Shown here in pieces: positions 1-64,000 of a stretch of 64,000 nt of DNA. The notes beneath the pieces were generated by a model, which was not told the DNA's origin, searched no databases, and worked only from the letters and a program-made list of their open reading frames with translations. Origin of the DNA: Tenacibaculum maritimum NCIMB 2154 (GTDB taxonomy: Bacteria; Bacteroidota; Bacteroidia; Flavobacteriales; Flavobacteriaceae); the NCBI RefSeq assembly GCF_900119795.1, contig NZ_LT634361.1, forward strand, positions 2,604,001 to 2,668,000, given 5' to 3'. Position 1 is the stretch's first letter. Each line of letters opens with the position of its first letter. The position numbers and the translations under genes are program-made.

Positions 1-409
1 CTACCAAACCTGCATAACGTCCAAAACCAATTAAACGAGCGCCGTTTTCTTTGACAATTGTTTCATGATCTAACAATTCTATATTTTTTGCTAAGATTGC
101 TTTTAATAAATCTCTGTTATAGGGTTGTTTTTTTATGGTATGTGAAAAGAAAAAGTATTTTTTATTAGGAATCAATGCTGCTACTGGAACCTCTTTTACG
201 CCTAATAGTACTTCACAATCGGAAAGATCTTCTGTTACTTCAAATCCTGCATCTATATATGCTTGGTCTGAAAAAACTCGGATATCTGAACGTTCTACTT
301 TGATGGTTGCTTGTGGAAATTTTTTTTGTAATTCTTGCAATCTTTCTGGAGAGAATACCACTCTTTTATCTGGTGGGTTTTTGCGTTCTTTAATGATACC
401 GAATTTCAT
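1..409 (-). CDS. Alanine dehydrogenase / saccharopine dehydrogenase-like protein, N-terminal part
   Basis: The gene runs off the left edge, so only about 136 N-terminal residues are visible. It begins MKFGIIKERKNPPDKRVVFS, the usual start of the AlaDh/PNT N-terminal domain shared by alanine dehydrogenase, transhydrogenase alpha and lysine-ketoglutarate reductase/saccharopine dehydrogenase. The Flavobacteriia members are often called NAD(P)-dependent oxidoreductases, and the exact substrate cannot be fixed without the C-terminal NAD domain. The start is the ATG read at 409-407, and a well-formed promoter lies about 60 bp upstream. It is transcribed away from ssrA. The family call is firm; the substrate is not. 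Confidence 0.8.
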   Translation of the reverse strand, partial: MKFGIIKERKNPPDKRVVFSPERLQELQKKFPQATIKVERSDIRVFSDQAYIDAGFEVTEDLSDCEVLLGVKEVPVAALIPNKKYFFFSHTIKKQPYNRDLLKAILAKNIELLDHETIVKENGARLIGFGRYAGLV

Positions 410-471
410 TCTTTATATGTATTAAAATTAAACAATTTAGACCTTATTGTTATTCTTTATAACAATAGTTG

Positions 472-503
472 CAAAAATACTTGTTTTTTAAGTATTCAGC
501 AAA
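472..503 (-). promoter_or_regulatory. Bacteroidota-type promoter for the dehydrogenase-like gene
   Basis: Read on the minus strand, a TTTG box (503-500) is followed after 20 bases by TATTTTTG (479-472). This matches the Bacteroidota sigma factor pattern TTTG-N19-21-TAnnTTTG and sits about 60 bp before the start codon at 409. Confidence 0.6.
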
Positions 504-514
504 CAGTATTTTCT

Positions 515-537
515 TATATTTGCTTTCTGTAAATTTG
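515..537 (+). promoter_or_regulatory. Candidate promoter boxes for ssrA
   Basis: Two -7-type boxes occur on the plus strand: TATATTTG at 515-522 and TAAATTTG at 530-537. Either would give a precursor with a 45-70 base leader ahead of mature tmRNA at 593. Neither has an obvious TTTG -33 partner at the right spacing, so the choice is open. Confidence 0.35.
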
Positions 538-592
538 CAAACTATTGGCATTGCCTTTGTTAGTGTATTTACGGTGCTTTCTTTGACATATT

Positions 593-983
593 GGGGACGA
601 CTGGTTTTGACAGCAAGGTCAGTGAAATTGTAAGCATACCGAGGACTGAAATAATGCTCGTTAAACTTATTTCAAACATTTAAACGGCGAAGATAACTAC
701 GCTTTAGCTGCATAATCTGAATTAATAGTAAGATTGGCCTCGGCACACAAGGTGTGCAAGCTTTATGTCCACGAAAAGCCTTGGTTTATGGCGTTTCATT
801 TTTGGGCATCGTAAAAATAAACATAGAAAACTTGGTGCTTCAACAAGTTTTTGAAATTTTAGAAGATACGTTTGTAATAGGCTGTTTTTGGTCGGTTACA
901 TTCCGAAAATCAAACAAAAACTAAGTATGTAGAAAGCTTTTGAGCTGCTTGTTTGGACCCGAGTTCGATTCTCGGCGTCTCCA
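593..983 (+). ncRNA. ssrA: Transfer-messenger RNA (tmRNA)
   Basis: This RNA rescues stalled ribosomes and tags their products for proteolysis. The 5' end GGGGACGACTGGTTTTGACA is characteristic of tmRNA. It pairs with CGTCTCC at 976-982, followed by discriminator A at 983; CCA is not encoded. The T-arm sequence GTTCGATTCTC precedes the acceptor strand. The tag frame runs from the resume codon GGC at 686 to TAA at 713-715 and encodes GEDNYALAA, ending in the usual ALAA degron. The length of 391 bases is typical. A terminator follows at once. Its 3' end is the border of the defence operon, and ssrA is a common island insertion site. Confidence 0.97.
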
Positions 984-988
984 CTTTT

Positions 989-1029
989 AACCTCGTAAAA
1001 CACTGATTTTGCGAGGTTTGTTTTTTTTT
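989..1029 (+). terminator. Intrinsic terminator of ssrA
   Basis: A 12-bp stem (989-1000 with 1007-1018, one G-U pair) is followed by a run of T residues. It lies six bases after the mature tmRNA end. Confidence 0.85.
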
Positions 1030-1121
1030 GGACGTCTGTTTTTGTGTCTAATTTTAGAATATGTTTTTTGATTTTTTCAACCAAATGATTAGAAAAACTA
1101 ATTTTTTATTGGTCAATTGCA

Positions 1122-2426
1122 TTAAGTTATAAGTTCTTTTTCAATAAAAAATAATAGTTTATTTGAAGATTGATTAAACTTAAGCAGTGAATCTTCCGTA
1201 CTGTCTATATCATCAAGGTTAATACCACTAATTACAAACTTTGTATAATCATTCAAAATACTATTTACAGGTTCTTTTTTGATATTGTTTGAAGTAATAG
1301 GATATAACAACCCTGAAATTACTAATTGTTTCTTCTTATTGTAATATGCCTTATAAGTATGAATCTGAAAGAAATCTGATCTATCTACATCTAAATAATG
1401 ACCTTTCATAAGTTTATATTTAGCATCAAAAACAGCTACCTTATTACCTTTGCTTAATACAATGTCTGGAATTAATTTACGCGAATAAAAGCTACCTTTA
1501 TAAGATTGTATTGTTTCAGATTCTACTTGCCATCCTTCAAGTTTAAACTTTTCTTGGAATATTTTTAATAAATACATTTCCCAAATTTCAGCCATATCTA
1601 AAAAGAATGCGTAACCGTGCTTATTTGAAGCTTGATTATTCATTGTTTTGTTAGCTAAAATGGATATTGATAAATCTAATACTTCTTTGAAGGATTGGTA
1701 TATTTTTGGCAATTTAGAAGTATCGTAGAATAATTGCCGATTTAAAGATTTACCTCTCGCTAATTCTAATTGGTGTATTATTTGAATTGCGTTTTTTGGT
1801 AGTTTATTTATTTGTGGTAAACCGTAACTTTTTGATAGTTTTTTAAATGTTTCATATAACAATGATGCTATATCTGGGTTAATCGTTTTTTCATAACTTG
1901 ACGATATTAACTTATTGCTGTTTTTATAAGGTAATATACTATCTCTAACTTCTAACTTACCCTTTATTTGTGCTCCAGAAAAAACCCTTTTCTTATTTGT
2001 ACGAGGTAAACCATACTTATTTGCCTGTATTAATTTAGATAACCAAATTTTAGCAATTATACGTTTTATGTAATCATCTGTGGTGTCAGATTTACTTAAT
2101 GATTGTTTACTCTTTGCAAATTTGAAATTAAAAATGATTTCTAATAATTCAAATAAAAATAATTCACCAAATCTTGGTTTAATAATAATTTGATATTCTT
2201 CCTCTTGAAATATAAATGAAATTTCACCTACAAATCGATTCACCCACCATTGATTATTATAATAATTAAAAACAGGTTCAGCATCTCTTTCTTTATCAGA
2301 AAAATGGAAAAATGAATTTTTAGAAACAACTTGAGAGTTCACAAATTGAATTATGTCATAAGACAACTCATTACCAATACAAGTACTTTCTTTTAAATGA
2401 ATTATATGCTTATTAGTATTAATCAA
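1122..2426 (-). CDS. mcrC: McrC-like nuclease subunit of an McrBC modification-dependent restriction system
   Basis: McrC is the nuclease partner of the McrB motor; the complex cleaves DNA carrying modified cytosines. The 434-residue protein has an N-terminal McrC-type domain. Its C-terminal PD-(D/E)XK core shows E283 in a helix, D321 in IPDIVLS and D334-A-K336 in VAVFDAKYK, so the nuclease looks intact. The start overlaps the end of mcrB by 8 bp, which suggests translational coupling. It is the last gene of the long minus-strand defence operon. Its stop lies 138 bp from the ssrA 3' end. I see no strong terminator behind it. Confidence 0.9.
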   Translation of the reverse strand: MINTNKHIIHLKESTCIGNELSYDIIQFVNSQVVSKNSFFHFSDKERDAEPVFNYYNNQWWVNRFVGEISFIFQEEEYQIIIKPRFGELFLFELLEIIFNFKFAKSKQSLSKSDTTDDYIKRIIAKIWLSKLIQANKYGLPRTNKKRVFSGAQIKGKLEVRDSILPYKNSNKLISSSYEKTINPDIASLLYETFKKLSKSYGLPQINKLPKNAIQIIHQLELARGKSLNRQLFYDTSKLPKIYQSFKEVLDLSISILANKTMNNQASNKHGYAFFLDMAEIWEMYLLKIFQEKFKLEGWQVESETIQSYKGSFYSRKLIPDIVLSKGNKVAVFDAKYKLMKGHYLDVDRSDFFQIHTYKAYYNKKKQLVISGLLYPITSNNIKKEPVNSILNDYTKFVISGINLDDIDSTEDSLLKFNQSSNKLLFFIEKELIT

Positions 2427-4197
2427 GTGATGCTTGGAAGAAAGTGTTGTTTAAATCTTGAATCGTTTTTTTCTTTTCATCTTCTTCAACGTTACCTAAA
2501 TAAGCTTCTAAAATAGGTTGAATAGAAATATCCCAAAGAATAGTTGCAGGACCATTGGCTCTGAATAATTTATCTTTAATTCTATTTGTTTTATTATTAA
2601 TAGCTTTAAAAGATGAATATATATCCACTATTTCAGCAAAAAATGTATGACCAATTTCAAACTGTTTTCCTAATTCATCCTCATTAGATATGGCAATATT
2701 TAAAGCATTTGCAGCATTTATTAATCGTTCTATATCTCTATGTGATAAGCCTGCCTTTTGTTTTTCATTTTTTAAATAAGCAATATCTTGTAAGATACCA
2801 GCATTGTAACCGTAAGGGAACCATAAAAAACGACGTCTTAAAGCGAAATCTATTTGCTCTAAAGAAAAGTCGATTTCATTCATTGTACCAATTATGTATA
2901 AATTATCTGGTATGTTTAATTTGAAGTTACCAACTGCTGTTACAATATCTTCATTTCTATTTTCCATTGCTGAAAAAACTTCTCCAAAGACTCTTGATAA
3001 ATCAACACGATTGATTTCATCTAATATCAAAACGTGAGGTAAATTGTCACTATCATTTTTTGCTAAAGCACAATACTCAAATAGTTTGCCTTTTTGTGGT
3101 TTGGTTTGTTTATCAACCAATTGCATTCCTGCAACAAAATCTTCGTATGTATAATTTGCGTGTAATTGAAGTCTATGTATTCTATCATTAACAATCGATT
3201 CACTATTTGAAAAGAAGGTATCAAGATTCCCTTTATTTTTTAGATAACTTTCTTTTATAAGTGCATTTGCTATTGTATTTGCAGAATGGGTTTTACTTGT
3301 TCCTGGTGGGCCATATAAAACAATCGCTTTTTTGTATAATATTGCTTGTAATTCATCATACGGTATATCACTTGCACTATAATTCCATAGTTTTCTTAGG
3401 TCATTTTCGTAGAAGTCAAAACCTTCATTTCTCCATTTATTTAGCTTTTCTCTTATTAATAAAATACATTCATCAGCATTGGTGTTTTCACCTTCTTCTT
3501 CCTTAATTAGCGACCTAAATGTATGGTAAATTTGAGCTTTATGACCATTAGAAGCAATTCTTTCGTAACGACCTGGAAAAGCACAATATGTTAATATATT
3601 ACACATCGTAAGAGCCTTATTTTGAAACCTTTCTCTAAATTTTACATCTACAAAATATGTTTCATTCTCACGATTGTATTTAAGATATAAACAAATGGCT
3701 TCTACCCATTTTTTTAATTCTTCTAAATCAGCACCTTCAGATTGTTTTTCAACAAGTGTTTTAATTAATTCAATATTAAATGCTATCTCCCAATATTTAT
3801 TGGTTTTATGAAATTGACCAGCACTACCAAAACCGTATTTATACGGTTCATCATTTATTTTTGAATGCTCTAAACCGGTTATTGTTTTTGTGTAATTTTT
3901 CTTTGTTGCTGTTTGCAAGTCATTCACTGAATAAGACCATAACCACTCTGCGTGAGCAAATACAAGTTTTTCATTATATGAAGCTCCTTCAAATTGACTT
4001 GCTAACTTTTTTTGAAATTTTAAGTCCTTTTCATCATTATCATTGTAATTTTCAATAAATCTACCTTGAATACTATTTATAGTTTCAATAGAAAGTATAT
4101 TCGTGTCATCCGTTAAAATGCTATTTTTATGTATTACAAATGAATTGATAAATTCATCGAAAAGCTCGTGTATTCTTGCCCAATTAGGATTTCTCAT
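2419..4197 (-). CDS. mcrB: McrB-like AAA+ motor of an McrBC restriction system
   Basis: This is the nucleotide-driven translocase subunit that recruits McrC. The AAA_5-type module shows Walker A GPPGTSKT (296-303), Walker B LILDEINR (about 390-397), the McrB sensor segment GTMNEIDFS (437-445) and the arginine stretch LRRRF (453-457). Residues 1-280 do not resemble the E. coli McrB methyl-cytosine-binding domain; they probably form a different DNA or modification reader. This is the part that decides what the system senses. It starts 16 bp after hsdR and overlaps mcrC by 8 bp. The family is clear; the target modification is unknown. Confidence 0.9.
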   Translation of the reverse strand: MRNPNWARIHELFDEFINSFVIHKNSILTDDTNILSIETINSIQGRFIENYNDNDEKDLKFQKKLASQFEGASYNEKLVFAHAEWLWSYSVNDLQTATKKNYTKTITGLEHSKINDEPYKYGFGSAGQFHKTNKYWEIAFNIELIKTLVEKQSEGADLEELKKWVEAICLYLKYNRENETYFVDVKFRERFQNKALTMCNILTYCAFPGRYERIASNGHKAQIYHTFRSLIKEEEGENTNADECILLIREKLNKWRNEGFDFYENDLRKLWNYSASDIPYDELQAILYKKAIVLYGPPGTSKTHSANTIANALIKESYLKNKGNLDTFFSNSESIVNDRIHRLQLHANYTYEDFVAGMQLVDKQTKPQKGKLFEYCALAKNDSDNLPHVLILDEINRVDLSRVFGEVFSAMENRNEDIVTAVGNFKLNIPDNLYIIGTMNEIDFSLEQIDFALRRRFLWFPYGYNAGILQDIAYLKNEKQKAGLSHRDIERLINAANALNIAISNEDELGKQFEIGHTFFAEIVDIYSSFKAINNKTNRIKDKLFRANGPATILWDISIQPILEAYLGNVEEDEKKKTIQDLNNTFFQASLD

Positions 4198-4213
4198 TTT
4201 TTAAAATTTAATT

Positions 4214-7204
4214 TTATTTACCAATGCCTCTTACACGAGCATCATATAATTCGTTAAACCACATTGTTTTAAATAGCGTGTTAATCTTATCTTCTGTCAT
4301 TTTATTGTAAAAATCTAACTTCTTATCAATGAAGTTTAAAAACTCGGAATCAACCTTTTCATCAAATTTATCTTTAATATTATCCTTTGAGTTTTCTTTA
4401 TTAAAATACGACATCAATTCTTCATCTGAATGCAAAGTGCTTTTTACCTTTCTTACCTCCAGTTTATCTTCTTCCGAAAGCTCAATACCATAGGTTTCAT
4501 TTAAAACCTTTATTATTTTTGTTAGAAAATCTAATTCATCATCGTTTCCTCCCATAGCTCCACTTGGTTTCATTCCCTCTTGTTCACCGTAGCCTTCTCC
4601 TGGCTTCATTGCCAAGTTTGTTGTGTATTTATGCTGAATTTTATAACTGTCTAACTCAACATCGTTTATAACATCTAGTGGCAAGGTAGATTTAGCATAA
4701 GGCAGTTTTTTAATCAATGCTGTTAAAAACACATACACTTTTTCTAATTCTACATCCGTAAATGTGATGATTTGGCTTAAAAAACGATATAGCTTCACAA
4801 AAGAACTAGCTGCGCTTTTAAATGCTGCTTGGTCTTCCTCTTCCAAGTTATCTACAAAACGAGCTGCTATCTCCTCTAAAATAGGTTGTAGTTTTTCAAA
4901 GTTATTTTCTTCTGTAAAGAATATACTGGCAAAAGCTTCTACTTCTTGAGGATAATATACTTCAAAACTTTCCACTTGATTTAAACTATCATAAATTGCA
5001 TTTGGGTCAGTTAAGTTTTCTTCCTGAATAAAGTTTTTACCGTAATATTTTTGAAAATCTGCTTGTACATCTTCTGGGTCGTTTACAAAATCTAATACCA
5101 TAGTAGATTCCTTACCTCTAGCATTTCTATTTAAACGCGATAAAGTTTGTACTGTACTTGTACCTCCTAATTTTTTATCTACAAACATTGTGTGCATCAT
5201 AGGTTCATCGAACCCTGTTTGGTATTTGTTTGCTACAATTAACAAGCGATATTTTGGTAGTTTAAGCGCATCGGGAATGCTAATTTTCCCATCTAAATCG
5301 TTCATATTGGTTTCGGTGTATTCCTCACCTGTTTCATCATCCTTTACAGTACCTGAAAAAGCCACTAACGCTTCGTAAGGTAATTTCATTTCTCGCATTA
5401 CATCGTCAAATTTTCTTTTAAAACGTACTGCGTGTAAACGTGATTTGGTTACGAGCATTCCTCTTGCTTTCCCTTGAATTTTATTTTGAGTTTCGGCTGA
5501 AAAATGTTCTAAAATAATACGAGCCTTCTTTTCAATTGCGTGGTCTTGTAAATCGACATAATTACCTAAAACACGTACTGTTTTTTTCTTTTCGTATTCT
5601 TTATCTTCTATATCGCTACGCTTAATTAATTTATAATAGCGTTTAAATGACATATAATTTTCTAATACATCTAAAATGAAACCTTCTTTAATGGCTTGTT
5701 CCATTGAGTAAATATCAAATGGTTCTTTACCACCATCTGGTTGTACTGTACCAAATAACTCAATGGTTTTAGGTTTTGGGGTTGCGGTAAAGGCAAATTG
5801 TGAAATATTAGGCTGTTGCCCTTTTTTACTGATTTCATCTGCTATTACCTCATCTAAATCCTTTGCAGGTGTATCTTTTTCTGCTGCTTCTTCTAAACTT
5901 AATGCTTTACGCATATGCCTTGAAGTTTCACCGGATTGTGAACTATGCGCTTCATCAATAATTACTGCATATTTCTTATCTAACTTTTGAGATACCTCAT
6001 CTGAAATTACAGGGAATTTCTGTATGGTAGTAATTATGATTCTTGTTCCGTGTTCTATTTCTCTTTTTAAATCTTTCGCCGTTGTTTTTTCATCTAAATA
6101 AGCAACCATACCTGGTATGTTATCTATCTGCCTGATGTTTTCTTGAATTTGAGTATTTAATACACGTCTATCCGTTAATACAAAAATAGAATCGAATAAG
6201 GCTGTTTGGTCTGTATAATTTTGGTAGAAATTAGCCAAACGATATGCTAACCACGTGATGGTATTAGATTTACCTGAACCTGCAGAATGTTGTATTAAAT
6301 AGTTAGTGCCTGTACCATCAATTTTTAATTGGTCTAATAAACGCCTAACCGCTTTTAATTGATGAAATCTAGGAAATAATAACTTGGTAGATTTTTTTTC
6401 TACAATTGCTTTTGTTTTTGGGTCGTAGGCTTTGTCTACATCTTCTTGTAGATTGATAAAGTTTTGCGCTAAATCCAATACTGAATCTTTACGTAAAATA
6501 TCTTCCCAAACATAGGCTGTGGCAAAGCCATTAGGATTGTAATTACGTAAACCTTGATTAAAAGGCAAAAAGAAGGTTGATTTACCATCTAATTTGGTTG
6601 TCATAAATACTTTTTCTGTACCGATAGCAAAGTGTACTAAACAACGTTGAAACTCCAACAGGGGTTCGCCATTTGGGTCACGATCCTGCATATACTGTTT
6701 AATGGCATTGTGGTGGTTTTGCCCTGTAAGTGCATTTTTTAATTCTGCTGTAGCTACAGGAATACCATTAATAAAAAAACATAAGTCTAATTCATTATTA
6801 TTTTTAGTAGAATATGCTAATTGCCTAATAACAGACAATCGGTTTTGTGCATACCAAGTTTCGTGCTCTGGTGTTTTGTTATTAGCAGGTTGAAAATAAA
6901 CCAAATCTAAACGCTCACCCGAAATGCGTAATTTACTACGTAAGGTTTTTAAGGTTTTGTTGTTGCGTAAACTTTTGGCAATCGCTTCTACTATTTTAGT
7001 ATCTGTAGCTATCCCTAAATGGGTTTGTATGTTTTGGTATTTTTTTGGTTGACTTTCTTTTATAAATGCCAATACATCTTCTGGTATGATGCATAATTTT
7101 TTATCGTACTTGTTTTTGTGTACCACATTATACTCTTTAACCTCTTGGGTTAAATAGTTTACAATATGGTCTTCAAAATGTATTTCTTTGGTTCCTCCTG
7201 CCAT
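4214..7204 (-). CDS. hsdR: Type I restriction enzyme R subunit (HsdR)
   Basis: HsdR is the motor and nuclease of type I restriction. The 996-residue protein has an N-terminal PD-(D/E)XK nuclease with D140 in LDLCFF and E154-L-K156 in ATAELKN. A superfamily 2 translocase follows with Walker A SAGSGKS (308-313) and IDEAH (416-420), then a C-terminal helical region that docks to the methylase. All key residues are present, so the enzyme should be active. It begins 4 bp after the RecQ-like helicase gene, which separates it from hsdM and hsdS. That arrangement is unusual. Operon position suggests co-expression with mcrBC downstream. Confidence 0.95.
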   Translation of the reverse strand: MAGGTKEIHFEDHIVNYLTQEVKEYNVVHKNKYDKKLCIIPEDVLAFIKESQPKKYQNIQTHLGIATDTKIVEAIAKSLRNNKTLKTLRSKLRISGERLDLVYFQPANNKTPEHETWYAQNRLSVIRQLAYSTKNNNELDLCFFINGIPVATAELKNALTGQNHHNAIKQYMQDRDPNGEPLLEFQRCLVHFAIGTEKVFMTTKLDGKSTFFLPFNQGLRNYNPNGFATAYVWEDILRKDSVLDLAQNFINLQEDVDKAYDPKTKAIVEKKSTKLLFPRFHQLKAVRRLLDQLKIDGTGTNYLIQHSAGSGKSNTITWLAYRLANFYQNYTDQTALFDSIFVLTDRRVLNTQIQENIRQIDNIPGMVAYLDEKTTAKDLKREIEHGTRIIITTIQKFPVISDEVSQKLDKKYAVIIDEAHSSQSGETSRHMRKALSLEEAAEKDTPAKDLDEVIADEISKKGQQPNISQFAFTATPKPKTIELFGTVQPDGGKEPFDIYSMEQAIKEGFILDVLENYMSFKRYYKLIKRSDIEDKEYEKKKTVRVLGNYVDLQDHAIEKKARIILEHFSAETQNKIQGKARGMLVTKSRLHAVRFKRKFDDVMREMKLPYEALVAFSGTVKDDETGEEYTETNMNDLDGKISIPDALKLPKYRLLIVANKYQTGFDEPMMHTMFVDKKLGGTSTVQTLSRLNRNARGKESTMVLDFVNDPEDVQADFQKYYGKNFIQEENLTDPNAIYDSLNQVESFEVYYPQEVEAFASIFFTEENNFEKLQPILEEIAARFVDNLEEEDQAAFKSAASSFVKLYRFLSQIITFTDVELEKVYVFLTALIKKLPYAKSTLPLDVINDVELDSYKIQHKYTTNLAMKPGEGYGEQEGMKPSGAMGGNDDELDFLTKIIKVLNETYGIELSEEDKLEVRKVKSTLHSDEELMSYFNKENSKDNIKDKFDEKVDSEFLNFIDKKLDFYNKMTEDKINTLFKTMWFNELYDARVRGIGK

Positions 7205-7208
7205 AATA

Positions 7209-10200
7209 TTATCTATTAATCATTTTTTTGTGTGCTGCCTTAAGGATATCAGGTTTTGACATTGCAACTTTATCAAACAACACTATCTTCTCTCTTAATG
7301 AGAGATACACTTCATCTGTATTATTACACCACCACTTATAAAACTCTACTGGTTTGTTTTTGTATGGCACTAAAGCTTTCATAGGTTTATCGTATCCTTT
7401 AAAGTTAATCCTTAATTTTAATCCTAAAGACCTTTTAAAATATTCATAATGATGCAATTTCAATCTATTAGAGAGAATATCAAATACACTTTTATCAATT
7501 GTAAATTGATGCTTTCTTTTTTCTTGATCAAATGCAACTGGGTTATGATTCAACCATTCACTAACCTTTAGTGTTTCTTGCTTACCATCTACCTCAATTG
7601 TCAATAAATTATCCATATTATAATAGGTTTCTGAATTGGCTTTAAAGATGTGAATGTTATTATCTTCCTTTTTACTTTTATCAGTATAATCTCCTGTTAG
7701 TTTTTTAGCTTTTTTATTAAGATGTTTAATAATATCTAAGTCATTAGATTCATTAGATTGATAGTTTTCTTTTAACATATCTACATCTTCACCTAAAAAA
7801 TAGTCTTCTATAAAATCCCAACGCTCTTTGTTGGTAAATCCATTTAAAAAGAAATGATCAAAAATTTCATTACTTAAATAATGACGTTCTAATGTTTTTT
7901 CTAATAATGTATTTTTATAATATGAATTGTTTGCATCACGTTCTATACGTTGCGGATCGTTTATACGAATGAACACCATTGGGTTTTCACCTCCCTTTAT
8001 TTCAAAAGTTCCTATTTGTAGCATTTCCATAAAGTAACCTAAACGCACATAGGTTACAGCATTAGATTCTTTATTAGTTATAAACCTATTTACAATTGCC
8101 TCGTCTGTATTTTCAAAAAGGCGACCAAACCTTTTGAGCATCGCTGCAAATGCTTGTAAATAACGATTATTAAATACACGGTATTTGTATTGATGTCTTT
8201 CCTTTTTTCTCTGCAAAAATGCCCCATCTTCAATAACACCTGGTTGTATCATTCTTCCAGAGAATGTAGACAATACAAATTTTGATAATTTTTCTGCTTT
8301 TACATCGTCTTGTAAAACGTTCTTTAGCTTTGCTTGTAATTCTTCTTGTGTAAAAAAGCCTTGCATTTGAACAAAAGCTTGTTGCAATGCGTTAAACAAA
8401 ACATCTAATTGCTGGTAAGCTTGATTGTAATTAATACTTCTTTCAAATGAAATTTTTAATTGTGGTTTCACTTCTACATTAATTCCTCTAAAAAGTTTAC
8501 CATTATAAAATTCACGTTTTAGACTAGGAAAACTTTTATCGCTAAAGTTTTGCATCCATATTTTATCTAAATCAACCTCAACTATTACGTTTTGGTATAA
8601 TTTAGTAATTTCTCTTACCGCATTGGGATAATGGTTCTTTAGCGTTGCAAATTCGTGTTCACTAACACTTGCAAAAACCACAACGAATAATTTTTTAGGA
8701 CGAGCAATTAAAACATTGAACCTATTTTTTGCCAAATAATCTTTTTCAATCATCATTAAAGCTGTGAGTACCTTTTGATCGAGGTCTATGGCATTTTCAA
8801 AAATATGACCAAAGTCGTCTATAGATAAAAGTAGGTTTCTAGATTTATGTTTTAGATAGGCTTTATGTATTTTTTCTAACACTTCTCTAATTTGGTACTG
8901 GCGCAATGCAGACATACCGTGAAGTGCTTTACTAAATCGCTGATCTTGTGACGAGTAATTTAAAGCTGCATATCCTTTTATTTTAGGATTTCTTGCAACC
9001 CTTCCTATTTCTTGTACATAATCTGGTAGTAAACCTGATGGTGCGTGATGATAGACCACTTGGATGTCTGATATATCGACACCCATACCAAATGCTTTGG
9101 TAGATACCATTACTTTACGATCGCTATTTTTAAACTGTCGGTATGCTAATTCTTTTAAATGGGAATCTAATGAACCATAATACCCAGTGGCTATATCTGG
9201 CGCATCGTTTAATTCTGATAAAATTTGTTTGATGTGTTTGGTATAAGGTGTATACACCAAGGTTTTTAAACCAATTTTATCTATATCTCTAATAAAAGAA
9301 ACGGTTTGATTGAGTTTACTACGCTCGTAACGAGACTCAAATTTATCGTAGTTATTAATAACAAACTCAATATCGTCTCGTTTTACTTGCCCTATAAATA
9401 TATGTGGGTTTTGCATTACCAAACTATCGATACTATCGAACACCATATCGTTAGAACCTCCATAAATAGCTGTAGCTGTAACAGCTACCATTGGAAACTG
9501 TATATTTTTATACTTGCGTATTTTACGAATGTGATTTCCTAAAAACCAATAATCTACTCTAAAATCTCTTCCCCAAGTAGTAATAAGGTGTGCTTCATCT
9601 ATAACCAACAGTCCTAAAGTTCGTTCGCCTATAAAGTGGGATATGTCATAAGAAAGTAATAACTCTGGTGACATATACAAAATATCAATCTCACCATCTT
9701 TACAGTTGTCTATAATACGTTCTCTATCTATTAAACTTAATTCACTATTTAAATAGGCTACTTTGTTATATTCTCTATCTGCAATAATGCCTTTTACTTG
9801 ATCTTTCATTAAGGCTATTAATGGTGATACTATAATTGTAACATCGCCGTTTTTAGACACGTGAAATGATGGTAATTGAAACAATAAAGACTTACCAGCA
9901 CCCGTTGGTGCAGTTAAAAATAAATCTCTAACTTCTTTACTGGCTTTGGCATTTTCATACTCTTGTATAATGGTATCTACTATTAAACCTTGAGAGATTT
10001 CAATAATTTCTTTACTTGAGTTTGGGTTTTTATAAACTTTTAAGTTTCTAAAATTAGCGTTATTGCCCCAATATTTTTTTAATGCTGCTGTAGTTTCAGG
10101 TAATGGTTTATAATCTTCTTCAACAGAAACTTCTGGTAGAAAAAACAACTCGCCTCCTAAAATTTCTAGAAAGGCATTTATTTTTCGTACTAAAGCTTGA

Positions 10201-10859
10201 GCGTTTTCGTTTTTAGGTTGCTTTTGGTGTTGCTTGATAAAAGCTACTTTTTGATTTGAACCTTGAAGCACATTGTTAACAAACACATCTAAATCGTATG
10301 CATCAGAAAGGTCTATGAGGTCATAATCTCCTATAGGCTCATCAAACTCTAGTTCGCTTTCCTCTTGATGTAACTGTATGGTTTTTATTTGTTGCGACAC
10401 AGATTTTAGAGCATAAAAATATTCATCACCAATTTTTAATTGTTCTGCGTGATGCAATGGCATATTGTCACTACGCCTTTCTATATTTTCTTTTTCTTCT
10501 TTTTCTAGATAAAACTTTTTATCTAGTGGGTACAATTGTCTTAAATTATCTTCAAGAATAACCAAACGATCCATAAAAAAAGATGCATCTATATAACTGA
10601 ACAAGTACGTTAATTGCGCATAAGAAATTAAGTGATACTCTTTGGGTGTGTTTAAAGTGGTGAAAAAATTGGCAAACCATTCTTTACTAAAAGTTGTGTG
10701 CTCTTCTGACAGAAAGGTAGCTTTATCTGTAATATGCGTTTCTTCGAACCTATTTAAACAATCTGCGTTAATACCTTGGACTACAAAAATAGCATTAGCC
10801 TTTTTGTGACTTTGAATGCATTGACTAATTTTTGAATGGTAATAGGTTGCTATGTTCAT
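7209..10859 (-). CDS. Large RecQ-like superfamily 2 DNA helicase embedded in the type I R-M operon
   Basis: The 1216-residue protein carries a RecQ-type helicase core: Walker A APTGAGKS (317-324), IDEAH (420-424), motif III VAVTATA (458-464), GMGVDISDIQVVYH (591-604) and motif VI QEIGRVAR (616-623). About 300 residues precede the core and almost 600 follow it. I recognise no RQC zinc cluster or HRDC domain in these parts, so it is not housekeeping RecQ. By position, between the 127-aa gene and hsdR with short gaps, it is likely to act with the restriction complex. That role is inferred. Its closest functional parallels are helicases of multigene defence systems. Confidence 0.8.
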   Translation of the reverse strand: MNIATYYHSKISQCIQSHKKANAIFVVQGINADCLNRFEETHITDKATFLSEEHTTFSKEWFANFFTTLNTPKEYHLISYAQLTYLFSYIDASFFMDRLVILEDNLRQLYPLDKKFYLEKEEKENIERRSDNMPLHHAEQLKIGDEYFYALKSVSQQIKTIQLHQEESELEFDEPIGDYDLIDLSDAYDLDVFVNNVLQGSNQKVAFIKQHQKQPKNENAQALVRKINAFLEILGGELFFLPEVSVEEDYKPLPETTAALKKYWGNNANFRNLKVYKNPNSSKEIIEISQGLIVDTIIQEYENAKASKEVRDLFLTAPTGAGKSLLFQLPSFHVSKNGDVTIIVSPLIALMKDQVKGIIADREYNKVAYLNSELSLIDRERIIDNCKDGEIDILYMSPELLLSYDISHFIGERTLGLLVIDEAHLITTWGRDFRVDYWFLGNHIRKIRKYKNIQFPMVAVTATAIYGGSNDMVFDSIDSLVMQNPHIFIGQVKRDDIEFVINNYDKFESRYERSKLNQTVSFIRDIDKIGLKTLVYTPYTKHIKQILSELNDAPDIATGYYGSLDSHLKELAYRQFKNSDRKVMVSTKAFGMGVDISDIQVVYHHAPSGLLPDYVQEIGRVARNPKIKGYAALNYSSQDQRFSKALHGMSALRQYQIREVLEKIHKAYLKHKSRNLLLSIDDFGHIFENAIDLDQKVLTALMMIEKDYLAKNRFNVLIARPKKLFVVVFASVSEHEFATLKNHYPNAVREITKLYQNVIVEVDLDKIWMQNFSDKSFPSLKREFYNGKLFRGINVEVKPQLKISFERSINYNQAYQQLDVLFNALQQAFVQMQGFFTQEELQAKLKNVLQDDVKAEKLSKFVLSTFSGRMIQPGVIEDGAFLQRKKERHQYKYRVFNNRYLQAFAAMLKRFGRLFENTDEAIVNRFITNKESNAVTYVRLGYFMEMLQIGTFEIKGGENPMVFIRINDPQRIERDANNSYYKNTLLEKTLERHYLSNEIFDHFFLNGFTNKERWDFIEDYFLGEDVDMLKENYQSNESNDLDIIKHLNKKAKKLTGDYTDKSKKEDNNIHIFKANSETYYNMDNLLTIEVDGKQETLKVSEWLNHNPVAFDQEKRKHQFTIDKSVFDILSNRLKLHHYEYFKRSLGLKLRINFKGYDKPMKALVPYKNKPVEFYKWWCNNTDEVYLSLREKIVLFDKVAMSKPDILKAAHKKMINR

Positions 10860-10886
10860 TTTAAATATTTAAAATTATTTATACTG

Positions 10887-11270
10887 TTAGGCAATTAACT
10901 TTTTTCTCCATTTATTTAATTCCTCTGCTATTTCGTATAGTTCTTTGGTAACGGATTCTTCTATAAGGTTATTTAAGGTTTTAATAAACTCTTCGGGATT
11001 TTCAAAATAGCCGTACAAATCTCTATTTTCTTGAAGCTTTTTGTACAACCATTGCATTACATTACCGCGTTGTATATGCTTTTGGTGCTCTTTTCTTTTA
11101 CTATTTAAGGCTTCGTGATTGTTATAACCAGAATATACGTGACTTATAAGCTCATTACGTTGTTGCCAACCTGTAGCATTGGTTTTTGAGCTATTAATTT
11201 CTAGCTCCTTTTCTAACTCTAGAAATGTTTTTACAAACCGCTTTTGTATGTCTAACGCTGCCTTATCCAT
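10887..11270 (-). CDS. Small helical protein of unknown function in the hsd operon (127 aa)
   Basis: I do not recognise a family. The protein is charged, rich in Lys and Glu and predicted mostly helical, with a C-terminal stretch NLIEESVTKELYEIAEELNK that looks amphipathic. There is no signal peptide or metal motif. It starts 2 bp after hsdS and ends 27 bp before the helicase gene. It is therefore likely an accessory subunit of the methylase or the helicase; an adaptor or a restriction-control protein are equally possible. Confidence 0.7.
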   Translation of the reverse strand: MDKAALDIQKRFVKTFLELEKELEINSSKTNATGWQQRNELISHVYSGYNNHEALNSKRKEHQKHIQRGNVMQWLYKKLQENRDLYGYFENPEEFIKTLNNLIEESVTKELYEIAEELNKWRKKLIA

Positions 11271-11272
11271 AA

Positions 11273-12535
11273 TTAGCTATTTGGTAGTTGCCAATCTCTA
11301 ACATCAATTTTACCCGTTACTGCTTCTGAAATTAAAGACTGACGATAGGCTTTGAGTTTTTGGATAGAATTTTTAATTTTATAAATTAAATCATTTGCCT
11401 TTTTAATTTTAATATTTATAAAATTCTTTATCTCAATTTGTTCTTCAACTGGTGGATTTGGTATTTGAATATTCATTAAAGCATCTTGAGTAAGCTTCGG
11501 TTGTGCTGAACCTTCAATTATCGGTGTAAAATCAATTAATTCTAGTAATTCAGTATAAAACTCAATATCTCCTATTTTAGGATGAAGTATATGCGCGTGA
11601 TTGTTAACCCAATATTTACCATCAGCAATAAATACCAACCTTTTTGAACGTGATATAAGATTTGCTCCATCTTCTCCAATCAAAATATTTTTCCCTTCAA
11701 ACAAATAGTCTTCTACTTTATCTATGACCCCTGAAGCTCCATAATAATCATATACTTTATTTTTCATTACACCTCTTTTAGATGAACTTAGAGGAATTCT
11801 AATATTATTTAGATTATTTAAGACATACTTCAACTTAACTACCTCCCAATGCTCTGGAATTTCCCCCAACCACTCAATACCACTATCTTTTAAGGCTACA
11901 TTTTTATTTAACCCTTTGGTTACTGCTTCGTTAATAATGGCTTGTCGTTGCTCTTGTAGTTTTTGTATTAGGGTTTCTTTTTTGCTAATTAAGGTATCTA
12001 TTAATTGGGTATGGTAATCGAGATAGGCTGCGATTTGGGTTTGTTCTTGTTTTGGTGGTAATAACATTTTTAAGCCTTTTAAAACATCACCACTAACGTG
12101 AGGAATACCCATACCAATTGTATTCTCTTGAATATGTTTTTCACCTAGTTGTAATAAATAATTAAGATAAGTTGACTCAAAATCAGAATCAGTTATATCA
12201 ATTTTCGCCATAGTTGATGAGAGCACACCCTTTTTAGCTTTCACAATTTCACCTGCTTTAGAACCATCCCATAATATCAGAATATCTCCATCATCTACAA
12301 ACACTAATCCTTTTTCATCTATTGAAGCATAAGTAGGATTTGAAGTTTTATCTCTTAAAAACTCCATTGACAAATATGGCAATAAATTTTCACCACTTTC
12401 ATCATAATCAACTTTAGGTTTTCTTCCTTTGGTAATATTGCTAATCCATTTTAGGCTTACGCTTTTCCAATTTTCTGGAATCTTACCAATCCATTCTACA
12501 TCACTATCCTTATATGTTTCGTATGCTTTTTCCAT
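11273..12535 (-). CDS. hsdS: Type I restriction enzyme specificity subunit (HsdS)
   Basis: HsdS reads the bipartite DNA target for both methylation and cleavage. The 420-residue protein has two target recognition domains, each introduced by a copy of the same conserved block: DVEWIGKIPENWKSVSLK near residue 12 and GIEWLGEIPEHWEVVKLK near residue 218. Each domain ends in a helical spacer with the family motif QRQAIINEAVTKGL or RQSLISEAVTGKI. The start codon shares one base with the hsdM stop (TAATG). The target sequence cannot be deduced from the sequence alone. I see no second hsdS or invertase that would shuffle specificity. Confidence 0.95.
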   Translation of the reverse strand: MEKAYETYKDSDVEWIGKIPENWKSVSLKWISNITKGRKPKVDYDESGENLLPYLSMEFLRDKTSNPTYASIDEKGLVFVDDGDILILWDGSKAGEIVKAKKGVLSSTMAKIDITDSDFESTYLNYLLQLGEKHIQENTIGMGIPHVSGDVLKGLKMLLPPKQEQTQIAAYLDYHTQLIDTLISKKETLIQKLQEQRQAIINEAVTKGLNKNVALKDSGIEWLGEIPEHWEVVKLKYVLNNLNNIRIPLSSSKRGVMKNKVYDYYGASGVIDKVEDYLFEGKNILIGEDGANLISRSKRLVFIADGKYWVNNHAHILHPKIGDIEFYTELLELIDFTPIIEGSAQPKLTQDALMNIQIPNPPVEEQIEIKNFINIKIKKANDLIYKIKNSIQKLKAYRQSLISEAVTGKIDVRDWQLPNS

Positions 12536-14322
12536 TAGCTAATCAAGTCTTTTAATAAGTTAGCAATGTCATTCTCCAAGGTTATAATCTCCCTTTTAAT
12601 TTCACTCGCTGGTCGTAAAGGTGTATAGTTGTAGAAATACTTGGTAAAGTTAATTTCGTAACCAATACGGGTTTTATCGTAATCTATCCACGCATTAGGT
12701 ACGTGTGGTTTTACTTCGTTTTCAAAATAGGTTTCTACATCTTCAGTCAATGGAACACTTTCTGAATCTCGTTTTTTGGTGTCTGGTTTTGGGTTGCCTT
12801 TACTGTCTTTAACAATATTCCCTTTAGCATCTACTTTAGGCTGTTCTACCGTTAATTGGTAGTAGCCAAAGTATTCGTTATCGAATATTTTAGAGTGGTC
12901 GGTTTCCTCGAAGTTTTGGTACATTTCCAATAACTGCGCAATGTGTTGCGATGTGATTTCGTTTCGTTTGTTACCCAAACTCTTTTTGTTGGGTTGGCAG
13001 AATAGGTGTTTTTCTTTATCCTTTCCATTTCCTTCTGTAATTATGGTTTCTTTAGCATCACCATTTATCAACTGCACTTTCCCTTTACGATGTGGTGCTT
13101 TATTATTGGTTAAAAACCAGATGTACGTGTTAATACCTGTGTTGTAGAATAAATCTTTAGGTAATGCCACGATGCATTCTAACCAATCGTTTTCTATAAT
13201 CCAACGACGTATATCGCTCTCACCACTACCCGCAGCACCTGTAAATAAAGGAGAACCATTGGTAACCACACCAATACGAGAACCTTCACGCTCCATTTTA
13301 GAAAGCATATGCTGTAAGAACAGTAATTGCCCATCGCTTACTCGTGGTGTACCTGCATAGAAACGTCCAGAAGGGTTTAAAGCTTCATTTTCAATAAACT
13401 TTCGGTCTTTTTTCCACGTAACACCATACGGTGGATTTGCCATCATATAATGAAAGGATTTTCCCTGAAAACGGTCTTCGCTAAAGGAATTACCGTGTTT
13501 GATATTATTGGCATCTTCTCCTGTAATTAAGGCTTCAGATTTAGCAATAGCATACGATTGTTCGTTTATTTCTTGTCCGTAGGTTACCAATGTTGGTTTA
13601 TGATTACTATCGGCACATACCTTGTCGAGAATAAACTTTTTACCCAAGTTTACCATACCACCAGTACCACAAGCAGGGTCAAAAATGGTACGAATGATGC
13701 CTGGTTGCGATAACTTTTCTTTTTCGCCTGCGAACAAGAAATTATTCATAATTTCAATGACATCACGAGGTGTAAAATGCTCTCCTGCGGTTTCGTTAGA
13801 TTGCTCGTTTGAGATACGGATTAATTCCTCAAATACATAACCCATACCGTGATTGTCGATAGCCTCTGTATGTAAATCAATTTTACAGATGGCATCAATC
13901 ATTTCGTATAACAATCTGTTTTTTACCAAACGTGCTACAATTTTATCGAATTGAAAACTCTCTAAAATTTCTTGTACTTCTGGGTTAAAACTTTGCAAGT
14001 AGTTGTTAAAGTTAATTTCTATGTATTGTGGTTCGTCTTTTAACGACTGTAAGGTATGTTTAGAGGTATTGTAAAATTTTAAGCCACCTGCTGCTTTACG
14101 CAACACAGGAATTAATTTTTCTGAAGATAGCTTATCGTGGAATTTTTCGAAAGTTTCACGAACTTTGGCATTTACTGGTTGTAAAATACAATCTAATCTG
14201 CGGATCACTACAAACGGTAGAACTACATCGCCAATTTCATTTTTTTTGAAGGCATCACGTAATACATCGTCTGTAATCTGCCAAATAAATCCTACTTCTA
14301 CTTTGTTATTTTGGTTGCTCAT
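12535..14322 (-). CDS. hsdM: Type I DNA methyltransferase subunit (HsdM)
   Basis: HsdM methylates adenine N6 at sites selected by HsdS. The 595-residue protein has the N-terminal HsdM helical domain, SAM-binding motif DPACGTGG (215-222) and catalytic NPPY (296-299). The length is in the normal range. It is the first hsd gene. The 84-bp gap before it is the largest in the operon and contains a promoter-like box and a perfect inverted repeat, so the R-M part may be transcribed separately from the upstream trio. Confidence 0.96.
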   Translation of the reverse strand: MSNQNNKVEVGFIWQITDDVLRDAFKKNEIGDVVLPFVVIRRLDCILQPVNAKVRETFEKFHDKLSSEKLIPVLRKAAGGLKFYNTSKHTLQSLKDEPQYIEINFNNYLQSFNPEVQEILESFQFDKIVARLVKNRLLYEMIDAICKIDLHTEAIDNHGMGYVFEELIRISNEQSNETAGEHFTPRDVIEIMNNFLFAGEKEKLSQPGIIRTIFDPACGTGGMVNLGKKFILDKVCADSNHKPTLVTYGQEINEQSYAIAKSEALITGEDANNIKHGNSFSEDRFQGKSFHYMMANPPYGVTWKKDRKFIENEALNPSGRFYAGTPRVSDGQLLFLQHMLSKMEREGSRIGVVTNGSPLFTGAAGSGESDIRRWIIENDWLECIVALPKDLFYNTGINTYIWFLTNNKAPHRKGKVQLINGDAKETIITEGNGKDKEKHLFCQPNKKSLGNKRNEITSQHIAQLLEMYQNFEETDHSKIFDNEYFGYYQLTVEQPKVDAKGNIVKDSKGNPKPDTKKRDSESVPLTEDVETYFENEVKPHVPNAWIDYDKTRIGYEINFTKYFYNYTPLRPASEIKREIITLENDIANLLKDLIS

Positions 14323-14359
14323 TTTTAGTGCTTGTTGTCTTTTATTTTGTTTGACATTG

Positions 14360-14395
14360 CAAATATGGGAATAATGTGTGCATTATTGGTGCACA
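14360..14395 (-). promoter_or_regulatory. Candidate internal promoter and operator ahead of hsdM
   Basis: On the minus strand CATATTTG (14367-14360) is one base off the TAnnTTTG box and lies 38 bp before the hsdM start. Directly upstream is a perfect inverted repeat, TGTGCA-N7-TGCACA (14377-14395), covering the place of a -33 element. A regulator bound there would block the promoter. This could be a control point that delays restriction or methylation, but the binding protein is unknown. Confidence 0.45.
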
Positions 14396-14406
14396 GATTA
14401 TTTTAA

Positions 14407-15420
14407 TTAATTTAATAGACGGTTTTTGATTGTTTTGTTTTTGTTACATCCGAATAACATTCTTCCTGAAGAATTCCCATTAACACTCACATACTCACAT
14501 ACACTGTTGGAAATTTTTTCCAATTTTATTATTGTATTATCTGATGCTTGAAAATATTTTGTACCAAGATTATCTAAATTCGAAAATATTTCAAAATGTT
14601 CAAATTCATTATCAAACCTTACGTCTTCGATTTTTTTTGCGTGAAAAACATCATAACCTTGATCGGTTTTACCAAAAACATAATTACTTATTAGACGTCT
14701 TCTATGAATTGTGGATCCAAGCACTAATTCAAGGTTAATTTCGAATTCTCTTAATGGTTTTATTAACGCTACTAATTTCCCATATTCTTTAATCCACCAT
14801 TCATTAGTTTTGTCATTATCTTCTGCAAAAATTGTTACGTCATAATCAATAGCCAATTCATTTGGTAGATAAGCATCAAGGAAATTAACCAAATTACTAA
14901 ACCCTCTATTTAAATTATTATCTTCATTATTGAAATAATAATTATCTGTTATAATTAAACTATTTGATAATGGTTTATCAAAACTTAAAATTCCTTTCCA
15001 ATTTGTATCAATTGTTTGTGCTTTTTCTAAGTCTAAAGAGAATGCAAAAGTAAAAATACTCTCAGGAAGATTACTAGTTGAATATACTGCCATTCCATAA
15101 TCTTTACGCACATTTAGAGCTAAATTATCTTCTATGTCTAATAAAAAAATTGATTTTGGCTTATCTACAATTTGAGTTAAATCTGTTTTTATGTTTGTAA
15201 AATAAGTATCTAACGCTACTGGCAACTCCATTGTAGCCGAAGCGTTATATGCTATAAAAATTGGATCTTCTGCATCTAATAATTTCTCCTTCAAATCACT
15301 ATCATTGATATTAACACATACAGGTAAACCACTTGTAATAACTTTGTGCCAGTGAGGAAAATATTCAGAAAACAAAGCTATGTTGTCCAATATTTCTTTT
15401 TCGGTGTATAGGGTTGTCAT
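14407..15420 (-). CDS. Unrecognised 337-aa partner of the AAA ATPase
   Basis: I cannot place this protein in a family with confidence. It has no signal peptide and no membrane segment. The segment GSTIHRRRLISNYVFGKTDQG in its second half recalls the His-Asp-Arg/Thr-Asn pattern of phospholipase-D-like, MIT-C-type proteins, but the canonical HKD motif is absent. The start shares one base with the ATPase stop (TAATG), so the two are almost certainly made together. In similar two-gene defence units the ATPase senses and its partner is the effector; applying that here is inference. Confidence 0.65.
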   Translation of the reverse strand: MTTLYTEKEILDNIALFSEYFPHWHKVITSGLPVCVNINDSDLKEKLLDAEDPIFIAYNASATMELPVALDTYFTNIKTDLTQIVDKPKSIFLLDIEDNLALNVRKDYGMAVYSTSNLPESIFTFAFSLDLEKAQTIDTNWKGILSFDKPLSNSLIITDNYYFNNEDNNLNRGFSNLVNFLDAYLPNELAIDYDVTIFAEDNDKTNEWWIKEYGKLVALIKPLREFEINLELVLGSTIHRRRLISNYVFGKTDQGYDVFHAKKIEDVRFDNEFEHFEIFSNLDNLGTKYFQASDNTIIKLEKISNSVCEYVSVNGNSSGRMLFGCNKNKTIKNRLLN

Positions 15421-17036
15421 TAAGCTTGTTTTTTACGTAATTCTTTAATCATCTTCATTGTCAAACTACCTGCTTCATTGTAAAATCCAGGACCAAAGTC
15501 TCTATCAAACTTTCCTTTTGAATTGAACTTCATTTCGTAAGGTCCTTCTTTTTTATGAAAATAAAATATTTTAAAAGGATTAGGATTTAATTCATCATTT
15601 AATATATAATCTTCTTGAATTGCAATTAACTGAGCTTTTCTGATTATGTATTCTGAATGTGTTTCTACTAAAAACTGCACATTTTTACTAGATACTTCCA
15701 ATAGGAAATCGCTCAATTTTGATTGCAATTCAGGATGTAAATTCAATTCCGGCTCTTCAATTAATACTGTAGGCTTATTCTTCTTATTAACCTTTTTATC
15801 ATAAATAATCGTTGCTAACTTTAAAATAAGACTCATCACTTGAAGTGACCCCATTCCTTTATCTGATAAGTGATTTTGAGCACCATCTTCTAAAACGTGG
15901 AATTCGTAAGCCTCTCCAGCATAAAACTCTATTGAAAAATCTTCGCCAACTTCAAATTCCTTCATCCAATATTTTACAAATTTTTTCGAATCAGCCTTTT
16001 TATCTAATCCAGCTTGTTTAAAATTATGTATGGCTTGCGCTAAATCATTATTCTTATCACGCAAAGCAAATAAGGCAGATTGCTTACTAGGATTCGCTGG
16101 TATATAATGAAAAGATTGCTCGTTGATGATGTTACTCACTTTGTTTGCCCATTTTTCTAGTTTTCCTTTATTTTGATGAACTTCAATAGAGTTAGGATTA
16201 AAATCATCATCTATATTATTTCTAGCTGTTTCTGCATCTTTTTTATATTGAATATCATTAAACCATAGTACAATACTTATAAACTCTTGTATCATCGTGT
16301 CTTCAGATAATACAATATTGTCAAAATCATCATCATCTTCCTTTACCTCATACATATCCTCTACACGCAAAAATTTGAGTGGATACGTGACATCATAGTC
16401 ATAGGCTCCTTCCTCTTTTACATCTCTATTTAGTTTATCAATTTTTTCGATTTGTTTTAAAATCCCATTTTTTTTATCATTAAGTGCTAAATATTCTTTT
16501 GATGCTTTAGAAGGTATATTTACAAGTTCTTGTTCAATTTTCAGAAGATCTTCAGATAAGCGTTGCTTTTGCATATCGATTTCTTGAACATTTGAATCAA
16601 TAAGTTTTTGCCCTTTTTTTAGGTTTATGTTTTCTTCTATATAATCGACCTTTAAAGAAATAGCATCATTAGGATCGTTAACAGTAAAGGTTTGAACTTT
16701 TGCTTTGGTATTATCATCTTTACCTGTAATAACTACAGAAAATTCTATGTTATTTAGTATGACTTTAAACTCAATTAAATCAGAGGTTGACTTATTATTT
16801 TTTGCTCTACCAAAGGTTACAATATTCGCATCTTCGAGTACCGAATTATCAAAAGAAAATGTATTATATAGTTGATTTTGTAAATAATCCATCATTAAAA
16901 GTTGGGCTTTCACCATTGTAGATTTACCTGAATTGTTTCGTCCTACCATATAGGTAATATTTCCTAATTGAAGCATTGGGAAATTTTGGAAACGTCTGAA
17001 ATTTTTAAAGGAAATACCTTTTGTTTGTTTTTTCAT
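15420..17036 (-). CDS. OLD/RecF-like AAA ATPase (AAA_15/AAA_21 type) of the defence operon
   Basis: The 538-residue ABC-type ATPase shows Walker A GRNNSGKST (32-40), a long coiled coil at about 140-205, an ABC-like signature LSDKGMGSLQ (390-399), Walker B TVLIEEPELNLHP (423-435) and switch histidine in ETHSE (H460). The tail RDFGPGFYNEAGSL recalls DUF3696. There is no TOPRIM nuclease domain, unlike OLD or Gabija GajA, so any nuclease or toxin activity must come from a partner, most likely the overlapping 337-aa gene. The layout resembles sensor ATPases such as PtuA (Septu) or AriA (PARIS). It sits 20 bp after the WYL gene. Confidence 0.85.
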   Translation of the reverse strand: MKKQTKGISFKNFRRFQNFPMLQLGNITYMVGRNNSGKSTMVKAQLLMMDYLQNQLYNTFSFDNSVLEDANIVTFGRAKNNKSTSDLIEFKVILNNIEFSVVITGKDDNTKAKVQTFTVNDPNDAISLKVDYIEENINLKKGQKLIDSNVQEIDMQKQRLSEDLLKIEQELVNIPSKASKEYLALNDKKNGILKQIEKIDKLNRDVKEEGAYDYDVTYPLKFLRVEDMYEVKEDDDDFDNIVLSEDTMIQEFISIVLWFNDIQYKKDAETARNNIDDDFNPNSIEVHQNKGKLEKWANKVSNIINEQSFHYIPANPSKQSALFALRDKNNDLAQAIHNFKQAGLDKKADSKKFVKYWMKEFEVGEDFSIEFYAGEAYEFHVLEDGAQNHLSDKGMGSLQVMSLILKLATIIYDKKVNKKNKPTVLIEEPELNLHPELQSKLSDFLLEVSSKNVQFLVETHSEYIIRKAQLIAIQEDYILNDELNPNPFKIFYFHKKEGPYEMKFNSKGKFDRDFGPGFYNEAGSLTMKMIKELRKKQA

Positions 17037-17056
17037 TTTTTCAAATATTGTTCTTA

Positions 17057-18082
17057 TTAGTGCATTGTATATACACTGTTATAGTTTCCCATCATCATTT
17101 TAGTTCTTTCTTTTAAAGATTTCCTTAATGCTTCAGGTTCTAATACTGTTAATCTTTCTCCGTATTGTAGTAGCACACTTTCTAATTCGTAATTTGGAAT
17201 GAGCTGTAAGCAAATATCAATATAGTCTTGTTGTTCTTGTTTAATCTTTTGAGAACCGTGTAATGGTTTTGTTTTAATATATGGCCATAATGATTTTTCA
17301 ATTCTTATGGTTATTTCAATAGGGTTTTGATTTTCGTCAAAAGTTACACCAATAATATCTTCAAAGTATTCTTTAAAATCGATACTAGTTTCTGCATATT
17401 GCTTATCTGATATTTCAATATTAATTATACGGTCTAATGCCAAATTGGTAATGTTATCAAAGTTCGGGTTTTGACCAAATGAAAACCAACGATTATTATA
17501 CTGCTTTAAGTAATAAGGATGAAACTCTATAATCGTGTTTAATCCCGATTTAAAACTCTCATAAGTGACTAATAAAACCGTTTTATTAATAATGGCGTGA
17601 TATAACGTATTAATAAATTCTTTACCCTTTAAAAATTCATTCTGATCGAACTCAATAATTTCATTAGCCTGTTTACCAAATTGAAAGGATGCTTCTAATC
17701 TGGTGGTTATATTTTCAATCCATTCAAATTGAGGTAAGCCTTTAAATCTGTTTAATGTTATTAATGTTTCCTTTAACTCTAATGCTTCTGATTCGGTAAG
17801 CGGTTGATTATTGATAGAGAAATTTACATCACTGTAGTAATAATATACCTTTCTACCCATTTTATCCTTTTCAATGGGTGCGTTATAACCGTTCTCACTC
17901 ATCATAAAAGCTATATCGTCATATACTTGCCTTTTCTGAACACCTTCTGCGTTTCCTGTAAAGTTTTCAATAGCAGATTGACAGGTATTTACTAAATCAT
18001 CAATAAAATACCTTTTAGATTTATTTCTGAAACATTTATCTAATGCTTGGTATCGGATTATGGTGTGTTTTGTGTTTGGCAT
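17057..18082 (-). CDS. WYL-domain transcriptional regulator heading the defence operon
   Basis: The 341-residue protein has an N-terminal DNA-binding region (about 1-85, including KRQVYDDIAFM) and a WYL domain at about 160-235 with FHPYYLKQYNNRWFSFG. WYL regulators such as BrxR and CapW repress defence operons and respond to nucleic-acid ligands. It is the first gene of the 17-kb operon, and an 18-bp perfect palindrome lies 62 bp upstream of its start. Autoregulation and control of the whole operon are therefore likely, though not shown by sequence alone. Confidence 0.88.
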   Translation of the reverse strand: MPNTKHTIIRYQALDKCFRNKSKRYFIDDLVNTCQSAIENFTGNAEGVQKRQVYDDIAFMMSENGYNAPIEKDKMGRKVYYYYSDVNFSINNQPLTESEALELKETLITLNRFKGLPQFEWIENITTRLEASFQFGKQANEIIEFDQNEFLKGKEFINTLYHAIINKTVLLVTYESFKSGLNTIIEFHPYYLKQYNNRWFSFGQNPNFDNITNLALDRIINIEISDKQYAETSIDFKEYFEDIIGVTFDENQNPIEITIRIEKSLWPYIKTKPLHGSQKIKQEQQDYIDICLQLIPNYELESVLLQYGERLTVLEPEALRKSLKERTKMMMGNYNSVYTMH

Positions 18083-18143
18083 GAAATAAATATTTGATTT
18101 TATAGCACTTTTAGTAAGTAAAAATAAAATTATTATTGTAATC

Positions 18144-18161
18144 TCTCATAAATTTATGAGA
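18144..18161. promoter_or_regulatory. 18-bp perfect palindrome between the WYL regulator and the divergent gene
   Basis: The sequence TCTCATAAATTTATGAGA is self-complementary. It is in the 367-bp divergent intergenic region, 62 bp upstream of the WYL start codon. It is the best candidate operator for the regulator. It has no T-run behind it and is not a terminator. I found no clear TAnnTTTG box on the minus strand here. The rest of the region (18162-18449) is AT-rich with nothing else I can name. Confidence 0.5.
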
Positions 18162-18449
18162 TTTTACCACTAACTATTTTTCGATTCTAAATTGAAGTTG
18201 AAAAGAGTTTTCGTTTTTTAAAAAAGGAAACGCAAAATGCGCAAAAAGATAATAGATAAAACTCAGGTTTTAATGTAATTGTCTCTGTAATCTTTTTACG
18301 CAAAAATTGAAAAAGTTAATGAAACCATTATTTTATTGAAATTATCGAGAAAAGATTTAAGGAAAGTAAATATCATAATATTTTTTCCTATTATTGTTAT
18401 GTGATTGGCAAGAACTATTTCGCATAGTTAATTTTAAACTTGTATAATC

Positions 18450-20363
18450 ATGAATGATATTTTTTTTAATACCAAAAAACAGGCTCTCCTTTTATATGGG
18501 CAAGGGGCTAAAACCGATGCGTATTCACTTGTTTGGAATGAAATCCCATTTAACAAAATGGTAGATTGGTATTTGAAGAAAACAAAAAAAGCTTTCTTTA
18601 AAGATGATTTTTTTTACAATTCATTTTTAACTAAACAATCTGCTGTTTGGGTTAGGGAAGCCAAAGCTATTGAATTATGGAAAAATTATCTTATACATAA
18701 TACTTCCATAGAGTTTGAATATTATGTAGCCTATAATAATCCAGATCTTTTTATTGAAGGCTATAAAGAAACATTACTTTTCTTAGATAATTCTCGATTA
18801 CTAACTTTAAAAAATGGCAAGTTACCACCAGCTGTTAAAGAGGAAATCTTAATATGGGAAAAACTTTCAGATTTGCTAAATACTACATGGAATAAAGTTT
18901 CTTGTAAAATTAAAGGTTTAAACAAGTCTAAACATGAATTTATTGTTGCCTCATGTGCTGCTTTTGAAGCGTATGTCTATAATAACAATCAAGACCCTAT
19001 TAAGTTTCAATATGGAGGTGATGTTTTAAGTATATTAATTGCTTATGCACAGTCTGAGATACAAGAAGAAACAAAAGAGCTTACATATGAAAACATCTAT
19101 CAAATTTACCTAGAAGAAGTATGGAAAAAAGAGTTTAAATCTATATTCACTTTAGTGAACGAATATGTAATTAATAAAGATATTATATATAGATATGCCT
19201 ATGAACCTAGATTAAAAGTTAAAATAAATGATATAGGTGAAATAGTAGTTTTAGAAGATGAAGTATTTAACATTAAATGGAATTATGATGCTGATAGATA
19301 TTCTTTGAATGAAAATATGTATTATAAACTTGGAGTAGAATCTTACGCAGAACATTTGGAAAAAGGACAAATTATTTTTCATAACAATAATAAATCTGAA
19401 GAGAATATTATGGGAAATGCATTGTGTAATGGAATCAAACTTGCTATTAATGATTTAGGTATGAAAGAAAAAGAAATGAAAAATAAAATTCCTTTACTTA
19501 CGGCAATTACTTTTTTACAGGGGTTAGCAACAAGAAAATATCATACATTTATAAAGCCTTTACATAATACCGCCTCAAAAAGTAAAAGTACTTATATAGA
19601 AGGAACATTATCGTTACAAAATAAAGAACTTATACTTATTTCTGATGTTGAAAATTTTCATCAAATGACAAATAATTCAGGGATAAAGTGTTCCACAGAA
19701 AATATGGAAAAGATCATATCTAATTTTTCTTTTAATTGGAAGACTAATCGGAAGATAAAAAAATTTGATCCTTTTAAATTAACTATAAATTTATGGCAAA
19801 AGCCATTTATAAAACTAGGAGGAAATATTATAGCTCCAATGTCTATTTTAACAAGTTTTGTAGGATTATATGCAATAACAGAAGCTTTATTTAAAAATTT
19901 TAAACCAGATGACGGAACTTCTATTGAAAATATATTGTGTGAATATTATAAAGACATGCCATGGGATACTAAGATTGAATTAGCAAGTGTTCAAGAAAAA
20001 GGAGATGTAGATGTTATAATGGAGGATGATTTACATATTGTTTATTTACAATTGAAACGTACTAGTCAGAAAACGAATACTTTTGAGTTAGCTAAACAAA
20101 AAAAACAAGATAAAAAAGCAATTTCTCAACTTCAATTAGCAGCAGCAACATATAAAGGTAAAAAACAAATTCATTTATGGTATGTATCGACCGCTTTGGA
20201 AGGGTTAGGAATTAAAACTAATAATGTTTTTAAGGTAGGTTATCAAGATTTACTTCATATTAGTAGGTTAAATTTATATAGTAATAAGTTAAAATCATTG
20301 GAAGGTTTTATAGAAATTGTAGAAACGGATCAGTTCTATAAAGATAATCGTAATAATAATTAA
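18450..20363 (+). CDS. 637-aa protein with a C-terminal PD-(D/E)XK-like nuclease signature
   Basis: I do not recognise the full-length family. Near the C-terminus GDVDVIMED (518-526) is followed by IVYLQLKR (Q534, K536), preceded by a helix containing IENILCEYY. This is the E-D-QxK layout of Mrr- and RecB-like nucleases. The first 500 residues show no motif I can name and no membrane segment. It is transcribed divergently from the defence operon across the palindrome at 18144-18161. A DNA-targeting defence nuclease is plausible. The sequence is AT-rich, like the fragments that follow it. Confidence 0.6.
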   Translation: MNDIFFNTKKQALLLYGQGAKTDAYSLVWNEIPFNKMVDWYLKKTKKAFFKDDFFYNSFLTKQSAVWVREAKAIELWKNYLIHNTSIEFEYYVAYNNPDLFIEGYKETLLFLDNSRLLTLKNGKLPPAVKEEILIWEKLSDLLNTTWNKVSCKIKGLNKSKHEFIVASCAAFEAYVYNNNQDPIKFQYGGDVLSILIAYAQSEIQEETKELTYENIYQIYLEEVWKKEFKSIFTLVNEYVINKDIIYRYAYEPRLKVKINDIGEIVVLEDEVFNIKWNYDADRYSLNENMYYKLGVESYAEHLEKGQIIFHNNNKSEENIMGNALCNGIKLAINDLGMKEKEMKNKIPLLTAITFLQGLATRKYHTFIKPLHNTASKSKSTYIEGTLSLQNKELILISDVENFHQMTNNSGIKCSTENMEKIISNFSFNWKTNRKIKKFDPFKLTINLWQKPFIKLGGNIIAPMSILTSFVGLYAITEALFKNFKPDDGTSIENILCEYYKDMPWDTKIELASVQEKGDVDVIMEDDLHIVYLQLKRTSQKTNTFELAKQKKQDKKAISQLQLAAATYKGKKQIHLWYVSTALEGLGIKTNNVFKVGYQDLLHISRLNLYSNKLKSLEGFIEIVETDQFYKDNRNNN

Positions 20364-20420
20364 TCACCTAGATTAATTATTATGCCCATAATGAAAAATA
20401 TCAACCCTGTTTTAAAACAT

Positions 20421-20992
20421 AAAATTCATATATTTGGATTAATAATCCCTTCGAAAAAGGGGAAGCTTACACAATGGTACATAGAGATTATAATTCTGTT
20501 AATGGTTTCTTACAAGTCTCTATATTTTCTGATAGAACAGAAATAGCTAATTATGGTGGTTTACCAGAAGGTATTACATTAAAAGACTTAAGAAGAGAAC
20601 ATAACTCTATACTACGTAATCCAGATATTGCTAAAATATGTTTTATAAGAAAGTATATAGAAATGCTTGGAAGTGGTACTTTAAGAATGATTAACGATTG
20701 TAAGAAGAATAAGTTTAAAACACCTTCTTGGAAACAAAAGAATAATATTACTACAGTTGTTTTTCCGGAACTTAAAGCTATACTTAAAAATGACGAGGGT
20801 GTAAAAAATGAACTTATTAGTATTTATGAAATTATTGAAACAACACCTAATTTAAAAACTAAAGATATAGCTAGTATAATAAATAAAGGTTTATCAACTA
20901 CAGAACGTTATCTTAAAAAGTTAAAAGATAAAGATTTTATTGAATTTGTAGGTTCTTCTAAAACTGGTGGCTACGATATTAAAAAAAATTAA
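20421..20992 (+). pseudogene. 5'-truncated AlbA/Schlafen-type ATP-binding regulator (C-terminal half)
   Basis: The open frame starts after a stop at 20420. From about 20444 it reads NNPFEKGEAYTMVHRDY, continuing into GGLPEGITLKDLRREHNSIL and MLGSGTLRMI. This matches the HATPase_c_4 region of RecG-like/AlbA_2 proteins, where the segment normally reads like REALVNALIHRDY. The AlbA_2 domain that should precede it (about 200 residues) is missing. The C-terminus keeps a winged-helix-like tail ending KTGGYDIKKN. An ATG at 20474 could express 172 residues. A remnant left by a recombination at the island edge is the simplest reading. Confidence 0.7.
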
Positions 20993-20993
20993 G

Positions 20994-21899
20994 ATGCACT
21001 TATATAACTTAAAATCCAAAGAATCAATTAGTATTCTAAAAGAGAAACCATTCAAGTTAGAAAAAGAGATACAATCCCTTTTTGAAAATAATTTAAAGGA
21101 GCTCATGAATTTACAATTGGTAAAATCTGAGTTTTCTATTAAAAACAAACGCATTGATACTTTAGCGTATGATACACAATCAAATGCATTTATAATTATT
21201 GAATATAAGCGTAATAAAAACATTAGCGTTGTTGACCAAGGGTTTACCTATTTAAGCTTAATGCTTGAAAACAAAGCGGATTTTATTATAGAATATAACG
21301 AAACTTTAAAGCAACATTTAAAACGTACCGATGTAGATTGGAGTCAAACAAGGGTCGTTTTTGTTTCAACGAGTTTTACAGAAAATCAAAAAACAGCCAC
21401 CAATTTTAAAGATATTGCTATTGAATTGTGGGAAGTAAAACGTTATGAAAACAATTTAATTAGCGTAAACCAAATAAAGAAAAGTAAATCAGCAGAGAGT
21501 ATAAAACCCATAACAGCTAGCAATACACAATTAGAAGCAGTTACCAAAGAAATCAAAGTTTATACCGAAGAATTTCATTTAGATGGTTATCCAGATAAAG
21601 TGAAAGAACTTTACGAAACCTATAAGGAAGCTATTTTACATCTAGCGGACGATATAGAATTAGTCCCTAAAAAATTATACATCGCTTTTAAAAAGGATAA
21701 AAACATAGCTGATATTGTTACACTTAAAAAAGGGATTAAATTATTTATCAACTTACCAAAGGGCAAACTAGAAGATCCTAAAAACTTAATGCGTGATGTA
21801 TCAAATACAGGACATTGGGGGAATGGCGATTATGAATTAATGATAACGAATACTGATATATTAGAATATGTTTTGTATTTAATCAAACAGGCAATATAG
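20994..21899 (+). CDS. NucS/DUF91-like endonuclease fold protein with DUF5655 tail
   Basis: The 301-residue protein has an N-terminal restriction-endonuclease-like region with D55 in RIDTLAYD and E70-Y-K72 in FIIIEYKRNK. The C-terminal part (about 195-300, with LVPKKLYIAFKKDKNIADIV) matches the DUF5655/COG3586 predicted transport family. I chose the ATG at 20994, one base after the upstream stop; an in-frame GTG at 20967 would overlap the previous frame. Proteins of this type are widespread in Bacteroidota accessory regions. A nuclease role in nucleic-acid turnover or defence is likely but unproven. Confidence 0.75.
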   Translation: MHLYNLKSKESISILKEKPFKLEKEIQSLFENNLKELMNLQLVKSEFSIKNKRIDTLAYDTQSNAFIIIEYKRNKNISVVDQGFTYLSLMLENKADFIIEYNETLKQHLKRTDVDWSQTRVVFVSTSFTENQKTATNFKDIAIELWEVKRYENNLISVNQIKKSKSAESIKPITASNTQLEAVTKEIKVYTEEFHLDGYPDKVKELYETYKEAILHLADDIELVPKKLYIAFKKDKNIADIVTLKKGIKLFINLPKGKLEDPKNLMRDVSNTGHWGNGDYELMITNTDILEYVLYLIKQAI

Positions 21900-21939
21900 C
21901 TTAGAATACGGTACTACAAAGTGTATCTGCTTAAAATAT

Positions 21940-21974
21940 CAGGGGTTGATTATTTATAATATACCCCTGCTTTT
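21940..21974 (+). terminator. Probable terminator after the DUF5655 gene
   Basis: CAGGGGT (21940-21946) pairs with ACCCCTG (21963-21969) around an AT-rich loop and is followed by CTTTT. The T-run is short, so termination may be partial. Confidence 0.45.
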
Positions 21975-22179
21975 AAATAGTGCTAAAAATCAATTCTTCA
22001 CAAAGACCATGCGCGCAAAACGGTAAAAAAGACCTTTTTTAGCTCTATAAAATACCGGACTCCCAATTTTTATTTTTAAAAATCTTCACAGGATTTATGC
22101 TAATTTATATTTATTTGTCGATTTTTGAAATCCCCTAAAAAGGAAAAAACTATAATTAAAAACCTTATAAAAAACAATT

Positions 22180-23037
22180 ATGTTTAATATTCATCCATTA
22201 AACGAAAGTGTCGTTCGTAATTTCAACAAAATCACCTACCGTTTACTGCTCTTTCCGTTTGCATTATTATGCTTATTGAGTATTTTCTTTATTGCATCGT
22301 CAAACGATAGCAACTATGTCAACCATTATATGTATTTTCAAAAAGAAGCCTTTTTATATCTAAATAACAAACTAGCTACTTTTCCTGATATCGCATTTAA
22401 TACAACCCAATTGGGTGATGTACTCATTTCTTTTCCCCTACTAACTATTTTTATAATATATGCCCCTAAGCTTTGGGAAGCGCTCTTCACAGCCTCCCTC
22501 CTTTCATTAGTGATATCTGCTAGCTTCAAAAAAATATTTTCCATACCAAGACCCGCCGCCGTATTTGATCATGATAGCTTTGTTATTTTAGGAAAAACAT
22601 TAACAGGAAGTACCTCTTTTCCTTCTGGGCATTCCATTGCTACTTTTGTAGTAATCACAGTATTATTATTTGCCTTTATGCCTCAAAAAAATAGCACAAA
22701 ACTCCTTTGGTCAATAAGTTTAATAGCATTGGGCTTGTTCATTGCTTCTTCAAGAGTTGCCGTAGGAGCACATTATCCTTTTGATGTGGTTGTAGGAAGT
22801 ATACTCGGCTATATGATTGCCATTATAGGCATCAAACTCAATGCTAAAATAAATGGATTCATTTGGATTAAAAATCGCCGATACTATCCTTTTTTTATGC
22901 TTATTTTTATAATTTTAATGTTTTTAATCGGTCATAAAATAATTAAAAATAACATCCCTATATATTACATTTCATTCCTTTCACTAACCATTTCATTATA
23001 CACAATAACAAGTTCTTATGTTAAGAAAAAAAATTAA
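22180..23037 (+). CDS. PAP2-family membrane phosphatase, probably a lipid A phosphatase
   Basis: The 285-residue membrane protein has the three PAP2 motifs: KKIFSIPRP (117-125), PSGH (148-151) and SRVAVGAHYPFD (191-202), with the catalytic histidines H151 and H198 present. Six or so hydrophobic segments surround them. It overlaps the following EptA-like gene by 20 bp. The same pairing, LpxE then EptA, removes the lipid A 1-phosphate and replaces it with phosphoethanolamine in Helicobacter pylori. Lipid A as substrate is therefore the best inference; undecaprenyl pyrophosphate is the alternative. Confidence 0.85.
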   Translation: MFNIHPLNESVVRNFNKITYRLLLFPFALLCLLSIFFIASSNDSNYVNHYMYFQKEAFLYLNNKLATFPDIAFNTTQLGDVLISFPLLTIFIIYAPKLWEALFTASLLSLVISASFKKIFSIPRPAAVFDHDSFVILGKTLTGSTSFPSGHSIATFVVITVLLFAFMPQKNSTKLLWSISLIALGLFIASSRVAVGAHYPFDVVVGSILGYMIAIIGIKLNAKINGFIWIKNRRYYPFFMLIFIILMFLIGHKIIKNNIPIYYISFLSLTISLYTITSSYVKKKN

Positions 23038-24547
23038 ACTATATTATTTTGCGCTCATTATTAGCCTTCTCAACTTGATTTTATATCATTTTGCTTTTTA
23101 TCAATTCATTGTCAATCATATTGAAGTTGCAAGCTTAAATGGTATGGTATTGCTCATAAGCTTAACCTTATTGGCTATTGTGTTGAATGCCTTGGTATTT
23201 TATATAGGACTCTTTTTATTGGGGATTGTAGGAAAATGGCTCTTGGTACTCTTTTTTAATACCAATGCCATTGCTTTGTATTTTATAAATACCTATGGTG
23301 TGATTATAGACAAAACAATGATTGGTAACATCCTCAATACACGTTTTGAAGAATCTAGCAGCTTCTTTTCTCTTCCGTTAATTTTATATGTTCTTTTTTT
23401 GGGCATTATTCCTAGTGTCTTTCTTTTTAGATTCACAATCATCTCTGTAAAAATCAAACAGTTTTCCTTTCATGTACTCGCAGCATTATTTTTTTTACTA
23501 ACGCTTGCTTTTGCCAATGCTTCTAATTGGTTGTGGATTGATAAACATTCAAAAACTTTAGGTGCTATTGTAATGCCTTGGTCATATGTAGTAAATACAA
23601 TTAGGTTTTTTCAACATCAAAGTGAAAAAAATAAAACCCAAATTTTATTACCCAATGCTACTCTCAAAAACAATACAAAATCTATTGTTGTGCTTGTGAT
23701 TGGTGAATCTGCCAGAAGTGCTAATTTTTCATTATATGGTTACCATAAAAAAACCAATCCCATACTTTCTACAATAAAAGACCTTCATGTATATCCTGCA
23801 AAATCAGCCGCTACCTATACCACTGCTGGTGTTAAGGCTATTTTAGATCATAAAGAAACAAACCAACTGTATGAAATCTTACCTAATTATTTAGATAGAA
23901 ATGGAGTAGCTGTTATTTGGCGAACTACCAATTGGGGAGAACCTACGGTTAAAGCTAAAAATTATGCGAATAAAGAGGCATTAAGGGCTGCTTGTAAAAA
24001 ACCAACGTGTTTGTATGATGAGGTATTATTACATGATTTGAAAACCGAAATACAAAATACTAAAAAAGATAAGATTTTTGTGGTGCTGCATACAAGTACG
24101 AGTCATGGACCTACTTATTTTAAGAAATATCCAGCGCAATTTAATCAATTTACTCCTGTATGTAAAAGTGTAGTATTGGCGGATTGTAGTCAAGAAGAAT
24201 TAATCAATGCTTATGACAATACCATTCTTTATACTGATTATATACTGGCCAATGTAATTAAGGAACTAAGGCAGTTAGATGATTATCAAACCACTATGCT
24301 GTATGTTTCCGATCATGGGGAGTCTTTAGGCGAAAAAAACTTATACATGCATGGAATACCTATGGCCATTGCTCCTAAAGAACAAGTTGAAATACCTTTT
24401 ATTGCTTGGAGTGCTACTGATAGTATCGTGTTTAAAGAGCCTTATGAGGTTTCTCAATACCATGTTTTTCATAGTGTTCTTGATTTATTAGCTATTGACA
24501 GCCCTATTTATAATGAGCAAATGAGTATTGTCAAAAAAAATAATTGA
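23018..24547 (+). CDS. eptA: EptA-like phosphoethanolamine transferase (lipid A)
   Basis: The 509-residue inner-membrane protein has about five N-terminal membrane segments, then a periplasmic alkaline-phosphatase-fold domain. It shows VIGESARSANFSLYGY (E230), the nucleophile region SAATYTTAG (263-271) and VSDHGESLGEKNLYMHG. EptA/MCR enzymes normally read SCGTATA around the threonine; here the cysteine is replaced by alanine, so one structural disulphide is lost. Other cysteines remain. It should transfer phosphoethanolamine from phosphatidylethanolamine to lipid A, lowering negative charge and sensitivity to cationic peptides. It is coupled to the PAP2 gene. Confidence 0.88.
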   Translation: MLRKKIKLYYFALIISLLNLILYHFAFYQFIVNHIEVASLNGMVLLISLTLLAIVLNALVFYIGLFLLGIVGKWLLVLFFNTNAIALYFINTYGVIIDKTMIGNILNTRFEESSSFFSLPLILYVLFLGIIPSVFLFRFTIISVKIKQFSFHVLAALFFLLTLAFANASNWLWIDKHSKTLGAIVMPWSYVVNTIRFFQHQSEKNKTQILLPNATLKNNTKSIVVLVIGESARSANFSLYGYHKKTNPILSTIKDLHVYPAKSAATYTTAGVKAILDHKETNQLYEILPNYLDRNGVAVIWRTTNWGEPTVKAKNYANKEALRAACKKPTCLYDEVLLHDLKTEIQNTKKDKIFVVLHTSTSHGPTYFKKYPAQFNQFTPVCKSVVLADCSQEELINAYDNTILYTDYILANVIKELRQLDDYQTTMLYVSDHGESLGEKNLYMHGIPMAIAPKEQVEIPFIAWSATDSIVFKEPYEVSQYHVFHSVLDLLAIDSPIYNEQMSIVKKNN

Positions 24548-24752
24548 TTGGTGCTGCTTTATAGCAGCATTGCATGTATAAAGGTTTGTAAAAATAGAAG
24601 GGGGAGGTATTTTTTTTATTTTTCTCTTTTAAAAAGGAGCTTTACAATACCTTAACGCCAAAAAACAGCTCAAAATCAACAATTTAACATACAGTCCTTT
24701 TTCTTTTGTTAAAAACAATAAAAAAAATTAGGAATACTTATTTTTTTTGTTG

Positions 24753-24760
24753 TATATTTG
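24753..24760 (+). promoter_or_regulatory. -7 box of small RNA unit 1
   Basis: TATATTTG matches TAnnTTTG and sits 4 bases before the first 83-bp unit, as expected for a transcript starting near 24765. The bases upstream also resemble those before unit 2 (AAAAAAATTAGG is shared). Confidence 0.6.
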
Positions 24761-24764
24761 TACC

Positions 24765-24843
24765 AGTTATTCGGAGATATCCGAATACACTTTTTCTTTT
24801 TCATAGCAATTTTCCCGCTCAATTCTTTTGAGTGGGTTTTTTT
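24765..24843 (+). ncRNA. Putative small RNA, unit 1 of a duplicated pair
   Basis: The unit contains a perfect 8-bp hairpin, TATTCGGA-GATA-TCCGAATA (24768-24787), a pyrimidine-rich linker, and a 9-bp terminator stem, CCCGCTCAA with TTGAGTGGG (24814-24836, one G-U pair), followed by seven T residues. There is no usable reading frame. With its own -7 box it looks like an independent transcript of about 79 bases. The family is unknown to me. Confidence 0.6.
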
Positions 24844-24928
24844 ATGCTTTTAGCCTAGCTCCCCTTCCTACCACATAATAACTTTATTTTTTTTCTAAAA
24901 AAATTAGGTTTTACTATTTTTTATTTCG

Positions 24929-24936
24929 TATATTTG
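24929..24936 (+). promoter_or_regulatory. -7 box of small RNA unit 2
   Basis: TATATTTG again matches TAnnTTTG and has the same 4-base spacing to the repeated unit as in copy 1. Confidence 0.6.
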
Positions 24937-24940
24937 CCTT

Positions 24941-25019
24941 AGTTATTCGGAGATATCCGAATACACTTTTTCTTTTTCATAGCAATTTTCCCGCTCAATT
25001 TTTTTGAGTGGGTTTTTTT
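24941..25019 (+). ncRNA. Putative small RNA, unit 2 of a duplicated pair
   Basis: This copy is identical to unit 1 over 83 bases except for one C-to-T change in the loop of the terminator hairpin. The first hairpin is at 24944-24963 and the terminator stem at 24990-25012. The two copies start 176 bp apart. The spacer between them has diverged while both hairpins and the promoter box are preserved. Confidence 0.6.
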
Positions 25020-25138
25020 ATGCCTTTTATTCAAATTACAACAATCACTATGGTGGAGTTTTCCCATAAATTTTAGTAAGGAACTTTATTTTTTATTGAA
25101 GTATTTAGTAACCTCGCTGTCATGGTATCCCTCCTACT

Positions 25139-25640
25139 TTAAGAAGGATCTTTTGCTTTTTGACTCCTTTTTTCTGTACAAACTTTTAAACTACCCTCAA
25201 AAAGTTTGTACAAATTTTCACCTCCATCTTCACAATTATCAAAATCTGAAAAATATTTTTTATTACCTACTAGAATTTTAGCGAAGTGAAATTTATCCAT
25301 AGCGTTAATTATTTTTTGGTCAGTCTTTTTTTCCCACTTATATATAGTATCAACACTCTTGCCATTAACATGTTCTGAACTTGGAAAACACGAACCTTCA
25401 GAAAAGCAACTTCCAGTAGTGGTTATCAAAAACCTCTTCATATTTTACCTCAAACCAATTTTGATGAACAGGCTCGGCATCCATAGCTATATAAAAAGGA
25501 CTGGTTTTTCCTTCGGCTTTGTTTAAGGCGTCTTTGTAGCTTTTATCGGTATGATTGTTAGAAGATGCTAATTTTATTTTACAAATAGCGTGGTTTTCGA
25601 AATCTTTAGCATTAATTATAACATCTTGTATTTTATTTAA
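25139..25640 (-). pseudogene. Decayed orphan toxin module 4 (M15-like peptidase fragment)
   Basis: Read from 25640 leftwards, the frame encodes NAKDFENHAICKIKLAS and then the shared linker GKTSPFYIAMDAEP...FEVKYEEVFDN, stopping soon after. A different frame then carries SEGSCFPSSEHVNGKSVDT, which matches the metal-binding SxHxxG region of the neighbouring M15-like modules. The middle of the toxin domain is deleted and the join is out of frame. The homology begins right at the stop of the 191-aa lipoprotein gene. This is a dead copy at the far end of the effector cassette array. Confidence 0.75.
25175..25212. repeat. TGTACA hairpin repeat, left edge of the effector array
   Basis: TGTACAAACTTTT (25175-25187) and AAAAGTTTGTACA (25200-25212) form a perfect 13-bp inverted repeat around a 12-base spacer. 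Related hairpins recur at 31877-32040 on the other side of the array. Confidence 0.8.
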
Positions 25641-26212
25641 TCCGAAGTAAAACTGTCTATTTCTTTGATAGTACTAATTAATTTCTCCTGTTTTAATAAT
25701 AATTCTTTTTGAGAAAAATCTTGATTTTTTAAATAAATTGTTTCACTTTTTTTTAACAAAAAAGTGTCTATATAAGATACAGTTTCTGATTCATCTTTAG
25801 TGTCATACTTTGTTCTTTTTTCAACTACAAAAAAAGCTTTATTTAAACTATCCTTATAAATAATGAATGTATTAGAAACTCTAAAATCTTTGTCATAAAA
25901 ACTGGTCGTGTACTCTATCTTTTTTTCTTTTGTTTCCATATCTTCTAAAACTTCAATAAAAACTGTCTTATCGTCTTTTATAAAATCCCCACCACCATTT
26001 GGCTCAAGAGTTTCAGATATATCAATTTTTTTAGCTCTATCAATAAATTCATTAATAAAGAAATCTTTTGCTTTTTTATTAAGTACTATTAACGAGTCTT
26101 CGGTAATTAAACTTTTATCCAGAGTTAATGAATTTATATCAGTTCTTTTCTTAAATTTACAATTAAATAGTAATACCAACAGTGTAAGTAATATATATTT
26201 TTTCATCTGCAT
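25637..26212 (-). CDS. Putative immunity lipoprotein for orphan module 3 (191 aa)
   Basis: The N-terminus MQMKKYILLTLLVLLFNCKF is a lipoprotein signal with the lipobox cysteine near residue 18. An ATG at 26206 is an alternative start. The mature part is charged and unrecognised. It follows the M15-like module 3 by 7 bp, and the array alternates toxin module and lipoprotein throughout. An envelope-anchored immunity protein against a cell-wall peptidase fits this. The function is inferred only from position and export. Confidence 0.65.
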   Translation of the reverse strand: MQMKKYILLTLLVLLFNCKFKKRTDINSLTLDKSLITEDSLIVLNKKAKDFFINEFIDRAKKIDISETLEPNGGGDFIKDDKTVFIEVLEDMETKEKKIEYTTSFYDKDFRVSNTFIIYKDSLNKAFFVVEKRTKYDTKDESETVSYIDTFLLKKSETIYLKNQDFSQKELLLKQEKLISTIKEIDSFTSD

Positions 26213-26219
26213 AATTTAA

Positions 26220-27157
26220 TTATTTAAAATTAACTTTGAACTGTCTAGAATGTAGATGGTGGTGATGACCACTTAAATGGTCGCACTTTTTGAGGAGTTG
26301 CTTTTCTTTTTGCTCTTTCTTTAACTCGAATTTATAACTGTAAAATTTTGGCCAACCAAATTTCACAAAAGCATCAATTAACTTTTCCTGTCTTGTTATA
26401 TCTAATTTTTTTGCACCCTCTACAGTATCTATATGAAGACTTGCTCCTGTTTTATCCTTTCTAAAATATCTAAAATCTCCGTGTTTACCATTAACATGTG
26501 TTTTACTAGGGAAGCCATGATTATCTTTACTAGTAAAACCAACTATAACTATATCCTTATATCCAACTCTTGCTATCGCTCCTAAAATACAAGCAAATGC
26601 ATTTGGATGAATATAGGGTCTTGTTCCATCTGATTTAAGACTAAACTTCAAATTAACACCTTCATTATTATAGTCTTTACTAGATATCTTTATCAAAGGT
26701 GTTTTCTTTCCTGTTTTTACATATTTTCGAATTTTACCTGCTTCTTTTCCTTCTTTAGTACCTTCTATTACTATTTTATCATTATAAGTATACTTATTTC
26801 TTTTGTTACTTATTATTTGCTTTTTTGTATATCCTGAAGGAACTGAAGTAGTGGTTTTACCATTTTTATATTCATCAACCTCAATAATATCATAAGTATC
26901 TTTCAAATCATGTTTTTTACCATCCTTATCGTAGTAGACATATTTTACTTTAGCCTTATCTTTTAAATCTACTTTATCTATCTTTCCATTATAATAATGT
27001 AGGCTTCCCCTATTTCGGCTACTTCCTTACTCTTCAACTCAAACCAATTCCCTTCACCATAGTACCAAAGGTTGGGTCTATTATCAAAAACTTCTTCATA
27101 AAATACTTCATACCAACTTTGGTCGGCAGGTTCGGCATCCATAGCTATATAAAAAAA
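26220..27157 (-). pseudogene. Orphan toxin module 3, M15-like peptidase, frameshifted after the linker
   Basis: From 27157 leftwards the shared linker reads MDAEPADQSWYEVFYEEVFD and GEGNWFELKSKEVAE, then runs into a stop. One frame over, the homology resumes with SLHYYNGKIDKVDLKDKAKV and continues through FPSKTHVNGKHGDFRYFRKD to HHHHLHSRQ at the end. H and D of the SxHxxGxxxD motif and the final HxH are kept. The frameshift lies at about 27000-27020. The distal 228 residues could still be read from an ATG at 26906 but would lack the linker. Its linker is more diverged than those of modules 1 and 2. Confidence 0.75.
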
Positions 27158-27321
27158 TGTTTTCTGTAATTTATTTAATAATTTCTTAGACTAATTTTTC
27201 TATTTATTTTAGCTATTGTTAATTCAAGATAATTTTATGTAATCAGTTTTAAAAACTAACCTTATAACAAGCGATTTAAATGTTTAAAATTTATGCTAAA
27301 CCTATACTCATTTAACAATAC

Positions 27322-27981
27322 CTATTTTAAATTACCAATTACGAAAGATGATAAGGAGTCTTTTTTATAAATATATCTATCTATATACTCAGTGAAGCCA
27401 GAGTTTTTAATTTTCCTTATTTCTTTGTCTAACCTCATTATATATTTGCTTTTAGCATCTAAAAAAATACTGTCTGTTACAAATAAATTATTTGTGTTTT
27501 TCCATAAGAATATCTTATCGTTATTAAAAAATAATGAATCCCCTTCAAATATAGCATCATCATTGTATTTTCCTTCAAAAACACATATCAATTTACTTTT
27601 TTCATAAAAAAATAAATATTCTTTATTTATTTTTTTAGCATTAAAATATATTTCCTCTCTAGGATATTTAGGCGTATTCCAAGTAACCAAAGTACCATAA
27701 TCATAATCAGGATGTCCATATACATCACTATTGTCATCTAAAGGATCTTCAAGAAAACCTTTTTTTAATTTTAGTTGAGTACTTTTATAATCTCCAATTA
27801 ATTTCTTATTTATTTTTTTAGGAAATATAGATTGATAATTAGGTTTTGCTATTGCATATTTCGGAATAAATAAACTATCATTTTTCTGTTTTTTTGCTAT
27901 ATTCTTTTCTGATTTTTTTTCTTTACAAGAAAACAAGAGAGCAAGAAAACAAGAAAATAAAAAAATAAAATTGTTTTTCAT
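27322..27981 (-). CDS. Putative immunity lipoprotein for orphan module 2 (219 aa)
   Basis: It begins MKNNFIFLFSCFLALLFSCK, a lipoprotein signal with the lipid-anchored cysteine at residue 19. The mature protein is Lys-rich and unrecognised. It begins 2 bp after module 2, so it is probably co-transcribed with the toxin module as its immunity protein. There is no sequence similarity I can see to the other two lipoproteins of the array, as expected if each matches a different toxin tip. Confidence 0.65.
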   Translation of the reverse strand: MKNNFIFLFSCFLALLFSCKEKKSEKNIAKKQKNDSLFIPKYAIAKPNYQSIFPKKINKKLIGDYKSTQLKLKKGFLEDPLDDNSDVYGHPDYDYGTLVTWNTPKYPREEIYFNAKKINKEYLFFYEKSKLICVFEGKYNDDAIFEGDSLFFNNDKIFLWKNTNNLFVTDSIFLDAKSKYIMRLDKEIRKIKNSGFTEYIDRYIYKKDSLSSFVIGNLK

Positions 27982-27983
27982 AA

Positions 27984-28805
27984 TTATTTATAATTTGGAT
28001 TAAAATTTTCTTTACGAAGGTGTAAATGATGATGATGATTAGCTAAATGAGTAGTATGACTCTCTTTAAGTCTAAAAGTTTTTTTATTTAATATAATATC
28101 ATAACTATAAAAACTACTCCAGCCAAATTTAATTAAGGCATCAATAAACTTCTCTGTTCTATCAACATCTAAATCATCAGGATTAGTGTCTATGCGTAAA
28201 GAAGCAACCTTTTTATCTTTTCTTAAATATCGAAAGTCTCCAGCAATACCGTTATAATGTGATACGCTTGGAGCTCCCGTACCATCTTTTGAAGTAAAGC
28301 CATTTATAGCGACATCTTTATAATCATTTTCTGCTAACGCTCCCAATAAACAAGCATAAGCTTCAGGATTTATATATTCTCTATCCGTATTATCTTTAAG
28401 TGTAATCTTAATACCATTTTTATCATAAGAAATAGGTAATTTCAATTTAATTAATGGTACTTTTCCTATATCGTATTTATAATATCTGACATCTTTTCCT
28501 ACTTTGATTTTTTTCCACTCTTTTTTGTAAATTGAAGAGCCCTTCTTCCGTTTTTGGGCTTTAATAACATCAAATGTTCCTAAATTATGTTTACCACCAT
28601 TTTTATCATGATATACATAGCTAACTTCTTTTAAACCTTTAAAATCCAATTTACTTATTTCTCCTGTATGGTAAATATTCAGAATATTATCTACCTTCAA
28701 CTCAAACCAATTCCCTTCACCATAATACCAAAGGTTGGGGCGATTATCAAAAACCTCTTCATATTTTACCTCAAACCAATTTTGATTAGCGGGCTCGGCA
28801 TCCAT
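27984..28805 (-). CDS. Orphan toxin module 2: linker plus M15-like peptidase domain
   Basis: The frame opens directly at the shared linker MDAEPANQNWFEVKYEEVFD. The C-terminal domain has SVSHYNGIAGDFRYLRKD (H183, D190) and HHHHLHLRKE (about 257-266). This resembles the SxHxxGxAxD...HxH zinc site of M15 D-Ala-D-Ala carboxypeptidase/endolysin-type peptidases. It lacks the N-terminal delivery part of the 467-aa effector. DNA identity with that gene extends upstream of the ATG to 28858. It is likely a silent spare tip that could be joined to the main effector by recombination. Expression as it stands is uncertain. Confidence 0.75.
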   Translation of the reverse strand: MDAEPANQNWFEVKYEEVFDNRPNLWYYGEGNWFELKVDNILNIYHTGEISKLDFKGLKEVSYVYHDKNGGKHNLGTFDVIKAQKRKKGSSIYKKEWKKIKVGKDVRYYKYDIGKVPLIKLKLPISYDKNGIKITLKDNTDREYINPEAYACLLGALAENDYKDVAINGFTSKDGTGAPSVSHYNGIAGDFRYLRKDKKVASLRIDTNPDDLDVDRTEKFIDALIKFGWSSFYSYDIILNKKTFRLKESHTTHLANHHHHLHLRKENFNPNYK

Positions 28806-28858
28806 AGCTATATAAAAAGGACTGGTTTTTCCTTCGACTTTGTTTAAGGCGTCTTTGT
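28699..28858 (-). repeat. Effector linker repeat, copy in module 2
   Basis: This 160-bp block matches 30081-30240 at 159 positions, the one change being G to A. It covers the linker codons and the preceding DALNKxEGKTSPFYIA codons. Outside the block the sequences diverge abruptly. Confidence 0.9.
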
Positions 28859-28873
28859 TTTGTTCTAGAAAAA

Positions 28874-29440
28874 TTAGCCTTCAAAATCTTCGCAACTATG
28901 ATTTTCTAATTTGAACATTTCTTTCTTAGTTATATAGAAGTTGTTTATTCTGAAATCTTCTATTTCTTCAAAATTTTTATTTAATACAATATTATAGATT
29001 GGAGTTGCTTCTATTTTAGTTAAAAACAATATTATTTCTTTGTTATTTTGAACAAAGTATATTTCATATCCTTTATTAATTTTATTGATTTTATTAATTT
29101 TAAAAACTCTTTTTTTAGCTGTTTCACATATGTTTCTCAAAATTAAACTGTTATTAATAAATTTAATATTAGCTATATCACAAGAATAACACGCACCAGA
29201 AAAATCATACATATATTTTTTTAAAGGGTCTTCTTCTTCTTCATTAACAGATAAGCCTATCATATCTTGATTTAAAATTTCTTTTAAATCAAAATCTAAA
29301 TCTTTATTATTTTTTTTCCTTTTTTTTACATCTGTTTTTATTAACTGAATTCTGTCTTTCTCTTGTTGTATAGTTTTTTCTTTTGTAGTTGTTTTACAAC
29401 TAAGAAAAAAAAATAAAATGATAGAGGTAATATATTTCAT
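28874..29440 (-). CDS. Putative immunity lipoprotein for the M23 effector (188 aa)
   Basis: The N-terminus MKYITSIILFFFLSCKTTTK is a lipoprotein signal with cysteine at residue 15. A pair of cysteines (GACYSCD) and a C-terminal NHSCEDFEG are present. I do not recognise the family. It follows the M23-peptidase effector gene by 9 bp. The expected role is to protect the producer's own peptidoglycan from the M23 enzyme; this is inferred from context. Confidence 0.65.
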   Translation of the reverse strand: MKYITSIILFFFLSCKTTTKEKTIQQEKDRIQLIKTDVKKRKKNNKDLDFDLKEILNQDMIGLSVNEEEEDPLKKYMYDFSGACYSCDIANIKFINNSLILRNICETAKKRVFKINKINKINKGYEIYFVQNNKEIILFLTKIEATPIYNIVLNKNFEEIEDFRINNFYITKKEMFKLENHSCEDFEG

Positions 29441-29449
29441 AATAGAAGT

Positions 29450-30853
29450 TTATTTAATTATTTTTTTTGACTTTGAATTGTTGTAGGATTCTTCTAATAA
29501 AGGAAGAGGATCTATTAAGTCTTTTCTTCTTTGAAAACTTCTGTTTTTAGAATAGTTAGATGATTTTGCATACATCATATCACTATATTTTACAGTTTTA
29601 TCTGTTAACTTACCTGTTGCTTCTCCTGTATACATTTCAATATGTAGCATTCCTCTTTTATCTGATTTAGGTTGTTTTATATTTGGTATTAAAAGCCCTA
29701 CTTCTGCAATTTTATCTCCTTTTTTTACTTTATCTCCTTTTTTTACCTTAATGTTATTTTTACTAACTTCTCCGTATCTAACATATAATTTTTTTCCTTT
29801 TTTGTACTCGTAGCTGTGTTCTATTTCAATAGCCCAAGTATCGTAGTAAAAAGCATAAACACTTTTTACAATTCCATCGTCCATAGCATAAATTGACTCT
29901 CCAACTTCATAATATAAATCTCTAGCAGCATGAATACGATTAGAAGGTCTTTTATATCCAAAAGTAGGAGCTTTTTTTTCATGCAAAGTATAATCATAAG
30001 GTTTATAATCATTATTTTTAAAACCATCAGGGTGATTTAGAGGTATAGTTTTAAAAGGAAATAGTAACCCGCCTTTTTCTAACTCAAACCAATTCCCTTC
30101 ACCATAATACCAAAGGTTGGGGCGATTATCAAAAACCTCTTCATATTTTACCTCAAACCAATTTTGATTAGCGGGCTCGGCATCCATAGCTATATAAAAA
30201 GGACTGGTTTTTCCTTCGGCTTTGTTTAAGGCGTCTTTGTATTGTTTGTTTTCTTGTTGGTCTGTAGATTGTAAGGTGATTTTAGCAATGGCATGATCTT
30301 TAAAATCAGCTGCATTGAGCGCATTACTTTTTTGGGAAAACTCACCAACAACCGCCTTAAAAGCAAATACTTTTTTATTATTTTGAGTTACATATATCGG
30401 TTCTTTCGTTGTTGTTAGTGCATCGGTATCTCCTCCTTGTTTTAGGTTTAAAGTTATTTCTCTATCTGGCATATATTGTGTTTGTATAACAATATATACC
30501 TCCTCTCCTAATTGCGCACTGGTTCGTTTGGTAAATTTAATACTTTCCTTTACCAAAGCAATGTCTATACAGTCGCCTTTAGTATAATTGCTTTTACTTA
30601 ATGCTGCTACAACCTGTTCTAAGCTTGCTTGTTGTTTATTAATGAGTTTTCCTTGTAGGTTTTTATAAATTATTTTGGCTATTTTACGTTTTCTTTTTTT
30701 AGTTCCCGTGTTATTATTTCCCTTAAAAGTATAAGAAATAGCCTCTGTTGTTTTTTCGGTACTTACAATTTCTTTTTTAGCAAAATAAGCCGTTTTTACC
30801 GTTTGTACTTTTATATCGAGGGAGTTGCTAGGGCGTACTATTAAATTTTTCAT
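29450..30853 (-). CDS. T6SS-associated effector with C-terminal M23 peptidase domain
   Basis: The 467-residue protein has an N-terminal region (1-215) resembling the C-terminal extension of the adjacent Hcp. Then comes the shared linker (about 223-258: MDAEPANQNW...GNWFEL) and an M23 peptidase tip. The tip shows H308-A-A-R-D312, a Gly/Lys-rich strand with KKGDKVKKGDKIAEVG, and MLHIEMY (H404, E406), the zinc-site pattern of lysostaphin-like endopeptidases. There is no signal peptide, which fits T6SS delivery. It starts 5 bp after the Hcp gene. The likely target is peptidoglycan of competitors. Confidence 0.8.
   Translation of the reverse strand: MKNLIVRPSNSLDIKVQTVKTAYFAKKEIVSTEKTTEAISYTFKGNNNTGTKKRKRKIAKIIYKNLQGKLINKQQASLEQVVAALSKSNYTKGDCIDIALVKESIKFTKRTSAQLGEEVYIVIQTQYMPDREITLNLKQGGDTDALTTTKEPIYVTQNNKKVFAFKAVVGEFSQKSNALNAADFKDHAIAKITLQSTDQQENKQYKDALNKAEGKTSPFYIAMDAEPANQNWFEVKYEEVFDNRPNLWYYGEGNWFELEKGGLLFPFKTIPLNHPDGFKNNDYKPYDYTLHEKKAPTFGYKRPSNRIHAARDLYYEVGESIYAMDDGIVKSVYAFYYDTWAIEIEHSYEYKKGKKLYVRYGEVSKNNIKVKKGDKVKKGDKIAEVGLLIPNIKQPKSDKRGMLHIEMYTGEATGKLTDKTVKYSDMMYAKSSNYSKNRSFQRRKDLIDPLPLLEESYNNSKSKKIIK
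30081..30240 (-). repeat. Effector linker repeat, copy in the main effector gene
   Basis: This is the 160-bp counterpart of 28699-28858. Shorter or diverged copies lie at 27036-27157 and 25423-25537, giving four copies in the array. Confidence 0.9.
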
Positions 30854-30858
30854 AGTGT

Positions 30859-31611
30859 TTAATTTGTTAAAATTTCTCTATCTTCTTCTTGCTGTGCGAC
30901 TACTTTTAGCTTTATTTTATGGGTATTGGCGGTAATATGAAAGTTTTTAATACAATCATCTTCAATTCGTTCACCATTATATATAAAATCTTTGGTATGA
31001 TTGCTAAGGTCAATAGTTATGATTTGTCCTATTAAATTTTGAGTGCTTACTACTGCATATATTTCCTCTCCTGTAGTGGGGTTGGCTTGTGTATTCCCTT
31101 CTAAGTCCGTATAAAAACACTTCATTCGAGGCCTCGTATCCTCCATGCTTTGAGGTTTGTATTCGTGCCTAGGAGTCCAAGACTCATTCCAAGATTTAAT
31201 TAATGGAGGTAGGTTTTTAAAATATTGTATAGCAGCAGAAAGCGTTAGCTCAGTAATCATTCCCCTTTGTACATCAAAGTACTCCTTATAATAAATAGGC
31301 AAGCAATCAACTAACTTATATTTAAAAAGGATTTGCCCATCAAAATCGTCTTGATAAAATACCACTTCGGCATTTTTTAAAGTATATAGGTTATAAGGAT
31401 ACGCAATCGTTTTATCCTCCATTCTATGTGTAAACATCCATTTTAAAATATGATCTTCCTCTCCTTTGGGTGTAAAAAAAACAGTAACATACCCGCCAAG
31501 AGTTTCAGTAGCTGGTCTTCCTGTTTTTCGAGTATAGCGCTCGTATTCTACCAATACATGTTGTAGTATTCTCTCTACATTTCCAATATATAATTTAGCA
31601 ACAATAGGCAT
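30859..31611 (-). CDS. tssD: Extended Hcp/TssD tube protein of a Bacteroidota type VI secretion system
   Basis: The first 130 residues follow the TssD pattern: MPIVAKLYIGNVERILQHVL, then RPATETLGGYVTVFF, WMFTHRM, and a CLPIYYKEYFD strand, as in Hcp of T6SS subtype iii. A C-terminal extension of about 100 residues follows, ending in a domain (EIYAVVSTQNLIGQIITIDL) also seen in the effector downstream. I start at the ATG at 31611, because the family begins MxxxAKL there; a longer frame to 31674 adds residues with no family match. It is the first gene of the cargo operon. No other T6SS structural genes are in the window. Confidence 0.75.
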   Translation of the reverse strand: MPIVAKLYIGNVERILQHVLVEYERYTRKTGRPATETLGGYVTVFFTPKGEEDHILKWMFTHRMEDKTIAYPYNLYTLKNAEVVFYQDDFDGQILFKYKLVDCLPIYYKEYFDVQRGMITELTLSAAIQYFKNLPPLIKSWNESWTPRHEYKPQSMEDTRPRMKCFYTDLEGNTQANPTTGEEIYAVVSTQNLIGQIITIDLSNHTKDFIYNGERIEDDCIKNFHITANTHKIKLKVVAQQEEDREILTN

Positions 31612-31876
31612 TCTTTTACTTTTTAATAACAGTTTTTCTTCTTCAAATGTATTTAAAAAAACAATAAAAAACAAAAATCTAAAAATAAAAATACAAAGGC
31701 TAGTGTGTTTTAAATGAGCGGCTTTTGATTCACAGCGTATAACTACGTATTCTTATAAAAGTACAATTACGTAGCACCAAAAACAAAGTAACAATATTCT
31801 TTATTTTATTTGTTTTTTGTTTTTTTTGAAAAAGATTAAACACATCTCTTTTAGTTATATAAATTGGGAGGCTTCC

Positions 31877-32040
31877 TTTTTTGTACAGCGTTTTTTTCTC
31901 CCGTAAAAACACTGTACAAGATTTCAACGTCATTTTTTGTACAGCGTTTTTTTCCCTCGTAAAAACACTGTACAAGATTTCAACTTCGTTTTTTGTACAA
32001 GGTTTGGAACGCCTTCTAAAAAGTTTGTACAGATTTCCCT
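31877..32040. repeat. Three tandem TGTACA hairpin units, right edge of the effector array
   Basis: Units begin at 31877, 31933 and 31989, a 56-bp period. Units 1 and 2 are nearly identical and each forms a stem, TTGTACAG...CTGTACAA, extended by GTTTTT/AAAAAC. Unit 3 is diverged and closer to the repeat at 25175-25212 (AAAAAGTTTGTACA is shared). Apparent reading frames across this block arise from the repeat and are not genes. The remainder of the intergenic region (31612-31876 and 32041-32412) holds no gene I can support. Confidence 0.85.
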
Positions 32041-32412
32041 TAAAAATCAACGAGTTACATATAAATATTAAATTTATTTGGATTTTTTTATAAGAGAACT
32101 GCAATTTTTATCTTGATATTCGAGGTAATACATAGGCTTTTTAGGAAGGTAGTAAAGAGCTTTCTCTTTATTTTTTGAAAGAAAAACGAGGCAAAGAAAG
32201 CTTTGCTAGCTTACTACTTATTGTAGTATCTGTACGTTTTAATCACCGCCTTTTTATTGTAGAAGCTGGTATTCTTTTTTGACAATTTGCCTTATAAATT
32301 TGAATTACCTTCCAGATACCTTTTTAACTAAAAACGAAGCATAATGGGTGTCCGTAATAAAATAGCTATACGAATAGATACTTTTGTTTTATCATTTTAA
32401 TAAACTAAAAAT

Positions 32413-32553
32413 ATGAACACCTTACAAGCAATCAAACCAGGACCAAAGCCTAAAAAAGAAGATGGTACTCCTGACAGAAGAAGACGTGTTACCCCTGAAA
32501 CCAAACCTAAACATCCTGATTTAAAACCGCATAAACATAAGACGGGCGATTGA
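32413..32553 (+). CDS. Small basic proline-rich protein (46 aa)
   Basis: The frame encodes MNTLQAIKPGPKPKKEDGTP, continuing with RRRRVTPETKPKHPDLKP and ending HKTGD. It is hydrophilic, with no hydrophobic core, and looks like a flexible linker or nucleic-acid-binding tail. Candidate -7 boxes lie upstream at 32295-32302 (TAAATTTG) and 32379-32386 (TACTTTTG). It is 43 bp ahead of the HNH gene and may form a unit with it. The family is unknown. Confidence 0.45.
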   Translation: MNTLQAIKPGPKPKKEDGTPDRRRRVTPETKPKHPDLKPHKHKTGD

Positions 32554-32596
32554 TCATTGCTAATTTTTAAAACATTTATTAATTAAAAAGTACATA

Positions 32597-32893
32597 ATGG
32601 CATTTACTGAGGAAAAAATTCAAGAAATATAGGAAAAAGGCACTCCTATTCCTAAATTCGACCCTAATAAATTTAGAAAAGATCAATGCGATGCATGGAT
32701 CTTTAGAGACCAATATGGTAACAGAGATTCAATATATGGTTGGGAAATCGACCATATAACACCTCTATCCAATGATGGCGGCAACGAAAATTCAAATCTT
32801 CGCCCTTTGCAATGGCAAAATAACATTGCTAAATCTAATGGAAAACTAACCTGTGCAATCGTTTCAAAAGGCACTAAAAACATAAAAAAATAA
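32597..32893 (+). pseudogene. HNH-nuclease-like gene interrupted by an amber codon
   Basis: From ATG 32597 the frame reads MAFTEEKIQEI, then TAG at 32630-32632, then EKGTPIPKFDPNKFRKDQCD. It continues through GWEIDHITPLSNDGGNENSN and NLRPLQWQNNIAKS to a stop at 32891. The IDHI...N...LRPLQW...N pattern is an HNH core. The frame is otherwise open and well preserved, so the stop is recent, read through, or avoided by a start further downstream. No good ATG lies between the amber codon and the HNH core. It ends 2 bp before the DUF3892 gene. Confidence 0.7.
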
Positions 32894-32895
32894 CA

Positions 32896-33201
32896 ATGGC
32901 AACATATGGAATCTCTGGAGCATGGGAAGATGCTACTGGCGCAATAACTCACTATACCCTTCATCTAATCATCAATCATCAAATTCGTAAAGCTTCAATA
33001 GAAACAAAAGCTGATGTAATACAGCTTGTAAACAACCCAAAAAACACTGTTAACACTTTAACTTGGGATTATTCCTCTTGTAATTGGAAATATGGTAAAA
33101 CAGTACATACAGTTACCAGAAATAACGATACCTATTTAAGATCTGGTCCTAACAACCAACAAACTGATAATTTGAAACACCTAATTCATTATCTAATTTA
33201 G
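32896..33201 (+). CDS. DUF3892 family protein (101 aa)
   Basis: MATYGISGAWEDATGAITHY and YLRSGPNNQQTDNLKHLIH match the start and end of the DUF3892 family as I recall it. The biochemical role of the family is unknown. It lies 2 bp after the HNH gene and is presumably co-transcribed. The pairing suggests that the two act together, for instance as toxin and partner, but this is conjecture. Confidence 0.65.
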   Translation: MATYGISGAWEDATGAITHYTLHLIINHQIRKASIETKADVIQLVNNPKNTVNTLTWDYSSCNWKYGKTVHTVTRNNDTYLRSGPNNQQTDNLKHLIHYLI

Positions 33202-34352
33202 TACCTATCAATTCGGAGCATTCTTTTAAGTTTCAAATGAATACATCTGAGATATAAAAAATAAGAAAAGCTACTTTAAGAAATTGAAGTAGTTTTCTTA
33301 TTTCTAAATGGTATAAAAATTACTACTTATGCAGTACGCCCCTGCATACATGTTTAATTTTTAAACCTATAAGAAAAAATAATAGTGGAAGTAAAAGGGC
33401 TAGTATGTTTTTTATTTTTCAGCTTGTTTTGATAAGAAAAGTTTTATTGGACGCAGAAACATCAGTACCTTTTAAATCTTTAATAAACGTGAATTCGCCC
33501 CCCTTAAACAATACTAAAAAAGAGTACAATTCACTTAAAAAAAACAACTATATCCCAATCACAAACAATTATTTTTCAAGTAATTTTCAACAGAAAATAG
33601 TACTAAGAATCAATACCGCTATAAAAATATTCTTCATACCAATTGTACTCTAAAACACCCTCCATCTTATAAAATGTTAATCCGAGTGCTTTTCAAAAGA
33701 AAAGGATATCAAAAACTGTATTAATTATAAAAATTTCCAATACCTATTGCAGTTTACAAGCTTGAGTGAATAGCAACACACTCGAAATAACAATCGCTTT
33801 TTAATAGAAACTCCATAGTGAATAAGCCCCCGCTTATTTTATTATTGAATCCACCTTTAAAAAAGGCGTATTAAAAAAGCTGTATTCGTAAAACCATTTT
33901 TAATCATAACGTTCCTAAAAAGAATGTTCTTTCCATCAACAATGTCCTTCTTGATTAATTTTGATTGTTTATTTAAACGTCCCACAACCAAATGCCAATT
34001 TCAAGAACACTTTTAATAGTAAATCATATTTAAAAATAATTTAGTAACTAAAAGTTTTACCACTACAAACATACTAACAAAAAACGAAAATACACAAACA
34101 ATTACTAACTTTTTTCTTTTTAAATTCATATAAAACTAAAAAACAAAAACATTATTCGCTATTTCAAAACACTCCCCTCTCCTTTCATGCCGCTATATTT
34201 TCTTAAAACAACACTACAAAAAAATCATTGACCTCCACAAATCTCAACTCATACACAACACATTTTACCGACAATACACTAGGGCTTCACCGAAAAAAGA
34301 AACTCAAAAAAGAACTAACCAAGTAATTTTAAAGCTCTAAAACCCTCTAATT
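33202..34352. other. AT-rich intergenic region without a supportable gene
   Basis: About 1.15 kb lies between the DUF3892 gene and the first T9SS protein. I see no RNA gene, no conserved frame and no strong repeat. An 82-codon open frame at 33405-33653 has no family likeness. The bases just before 34353 form the long leader of the next gene. Confidence 0.5.
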
Positions 34353-36785
34353 ATGAAAAAAATACTACTATCCACAATACTCTTTTTAGCAAGCTGGTGT
34401 TTCACTGCTCAAAATTACAATTACTTAGGAACCTATACCGCTGACGGCACTCCTAATTACCTAGAAACCCCTGGTGATGATGTTCCTGCATCAACCCTTG
34501 AGCTAATTAACAATGCCCTCCCCGAAACCTTTCAAGTACCTACTTACAATCCTCATTATATTACCTCTGGTTATGATAGCGATATTTACGTAACACAAAC
34601 TACTGACGTATATATGACCTTTGTGGATGAAGGTGCTGGGTTTAGAAATGTCATTGGTTTTTACACTTATGATATTAACAACCCTCCTGCAACAGCTCCT
34701 TCTGATGAAGAAATTACCATCATATTTCCTAACAACTCCAAATGGGGTAGCGGTGGTGGACTGCAAACAGGTGACAAAGTTAAATTGGGTACTTTTAATG
34801 CAGGAACAGGTATTGGCTTTATACTTATTAGTAATGGATGGGATGGCAATCAGGTTACTTATGGGTATTGGCGATTGTATTCAAACCCTAATTTTAATCC
34901 CGAAACCGACGTTTCTAAAAGGCACCATAACGTATTAATTAAAGACAATGATAATGAGCTTATTATTTTAGGATATGAAGATATTCATAGAGAACACTCT
35001 TGGTGCGATCATGATTTTAATGATGCTTTATACTATATTACTGCAACAAATTATACAGATATTGCTACTACAAATATTGTAAGTTCTGATACTTCTACGG
35101 ATGTATATTCTGCTAATTTAGGTGGTTTTGAAAGTAAAGGCGATTTATCTGGTAAAATGGCTTTGAAAAATATTAATAGATTAAAAACAAACAAAAAAGC
35201 TACTGCTAAACAACAGCAACAGCTATTCAATACACATGCTAGAAGTGAAAATGATTTGGCGATTTATTTTCCTGAAAACGGAATGTTTGAGCTGGAAGAG
35301 GCTTATATATCTACCTCAACAGATCTTATAAACTATGCCAATGCCACTAATGTTTTTTCTGTAGATTATTATCTGGATGATGAAAGGGTATCTGCTGCTT
35401 TAGTAACAACTACCGAATCTAAAATATACGACCATGCGAAACATATTTGTGATCGCTTAAACGGATCTACCTTAAAAGATGTTAGAGCAGTTACTATCAA
35501 TGGGCATCGGATGATCTTTTCTATCATAGAGAGAGATAATGGCTATATTGAATATACTGTAAGTTTCTCCATTTTGCAAGGGGATACTGAAAATAAACTA
35601 CTCAGCCTATGGAATATTGGAGACTATCCGACGGGTGCTTATATGAATTTTCAAATATGGGGAAAATCCATGGGACAACTATCTCACCTCATCAATCATA
35701 TTATAACGAAATTAAGCGCACAAAAAACACTGGTTTCTGCAAGCAATATAACGCAGCATATTCCTACTGTATTTATTAGCAGTGCTACATACAAGAATAA
35801 ACAATTACAACTTGATTTTATTAATAAATCAGCTACAAACAATATTACTCTTAATGCTAATATTAGAAATACTGAGCAACTCGATTTTTATAATATCAAT
35901 CAAGAAATTAGTTTAACAGGAAAATACAATGAGTCTATAACTTTTGAAACTGGATTTATGTTTGATGGTGGGTTTGCCATTTTGAATAAAGAGAATGCTA
36001 CTTATGACAATGTATATTTGGCTGATGGAACTTGGGGAATTGATTATAATGCGGATAAAACAACCGTAAACTCCTATGTGATTCATGAACAAATAGACGC
36101 GCTTAACGAAACGGTATATCAAATGGAAAGAGGCGCTTTGGTAGATGCTACTACAACAGGAACGTTTAACCTTTTCAGATATCCTTTGCCTGGTGATTTG
36201 GCACTAAACACAGAAGACTTTAATAGCATTCAGTTAAAAATTAAAAACAATGCGCCTGTTGTAATTTCGTTAGTTACTCCTGATATAAATGATTGGGAAG
36301 ATCGATGGACTTATACCATTCCTGTACATGAAGAAGAAGAGCTCATTAGCATTCGCTTTGATGAATTCAAGAACCAAGCAGGAAGCAATAATGGCAGTAT
36401 CGATGCTATCAAAATGATCATGCTTTCTGTACACGGAACTGAGGAAACACCTGTTGATTTTAATTTGGATGTTAATGAGGTTGCTTTTGCTAATAACACA
36501 CTACTATCAACAACAACATTTGACCTCAAAAAGCATGCTGTTTTTAACACCCCAAATCCGTTTAAAACAAGCACCATCATTCACATTCCACAAGAATCCA
36601 ATCGCGTAACACTGGAAGTTTACGACCTTTTAGGACGCACTATTTACAAGGAGGTTTTGAATACACTTTCTAATAAAAAATCTATTCAATACCAATCTTC
36701 TAAAACCAATACCGGTCTCTATTTTTACAAATTGACTGACGATGCTAATAATATCTTTAAAGGCAAATTTATGACGGTTGATTAG
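34353..36785 (+). CDS. Secreted DUF4114 protein with T9SS type A sorting domain (paralogue 1)
   Basis: The 810-residue protein begins MKKILLSTILFLASWCFTAQ, a Sec signal cleaved near residue 20. A DUF4114 domain follows (about 75-230), with WGSGGGLQTGDKVKLGTF and the acidic motif HDFNDALYY seen in LruC/DUF4114 proteins, which probably binds calcium. A central region carries no named domain. The last 75 residues, with NPFKTSTIIHIP and LEVYDLLGRTIYKE, are a type IX secretion sorting tail. It is exported across the outer membrane, and surface adhesion or matrix function is likely. It has a close tandem paralogue downstream. Confidence 0.82.
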   Translation: MKKILLSTILFLASWCFTAQNYNYLGTYTADGTPNYLETPGDDVPASTLELINNALPETFQVPTYNPHYITSGYDSDIYVTQTTDVYMTFVDEGAGFRNVIGFYTYDINNPPATAPSDEEITIIFPNNSKWGSGGGLQTGDKVKLGTFNAGTGIGFILISNGWDGNQVTYGYWRLYSNPNFNPETDVSKRHHNVLIKDNDNELIILGYEDIHREHSWCDHDFNDALYYITATNYTDIATTNIVSSDTSTDVYSANLGGFESKGDLSGKMALKNINRLKTNKKATAKQQQQLFNTHARSENDLAIYFPENGMFELEEAYISTSTDLINYANATNVFSVDYYLDDERVSAALVTTTESKIYDHAKHICDRLNGSTLKDVRAVTINGHRMIFSIIERDNGYIEYTVSFSILQGDTENKLLSLWNIGDYPTGAYMNFQIWGKSMGQLSHLINHIITKLSAQKTLVSASNITQHIPTVFISSATYKNKQLQLDFINKSATNNITLNANIRNTEQLDFYNINQEISLTGKYNESITFETGFMFDGGFAILNKENATYDNVYLADGTWGIDYNADKTTVNSYVIHEQIDALNETVYQMERGALVDATTTGTFNLFRYPLPGDLALNTEDFNSIQLKIKNNAPVVISLVTPDINDWEDRWTYTIPVHEEEELISIRFDEFKNQAGSNNGSIDAIKMIMLSVHGTEETPVDFNLDVNEVAFANNTLLSTTTFDLKKHAVFNTPNPFKTSTIIHIPQESNRVTLEVYDLLGRTIYKEVLNTLSNKKSIQYQSSKTNTGLYFYKLTDDANNIFKGKFMTVD

Positions 36786-36853
36786 CTTGTAAAAAAAAAC
36801 AATACGTATAGCAAAGTAATAGCCTTTGGGTTATTAAATATGAGAGGGCGAAA

Positions 36854-36882
36854 AACTTCACCATTTTTGGTGGAGTTTTTTT
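36854..36882 (+). terminator. Intrinsic terminator after DUF4114 paralogue 1
   Basis: A 9-bp stem, AACTTCACC with GGTGGAGTT (36854-36862 and 36869-36877, one G-U pair), is followed by a T-run. It separates the two paralogues into independent transcripts. Confidence 0.8.
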
Positions 36883-37075
36883 ATCGCAATACAATTCAAA
36901 AAACTGCAATAAAAAATATAAAAAACTAACTTACAGATAAATAACAACAAAAAACCCCTAAAAAAGAGCTCGACTCCAACTAACATAAGTTCGTCTAAAC
37001 ATACGTACTATTAACCGAATAAGCCTAAACACAAAGGAACATATGAGTAGTTTTATACTTCTAAAACGATGTATT

Positions 37076-39511
37076 ATGAGAAAATTTTTACTTTTTATTA
37101 CCCTTAGCATTGCCATGCTTGTAAGCGGTCAAAACTACAATTATTTAGGCACCTACTCTTCTAATGGAACTCCCAACTATTTAGAAAATCCTGGCGATAA
37201 TGTATCTGTATCTACCTTAGAACTTATTGACAATTCTTTGCCTGGAACTTTTGACATTCCTACTTATTTTCCCCATTATTTAACCTCTAATTATGATTAT
37301 GACATCCATGTAAACCAAACTACAGATGTATATGTAACCTTCGTTGAAGATAATGTAGGGTTTAGAAATACATTGGGCTTTTTTACCTATGATGTAAACA
37401 ACCCTCCTACCTCTCCTCCTGCTGATGAAGAGGTAACCATCATTTTTCCGAATGCATCAAGATTGGGCTTTGGTGGTGGACTTGAAATTGGCGACAAGGT
37501 AAAAATAGGTACTTTTAATGCAGGTACTGTGATTAGCTTTGTACTTTTAAGTAACGGATGGAATGGTAGTGAGGTTACTTATGGTCATTGGCAACTGTAT
37601 TCGAATCCTAATTTAAACTCAGGAACCGATCCTACTTTAAAACAACAAACTGTTTTATTAAAAGATGATGCTAGCTCTCTTATTGTATTGGGGTATGAAG
37701 ATTTACATAGAGATCATACCGACTGCCAATCTGATAGCGACTTTAATGATGTGATATTTTATGTAAGCGCCTCTGAATACTCAAATCTTACAACTACGAA
37801 TATTACGAGTGCCTCTATTTCATCTGATGTGTATTCTTCAAACTTGGGTGGTTTTGAAAGTAACGGAGATTTACCAATGGCTATTGCTGAAAAAAACATG
37901 GTTCGATTAAAAGAGAATAACGAACTTGATAAAAAAGAAATACAGCCTACATTTAACCTAAATGCTTACAAAGCAACGAATAACTTGGCTGCTTATTTTC
38001 CTGAAACAGGAATGTATGATCTAGAGGAAGGACGTATTTCAACTTCATCAGATCCTATAAATTACTCCAATGCTACAGATGTTTTTTCTTTAGATTATTA
38101 CCTATATGGAGAGCGTGTTTTAGCCGGATTTGTAACCACTACTGATGCGCGTATATACGACCATTCAAAACATACTTGCGATCGTTTAAACAGATCAGAA
38201 TTGATAGATGTTAGAACTGTGTTGGTAAATGGTCACAACATGGTGTTTTCTATCATAAAAAGAGATAATGGTTATATAGAATACACTCTTAGCTTTTCTG
38301 TTAAAAAAGGCGATGTTGAAAATACACTCTATAGTTTTTGGAATATCAGTGATTATCCTGAAGGAGATTATATCAATTTTCAAATATGGGGTAAAACAAT
38401 GGGGCAAGTTGCAAACCTAGTCAACCACATTACCAACAAATTGGCGGAAGAAAAAGCCTTGGTATCAAATTTTGCTGAAAATACGATTCCTACAGTAATT
38501 GTATCTTCTGCGGCTTATAAAAACGAAAAGCTTGTACTTGACATTATCAACACCTCAGGTACCAAAGAAGTTCGTGTTGAAGCTAGTTTAAGAGAAGCAG
38601 AACAAAACAATCATTATTCCATGAAACTTCCTATCCGTTTATCAGGAAATTATTATGAAACGATAGAAATAGCAACAGGATTTATTTTTGATGCTGGTTT
38701 TTCTCTAATTAATGATGAAAATAATACGAAAGATAACTTTTACGTTGCTGACGGAACTTGGGGTATTGATTTTGCCACGGACCAATCATCACTTAATAGT
38801 TATGTTGTTTACGAGCAGGAAGAAGCATTGAATACAGCAATCTATCAAGTAGAAAGAGGTGTAAGTTTATCAGGAAATACCAAGGGTACTTTTAACCTTT
38901 TCAGATATCTTTTACCTGGAGATTTATCATTAAACACCAAAGACTTTGATGGAATTCAACTGCTTATGAAAAATGACCATCCTGTAATGATTTCACTAGT
39001 TCCTTCCAATATAAATGACTGGGAAGATAGATGGGTATATACAGCACTTGAAAATACTGAAGAAACACTTGTATCTATCAAGTTTAATCAATTTCATAAC
39101 CAACACGGCATGAACCCTGGTAGTATTGACGATATTAGAATGGTTATGTTTTCGGCTGACGGAACGGAGGAACATCCTATTACATTCAACTTAACCGTGA
39201 ATAATTTAGCGCTACACAACTCAGCAGCTTTATCTGTAGATACTTTTGAAGTAACTACTAAAGAAGCTTTTAACTATCCAAATCCGTTTACAGAAAGTAC
39301 TACTTTTAGCATTCCTAAAGCTTCAGAAAGCGTTCACTTAGAAGTATATGATATTTTAGGAAGAACTGTTTATCACAAAACGCTAAAGACATTATCAGAC
39401 AGAAAATCGGTAAGGTATGACGCTATTGAAACTACAATGGGAATTTACTTCTACAAAATAACGGATGATAAAAACAATACTTATAAAGGAAAATTTATGA
39501 TCATAGACTAA
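37076..39511 (+). CDS. Secreted DUF4114 protein with T9SS type A sorting domain (paralogue 2)
   Basis: The protein has the same architecture as its upstream neighbour: signal MRKFLLFITLSIAMLVSGQ, mature start NYNYLGTY, a DUF4114 domain with SDSDFNDVIFYV, and a C-terminal sorting tail with NPFTESTTFSIP and LEVYDILGRTVYHK. I start at ATG 37076, because the signal and the alignment with paralogue 1 begin there; a frame from 37043 adds 11 unlikely residues. The two genes match along their whole length, so they arose by tandem duplication. Differences are spread evenly, suggesting an old event. Confidence 0.82.
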   Translation: MRKFLLFITLSIAMLVSGQNYNYLGTYSSNGTPNYLENPGDNVSVSTLELIDNSLPGTFDIPTYFPHYLTSNYDYDIHVNQTTDVYVTFVEDNVGFRNTLGFFTYDVNNPPTSPPADEEVTIIFPNASRLGFGGGLEIGDKVKIGTFNAGTVISFVLLSNGWNGSEVTYGHWQLYSNPNLNSGTDPTLKQQTVLLKDDASSLIVLGYEDLHRDHTDCQSDSDFNDVIFYVSASEYSNLTTTNITSASISSDVYSSNLGGFESNGDLPMAIAEKNMVRLKENNELDKKEIQPTFNLNAYKATNNLAAYFPETGMYDLEEGRISTSSDPINYSNATDVFSLDYYLYGERVLAGFVTTTDARIYDHSKHTCDRLNRSELIDVRTVLVNGHNMVFSIIKRDNGYIEYTLSFSVKKGDVENTLYSFWNISDYPEGDYINFQIWGKTMGQVANLVNHITNKLAEEKALVSNFAENTIPTVIVSSAAYKNEKLVLDIINTSGTKEVRVEASLREAEQNNHYSMKLPIRLSGNYYETIEIATGFIFDAGFSLINDENNTKDNFYVADGTWGIDFATDQSSLNSYVVYEQEEALNTAIYQVERGVSLSGNTKGTFNLFRYLLPGDLSLNTKDFDGIQLLMKNDHPVMISLVPSNINDWEDRWVYTALENTEETLVSIKFNQFHNQHGMNPGSIDDIRMVMFSADGTEEHPITFNLTVNNLALHNSAALSVDTFEVTTKEAFNYPNPFTESTTFSIPKASESVHLEVYDILGRTVYHKTLKTLSDRKSVRYDAIETTMGIYFYKITDDKNNTYKGKFMIID

Positions 39512-39536
39512 TTAACACTCTTATATATACATCGCA

Positions 39537-39568
39537 AAAAAGGAGCTGATTTTCTCAGCTCCTTTTTT
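39537..39568. terminator. Bidirectional terminator between DUF4114 paralogue 2 and prfA
   Basis: GGAGCTGA and TCAGCTCC (39542-39549, 39555-39562) form a stem flanked by an A-run and a T-run. It can serve both converging genes. Confidence 0.85.
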
Positions 39569-39656
39569 ATAAAAAATATATTCGGTTACTTGTGATTCCT
39601 ACCTACTTTAAAAGGGTCTAAAAAAATACTTTTAATTTCAGTAATTTCAAATGGTA

Positions 39657-40733
39657 TTAGATGGTTTCTCCTAATTCTTTCAATTTAGAAGTATTTTCAA
39701 CCATCATTAACTCATCTATAATCTTTTGAATATCTCCATTTACAATATTAGACAAATCATATAATGTCAATCCAATTCTATGATCTGTAACACGGCCTTG
39801 TGGATAGTTGTAAGTTCTAATTTTTGCAGATCTATCACCTGAAGTAACCATGGTACCTCTTTTAGCAGCATCTGCTTCTTGCTTTTTAGCCAATTCCATA
39901 TCATACAAACGAGAACGCAATACTTTAAACGCCTTCTCTTTGTTTTTATGCTGCGACTTTTGATCTTGACATTGCGCTACCAACCCTGTTGGTATATGTG
40001 TTAAACGAACTGCTGAATACGTAGTATTTACCGACTGACCTCCTGGTCCTGAAGAACAGAAAAAGTCTATACGTACATCTTTTGGGTTGATTTCTACATC
40101 AAATTCTTCTGCTTCTGGAAAAACCATACAAGTAGCTGCGGAAGTATGTACGCGTCCTTGTGTTTCTGTTTGCGGTACACGCTGTACACGATGTACTCCT
40201 GCTTCAAACTTTAATGTTCCATATACATCTTCTCCAGACACCTCAAATTGGATTTCTTTAAATCCTCCATTAGTACCTTCGCTAAAATCTACTGTAGATA
40301 CCTTCCAGCCTTTACTTTCACAATATTTAGTGTACATTCTAAATAAATCTCCTGCAAAAATACTTGCCTCATCTCCTCCAGTACCCGCACGCAACTCTAC
40401 AACAGCATTTTTAGCATCTTCTGGATCTTTAGGAATTAATAAAAACTTTATTTCTTCTTCCAATACCGGAATTCTTTCCTTAGCCTCATCTAACTCCATT
40501 TTTGCCATTTCTACCATTTCAGCATCACTTCCGTCAGCTAGAATTTCTTTAGCTTCTTCTATGGAGTTTAATAAAGATTGATACTCTTTTGTTTTTTCAA
40601 CAACCTTTCCTAAATCTTTGTATTCTTTATTTAACTGTACGTAACGTTTTTGATCAGAAATAATATCTGGCTGAATAATTAAATCTGAAACCTCGTCAAA
40701 ACGTTGCTTTACTATCTGTAACTTATCTAACAT
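39657..40733 (-). CDS. prfA: Peptide chain release factor 1
   Basis: RF1 recognises UAA and UAG and triggers peptide release. The 358-residue protein has the full length of the family, the catalytic GGQ in [17 protein letters not shown], and the following SQHKNKEKA segment. The helical N-terminal domain and the conserved [15 protein letters not shown] are present. It lies between purM and the converging T9SS gene, and the 146-bp gap to purM suggests its own promoter. Confidence 0.97.
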
Positions 40734-40879
40734 CTTACTCTTTTCTTGGAGTGCGAATTTACAATTTTAATTTTATATCTTTTACGGAAATTCTTGTTAT
40801 TCATATAAGCACCCCCGCATATGGTTTCTTTCTTATTGGCATGACTACCTACAAACAGCTACATAAAAAACTGTTCAAA

Positions 40880-42058
40880 TTAGTATTCAAACGTACCAAA
40901 TTCACTTTGAATGGTTAACTTTTTAGTATCAGAAGCCACTACCTTTCCTACCACCTTAGCCGCTACGTTAAACGATTTAGAAATAGCAATAATATCTTCA
41001 GCAACTTCAGGAGTTACATACAATTCCATTCTATGCCCGCAATTAAATACTTGGTACATCTCTTTCCAATCTGTTTTTGATTGCTCTTGTATCAATGTAA
41101 ACAATGGCGGCACTGGAAACAAATTGTCTTTTATAATATGTAAATCATCTACAAAGTGTAATATTTTTGTTTGCGCCCCTCCTGAACAGTGAATCATTCC
41201 ATGAATAGTGCTAGAAGTATATTTGGCTAAAATTTCTTTAATAATTGGCGCATAAGTTCTTGTTGGTGACAATACCAATTTACCTGCGTCCAATGGCGTT
41301 CCACTTACCTCATCTGTCAATTTTACATTTCCTGCATACACCAAATCAGCAGGCACTGAGCTATCAAAACTTTCTGGGTATTTTTCAGCTAAATACTTAT
41401 GAAATACATCATGACGAGCAGAGGTCAATCCATTACTTCCCATACCCCCATTATATTCCTTTTCATAACTTGCTTGCCCAAAAGACTCCAAACCTACAAT
41501 AACGTCTCCTGCTTTTATATTGGCATTATCAATAACATCAGCTCGTTTCATACGTGCTGTTACTGTAGAATCTACAATAATTGTACGCACCAAATCACCT
41601 ACATCAGCAGTTTCTCCCCCCGTTGAATGAATCGTTACTCCAAACTTTTTCAAATCTGCCAATAACGCTTCCGTTCCATTAATAATTGCAGACAGCACTT
41701 CTCCTGGAATATTACTTTTATTACGTCCTATTGTAGAAGACAACAAAATATTATCAGTAGCCCCTACACATAATAAATCATCAATATTCATAATTAATGC
41801 ATCTTGGGCAATTCCTTTCCAAACTGAAACATCTCCAGTTTCTTTCCAGTACATATAAGCTAATGACGATTTCGTTCCTGCTCCATCTGCATGCATCACC
41901 AAGCAATAAGCATCATCATTAGTTAAATAATCAGGTACTATTTTACAAAAAGCTTTAGGAAACAATCCTTTATCTATATGTTTGATAGCGTTGTGTACAT
42001 CTTCTTTAGATGCTGAAACTCCGCGTTGTGCGTAGCGTTTAGAAATTTCTTGACTCAT
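40880..42058 (-). CDS. purM: Phosphoribosylformylglycinamidine cyclo-ligase (AIR synthase)
   Basis: The enzyme closes the imidazole ring of AIR in purine synthesis. The 392-residue protein has the longer Bacteroidota form, beginning SKRYAQRGVSASKEDV. It has the nucleotide-binding HADGAGTKSSLAY, the metal-binding DALIMNIDDLLCVGA, and GGETADVGDLVRT. Length and motifs agree with a functional enzyme. It is followed by prfA. Confidence 0.95.
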   Translation of the reverse strand: MSQEISKRYAQRGVSASKEDVHNAIKHIDKGLFPKAFCKIVPDYLTNDDAYCLVMHADGAGTKSSLAYMYWKETGDVSVWKGIAQDALIMNIDDLLCVGATDNILLSSTIGRNKSNIPGEVLSAIINGTEALLADLKKFGVTIHSTGGETADVGDLVRTIIVDSTVTARMKRADVIDNANIKAGDVIVGLESFGQASYEKEYNGGMGSNGLTSARHDVFHKYLAEKYPESFDSSVPADLVYAGNVKLTDEVSGTPLDAGKLVLSPTRTYAPIIKEILAKYTSSTIHGMIHCSGGAQTKILHFVDDLHIIKDNLFPVPPLFTLIQEQSKTDWKEMYQVFNCGHRMELYVTPEVAEDIIAISKSFNVAAKVVGKVVASDTKKLTIQSEFGTFEY

Positions 42059-42182
42059 TGTGTTGTGTTGTTGTTTGACAAATTTACTTTTTCTTTTTGA
42101 GTTTACCCCAGTTCTGATTTGAAATTACCCTAAAAGAAAATGATGTATTTTTTATTTTTGTGCTATTACGTAGCAAATGACA

Positions 42183-44366
42183 CTATCTTGTAAACAGCAA
42201 TTCTCTATATTTTGTAAGCGGCCATAAATTATCATCTACCAATAACTCTAATTTATCAGAATGATAGCGAATTTCCTCAAAATAAGGTTTTACTTTATCA
42301 CAATAAGCCGTTGCTTTCTTCTGAACTTCTAAGGCATTGGCTTGTTTTCGCTCTTCATTCATTTGCTCTATCTTTGAATTGATTTCTGCAATGTGCTGCG
42401 ATATTTTCTGAATCAAATCTATTTGCTCTTTCGCATACTTTTCAAATTCTTTTCCAAAAATTTCTTTCAATCCTTTTACATTTTCTATCAACGTATTTTG
42501 ATAGCGTATTGCAGTGGGTATCACATGGTTTCTTGCTACATCTGCCAATACCCTGCTCTCTATTTGAATTCGCTTAGTATATTCCTCTAATTCAATTTCA
42601 TAACGTGCTGCTACCTCTATCTTATTCATTACATTCATTTCTTCAAACAATGAAATCGCCTTTTTAGAAACCTTAACCTTCAACGCTTCTGGCGTTGTCT
42701 TATGATTACTCAACCCTCTCTTTTTCGCCTCTTTTTCCCAAGCTTCTCCATACCCATCTCCCTCAAATCGTATTTTTTTAGACGCTTTAATATACTCTCT
42801 TAAAACATTAAAAATAGCCTCATCTTTCTTTAATTTTTTAGTTTCAATCAATTCATCTACCTCTATTTTCAACGCTTTTAACTGCTTTGCTATAATTGTA
42901 TTTAAAACGGTCATTGGACCTGCACAATTAGCCCATGAACCTACTGCTCTTAACTCAAACTTATTTCCAGTAAAAGCAAAAGGAGATGTTCTATTTCTAT
43001 CTGTATTATCAAGTAATATCTCTGGTATTTTACCAACAATATTTAACTTTAAATCTGTTTTTTCTTGCGGAGATAGTTTGCCTTTGGTTACATTTTCTAA
43101 TTCGTCTAAAACAGCAGATAATTGCGACCCTATAAAAACAGACATTATTGCTGGAGGCGCTTCATTTGCCCCCAATCTATGATCGTTACTTGCACTCGCA
43201 ACAGAAGCTCTTATCAATTCTTCATAATCATGTACTGCTTTTATGGTGCTGACAAAAAAGGTTAAAAACTGTAAATTTTTCATAGGGGTTTTTCCAGGGC
43301 TCAATAAATTAACTCCTGTATTGGTTACCAAACTCCAATTATTATGTTTTCCTGAACCGTTAATACCTGCAAATGGCTTTTCATGAAACAATACTTTAAA
43401 CTGATGGCGTTGCGATACTTTTTCCATAACGTCCATTAACAATGAATTATGATCTACCGCTAAATTTGCTTCTTCAAAAATAGGAGCCAGCTCAAATTGA
43501 TTCGGTGCTACCTCATTGTGCCTTGTTTTTACAGGGATTCCTAACAACATACACTCATGCTCTAAATCTCTCATAAAACTCATTACCCTTGTTGGAATTG
43601 ATCCAAAATAATGATCTTCCAATTGCTGCCCTTTTGCAGATGAATGTCCTAGCAATGTTCGTCCTGTAATCATCAAATCTGGGCGAGAAGCCGCTAAAGC
43701 TGTATCTATTAAAAAATATTCTTGCTCCCAACCTAATGTGGCATTTACTTTACTAACATTTTTATCAAAGTATTTACAAATAGCCGTAGCTGCTGTATCT
43801 ACTTCTTGCAATGCCTTTAGCAAAGGAGCTTTATTGTCTAACGCCTCTCCTGTATAAGCTACAAAAACTGTGGGAATACATAAGGTAGTACCATATATAA
43901 ATGCTGGTGAAGTAGGATCCCAAGCTGTATAACCCCTTGCTTCAAAAGTATTTCTAATTCCCCCATTCGGAAAACTTGAAGCATCTGGCTCTTGTTGAAC
44001 CAATTGCCCTCCTCCAAATTTTTCCATCGCTCCTCCGTCCGCTGCAGTTTCAAAAAAAGCATCATGTTTTTCAGCCGTTGCCCCTGTTAATGGCTGAAAC
44101 CAATGCGTATAATGAGTAGCTCCTTTAGCCAGTGCCCAATCTTTCATACTCGCCGCTATTTGATTGGCTACCTTTCTGTCAATCTTAGTACCGTATTCAA
44201 CAGCATCCATTACGCTCTGGTATGCCTCTTGAGTCATATGCTGGCGCATGGCTTGTTCATTAAATACATTTTTTGCAAATAACGCTGAACGACGCTCTTT
44301 TTCTTCAATAAGAATAACTTTTCTATTTAAAGTTTCTTGTAAAGCACTAAATCTAATGGCAGACAT
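42183..44366 (-). CDS. glnN: Glutamine synthetase type III
   Basis: The enzyme makes glutamine from glutamate, ammonia and ATP. At 727 residues it is the large GSIII form typical of Bacteroidota, with KTRHNEVAPNQFELAPIFEE, the substrate-binding GINGSGKHNNWS and NRTSPFAFTGNKFE. It is divergent from a second glutamine synthetase across a 184-bp region that carries short repeats. It is probably regulated by nitrogen. Confidence 0.96.
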   Translation of the reverse strand: MSAIRFSALQETLNRKVILIEEKERRSALFAKNVFNEQAMRQHMTQEAYQSVMDAVEYGTKIDRKVANQIAASMKDWALAKGATHYTHWFQPLTGATAEKHDAFFETAADGGAMEKFGGGQLVQQEPDASSFPNGGIRNTFEARGYTAWDPTSPAFIYGTTLCIPTVFVAYTGEALDNKAPLLKALQEVDTAATAICKYFDKNVSKVNATLGWEQEYFLIDTALAASRPDLMITGRTLLGHSSAKGQQLEDHYFGSIPTRVMSFMRDLEHECMLLGIPVKTRHNEVAPNQFELAPIFEEANLAVDHNSLLMDVMEKVSQRHQFKVLFHEKPFAGINGSGKHNNWSLVTNTGVNLLSPGKTPMKNLQFLTFFVSTIKAVHDYEELIRASVASASNDHRLGANEAPPAIMSVFIGSQLSAVLDELENVTKGKLSPQEKTDLKLNIVGKIPEILLDNTDRNRTSPFAFTGNKFELRAVGSWANCAGPMTVLNTIIAKQLKALKIEVDELIETKKLKKDEAIFNVLREYIKASKKIRFEGDGYGEAWEKEAKKRGLSNHKTTPEALKVKVSKKAISLFEEMNVMNKIEVAARYEIELEEYTKRIQIESRVLADVARNHVIPTAIRYQNTLIENVKGLKEIFGKEFEKYAKEQIDLIQKISQHIAEINSKIEQMNEERKQANALEVQKKATAYCDKVKPYFEEIRYHSDKLELLVDDNLWPLTKYRELLFTR

Positions 44367-44426
44367 ATTATATATAGTATAAAATTTGAGGTCAAAAATA
44401 CATTTTTTTAAATTATTAATAACATA

Positions 44427-44536
44427 CCCCTTAAAAAAACAGGGTAAAACTAATTTTAAATCTACTTTTTTAAAAAAACACCCCTTAAAATTTTGAGTTA
44501 ACTAAAAAAATAATGACTTTTGTTGTATAAACAAAA
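44427..44536. promoter_or_regulatory. Shared control region of the two glutamine synthetase genes
   Basis: CCCCTTAAAA occurs twice in direct orientation (44427-44436 and 44481-44490). The first copy is part of the short dyad TACCC...GGGTA. A second dyad, TTTTGTT-GTATA-AACAAAA (44518-44536), sits 14 bp before the GSII start. Such repeats in a 184-bp divergent promoter region suggest regulator sites; no protein can be assigned. Confidence 0.4.
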
Positions 44537-44550
44537 CCTAAACAACAGTT

Positions 44551-45561
44551 ATGAGTAAATCTAAATTAGAATATATTTGGCTAGATGGTCATAAACCAAC
44601 GCAAAATATGCGTAGTAAAACTAAAGTTGAAGAAAACTTTAGCGGAAAATTAGAAGACTGTCCTATATGGTCTTTTGATGGAAGCTCTACAGAACAAGCT
44701 TCAGGAGGCGCTTCTGATTGCTTATTAAAGCCAGTAGCTATTTACCCAGATCCTGTTAGAAAAAATGGGTTCTTAGTAATGTCGGAAGTTTTAAATGCAG
44801 ATGGAACTCCGCACGCTTCTAATGCAAGAGCTACTATTGATGACAATGATGATGATTTTTGGTTTGGGTTTGAGCAAGAGTATTTTTTAATGGATACTAA
44901 AACCGACTTGCCTTTAGGATTCCCAAGAGGAGGTTTTCCTGGCCCACAGGGTAAGTATTATTGCTCTGTTGGAGGTCGTTATACTTGGGGAAGAGAAATT
45001 GTTGAAGAACACGCAGACTTATGTATTGAAGCGGGGTTAAACTTTGAAGGAATTAACCAAGAGGTTGCCCCAGGGCAATGGGAATTTCAATTATTTGCTA
45101 AAGGTGCTAAAAAAGCAGGAGATGAAATTTGGATAGCTCGTTATTTATTAGATAGATTGACAGAAAAACATGGCTATTATATTGAATACCATCCAAAACC
45201 TGTAAAAGGAGATTGGAATGGTTCTGGTATGCATGCTAATTTTTCTAATACTACTTTAAGAACTTGTGGTTCTAAAGAAACGTACGAAAAAATTTGCGAA
45301 GCTTTTAGACCTCTTACAGATGAACACATTGATGTTTATGGAGCAAACAATGATGAGCGTTTGACTGGTTTACATGAAACGGCACACGTTTCTGACTTTT
45401 CATATGGAATTTCTGATCGTGGTGCTTCTATCCGTATTCCTATTATTACCGTAGAAAAAGGCTGGAAAGGATGGTTAGAAGATCGCAGGCCGGCTTCTAA
45501 TGCAGACCCTTATAAGGTTGCAGGGCGTATTATTAAAACCATAAAAAGTACAAAACTTTAA
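44551..45561 (+). CDS. glnA: Glutamine synthetase type II (eukaryotic-like GS, beta-grasp domain)
   Basis: The 336-residue protein is the short GSII type. It has IWSFDGSSTEQASG in the N-terminal beta-grasp domain, WFGFEQEYFLMD, the ammonium and glutamate site NQEVAPGQWEFQL, and DWNGSGMHANFS. This type is unrelated in length to the GSIII divergent from it. Many flavobacteria keep both. A strong terminator follows. Confidence 0.95.
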   Translation: MSKSKLEYIWLDGHKPTQNMRSKTKVEENFSGKLEDCPIWSFDGSSTEQASGGASDCLLKPVAIYPDPVRKNGFLVMSEVLNADGTPHASNARATIDDNDDDFWFGFEQEYFLMDTKTDLPLGFPRGGFPGPQGKYYCSVGGRYTWGREIVEEHADLCIEAGLNFEGINQEVAPGQWEFQLFAKGAKKAGDEIWIARYLLDRLTEKHGYYIEYHPKPVKGDWNGSGMHANFSNTTLRTCGSKETYEKICEAFRPLTDEHIDVYGANNDERLTGLHETAHVSDFSYGISDRGASIRIPIITVEKGWKGWLEDRRPASNADPYKVAGRIIKTIKSTKL

Positions 45562-45575
45562 AAAAAACAATAATA

Positions 45576-45619
45576 CCATAAAAAAGAAGCTGTCTGAAAA
45601 GGCAGCTTCTTTTTTATGG
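45576..45619. terminator. Bidirectional terminator after glnA
   Basis: A long stem runs CCATAAAAAAGAAGCTGTC with GGCAGCTTCTTTTTTATGG, with A- and T-runs built into the arms. It can stop both glnA and the converging exchanger gene. Confidence 0.88.
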
Positions 45620-45657
45620 TATTTGATTATCATTTAAAACTCTCTAAAAAAAACTAG

Positions 45658-46599
45658 CTAACTTATGGTTGCATATATAAAAGCAATATAAGCACCTAAT
45701 AGTACTATTCCGTCTTTCCAATTCAAATGCAACTTTTTTGATAAAAAGGCCAATGGTAATATGGAAAAAGAAACTCCTAGCATCCAATAAATATCATGCG
45801 TTATCAAGCTTATTGCTTCTGGCTTTACCTGTATAGGTGTTATCATTCCAGTAATTCCTAAAACTGCTAAAATATTAAAGATATTCGACCCTACTAAATT
45901 CCCTAAAGAAATGGCTTTTTCTTTGTTTATGACCGCTATAATCGAAGCTGCTAATTCTGGTACACTCGTTCCTACAGAAACTACCGTAACCCCTATAACA
46001 GCATCGCTTACTCCTAAGCTTTTTGCCAAAGCTTTTGCTCCTCCTATCAATAACTCAGAACCTGCCCACAAACCAATAGCTCCAAGCGCTAAAAACAATG
46101 CTATTTTAAATAGAGGAAGCGCTTCATCATCTTCTGGCATTTCATCTACAACTGCTTGTTTTTGAAAACGAAGTAAGTATATCAAAAAAGCTATTAATGT
46201 AATAAATAAGATACCTCCTTCATACTGCTGAATGGTATGGTCATATGCTATAAAAAAATACAGCATCAAAGAAGCCAACATCATAATAGGCCAATCGGTT
46301 TTGTAAAAACTTTTTTCTACATCAATCGTTGATAAAATAACGGTGATTCCTAAAACCAAGCCCAAATTAGCAATATTAGATCCTATTACATTTCCTACTG
46401 CCAACCCTGTAGCACCATCTAATGCCGATTTTATACTTACGATCAATTCAGGTGCTGAAGTAGCAAAAGAAACCACCGTCATCCCAATTACTATTTTAGG
46501 TATATTTAATTTTAATGAAAGTGCTACCGCTGCCTTTAACAACCAGTTTCCTCCAAAAACCAATAATGTTAAGCCTAAAATTATATAAAGAACATTCAT
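45658..46599 (-). CDS. CaCA-family sodium/calcium antiporter (YrbG-like)
   Basis: The 313-residue membrane protein has about ten hydrophobic segments and the two alpha repeats of the family: GNVIGSNIANLGLVLGIT and GNLVGSNIFNILAVLGIT. Each is preceded by SAPELIVS or SVPELAAS with the ion-binding glutamate. It exchanges a divalent cation, usually calcium, for sodium or protons at the inner membrane. It is transcribed towards glnA and ends at the shared terminator. Confidence 0.92.
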   Translation of the reverse strand: MNVLYIILGLTLLVFGGNWLLKAAVALSLKLNIPKIVIGMTVVSFATSAPELIVSIKSALDGATGLAVGNVIGSNIANLGLVLGITVILSTIDVEKSFYKTDWPIMMLASLMLYFFIAYDHTIQQYEGGILFITLIAFLIYLLRFQKQAVVDEMPEDDEALPLFKIALFLALGAIGLWAGSELLIGGAKALAKSLGVSDAVIGVTVVSVGTSVPELAASIIAVINKEKAISLGNLVGSNIFNILAVLGITGMITPIQVKPEAISLITHDIYWMLGVSFSILPLAFLSKKLHLNWKDGIVLLGAYIAFIYATIS

Positions 46600-48021
46600 G
46601 AATTTATTTTTTTTGCGAAGATATGAATAATGTTTTTAGCCTTAAAACTGGATTCCTTATCAAATCCATTTGCTTGAAAAAAGACAAACGTTTTTTAATT
46701 TAAAAACACCCTCTTTTAAAATTTTTTCAAAGGCAAAAAAGACAAGCATACTGTAAATAGCTATCCTACTGCATTTCTTTTCCTTTGCTTTTAGTTTCTA
46801 CTCTAAAAACCTCCTTTAAACCATTATATTTTAAAACAAAAACCAAAGATACAATTACAAAAAACAACTTAATTCAAGAACTACACCTTTCAATTTAAAA
46901 CAATATACATTATTTAAACTTTAAATATAAATCCAAAGAAATAAAATTACATTCAAAAATTTGACAATATGATTTGCCTTGCCATATATTCACAAAACAA
47001 TTTCGAAATTACCAATATTTACTAACTAAAAACCAATTAAAAATGACATTACTTCTATTAAAAATAATTACTATTATATTTAATTCTATTATCCATATTT
47101 TGTTTTAACAACCATAAAAACCAATAACCATGTTCAAAATTTTAGGAATATTATTCACCATCTTTATACTTTACATCATTTTTTTCAAACCTAAATCTAA
47201 AAATGAAATTAAAAGACTTAATTAATATGCTTTTTTAATGAAAAAGAAAAATCGCAACGGGAAGATTAGAAAAAGAAAAAACTCCAAATTGACTTAAAAA
47301 AGTCATCAATTATATGAAATTGGAAATTGGCGCCAATACTTCCAAAATAATTAACAAAAGTAAAATGCTATGAAATATAGATTGATAACGTAGTGGTTCA
47401 CCTTCCAAACCTTAACGTTCTTTACATACTTATATGAATGCTTAGCAAATTACGGTTTCTTAGCTGCTTATTATTGAAAAGTCAGCTAAACAAAATATTA
47501 AAGATATTTTATAATGATTAGTAATGTCAAGAGAAACCTGTTAGGGATTTACTCACATAGGCTTATTCATAAACTCAATAGCAACTCTTTTGGAAGAAAA
47601 ACTCTTTGATAAACTCATAATTACTGGTATTACAGGATTATGATGAAGAACAAATAACTAAACAGCCTTTTATTTTTTATCGAATTACGTATGCTTTTTT
47701 ATTTTAATAGTAACTCCATCATATTTGATAAAATTTACATGAGAAAGCTTCCCTGTCCGTACAGAATGAGATATCAATTTAAAGCATCTTCTAAGATTGA
47801 TATAGTGAAAATAACTACCGGTATATTGTTTCTCATAAGATTATTTGAAAAGCTATAAAAAAAACAAATCATTAAAATAAACTATCAAAACAAACCTCTC
47901 AATATCAATAACTTATACAGGTGTTAATTGTTGTTAATTGTTGTTAAAAGTGGCTTAACGCTCAATTTCCATGTCAATTTTTCAATACCTTTATAAGTAA
48001 TTAAATTAAATAAATAAAATT
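46600..48021. other. 1.4-kb gap with one possible small gene and scattered open fragments
   Basis: The stretch is AT-rich. It contains the 31-codon frame described separately, a TGTTAATTG direct repeat at about 47922-47946, and short open fragments on the minus strand at about 47520-47870 that could be remains of a decayed gene. No intact gene, tRNA or insertion sequence is visible. Confidence 0.4.
47130..47225 (+). CDS. Possible small single-pass membrane protein (31 aa)
   Basis: The frame encodes MFKILGILFTIFILYIIFFK followed by a basic tail, a pattern of one membrane helix with a positively charged cytoplasmic end. Small proteins of this kind are frequent in flavobacteria. Only composition supports it; a chance frame in AT-rich DNA is possible. 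Confidence 0.3.
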   Translation: MFKILGILFTIFILYIIFFKPKSKNEIKRLN

Positions 48022-49254
48022 ATGAAATCTAGATTAAAGTTGGCTGTTTTTACAGCTAGTATGCTTGCAATTGTAAGCTGTTCAAATGACAACAGTTTCC
48101 AGCAAGAGGAGGCAATTAACGCCTCAAATTTTGACAAAGTAAATTACTACTCTAGTAGAGGTGTAATGAGTCCATTAACAGATGGTGAAGCTTTATTTAT
48201 ACTAAAAAATAAGGAAGCTTTGCTTACTTCACAAACCCCACAGTCAGATAAAGCAGCTGATGCAGCAGCTGATATTATTACGCTCCTAAAAGGAAAAGCA
48301 AAGAGCACGACTGTTCTAACTGAAAATCAAATAAATGAAGCTAATAATGTTTTAAAAAAGCTAATAACAACTAATGCTGATCCTAATGCAACAAGTATAG
48401 CTACAGAAATTGTAAACAATAATTTACTCCATCAGCAAAGTAATAGGCCAGCAAACATGGAGCTTTTTAATGTGGCGAATCGTAAATTTCTAGAGAGTAT
48501 TTATAAATCAGGAATAGCCAGCTCTTACCAGAGGACAGGAGTGTTAGCTGCACAAGCAGGTGGTGCTACAGCCAATCAAATAGAAGAAAAAAAACAAGAA
48601 TGGATTGAAAATAGGATTTTCTTTTACGTGAAGGGTCTTTATGTAGAATACAAAGAGGATTTTATAAAAAATAATCCTTGGGCTGATCAACAAGTTACAG
48701 AGTATGAGTTTAAAAACGAGTTTAAAGGAACCGAGGAAGAGAAAGAGGTAGTAAGACTACTCGCAGAAAATGACCTAAAACGATACAAATCTTTCTTAAA
48801 TGGAAAAAGTGGGGCGAAAAGAGCAGCTAAATTAAACGCGACTAGTAAAAAAACAAAAGATGACGCAAAAGCTTTTATTCAAACGCTTCCAAAAGACCAT
48901 TTCTTAATAAGACTAGCAGAAATAGCAATCCCAAGAGAAAAATATCAAGAAGGGGCCATTACTGCTCAGTATGTGTATGGAGGTAAAAAGCAAAATGAAG
49001 GTGATATAATCAAGGATTATATCCAACTTGTAGGAGAAAGTGACGCTGAATTACTTAGATTCTGGACCAATAGCCAAATTGGCTGGGAACAAGATTTATC
49101 AGAGTTTAGAGCAATGCGCAGAAAGGAAAAAGTTACTGCTGCAGATATTGACATATTCATTGGTAGTGATAAAAAAAGTCAGACGCAGAGAGATGATGAA
49201 AACAACTGGAAGCCTCTGGTAGCGTATATTCTTGATAAGAACTCAATACAATAA
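48022..49254 (+). CDS. Lipoprotein of unknown function (410 aa)
   Basis: It begins with a lipoprotein signal (MKSRLKLAVFTASMLAIVSC, Cys at residue 20). The mature part is helical and rich in Ala, Lys and Glu, with an internal segment VYGGKKQNEGDIIKDYIQLV. I recognise no catalytic motif. It stands alone with a terminator behind it and a long gap ahead. The -7-like TACCTTTA at 47986-47993 is weak. Surface or periplasmic location is likely. Confidence 0.75.
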   Translation: MKSRLKLAVFTASMLAIVSCSNDNSFQQEEAINASNFDKVNYYSSRGVMSPLTDGEALFILKNKEALLTSQTPQSDKAADAAADIITLLKGKAKSTTVLTENQINEANNVLKKLITTNADPNATSIATEIVNNNLLHQQSNRPANMELFNVANRKFLESIYKSGIASSYQRTGVLAAQAGGATANQIEEKKQEWIENRIFFYVKGLYVEYKEDFIKNNPWADQQVTEYEFKNEFKGTEEEKEVVRLLAENDLKRYKSFLNGKSGAKRAAKLNATSKKTKDDAKAFIQTLPKDHFLIRLAEIAIPREKYQEGAITAQYVYGGKKQNEGDIIKDYIQLVGESDAELLRFWTNSQIGWEQDLSEFRAMRRKEKVTAADIDIFIGSDKKSQTQRDDENNWKPLVAYILDKNSIQ

Positions 49255-49337
49255 GTATTTTAGTTAGTTGAAAAGAGGGAATAGATGCGTTTGTAATCTT
49301 TACCAACACCATTAAAGCCCTCTTTTATAGAAGATTC

Positions 49338-49386
49338 AAAGAACCTGATAATTTTCAATATAGATAATTATCGGGTTCTTTTTATT
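49338..49386 (+). terminator. Terminator after the 410-aa lipoprotein gene
   Basis: AAAGAACCTGATAATT pairs with AATTATCGGGTTCTTT and is followed by T-rich sequence. The rest of the 324-bp gap up to 49578 holds only the promoter of the next gene. Confidence 0.8.
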
Positions 49387-49550
49387 GGTAAAAAATGTTT
49401 TTTTTATTTGACAGCTTTGTATTTACCGCAATACGTACCATTTAAAACCACCTTTGATATTCGTAACAGCTTATTAATCGCTTTTTTACAAGAAGAGCAA
49501 TAGGATTACAATACAAAGTGTTCTTTTTCTTTTCTTTAATTAAAAATCCT

Positions 49551-49558
49551 TATTTTTG
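49551..49558 (+). promoter_or_regulatory. -7 box of the 50-aa gene
   Basis: TATTTTTG fits TAnnTTTG and lies 20 bp before the start codon at 49579. No clean -33 box is visible. Confidence 0.45.
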
Positions 49559-49578
49559 ATAAACAACCAAATTCATCG

Positions 49579-49731
49579 ATGAAAAAATTCGGATTTAAAA
49601 CTTTAGCGAAACTAAACAAAGTACTCTTACCTTCCTTCACTAAAAAAGGATTGGACATTTCTAAGGCTTCAAAATTCCAATTAGCAATTATTGGATGGAA
49701 AGCTTATGTTACTATAAACTCATTAAAGTAA
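49579..49731 (+). CDS. Small conserved flavobacterial protein (50 aa)
   Basis: The frame encodes MKKFGFKTLAKLNKVLLPSF, then TKKGLDISKASKFQLAIIGW and KAYVTINSLK. I recognise this short basic protein from flavobacterial genomes, where it is sometimes labelled SsrA-binding protein; it does not contain the SmpB fold and that label is doubtful. It sits 10 bp before the DUF2007 gene and is probably co-transcribed. Confidence 0.65.
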   Translation: MKKFGFKTLAKLNKVLLPSFTKKGLDISKASKFQLAIIGWKAYVTINSLK

Positions 49732-49741
49732 AACACACATT

Positions 49742-49972
49742 ATGTTACAAAATCATGTTAGAATTTTTACAGGAAGCGCTATTTTAGTAAATAGATTAAA
49801 ATTTTTATTAGACGAAATAAATATAACTTCCATTATCAATAATGGTATTGAAGCTGGCAGATTAGCAGGCTTTGGTACGCTGGCTGAGTCTGTTGACCTA
49901 TACATCTTAAAAAAAGATGTTGCACTCGCCTCCTCAACAATTGAAAAATTTCAAAAAGAAATTACAAATTAA
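49742..49972 (+). CDS. DUF2007-type putative signal-transducing protein (76 aa)
   Basis: The short protein follows the DUF2007 pattern: a strand (RIFTGSAILVNRLKFLLDE), an insertion with a Gly-rich turn, and DLYILKKDVALASSTIEKF at the end. The family has a ferredoxin-like fold and no defined function. It follows the 50-aa gene closely and precedes tRNA-Arg. Confidence 0.7.
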   Translation: MLQNHVRIFTGSAILVNRLKFLLDEINITSIINNGIEAGRLAGFGTLAESVDLYILKKDVALASSTIEKFQKEITN

Positions 49973-49973
49973 T

Positions 49974-50004
49974 TTTGCAGAAGTAAAAAACATTCTTATA
50001 TTTG
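49974..50004 (+). promoter_or_regulatory. Promoter of tRNA-Arg
   Basis: TTTG (49974-49977) and TATATTTG (49997-50004) are 19 bp apart, a textbook Bacteroidota promoter, with the tRNA starting 13 bp later. The -33 box overlaps the end of the DUF2007 gene. Confidence 0.75.
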
Positions 50005-50016
50005 CACCCGAAAAAA

Positions 50017-50090
50017 GGCCATGTGGCGCAACTGAATAGCGCACTTGATTACGGCTCAAGAGGTTGCAGGTTTGAATCCTGCCATGGTCA
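50017..50090 (+). tRNA. tRNA-Arg(ACG)
   Basis: The 74-base sequence folds as a cloverleaf. The acceptor stem is GGCCATG with CATGGTC (one G-U) and the discriminator is A. The anticodon stem CTTGA/TCAAG encloses loop TTACGGC, giving anticodon ACG. The T-arm is GCAGGTTTGAATCCTGC. The anticodon A34 is normally edited to inosine to read CGN codons. CCA is not encoded. Confidence 0.97.
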
Positions 50091-50092
50091 CT

Positions 50093-50133
50093 AAACCCTT
50101 TAAAATCAATGATTTTAAAGGGTTTTATTTTTT
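50093..50133 (+). terminator. Terminator of tRNA-Arg
   Basis: AAACCCTTTAAAATCA pairs with TGATTTTAAAGGGTTT and is followed by ATTTTTT. Confidence 0.85.
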
Positions 50134-50537
50134 ATACAAACAAGATCATTCACAATAGCAATAAAACTTCTCTTAGTTATAAAATTACTTATTACATTAT
50201 GGATATTCGTAAAATAAATATTGTAATATTTTAGTAGCTTTGGCTATTGGTTTAAGCTCATATCAATTATTATTCAAAATCACCTGAAAAGGAAATAATC
50301 ATTTTTTTCTTTACAGAAATTATATAAAACAAATACATTTTTTTGTTTATATCTTCTCTTTCAAAAAAACACTTCCTATTTCGGTATTTTTAAATAGTAT
50401 ATGTATGAATGCTCCTTACAAATACTTCAAAAGAATTTCTTTTGTTATACCCAACAAATTATTGGAGATAGAAATAAGTATTTTAACTAAGGAATTAAGA
50501 TATTGATAAACTATCATAACACCGTAAAGAATAACAC
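50134..50537. other. AT-rich gap with no gene seen
   Basis: About 400 bp lie between the tRNA terminator and the DUF2130 gene. A TAGCTTTG box occurs at 50235-50242, too far from the next start to assign. I see nothing else. Confidence 0.4.
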
Positions 50538-51806
50538 ATGAACGAAATCATTTGTCCTAATTGTAAAAAAGCTTTTAAAGTTGATGAAGCGGGATTTGCC
50601 GATATATTAAAACAAGTTCGCGACCATCAATTTGAGGAAGAACTAAATAATAGATTGCTACTTGCGGAAAAAGAAAAACAAAGCGCTCTTAAACTTGCGG
50701 AAGCTAATCTTAGAAATTTATTTCAAAAAGAATTGGCTAAAAGAGACCGAGAATTGACCAATTTCAAGGCTAGAAATCATGCAGAGGTTACTGAGAAATT
50801 AGCTAGAAAAGAAATGGAAATAACCAACATGAGATCTAAAATTCAAAGTGCTGAAACTGAAAAAAAACTTGAGGTTTCTGAAGCTGTGAAAGCTATTGAA
50901 AAAGAACGTGACAACTTAGTAAATACGCTAAGAATAAAAGAAACTGAAAAACAGCTTCTTGAAAAGTCTATTAAAGAACAATTTACAAGTAAACTCGCCG
51001 TAAAAGAGCAAACTATTCAAATGAAAGATGATGAAATTGCACGTTTAAAAGACTTTAAATTAAAGCTTTCTACAAAAATGATTGGTGAAACTTTGGAACT
51101 GCATTGTGAAGCTGAATTTAACAAACTTAGAGCTACCGCTTTTAGAAATGCGTATTTTGAGAAAGATAATGATGCTAGAAGAGGAAGCAAAGGAGACTAT
51201 ATTTATAAAGAAACTGATAATACTGGAAACGAAATCATTTCGATTATGTTTGAAATGAAAAATGAAAATGACGAAACTGCTACTAAAAAAAGAAATGAGG
51301 ATTTTTTTGCTAAACTTGATAAGGATCGCAAAGACAAAAATTGTGAATATGCCGTGCTTGTTTCACTTTTAGAGTCAGATAATGAATTTTATAATACTGG
51401 AATTGTTGACGTATCTCACAAATTTGATAAAATGTATGTAGTGCGCCCTCAATTTTTCATTCCTATAATTACACTGCTTAGAAATGCTGCTATGAACTCC
51501 ATGAAGTATAAAGCAGAGTTAAATCTAATTAGAAATCAAAATATAGACATTACCAATTTTGAAGAAAAAATAAATTCTTTTAAAACAGGCTTTGCCAGAA
51601 ATTACGATTTAGCTAGCCGTAAATTTAAAACAGCTATTGACGAGATTGATAAAACCATTATCCATTTACAAAAAACAAAAGATGCTCTTCTATCTTCTGA
51701 AAATAACTTGCGATTAGCAAATAATAAGGCGGAGGGGTTATCTATTAAAAAATTAACTTATGGAAATCCTACTATGAAAGCCAAGTTTAATGAGCTCAAT
51801 GACTAA
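50538..51806 (+). CDS. DUF2130 protein with coiled coil and nuclease-like domain
   Basis: The 422-residue protein starts with a zinc-ribbon-like CPNCKKAF motif (5-12). A long coiled coil (about 30-170) follows, then the DUF2130/COG4487 domain (about 180-340), with [22 protein letters not shown] and [10 protein letters not shown]. The E-D-ExK pattern recalls PD-(D/E)XK folds. The family is annotated only as a conserved domain; it may bind or cut nucleic acid. The next gene starts 36 bp on, with a GTG. Confidence 0.82.
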
Positions 51807-51842
51807 TTTTACATTCTTAAAATAAAAAAAACCTAATAAGAA

Positions 51843-52835
51843 GTGGCAAGAATATACTATCATAAAAAAGAGCTGGCTGGTTTACCTATTAAAGACGATG
51901 ATTTACACTTATCTTTATTTAACTACCTTCTTAACAATGCTACTGCTTCTAAATTTAAATTACAGGATAGCTATATCACTTCTTTTTGGGGATTTAAAAG
52001 AAAGAAAATTCCATGCTTTAAAGAAGTTCTAATTCTTAAAGATGATATTTTTTACAATTCTCCTGAAGGAAGTTTTTATTTGCCAAATGGAATCATTTTT
52101 TATGATAAAAATGATTTTAATTTTCCTTCAAAATTCTACTTTATAAGCCAAATTAACAATCAAATAGAATTAAGAAAATGTAATGGTGGGCAACATGTAA
52201 AATGGTTTCAAATTCCTGAATTACACAAAGCTGTAAAAGCTCCTAATATTTTTCAAAAAATAAAAAACACCCTAATAGCACTTAAAGGAAATATTGACGC
52301 TGCCCCTAGCAAAAAAATTAAAAAGGAATTACCACCTGTTAGCAAACTTCAAGAAGAAGCTTTAAGAAAACTAGTAAAATACTGTATTCCTAACCCAAAA
52401 GCTAGCACGAAAACTATAAATTTCATCAACGCTTTAAAAAAAGATCGAGAAAATTATTACAGCCTTCTTTATTTTGTGATCACTTCTTTAGAAGATCATC
52501 TTTTAAACTTTATCGTACGTATTGACTGGAAGTTAGAAGCTGAATATGTAAGAGAAGAAATACAAAATATTTTAAATAAGCATTACCCTAACCGCAATAT
52601 TCAATTACCTTCTTATGAAAAAAGTATTATTATTTCTGTAGAAGGAGTTTTTAAAGATCTGGATGATTTACTACGAAAAAAAGGACTGCAACTCTCTTTT
52701 ATAGATACACAATCTGATGAATATATCTTTATCATTCATAAAACAGCAGATGAGAAAAAAGTAAAAAGCACTGTACATAATATTGGTTATCCATGCCATA
52801 GCAGATCACAATTAACTGCATCACCAAATTCATGA
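51843..52835 (+). CDS. Uncharacterised protein, possibly DUF6630-like at the C-terminus (330 aa)
   Basis: The frame opens with GTG at 51843 (MARIYYHKKELAGL). I cannot name the N-terminal part. The last 130 residues, with VEGVFKDLDDLLRKKGLQLS and FIDTQSDEYIFIIHK, resemble what I remember of the DUF6630 family; this match is tentative. No signal peptide or membrane segment is seen. It follows the DUF2130 gene by 36 bp and may share its transcript. Confidence 0.6.
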   Translation: MARIYYHKKELAGLPIKDDDLHLSLFNYLLNNATASKFKLQDSYITSFWGFKRKKIPCFKEVLILKDDIFYNSPEGSFYLPNGIIFYDKNDFNFPSKFYFISQINNQIELRKCNGGQHVKWFQIPELHKAVKAPNIFQKIKNTLIALKGNIDAAPSKKIKKELPPVSKLQEEALRKLVKYCIPNPKASTKTINFINALKKDRENYYSLLYFVITSLEDHLLNFIVRIDWKLEAEYVREEIQNILNKHYPNRNIQLPSYEKSIIISVEGVFKDLDDLLRKKGLQLSFIDTQSDEYIFIIHKTADEKKVKSTVHNIGYPCHSRSQLTASPNS

Positions 52836-52948
52836 TTATTTTTTTTATAGTTTTTGTTACTAAATGATTTTTAGTTGTTTTAAGAAAAGCATTTCGGCCC
52901 TTATGTTTATAAGAGCCAAAACACTAAAAAAGAACAAAAATTAAATTT

Positions 52949-54004
52949 TTAAATACTCACTTCTCCAGTAAGACTATTTAAAAATGCTTTTATAGCCTGT
53001 ATATCATCATCTTCTAAATCAATATTCAGTTGTACCTCTCCCATAATTCGAATAGCTTCTTCAATATCAGCCACGCTTCCATCATGAAAATATGGAAATG
53101 TTTTTGTTACATTTCTTAAAGAAGGCACCTTAAATACATATCTATCTACTGCTTCTCCTGTTAATTCATAACGCCCATTATCTATATTTTTACTACCTGT
53201 TTTTACCCAATAAGGATTTTCTTCACTACCAAAAGATCTAAATTTATTTCCTCCTACCAGAGGTCCGTCATGACAAGAAACACAGCGATTGGTCATAAAA
53301 AGAAACATTCCTTTTTTTTCTTTTCCCGTCAATGCTTTGGCATCTCCTTTTAAAAACTCATCGAACCTAGATGGACTCAACAGAGTTCTTTCAAAAGCAG
53401 CAATAGCACTTGTAATATTTTCAAAATTTACAGGTTCAATTTCTTTAGGAAAAGCATTTTTAAAAAACGTTTTATATTCTACTATCCCTTGAATCTTTTC
53501 CACTACACTCTGCTCATCATCCATTGCCATTTCTATATGGTTAAGTATTGGCATTCCTGCTTGTTCTTCTACTGTGCCTACTCTACCATCCCAAAACTGA
53601 GTAAAATGCAATGCGGCATTAAAAACAGTAGGCGAGTTTCTTGTTCCTTTCCTACCAGCTACCCCCAAAGAAGTTGCTAAATTATCTGTTCCAAACTTAT
53701 TTAAATCATGGCAAGAAGCGCAACTTATGGTATTATTTTTAGATAATCGAACGTCTAAAAACAATTTCTTACCTAACGCAACTTTTTCATTTGTTAATTT
53801 ATTTGCGTCTATTTCTGCATTTGCTGGAAGCGGATTGTCAAAATACTTCTTAGCCTCTCTAATTAATCCTTCATACTCATCATCGGATTCATCTGGTTCT
53901 TCTACCACCACTTCTTTTACAACCGCAGCTTCTTTACTGCAATTAAATAGTGAAAAAGTAAAAATTAGCAATAGTATTCTTTTACAAAAGAAATTAAAAT
54001 TCAT
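52949..54004 (-). CDS. Di-haem cytochrome c peroxidase (CcpA/MauG family) lipoprotein
   Basis: Two haem-binding motifs are present, CASCHD and CVSCHD, with the family segments GRKGTRNSPTVFNAALHFTQ and FWDGR between them and a C-terminal TFPYFHDGSVADIEEAI. The enzyme reduces hydrogen peroxide with electrons from a cytochrome in the periplasm. I start at ATG 54004, because the sequence then begins MNFNFFCKRILLLIFTFSLF with a lipobox cysteine; the longer frame to 54046 adds 14 unlikely residues. Divergent from the HmuY-like pair. Confidence 0.9.
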   Translation of the reverse strand: MNFNFFCKRILLLIFTFSLFNCSKEAAVVKEVVVEEPDESDDEYEGLIREAKKYFDNPLPANAEIDANKLTNEKVALGKKLFLDVRLSKNNTISCASCHDLNKFGTDNLATSLGVAGRKGTRNSPTVFNAALHFTQFWDGRVGTVEEQAGMPILNHIEMAMDDEQSVVEKIQGIVEYKTFFKNAFPKEIEPVNFENITSAIAAFERTLLSPSRFDEFLKGDAKALTGKEKKGMFLFMTNRCVSCHDGPLVGGNKFRSFGSEENPYWVKTGSKNIDNGRYELTGEAVDRYVFKVPSLRNVTKTFPYFHDGSVADIEEAIRIMGEVQLNIDLEDDDIQAIKAFLNSLTGEVSI

Positions 54005-54035
54005 GAGTTTTGTTTTTTTGCACAAATAAAAGAAA

Positions 54036-54043
54036 TATATTTG
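54036..54043 (+). promoter_or_regulatory. -7 box of the HmuY-like gene pair
   Basis: TATATTTG matches TAnnTTTG and lies 30 bp before the start codon at 54074. T-rich sequence with TTTG at 54009-54012 and 54017-54020 lies upstream, but neither spacing is ideal. Confidence 0.55.
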
Positions 54044-54073
54044 CACTATCTAAAATTAATCTAAATTAAAATA

Positions 54074-54793
54074 ATGAAAAGAATAATTTTTATATTGGCA
54101 TTTATAACTTTCCTACCAATAGCATGCACGAATAGTGAAAAAGGAATTCCTGAAAAAGATGCAGGTGGTACAACTACCGAAGAACAAAGCTACCTAGACC
54201 CTAAGGTGAACGAGTTTGTTAAAGTAGAAAAAAATGATGACGGTACCATTTTAGTTAACAACCTTTTTACAAACCCTAAAGATAATAAAGGAAACTTAGT
54301 TTATGTAAAATTCAACTTAGAACAAGCCAAGGTAGTTACTGGTGACGATTGGGATATCGCTTTTTTTAATAGAGCTATTATTGTTAATGGAGGTGAATGG
54401 ACTCAGGGATATATATCTTATACTGCTCATGAACCTGAAAGAACTAAAGAGGCTTCTGTAGCAGTTATTGATGGCGATTTTAATACCATGAATAGTGTAC
54501 CTAACAACGTCGTTTTTAAACAAGATGGAAAAGATAAAACAGCTATAGACGATAGAGGCAAAGGAATGTTTGATCCTTATGAAATGCATGATGACCATGT
54601 TATCAGAGCTAAAAAAGACAAGCTTTTACTTATTAAAACCATAAATGGTAACTACGCAAAATTAAAAATAGAAGATATTTATAAGGATGGGGATCATACA
54701 GGTGATATGAATGAGGTTCTTGCTAATAAATACCCTTACTATACTTTTAAATACTTCTATAATACTACAAAAGGAGATAAAACTTTAAATTAA
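54074..54793 (+). CDS. HmuY-like lipoprotein 1
   Basis: The signal MKRIIFILAFITFLPIACT has a lipobox cysteine at residue 18. The mature part shows the HmuY pattern: DDWDIAFFNRAIIVNGGEWT, later LLLIKTINGNYAKLKIEDIY, and YYTFKYFYN at the end. HmuY family proteins are outer-membrane lipoproteins, some of which capture haem. No TonB-dependent receptor is adjacent, so a haem role is a family-based inference. A second HmuY-like gene follows 21 bp on. Confidence 0.8.
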   Translation: MKRIIFILAFITFLPIACTNSEKGIPEKDAGGTTTEEQSYLDPKVNEFVKVEKNDDGTILVNNLFTNPKDNKGNLVYVKFNLEQAKVVTGDDWDIAFFNRAIIVNGGEWTQGYISYTAHEPERTKEASVAVIDGDFNTMNSVPNNVVFKQDGKDKTAIDDRGKGMFDPYEMHDDHVIRAKKDKLLLIKTINGNYAKLKIEDIYKDGDHTGDMNEVLANKYPYYTFKYFYNTTKGDKTLN

Positions 54794-54814
54794 TAATAAA
54801 TAAATACAATAATT

Positions 54815-55591
54815 ATGAAAAAAATAAGCTTATTAACAACGGTATTATATACTATGTTACTACTTGTTTTAACTTCTTCATGCTCTAAAGAGAATTTAGT
54901 GCTATCTGACGGTAACTCTAATACAGAGCACCCTGATGCGGGAAATTCAGGTACAGATAATCCTAATCCTGAAGATCCTAATGTTACCACTCCTGATACT
55001 TTTACAATTCAAACAACTGCTATAGGTAACGAAAGAGAAACTGCTGAACAAACAGGAATCTTTCAAAAATTTAGCTTTGCTAAAGGAGGAGTTGTTGATG
55101 GCAGTAGTGATGACTGGGATTTTGCCATTAGAGGACGTGCTATTTTAGTTAATGGATTAGATCAATTTTCTACTAAAACAAGAATAGGATTAATTAATGA
55201 ACCTAAAAGAACTAAAGATGTTGCGGTATATGTTGCTGATGACTTATTTGAAACTAGAACTACCGCATTAGATCTTCCTAGTAATCTTTATTTTCAAGAT
55301 TGTTTTAACATCGGAGGAATTACAGGAATTACTACAGCTATAAGCTGGCTTCCTAGAAAAGGGTATAATGACCCTAGAAAAGTTTGGTATTTCAGATCTT
55401 CACAAGACGAAAGTCTTTTACTTTTAAAGCCTGTTGTTTTCGTATTTAAAACACATGACGGTCATTTCGCTAAAATGGCTATCAAAGAAGTAAAAAGAAC
55501 GAATACAAACTTTGAGGAAAAAGAAAGCTTAGAGTACGTTATTCAATACTATTACAATCCTAAAAAAGGAAATCCTAGCTTAAAAGCATAA
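54815..55591 (+). CDS. HmuY-like lipoprotein 2
   Basis: It begins MKKISLLTTVLYTMLLLVLT and continues to a SSC lipobox. A Pro/Asn/Asp-rich spacer (about 30-65) follows, then the HmuY-like domain with SDDWDFAIRGRAILVNG, VFVFKTHDGHFAKMAIKEVK and YVIQYYYNP. It is a diverged paralogue of the preceding gene in the same transcript. The pair presumably sits side by side on the outer membrane. Confidence 0.78.
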   Translation: MKKISLLTTVLYTMLLLVLTSSCSKENLVLSDGNSNTEHPDAGNSGTDNPNPEDPNVTTPDTFTIQTTAIGNERETAEQTGIFQKFSFAKGGVVDGSSDDWDFAIRGRAILVNGLDQFSTKTRIGLINEPKRTKDVAVYVADDLFETRTTALDLPSNLYFQDCFNIGGITGITTAISWLPRKGYNDPRKVWYFRSSQDESLLLLKPVVFVFKTHDGHFAKMAIKEVKRTNTNFEEKESLEYVIQYYYNPKKGNPSLKA

Positions 55592-55647
55592 TATTTTACT
55601 TTACAAAAACCAAGAAATCTTATTTACTTATTATTATTCCCCAATAA

Positions 55648-55684
55648 AAGCACTTTGGAATGGACCATTCCAAAGTGTTTTTAT
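55648..55684 (+). terminator. Terminator of the HmuY-like pair
   Basis: GCACTTTGGAATGG and CCATTCCAAAGTGT form a stem followed by T residues. Confidence 0.85.
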
Positions 55685-55814
55685 TTCTGCTTAATACCTT
55701 ACTAGCATTCCGTATTTTAACTTTACTATATACCAAAGTTAAAAGCTCCTACTGTTTTATCAACAAAACCTAAGTTTTCAATACTTTTAACCTTATTTAT
55801 ATTTCCTAATACCA

Positions 55815-56357
55815 CTATGCTGGTATTTCTACTGAATCATATCTCTTAGCATGCAACAGCAACTCTCTTATTTTTTGTTTTGATAGGCTTTTGCCTAATA
55901 TAAGCCTTGCAAATTCGCTATTTGAACCTTGGTAAAAATTCAAATATTCTTGAACCAACAGCTCTTGAACATCAGTAGAAAGGTATGTATTTCCTTTATA
56001 TACTTCCTCTAGCCCTTCAAGAATATTTGCATAAGCAAATTGCTTGGAAATATAACCTTCTGCGCCATTCTCCATTGTTTTTTTTATAAAATCTAGTAAT
56101 AAATATTCCGATACTACAATTACTTTTTGAGCAATCGCATACTTTTTTAAATACTGAAGTACTTCTATGCCATTTTTCTTTGGCATATCTATATCTAAAA
56201 TCACAATATCTACCATATTATTATGTAGCCATTCAATTAACTCTTCCCCATTAGAGGAACGCCCTATGATTTTTATAGAAGTATTCTGGGTAGCTTTAAA
56301 GAGAGATTCAAATCCATCTGCTATTAAACTACAATCATCTGCAATATGTACAGTCAT
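55815..56357 (-). CDS. Response regulator receiver protein lacking a recognisable output domain
   Basis: The receiver domain (1-120) has the acidic pair DD (7-8), phospho-acceptor D in VILDIDMPKKNG, the conserved Ser in KVIVVSEY and Lys in GYISKQF. The layout is that of NarL-type regulators. The last 60 residues, with FARLILGKSLSKQKIRELLL, stand where a LuxR helix-turn-helix would be but lack its signature. The protein may be a diverged regulator or act through protein contacts. No histidine kinase is adjacent. Confidence 0.82.
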   Translation of the reverse strand: MTVHIADDCSLIADGFESLFKATQNTSIKIIGRSSNGEELIEWLHNNMVDIVILDIDMPKKNGIEVLQYLKKYAIAQKVIVVSEYLLLDFIKKTMENGAEGYISKQFAYANILEGLEEVYKGNTYLSTDVQELLVQEYLNFYQGSNSEFARLILGKSLSKQKIRELLLHAKRYDSVEIPA

Positions 56358-56555
56358 TTTTGAAGGTGTTTTCTATTCTGCCCAAATGTAAATAGGTTTA
56401 TTGAATAAATTTGTAGAGGAGATCAATTTTTTCTATTTATAATAACAAAGTGGTTTAAACTTTTTCTTAATAAATAGAATACGAGTAATAATAGCTTAGC
56501 CCACTTAAAACAAAATTAGTTCTATAAATTAACATTATTTAATTCATAAAATTTC

Positions 56556-56563
56556 TAAATTTG
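56556..56563 (+). promoter_or_regulatory. -7 box that fixes the start of the next lipoprotein gene
   Basis: TAAATTTG matches TAnnTTTG. Because it overlaps the apparent TTG start at 56561 of the longest frame, translation must begin downstream, at ATG 56588. Confidence 0.5.
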
Positions 56564-56587
56564 GCTCTAAATATCAAAATTTTCAAA

Positions 56588-57181
56588 ATGCTAAACAATA
56601 AACAAATATTAAGCCTCTTTTTACTTATTTTATTTGCATTTTCTTCTTGTTATAAGCAAGCCAAGAAAAAAAATAATATTACTAATTCTTCTGATAAAGA
56701 AGTCGTTATTCAAGAAAAAAAACAAAATGGCGCTAATGCCAAGGATATTCTTTCCCAAAGAATAAAAAATTATTTAACTACTGTGTTTTTAGATGAATCA
56801 GATTTAAAGATAATGCCCGTAGAAGATCGAAAATTTCAGTACACCTCAATTGATTTAAATAATGACGGAATCGATGAAATATTTGTTTATTTGAATTCTA
56901 GATATTTTTGCGGTTCTGGTGGTTGTACATTTTTGCTTTTAGATACTAATTTAAATTTAATTACAGAATTTACTGTAACTAGACCTCCTTTATTAGTTAG
57001 TGATACAATGGAAAATAATTGGAAAAAATTATATTTACTATCAGATGGTTATAGAGAAATGGTGTATAATATTCAAAACAAATCATACCCTGCAAATCCC
57101 TCTGTAGAAAAAGAAGTAAAAGATTTTAATACAAAAAACCTTACGACATTATTTTCTTCTGAAAAAACCTTTTCTTATTAA
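56588..57181 (+). CDS. Lipoprotein of unknown function (197 aa)
   Basis: From ATG 56588 the protein begins MLNNKQILSLFLLILFAFSS and then C, a clear lipoprotein signal. The mature part has a segment FQYTSIDLNNDGIDEIFVYL, like a single EF-hand/FG-GAP-type calcium loop (DLNNDGIDE), followed by FCGSGGCTFLLLD. Its function is unknown. The longest frame begins upstream but would start inside the promoter box. Confidence 0.72.
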   Translation: MLNNKQILSLFLLILFAFSSCYKQAKKKNNITNSSDKEVVIQEKKQNGANAKDILSQRIKNYLTTVFLDESDLKIMPVEDRKFQYTSIDLNNDGIDEIFVYLNSRYFCGSGGCTFLLLDTNLNLITEFTVTRPPLLVSDTMENNWKKLYLLSDGYREMVYNIQNKSYPANPSVEKEVKDFNTKNLTTLFSSEKTFSY

Positions 57182-57279
57182 AACGATAAACTTCGTAATA
57201 AGCTACGAAACAAACTCTCTAAAATATTTTTTCCATAATTTAGTATTATTTCTTACGGTAGAACATTTACAGTTCAAAC

Positions 57280-57320
57280 AAAAGTTCAGTTTTTTTTAAT
57301 GAGAAACTGAACTTTTTATT
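57280..57320 (+). terminator. Terminator after the 197-aa lipoprotein gene
   Basis: AAAGTTCAGTTT pairs with AAACTGAACTTT and is followed by a T-rich tract. Confidence 0.75.
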
Positions 57321-57338
57321 TTCTCTTAAAATAGAAAA

Positions 57339-57366
57339 AACCTTAAGTAAACACTTAAGGCTTTTT
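57339..57366 (+). terminator. Second terminator-like hairpin
   Basis: CCTTAAGT-AAAC-ACTTAAGG followed by CTTTTT. It may back up the terminator 20 bp upstream. The remaining gap to 57612 holds nothing I can name. Confidence 0.65.
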
Positions 57367-57612
57367 CGTCTAACCAAACTTAGTATAAAAACTAACTACT
57401 ACTACTATCTTTATGAATTTCTATCATTTCATTTTACAAAACATCTTTTTAAAAAAGTCTGTTATGTGATCTTTTTGAAGAACTTTAAAAAAGTTAATTC
57501 AAATAATACACTTTCAAACATCCTTCATTTTCATCTACACTTATTTGACACTACTTTTTTTGATTCGTCACATTTTAACCAAAAAAAACCAAAAAAGTTT
57601 TTTTTTGGTTTT

Positions 57613-57888
57613 TTAGTGAAAGTATCTTCTGATAGCAATTCGGTGCTCGGGTATAGACTTATCATAGTCTTGTATCATTAATTCTAATATTTCGGGAGGT
57701 TTTATTCCTATTTCTTTTTTGGAAGCATATTTAGAAACATACAAATTATAACGGGCTTCTTCGTTTCTTTCAAAAATTAAAAAATGCGCTGGATTTAATT
57801 CTGAAAAGGAAATTTCATTATTTGAAAAGGTATCTGATTTATCTTTAAAAAAATCAGAAAACTCATAGTACTTTAATACATTTTCCAT
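57613..57888 (-). CDS. Hypothetical protein downstream of clpS (91 aa)
   Basis: The frame encodes a small soluble protein beginning MENVLKYYEFSDFFKDKSDT, with no recognised domain. It follows clpS by 3 bp, so it is very likely co-transcribed and translated. A link with Clp-dependent proteolysis is possible only on the basis of position. Confidence 0.6.
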   Translation of the reverse strand: MENVLKYYEFSDFFKDKSDTFSNNEISFSELNPAHFLIFERNEEARYNLYVSKYASKKEIGIKPPEILELMIQDYDKSIPEHRIAIRRYFH

Positions 57889-57891
57889 ATG

Positions 57892-58167
57892 CTATACCAA
57901 TTCTGCGGATAAACCTAATTGCAACAATTTAGAGCAACGAGGTTCTAAATCTTCATAGGATCCTGATTTTACAGTACACTTTCCTTTATAATGTACTAAA
58001 ACAGTACATTGTTCAGCTTGCTCTAAAGTATGCTCGCATACATCTACCAAACTATGTATCACATAATCAAATGTGTTTACATCATCATTATGCAATACAA
58101 TTTCATGTTGTAAAGCTTCTTGTTCTAAGACATCAGCTTGTTCTTGTATTTTTTCCTGAGTACTCAT
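57892..58167 (-). CDS. clpS: ClpS adaptor of the ClpAP protease
   Basis: ClpS delivers proteins with N-degrons to ClpA. The 91-residue protein has the conserved core HEIVLHNDDVNTFDYVIHSL, with the substrate-binding acidic pair DD, then a VHYKGKCTVKSGSYEDLEP segment. It lies 36 bp after prmA, an arrangement that suggests one operon: prmA, clpS and the 91-aa gene. Confidence 0.93.
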   Translation of the reverse strand: MSTQEKIQEQADVLEQEALQHEIVLHNDDVNTFDYVIHSLVDVCEHTLEQAEQCTVLVHYKGKCTVKSGSYEDLEPRCSKLLQLGLSAELV

Positions 58168-58203
58168 TTAACAAAGTTATGAATTATTACACTAAAAATA
58201 AAA

Positions 58204-59040
58204 TTACCCTTTTAGGTATTTTAAGGCTACCCAGTTATTACGTTCTAATGTTTTATCAAGCTTCAAACCATATTTTATCACTTCTTCGTTAATAACAGGA
58301 ATGTCTTCTTTATAAAACCCACTCAATAATAAAACTCCTTCTTTATGTAAGCAATTAGTATATATTTCCATGTCCATCAACAATATATTTCTATTAATGT
58401 TAGCAATAATCAGGTCATATTTTTTATTATTTAGCAACGCCGAATCTCCTTCAAAAACAGCAATGTGCTTGCTATTATTCCTCTTTATATTTTCTAACGA
58501 ATTTTCGTAGCACCAATTATCAATATCAATTGCATCAATAGGATTTGCTCCTCTCATTTCAGCAAAAATTGCTAAAATTCCTGTTCCGCATCCCATGTCT
58601 AATGTTTTCATACCTGCAACATCCATCTCCAATAAATGTTGTACCATCATATGAGTTGTTTCATGATGCCCTGTTCCAAAACTCATTTTTGGTTCTATTA
58701 CAATATCATATGGTAAATTAGGATTTTCATGAAATGGCGCACGGATACTAACTTTAGCATCCACTTGAATGGGGGGGAAGTTTTTTTCCCACTCGGCATT
58801 CCAGTTCGTTTGCGCTATTTCTTGTTGCGTATATTTTATAGAAAACTCACCAGCATTTAAAATAAAGATATCATTTAAAATCTCTTTATTCCAAAAATCT
58901 TTTTGAATATAAGCAACAACTCCTGTTTCATTTTCAACAAAGCTTTCAAAACCAGCTGCTCCTAATTCTGCTATTAAAATTTCAGTTGCTGGCTCCTTTG
59001 GTGAAACTATAAAACTATATTCTATATATATATTATCCAT
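58204..59040 (-). CDS. prmA: Ribosomal protein L11 methyltransferase
   Basis: PrmA trimethylates L11. The 278-residue protein has the N-terminal ferredoxin-like recognition domain, the SAM-binding MKTLDMGCGTGILAIFAEM, and the family segments MSFGTGHHETTHMM and IIANINRNIL. Length and motifs are normal. Confidence 0.95.
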   Translation of the reverse strand: MDNIYIEYSFIVSPKEPATEILIAELGAAGFESFVENETGVVAYIQKDFWNKEILNDIFILNAGEFSIKYTQQEIAQTNWNAEWEKNFPPIQVDAKVSIRAPFHENPNLPYDIVIEPKMSFGTGHHETTHMMVQHLLEMDVAGMKTLDMGCGTGILAIFAEMRGANPIDAIDIDNWCYENSLENIKRNNSKHIAVFEGDSALLNNKKYDLIIANINRNILLMDMEIYTNCLHKEGVLLLSGFYKEDIPVINEEVIKYGLKLDKTLERNNWVALKYLKG

Positions 59041-59055
59041 TATAAACTTATTACG

Positions 59056-59137
59056 TAAAAAAACTGTCTAAAAAGTAACATATCGCTGTTGCTCCGACTG
59101 TTCGAAATAACGACAATGTACTTTTTAGACAGCTTTT
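59056..59137 (-). terminator. Long inverted repeat and terminator between tpiA and prmA
   Basis: CTGTCTAAAAAGTAACAT (59064-59081) pairs with ATGTACTTTTTAGACAG (59116-59132) except for one bulged A, around a 34-base loop. A T-run follows on the minus strand, so it can end tpiA transcription. The GCTGTCT core also appears in the glnA terminator, which suggests a repeated terminator type in this genome. Confidence 0.75.
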
Positions 59138-59170
59138 CTATTTTTTAACTATGCAAAAATACGAATTTGT

Positions 59171-59929
59171 TTAGATTGCTTTGATTATTGCTGAAAAATC
59201 TTTTGCATTTAATGCCGCTCCTCCTATTAAACCACCATCTACATCTGGCTTTGAAAATATTTCAACGGCATTGGCTGGTTTCACACTTCCTCCATACAAA
59301 ATGGAAGTATTATCTGCCAATACTTCACTATATTGACGCGCTATTAAATTTCTTATAAATGCATGCATTTCTTGTGCTTGCTCCGGCGAAGCTGTTTCTC
59401 CTGTACCTATTGCCCAAACTGGCTCATACGCCAATATTATATTTTTCCATGCCGCTGCTTCTAATCCAAACAATGTATTTTTCAATTGGTTTTCTACCAC
59501 TTTAAAATGGTTTTCTTTCTTTCTATCTTCCAATAGCTCTCCGAAACAAAAAATCACTTCCAACCCATTGTCTATAGCTGCTTTTACTTTTTTTGCTAAA
59601 ATTTCATCTGTTTCTCCAAAATACGTTCGTCGTTCTGAATGTCCTAAAATAACCGTTTTTATGTTTATTGACGTTAGCATATCGGCAGATACTTCTCCTG
59701 TAAAAGCTCCATTAGCAGCTTCATGCATATTTTGTGCAGCTACCTCTATTTTACTTTTTTTCACCTTTTTTAAGGCTTCTTTTAGATTTACAAAAGTAGG
59801 CGCTATAATAACTCTTGTTCTTTTAAGCTGCTTTTTCTTTACAACATTACGTAATTCTTTGATAAGTTTTTTAGTTTCATCAATATTATGATTCATTTTC
59901 CAGTTTCCTGCTACAATATTTTTTCTCAT
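59171..59929 (-). CDS. tpiA: Triosephosphate isomerase
   Basis: The glycolytic enzyme interconverts dihydroxyacetone phosphate and glyceraldehyde 3-phosphate. The 252-residue protein has NWKMN at the N-terminus, catalytic His in LGHSERR, catalytic Glu in AYEPVWAIGTG, and phosphate-binding YGGSVKP. All active-site residues are present. It starts 47 bp after the TlpA-like gene. Confidence 0.97.
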   Translation of the reverse strand: MRKNIVAGNWKMNHNIDETKKLIKELRNVVKKKQLKRTRVIIAPTFVNLKEALKKVKKSKIEVAAQNMHEAANGAFTGEVSADMLTSINIKTVILGHSERRTYFGETDEILAKKVKAAIDNGLEVIFCFGELLEDRKKENHFKVVENQLKNTLFGLEAAAWKNIILAYEPVWAIGTGETASPEQAQEMHAFIRNLIARQYSEVLADNTSILYGGSVKPANAVEIFSKPDVDGGLIGGAALNAKDFSAIIKAI

Positions 59930-59976
59930 TTTTTAGTTGATTTGGTTCTGCTGCTTTTTTATCCTGCTAAAATAAG

Positions 59977-60459
59977 TTATTTTTTATGTTTATTAAATAA
60001 CGCCCTTGTTAGCTTCGTTTTATTAAATACTTCTATTTTTCCTGTTTCATTTATAATTACATAGCGAGGAATCCACCTTAAGCTCAAAAATTTGCTTAAA
60101 TCACTATCCCATCCCTTCTCCATAAAATAATGATTTCCTTGTACGTGAAATCTATCAATTCCTTTTTTCCATTTGCGAACGGATTTATCTAATGACAAAA
60201 AGACAAAAGGGATCTCTGGATTTTCTTTTTGCATTTGTTTTATATTAGGCAAACTAACAATACAATCGCTACACCAAGAGGCCCATGCATTTATTACTAT
60301 TTTTTTTCCTTTATATTTTGCTAGTACTTCTTCAAAGCTTACAGAGGTTCCGTCTAAAGCAATTACACGATCTTCTAAAGCTTTTTTTGAAAACTCAGTT
60401 TGATCTTTTGGAACACAGCTACTTAACAACACTATACAAATTAATATTACTTTTTTCAT
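59977..60459 (-). CDS. TlpA-like thioredoxin-fold lipoprotein
   Basis: The signal MKKVILICIVLLSSC has a lipobox cysteine at residue 15. The thioredoxin domain keeps both redox cysteines in NAWASWCSDCIVS. It is therefore likely an envelope thiol-disulphide reductase. It starts 1 bp after a paralogue that has lost one redox cysteine, and both follow a permease gene. Confidence 0.85.
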   Translation of the reverse strand: MKKVILICIVLLSSCVPKDQTEFSKKALEDRVIALDGTSVSFEEVLAKYKGKKIVINAWASWCSDCIVSLPNIKQMQKENPEIPFVFLSLDKSVRKWKKGIDRFHVQGNHYFMEKGWDSDLSKFLSLRWIPRYVIINETGKIEVFNKTKLTRALFNKHKK

Positions 60460-60460
60460 T

Positions 60461-60934
60461 TTAATGCAACTTCCTTTTTATTTTTAATACATCAGCTGTA
60501 TTATACACACGAATCTTACCTTCTTTATTTAGCAGTATAAATCTTGGTATTGTTTTTAACTTTAAAAATTTACCCAACGCTCCTTTTCCTTTTTTAGGAA
60601 TATAATATTGCTGTCCTTTAACTTTCATTTTTTCCAATCCTCTCTTCCAATCGTAATACGAATGATCTACCGACAAAAAAATATAATTTACATCTTTATA
60701 TTTTTCTTGTAACAATATCACTTCTTTAAAACTATCTTGACTAAAGGGGCAATAGGTAGCATACACTTGAATAAAACTATCTTTTCCACTATTTTCCTCA
60801 AGTACTTCTCCCAATGTTATAGTATCTCTAGCAGTAGTCACCATCTTTTCTTCCAATGACAAATCGTTAAATTTTTTAGGCTGAAAAACAGCACAACTTG
60901 TAAAAAAAATAAAGAGTATAAGGTAATATTTCAT
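60461..60934 (-). CDS. Thioredoxin-like lipoprotein with an incomplete active site
   Basis: The lipoprotein signal is MKYYLILFIFFTSC. The active-site region reads YATYCPFSQDSFKE, with only the first cysteine of CxxC, so it cannot cycle as a normal reductase. A chaperone-like or mixed-disulphide role is possible. The start overlaps the permease stop (ATGA, 4 bp). Paralogous to the downstream gene, as both share the FLxLKxIPRxxLxNxxGKIxV pattern. Confidence 0.8.
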   Translation of the reverse strand: MKYYLILFIFFTSCAVFQPKKFNDLSLEEKMVTTARDTITLGEVLEENSGKDSFIQVYATYCPFSQDSFKEVILLQEKYKDVNYIFLSVDHSYYDWKRGLEKMKVKGQQYYIPKKGKGALGKFLKLKTIPRFILLNKEGKIRVYNTADVLKIKRKLH

Positions 60935-62013
60935 AATTTATTCAATCTTATTCTAGGGTCTAGCCAACTATATACCACATCTACACAAATATTAATCCAT
61001 ATAAATAAGGTAGCTACTACCAGTACGCTTCCCATTATCACAGGTAAATCTAATGTGTTCAATGCATTTACAATCTCTTTCCCTAATCCGTTCCAATTAA
61101 AGATATATTCTACAAACACTGCTCCTGCCAACATGGATGCGAACCACCCTGAAATTGCAGTTACTACTGGATTTAAAGAATTTTTTAATGCGTGTTTCTT
61201 TACTACTTGGTAGCTAGTTAAGCCCTTTGCGTAAGCAGTTCGTATATAATTTTCATTCAGGGTTTCTAATAACGAATTTCGCATCAATTGAGTAACCACT
61301 GCTAACGGACGAATTCCTAAAACCAAAGCTGGGAGTAATAAATTTTTCCATTGAATATAGCTCCCTTCCCCAAAGTCATCTACTTCATAAAAACTTCCTG
61401 TCATTTCAAGACCTGTGTATTCATGCAATACAAACCCAAAAAGCCACGCAAATAATATGGCCGAAAAAAAAGAAGGGATGCTCATACCTAAAGTGCTTAT
61501 TACAGCAATAACTCTATCAAAAAAAGTATCTTTATATAGTGCGGAAAGTACTCCCAATAAAATTCCTATAATTATTGCAATTACAATAGCAAACATGGCT
61601 AAAACGGCTGTATTAGGCAAGGTTTCTAAAATGACTTCAGAAACCTTTTTTCCGTTTTTCTGAAAAGATTTTCTTAAATAAGGGTATTTTACTACCATGC
61701 TGTATTCTCCTAACTGAATAAGTTTTATATACGTATATTTTTCTTCGGATAAAAAGGTATAATTTTTTTTGTCTTTATTATGAAAAGATATTGGAGATAC
61801 ATCGTTTAAGTAATATAAATACTGGGTTAAGACAGGTTTATCAAAACCATATTTAGCTCGAATATTTTTTAATTGCTCCGTGTCTTCTCGTTGGTCTAAC
61901 ATCATACGAGCAGGATCTCCTGGTAAAATATTGAATAATAAAAAGATAACTGTTACGACCCCAAAAAGCGTTAAAAAGGCGTAAAAAGCTTTGTTTAAAA
62001 CATAACTAATCAT
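60931..62013 (-). CDS. ABC transporter permease, oligopeptide/dipeptide type (DppB/OppB-like)
   Basis: The 360-residue inner-membrane protein starts MISYVLNKAFYAFLTLFGVV. It has the early motif LLFNILPGDPARMMLDQRED and the EAA-loop-like NYIRTAYAKGLTSYQVVKKH before the last segments. I chose ATG 62013; the longer frame to 62121 overlaps pyrF and adds no family sequence. The loop after the first membrane segment is enlarged. No partner permease, ATPase or binding protein is next to it, as is often seen in Bacteroidota. Confidence 0.85.
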   Translation of the reverse strand: MISYVLNKAFYAFLTLFGVVTVIFLLFNILPGDPARMMLDQREDTEQLKNIRAKYGFDKPVLTQYLYYLNDVSPISFHNKDKKNYTFLSEEKYTYIKLIQLGEYSMVVKYPYLRKSFQKNGKKVSEVILETLPNTAVLAMFAIVIAIIIGILLGVLSALYKDTFFDRVIAVISTLGMSIPSFFSAILFAWLFGFVLHEYTGLEMTGSFYEVDDFGEGSYIQWKNLLLPALVLGIRPLAVVTQLMRNSLLETLNENYIRTAYAKGLTSYQVVKKHALKNSLNPVVTAISGWFASMLAGAVFVEYIFNWNGLGKEIVNALNTLDLPVIMGSVLVVATLFIWINICVDVVYSWLDPRIRLNKL

Positions 62014-62047
62014 CCTAACAAAGATAACAGAAACTCGCAAAAATATG

Positions 62048-62055
62048 TACCTTTG
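62048..62055 (+). promoter_or_regulatory. -7 box of pyrF
   Basis: TACCTTTG matches TAnnTTTG and lies 20 bp before the pyrF start, in the 62-bp space between pyrF and the divergent permease. Confidence 0.5.
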
Positions 62056-62075
62056 CTTAACTTTTATTACAACTA

Positions 62076-62888
62076 ATGACAACACAACAACTTGTAGATC
62101 AAATCCGTAAAAAAAAATCATTTTTATGCATTGGTTTGGATGTCGATCTTACTAAAATTCCAGCACATTTATTACAAGAAGAAGATCCCATTTTTGCATT
62201 TAACAAAGCTATTATTGATGCTACGCATCACCTATGCGTTGCTTATAAACCCAACACTGCCTTTTATGAAGCATATGGTTTAAAAGGATGGAAAGCACTA
62301 GAAAAAACGATACAATACCTAAATGAAAAGCATCCTGAAATTTTTACTATTGCTGATGCTAAACGAGGAGATATTGGCAACACTTCGAGTATGTATGCCA
62401 AAGCATTTTTTGAAGATTTAGCTTTTGATTCTATTACAGTTGCTCCTTATATGGGTAAAGATTCCGTTGAACCTTTTTTGGCTTTTAAAGATAAGCATAC
62501 TATTTTACTTGCTTTAACTTCTAATCAAGGCGCCTTCGATTTTCAAACATTAAATGTACATCACCAAGAACTATATAAGGAGGTTTTAGAAGTTTCCAAA
62601 ACTTGGGAAAATGCAACTAACTTAATGTACGTTGTTGGGGCTACCAAGGCAACTTTTTTAGCTGATATCAGAAAAATTATTCCGACGTCATTTTTATTAG
62701 TTCCTGGTGTTGGTGCCCAAGGTGGAAATCTTACAGAAGTTTGCAAATACGGAATGACGGAGGATGTTGGCTTACTTATCAACTCATCACGCGGCATCAT
62801 TTATGCCTCACAACAAAATGATTTTGCGCAAGATGCAGCCCAAAAAGCAAAAGCGCTCCAACAACAAATGGAACTCCTTTTGACATAA
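62076..62888 (+). CDS. pyrF: Orotidine 5'-phosphate decarboxylase, type 2
   Basis: The enzyme converts OMP to UMP, the last step of pyrimidine synthesis. The 270-residue protein is of the longer type 2 class, with [12 protein letters not shown] near the start, catalytic [15 protein letters not shown], and phosphate-binding [10 protein letters not shown] and [11 protein letters not shown] terminator follows. It stands alone on the plus strand. Confidence 0.96.
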
Positions 62889-62892
62889 AATT

Positions 62893-62926
62893 AAAAAGCC
62901 AAGGTTAATGACTCCTTGGCTTTTTT
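62893..62926 (+). terminator. Terminator of pyrF
   Basis: AAAGCCAAGG and CCTTGGCTTT form a 10-bp stem followed by TTTT. The gap up to 63169 shows nothing else. Confidence 0.85.
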
Positions 62927-63169
62927 ATCGATTAATTCAACATAGAGTTAATTTCACTTTGAACTGAACTTATAAAGTAATTCAAATAATTATAATTCTG
63001 AAGACAAATGTTTAATGTAACTCTATGACTAAGATACTCTTTACTTTACCTCATAAAATCTTTTTGATTTGAGTTACTTCTTTTTTGATTTGAAAAACCA
63101 TTGTATTTTTTACATAAATATTACACAATAAGTTAAAAAAATAAATTAAAAGAAGTATTCCCCTACCCC

Positions 63170-64000
63170 TTAATAACCAGGGTTTTGAGTATTATTAGGA
63201 TTTAAATCCAATTCATCTGATGGAATAGGCAAAATTGTTTTATTAGCTCCAAATGCTGATGCTGCTATATTTGCTTGTCCAGCCCTTCTTAAAGACCTTT
63301 TATTCCTTAACAAATCCATTCTCCTTTGCCCCTCAAAACATAATTCTTTTCGTTTCTCGTTCAAAATAACATCTAAATTAACTGAAACTAAAACAGGCAA
63401 TCCTGCACGCGATCTCAAAGCATTGATATCATTCAATGGAGAATCTCCTATATTCGTCAACCCTCTTAAATTTGCTTCTGCTCGAATTGTGTACATTTCT
63501 GTTACTCTAAGAATAGGTGCATTATCTGAATTATTTACTCCGTCAGGAAATTTAGTGGTAAATGTAGAGGTTTTGCCAACCGCATCAGTTCCTTCAACAT
63601 GTAATGTTGTGAATCTTAAATCACCAGGTTCTAATGCATATTCGTCTAATAAATTTTGTGAAAAAGGAGCATCTCCTCTACCAACGGGTGCTGGGTTTGC
63701 TAATCCTGAAAAGCCCTGCCCACCAGTTTGCCCATCTACCGCATTATTTATAATTTGAAAAATATGCTCAGAAGAATCATTTTGATTGAAAAATAGATAA
63801 TTTGGAGCTAATTCGTAGCGAGACGACTGAATCACTTGATTTGCATAATCTGCCGCTTTTGAAAACTCATCTCTATACAAATATAGCCTTGCTAATAAAG
63901 CCTTTGCAGCTCCTTTACTAGCTCTTCCTCTACTTGTTACCTCTAGCAATCCTGGAATTGCTTCTAATAAATCTTTTTCAATAGCTGCATGTACTTCATT
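63170..64000 (-). CDS. SusD/RagB-family outer-membrane lipoprotein, C-terminal part
   Basis: The gene runs off the right edge, and 276 C-terminal residues are visible. It has the SusD features GRASKGAAKALLARLYLYRD, IRAEANLRG, INALRSRAGLP and LNEKRKELCFEGQRRMDLLR. SusD-like proteins bind glycans or peptides at the cell surface and form a lid on a SusC-type TonB-dependent porin. The porin gene is expected upstream, beyond the window. The substrate cannot be told. Confidence 0.93.
   Translation of the reverse strand, partial: NEVHAAIEKDLLEAIPGLLEVTSRGRASKGAAKALLARLYLYRDEFSKAADYANQVIQSSRYELAPNYLFFNQNDSSEHIFQIINNAVDGQTGGQGFSGLANPAPVGRGDAPFSQNLLDEYALEPGDLRFTTLHVEGTDAVGKTSTFTTKFPDGVNNSDNAPILRVTEMYTIRAEANLRGLTNIGDSPLNDINALRSRAGLPVLVSVNLDVILNEKRKELCFEGQRRMDLLRNKRSLRRAGQANIAASAFGANKTILPIPSDELDLNPNNTQNPGY

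Follow-up and report, generated by a model that had tools for sequence, protein, structure and literature searches.

The two near-identical 83-nt units found in the window, i.e., the whole 64,000-nt stretch of Tenacibaculum maritimum NCIMB 2154 DNA analysed here, are quite probably genes of an independently transcribed non-coding RNA of about 80 nt, which belongs to a family near-universal in Flavobacteriaceae and would act in trans through its unpaired linker. Comparison of the family members establishes a common predicted layout, in which a promoter box is followed by a covarying 5' hairpin, a conserved single-stranded linker and an intrinsic terminator.

The twin units and further copies in the T. 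maritimum genome

The first-pass annotation of this DNA had described twin 83-bp units with a single difference, each preceded at 4 bp by a promoter box, each containing an 8-bp hairpin with a GATA loop and a strong terminator, separated by a diverged spacer and devoid of any reading frame. All these elements were borne out (Table 1). The units are identical except at one of their 83 positions (24825 in copy 1, 25001 in copy 2), which lies within the terminator loop, and the gap between the TATATTTG box and the unit is of exactly 4 nt in both copies. The spacer 3' of the units is alike at 28 of 81 positions, and an intermediate similarity (32/44) is found in the promoter region directly 5' of them. 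Each unit folds with an energy of -24.6 kcal/mol (z = -5.7 and -6.1) that was equalled by none of 200 shuffles, and four terminator-like sites are present around the twin units, versus 0.4 expected from shuffles. No notable ORF was found at the twin units on either strand, the longest within a unit being of about 40 aa. A small opposite-strand ORF (MKKKK...), considered as a possible conserved peptide, was rejected since it results from the sequence of the linker, and the part that follows varies together with the hairpin.

Table 1. Positions of the RNA elements and of neighbouring features within the window
Feature	Position	Strand	Basis
83-nt unit, copy 1	24765-24847		
83-nt unit, copy 2	24941-25023		
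-7 promoter box copy 1, TATATTTG, Bacteroidota-type (TANNTTTG)	24753-24760	+	sequence; box common among members
-7 promoter box copy 2, TATATTTG	24929-24936	+	sequence
5' hairpin copy 1, TATTCGGA gata TCCGAATA, perfect 8 bp	24768-24787	+	folding; 8/8 pairs covary among members
5' hairpin copy 2, same as copy 1	24944-24963	+	folding
Unpaired linker copy 1, CACTTTTTCTTTTTCATAGCAATTTT, containing the invariant core TCTTTTTCATAGCAATT	24788-24813	+	member alignment
Unpaired linker copy 2, same as copy 1	24964-24989	+	sequence
Intrinsic terminator copy 1, CCCGCTCAA ttctt TTGAGTGGG + T7, 9-bp stem	24814-24843	+	folding; 6-7/9 pairs covary
Intrinsic terminator copy 2, 9-bp stem + T7, one loop change (25001)	24990-25019	+	sequence, folding
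RNA model R2 match copy 1, 92.4 bits	24767-24842	+	covariance model
RNA model R2 match copy 2, 92.3 bits	24943-25018	+	covariance model
Type VI secretion island	25139-31674	-	
M23-peptidase gene	29450-30853	-	type VI island
Hcp (TssD) gene	30859-31674	-	type VI island
tmRNA gene, tag GEDNYALAA	593-984	+	

The two units are real but do not form a mere pair, as the word twin had implied, ten further copies being present elsewhere in the genome. Indeed, the search for additional copies suggested along with the original description retrieved many across Flavobacteriaceae and, when BLAST of the pair, a pattern search admitting up to three mismatches and a covariance model were combined, a total of 12 in T. 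maritimum. The window pair is joined by three tandem copies near 3.4157 Mb, by five solitary ones (0.903, 1.202, 1.414, 1.976 and 3.171 Mb), and by two diverged members with a different terminator at 0.865 and 0.868 Mb. The 20-mer TTTTTCATAGCAATTTTCCC is exactly conserved in ten copies, and the exact TANNTTTG box precedes nine of the 12, with TANNTTTA in two more. The arms of the 5' hairpin vary between copies (TATTCGGA, ACTTCGGA, GTTGGA, GTGGTT, AAGAAATAG and others), pairing being always kept.

At 1.976 Mb, dnaJ is followed after 61 nt by a copy that is therefore likely the ancestral one, the window pair being part of the expansion. The neighbours of the other copies differ, and include RNase P RNA, malate dehydrogenase, Rhs and VgrG genes; RNase P RNA, recognised by sequence, adjoins a T. 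maritimum copy as well as copies in Aureibaculum and Lutimonas. The expansion copies at 0.865 and 0.868 Mb (L026, L027) and at 1.202 Mb (L010) adjoin Rhs or VgrG genes, and the window pair adjoins an Hcp island. In the copy next to malate dehydrogenase (L014, ≈0.9027 Mb), which has no clear TANNTTTG box, the linker word TTTTTCATAG occurs twice in succession, and the same doubled-word form was observed in Tenacibaculum relatives (L049, L055, L063, L068 and L116).

Conservation and distribution across Flavobacteriaceae

The anatomy of the RNA was analysed on 57 members that the model had found in about 50 genomes. Of the 57, 52 have a TANNTTTG box in the 25 nt upstream, which in 43 cases is 3 or 4 nt away from the start of the model match, so that the near-fixed distance noted for the window pair also holds across the family; the frequency of the box in control windows was 1.9% (3.1% if AT-rich). 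Standard pairs occupied 98.6% of the pair cells, versus 67.1% in shuffles, and changes on both sides of a pair were counted in 313 cells versus 89. Comparable values (97.1% versus 63.5% of standard pair cells) were obtained with the alignment of 83 members, mostly pattern-found, produced by the covariance model R1, which was built from seven T. maritimum copies. In both alignments, compensatory changes affected every one of the eight pairs in the 5' hairpin, which is present in nearly all members, and six or seven of the nine terminator pairs (seven in the 83-member alignment).

While these flanking helices change freely, the sequence of the linker (UCUUUUUCAUAGCAAUU) stays constant among the 57 members: its core TTTTTCATAGCAATT is identical in 56 of them and is preceded by TC in all, an invariance that was partly favoured by the search, since the model R2 itself gives weight to the linker. 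An unpaired stretch that almost never changes between helices that do is probably the working part of the RNA. The selection on a transcript that had been proposed from the preservation of the units is thus supported, on comparative grounds, by the compensatory changes in both helices together with the conserved unpaired linker.

A scan with the linker core, in which the core is invariant by construction because loci were obtained by its exact match, identified the same architecture, often in tandem, in named genomes of Tenacibaculum, Polaribacter, Lutibacter, Flavicella, Aureibaculum and Lutimonas. The covariance model R2 was then run on whole genomes of the genus, the family and the class. 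It matched 116 of 117 genomes of the window's genus, with 1-16 copies each, which fits the suggestion that duplicated copies may act as redundant or additive regulators and makes of this genus, with up to 16 copies, a natural dosage experiment. In Flavobacteriaceae, a family of marine and soil bacteria, matches were obtained in 255 of 299 genomes and in 205 of 236 genera, mainly as a single copy; 44 genomes had no match and, since R2 rewards the linker, some members whose linker has diverged may have escaped detection. Among 395 genomes drawn across the class, R2 gave beyond the family only two borderline matches (L311, L312), both without the linker. Genus g128 has mostly lost the RNA, several of its species (G243, G513, G604 and G631) being without it even with permissive settings and a sister species (G657) keeping it after dnaJ, and this genus would be a useful natural knockout set. 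Six matching stretches, five of them confident by the model, were also found in viral contigs, and annotated phage and plasmid collections gave no match at E ≤ 0.01. One of the viral contigs, L328 (IMGVR_UViG_2914569100_000001), carries two confident copies of 44-45 bits.

In all of the ten single-copy loci read in detail, the gene order was grpE, dnaJ, RNA, ABC-transporter ATPase and permease (Pfam check at one locus). The usual place of the RNA, as read from these genomes, is a single copy downstream of dnaJ. Since nearly all sampled genera of the family have the RNA, usually once and at a constant position, a clean deletion should be possible in many species. In five loci from one group of genomes (L255, L259, L261, L264 and L267) the word AAAATTGC (AAAATCGC in L267), complementary to the linker stretch GCAAUUUU, was observed just 5' of the start codon of the ABC-transporter gene.

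Predicted mode of action and competing explanations

The features described above make it very likely that the RNA is a trans-acting regulator. In the mechanism we propose, the RNA would act at a distance from its own locus, the 5' hairpin and the terminator would guard its ends and keep the linker open, and the linker UCUUUUUCAUAGCAAUU would be the active site, most likely by base-pairing with target mRNAs. Extra copies may raise the dose or, because each has its own promoter, add a different control of expression. Between mRNA pairing and protein binding as the way in which the linker works, we give the former about an even chance.

The first-pass annotation had pointed to the pyrimidine-rich linker for target prediction, an approach that did not lead to any consistent target, either at gene starts or by exact matches. 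The exact 11-mer GCTATGAAAAA has 22 matches in the T. maritimum genome, 11 of which are the RNA genes themselves and two of which fall at convincing gene starts. Linker duplex energies against 295 gene starts were -6.98, versus -6.72 for shuffled linkers (sd 0.34), with no excess. A 14-mer search in 149 family genomes returned, among the 30 matches inspected, unrelated genes and no consistent target. At single-copy loci, pairing with the grpE, dnaJ or natA mRNAs gave weak, clade-limited hints, and no neighbour emerged as a consistent target. As for partners, Hfq, ProQ and RRM_1 proteins are the usual ones of small RNAs in bacteria or in Bacteroides; neither Hfq nor ProQ was found in the T. maritimum genome, and no RRM_1 protein (PF00076) was detected in it by a search whose control in a Bacteroides was positive.

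The lack of a pairing signal at gene starts, together with a linker invariant well past the 7-8 nt usual for a pairing seed, is what would be expected if the RNA mainly bound a protein, as a CsrB- or 6S-like sequestering or scaffold RNA, the U-rich linker being where the protein would attach. Multiple copies would also suit such a role, more copies titrating more protein. However, the obvious partners are missing from the genome and none is known, and each RNA offers one U-rich linker, unlike CsrB with its many GGA hairpins, so that we consider this explanation rather unlikely, though the best placed among the alternatives. In either case, the near-constant linker provides a ready bait for an unknown RNA-binding protein or for the set of targets.

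A more specific form of pairing would have the linker serve as an antisense start-codon site, complementary to GCUAUGAAAAAG (Met-Lys-Lys), and block the translation of many mRNAs of exported proteins. The linker complement does read AAUUGCUAUGAAAAAG, a typical signal-peptide start, the malate dehydrogenase copy has the UUUUUCAUAG word twice, and genes starting with MKK, MKN or MKR pair more strongly with the linker than the others (-8.6 versus -6.8). Nevertheless, gene starts showed no excess over shuffled linkers and the extended matches fell on unrelated genes in different genomes, which makes this improbable.

The position of the RNA at single-copy loci, where it ends in a terminator and is followed at about 60-500 nt by the ABC-transporter gene on the same strand, recalls a cis-acting leader (attenuator or riboswitch) of the next gene, copies elsewhere being stray, and at this ancestral place a local role may exist. 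On the contrary, in several single-copy genomes a separate TANNTTTG box, located after the RNA, precedes the start of the ABC-transporter gene, the neighbours of the other copies differ as listed above, and at least six of the 12 T. maritimum copies precede a convergent gene, another copy or no same-strand gene. A cis role therefore cannot explain the family and, as not all members have a same-strand gene directly downstream, it was rejected for the family as a whole; we regard it as very unlikely.

A dispersed intergenic repeat of REP or MITE type carrying a chance hairpin, a reading encouraged by the 12 copies, scattered or in tandem, of a single genome and by the stretches in viral contigs, is less plausible still and was ruled out by dnaJ synteny (most of the family has the RNA once, at a constant location), by the promoter box and terminator at fixed distances and by hairpins that differ in sequence with compensatory change, the phage and plasmid collections without match also counting against it. 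The unit does occur at many loci, as the first-pass annotation had foreseen for a simple repeat without promoter box, but here 11 of the 12 copies carry the box in its exact or variant form.

The trans-acting regulator thus stays the preferred reading. Somewhat more tentatively, it might be a core regulatory RNA of the whole family, placed beside dnaJ, operating without Hfq, ProQ or an RRM protein and with a linker almost unchanged over about 200 genera, which would imply a universal target or else, in Flavobacteriaceae, an RNA-binding protein not yet known.

Comparison with known small RNAs and genomic surroundings

To our knowledge, little is known about small-RNA regulation in Bacteroidota, where the usual chaperones are absent. 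The closest likeness is with FopS (GibS) of Bacteroides thetaiotaomicron, which has 14 paralogous copies of about 65-70 nt with own promoters, a conserved seed and an intrinsic terminator (PMC11697453). The RNA described here comes from the same phylum and is likewise multicopy (12 copies here, 1-16 in the genus), similar in size and endowed with own promoters, a conserved unpaired stretch and a terminator. On the contrary, FopS has an unpaired 5' end with no 5' hairpin and its partner is the RRM protein RbpB (PMC11697453), whereas the present RNA has a covarying 5' hairpin and no RRM_1 protein was found in T. maritimum; we therefore consider it FopS-like in outline and, going by the description of FopS, do not file it as such.

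Rfp18 of Flavobacterium psychrophilum, also a conserved small RNA of the same family with a predicted structure, is described with three or more stem-loops, the third of which is its pairing region (PMC9723704). The present RNA has two helices and an open linker, with no third stem-loop, and is set apart from Rfp18 by the description of the latter; the comparison covers this one among the 85 Rfp RNAs of F. psychrophilum, and identity with one of the other 84 is possible. Among structured RNAs, Flavo-1 (RF01705) has been listed for Bacteroidetes (PMC2864571). The units and the member loci gave no match at gathering score against the 4227 families of Rfam 15, Flavo-1 included, in agreement with the original failure to assign the units to a known family.

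Near-identical sibling copies that share a seed and vary in the remainder are known from LhrC, Qrr and OmrAB (cited in PMC11697453). The likeness lies in the several copies with a common seed, and the difference in the phyla, which are other than the present one. Several of these siblings are documented as Hfq-dependent, and Hfq was not found in T. maritimum. No description was retrieved from the literature, whether searched by linker sequence or for an RNA of this type. As far as these comparisons go, with FopS and Rfp18 set apart by description only, the units represent a real and new small-RNA family, of a kind that is known, while the family itself, its anchoring to dnaJ, the near-invariant linker and the expansion are new.

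The twin RNAs are adjoined by a type VI secretion island on the opposite strand, which contains, in addition to the Hcp and M23-peptidase genes, several unannotated small genes, possibly effector and immunity genes. In this island a module beginning MDAEPANQNWFEVKYEEVF is repeated, and nearly identical stretches, some 90-140 nt long, recur at offsets of 1382, 3321 and 4703, a pattern that looks like cassette shuffling.
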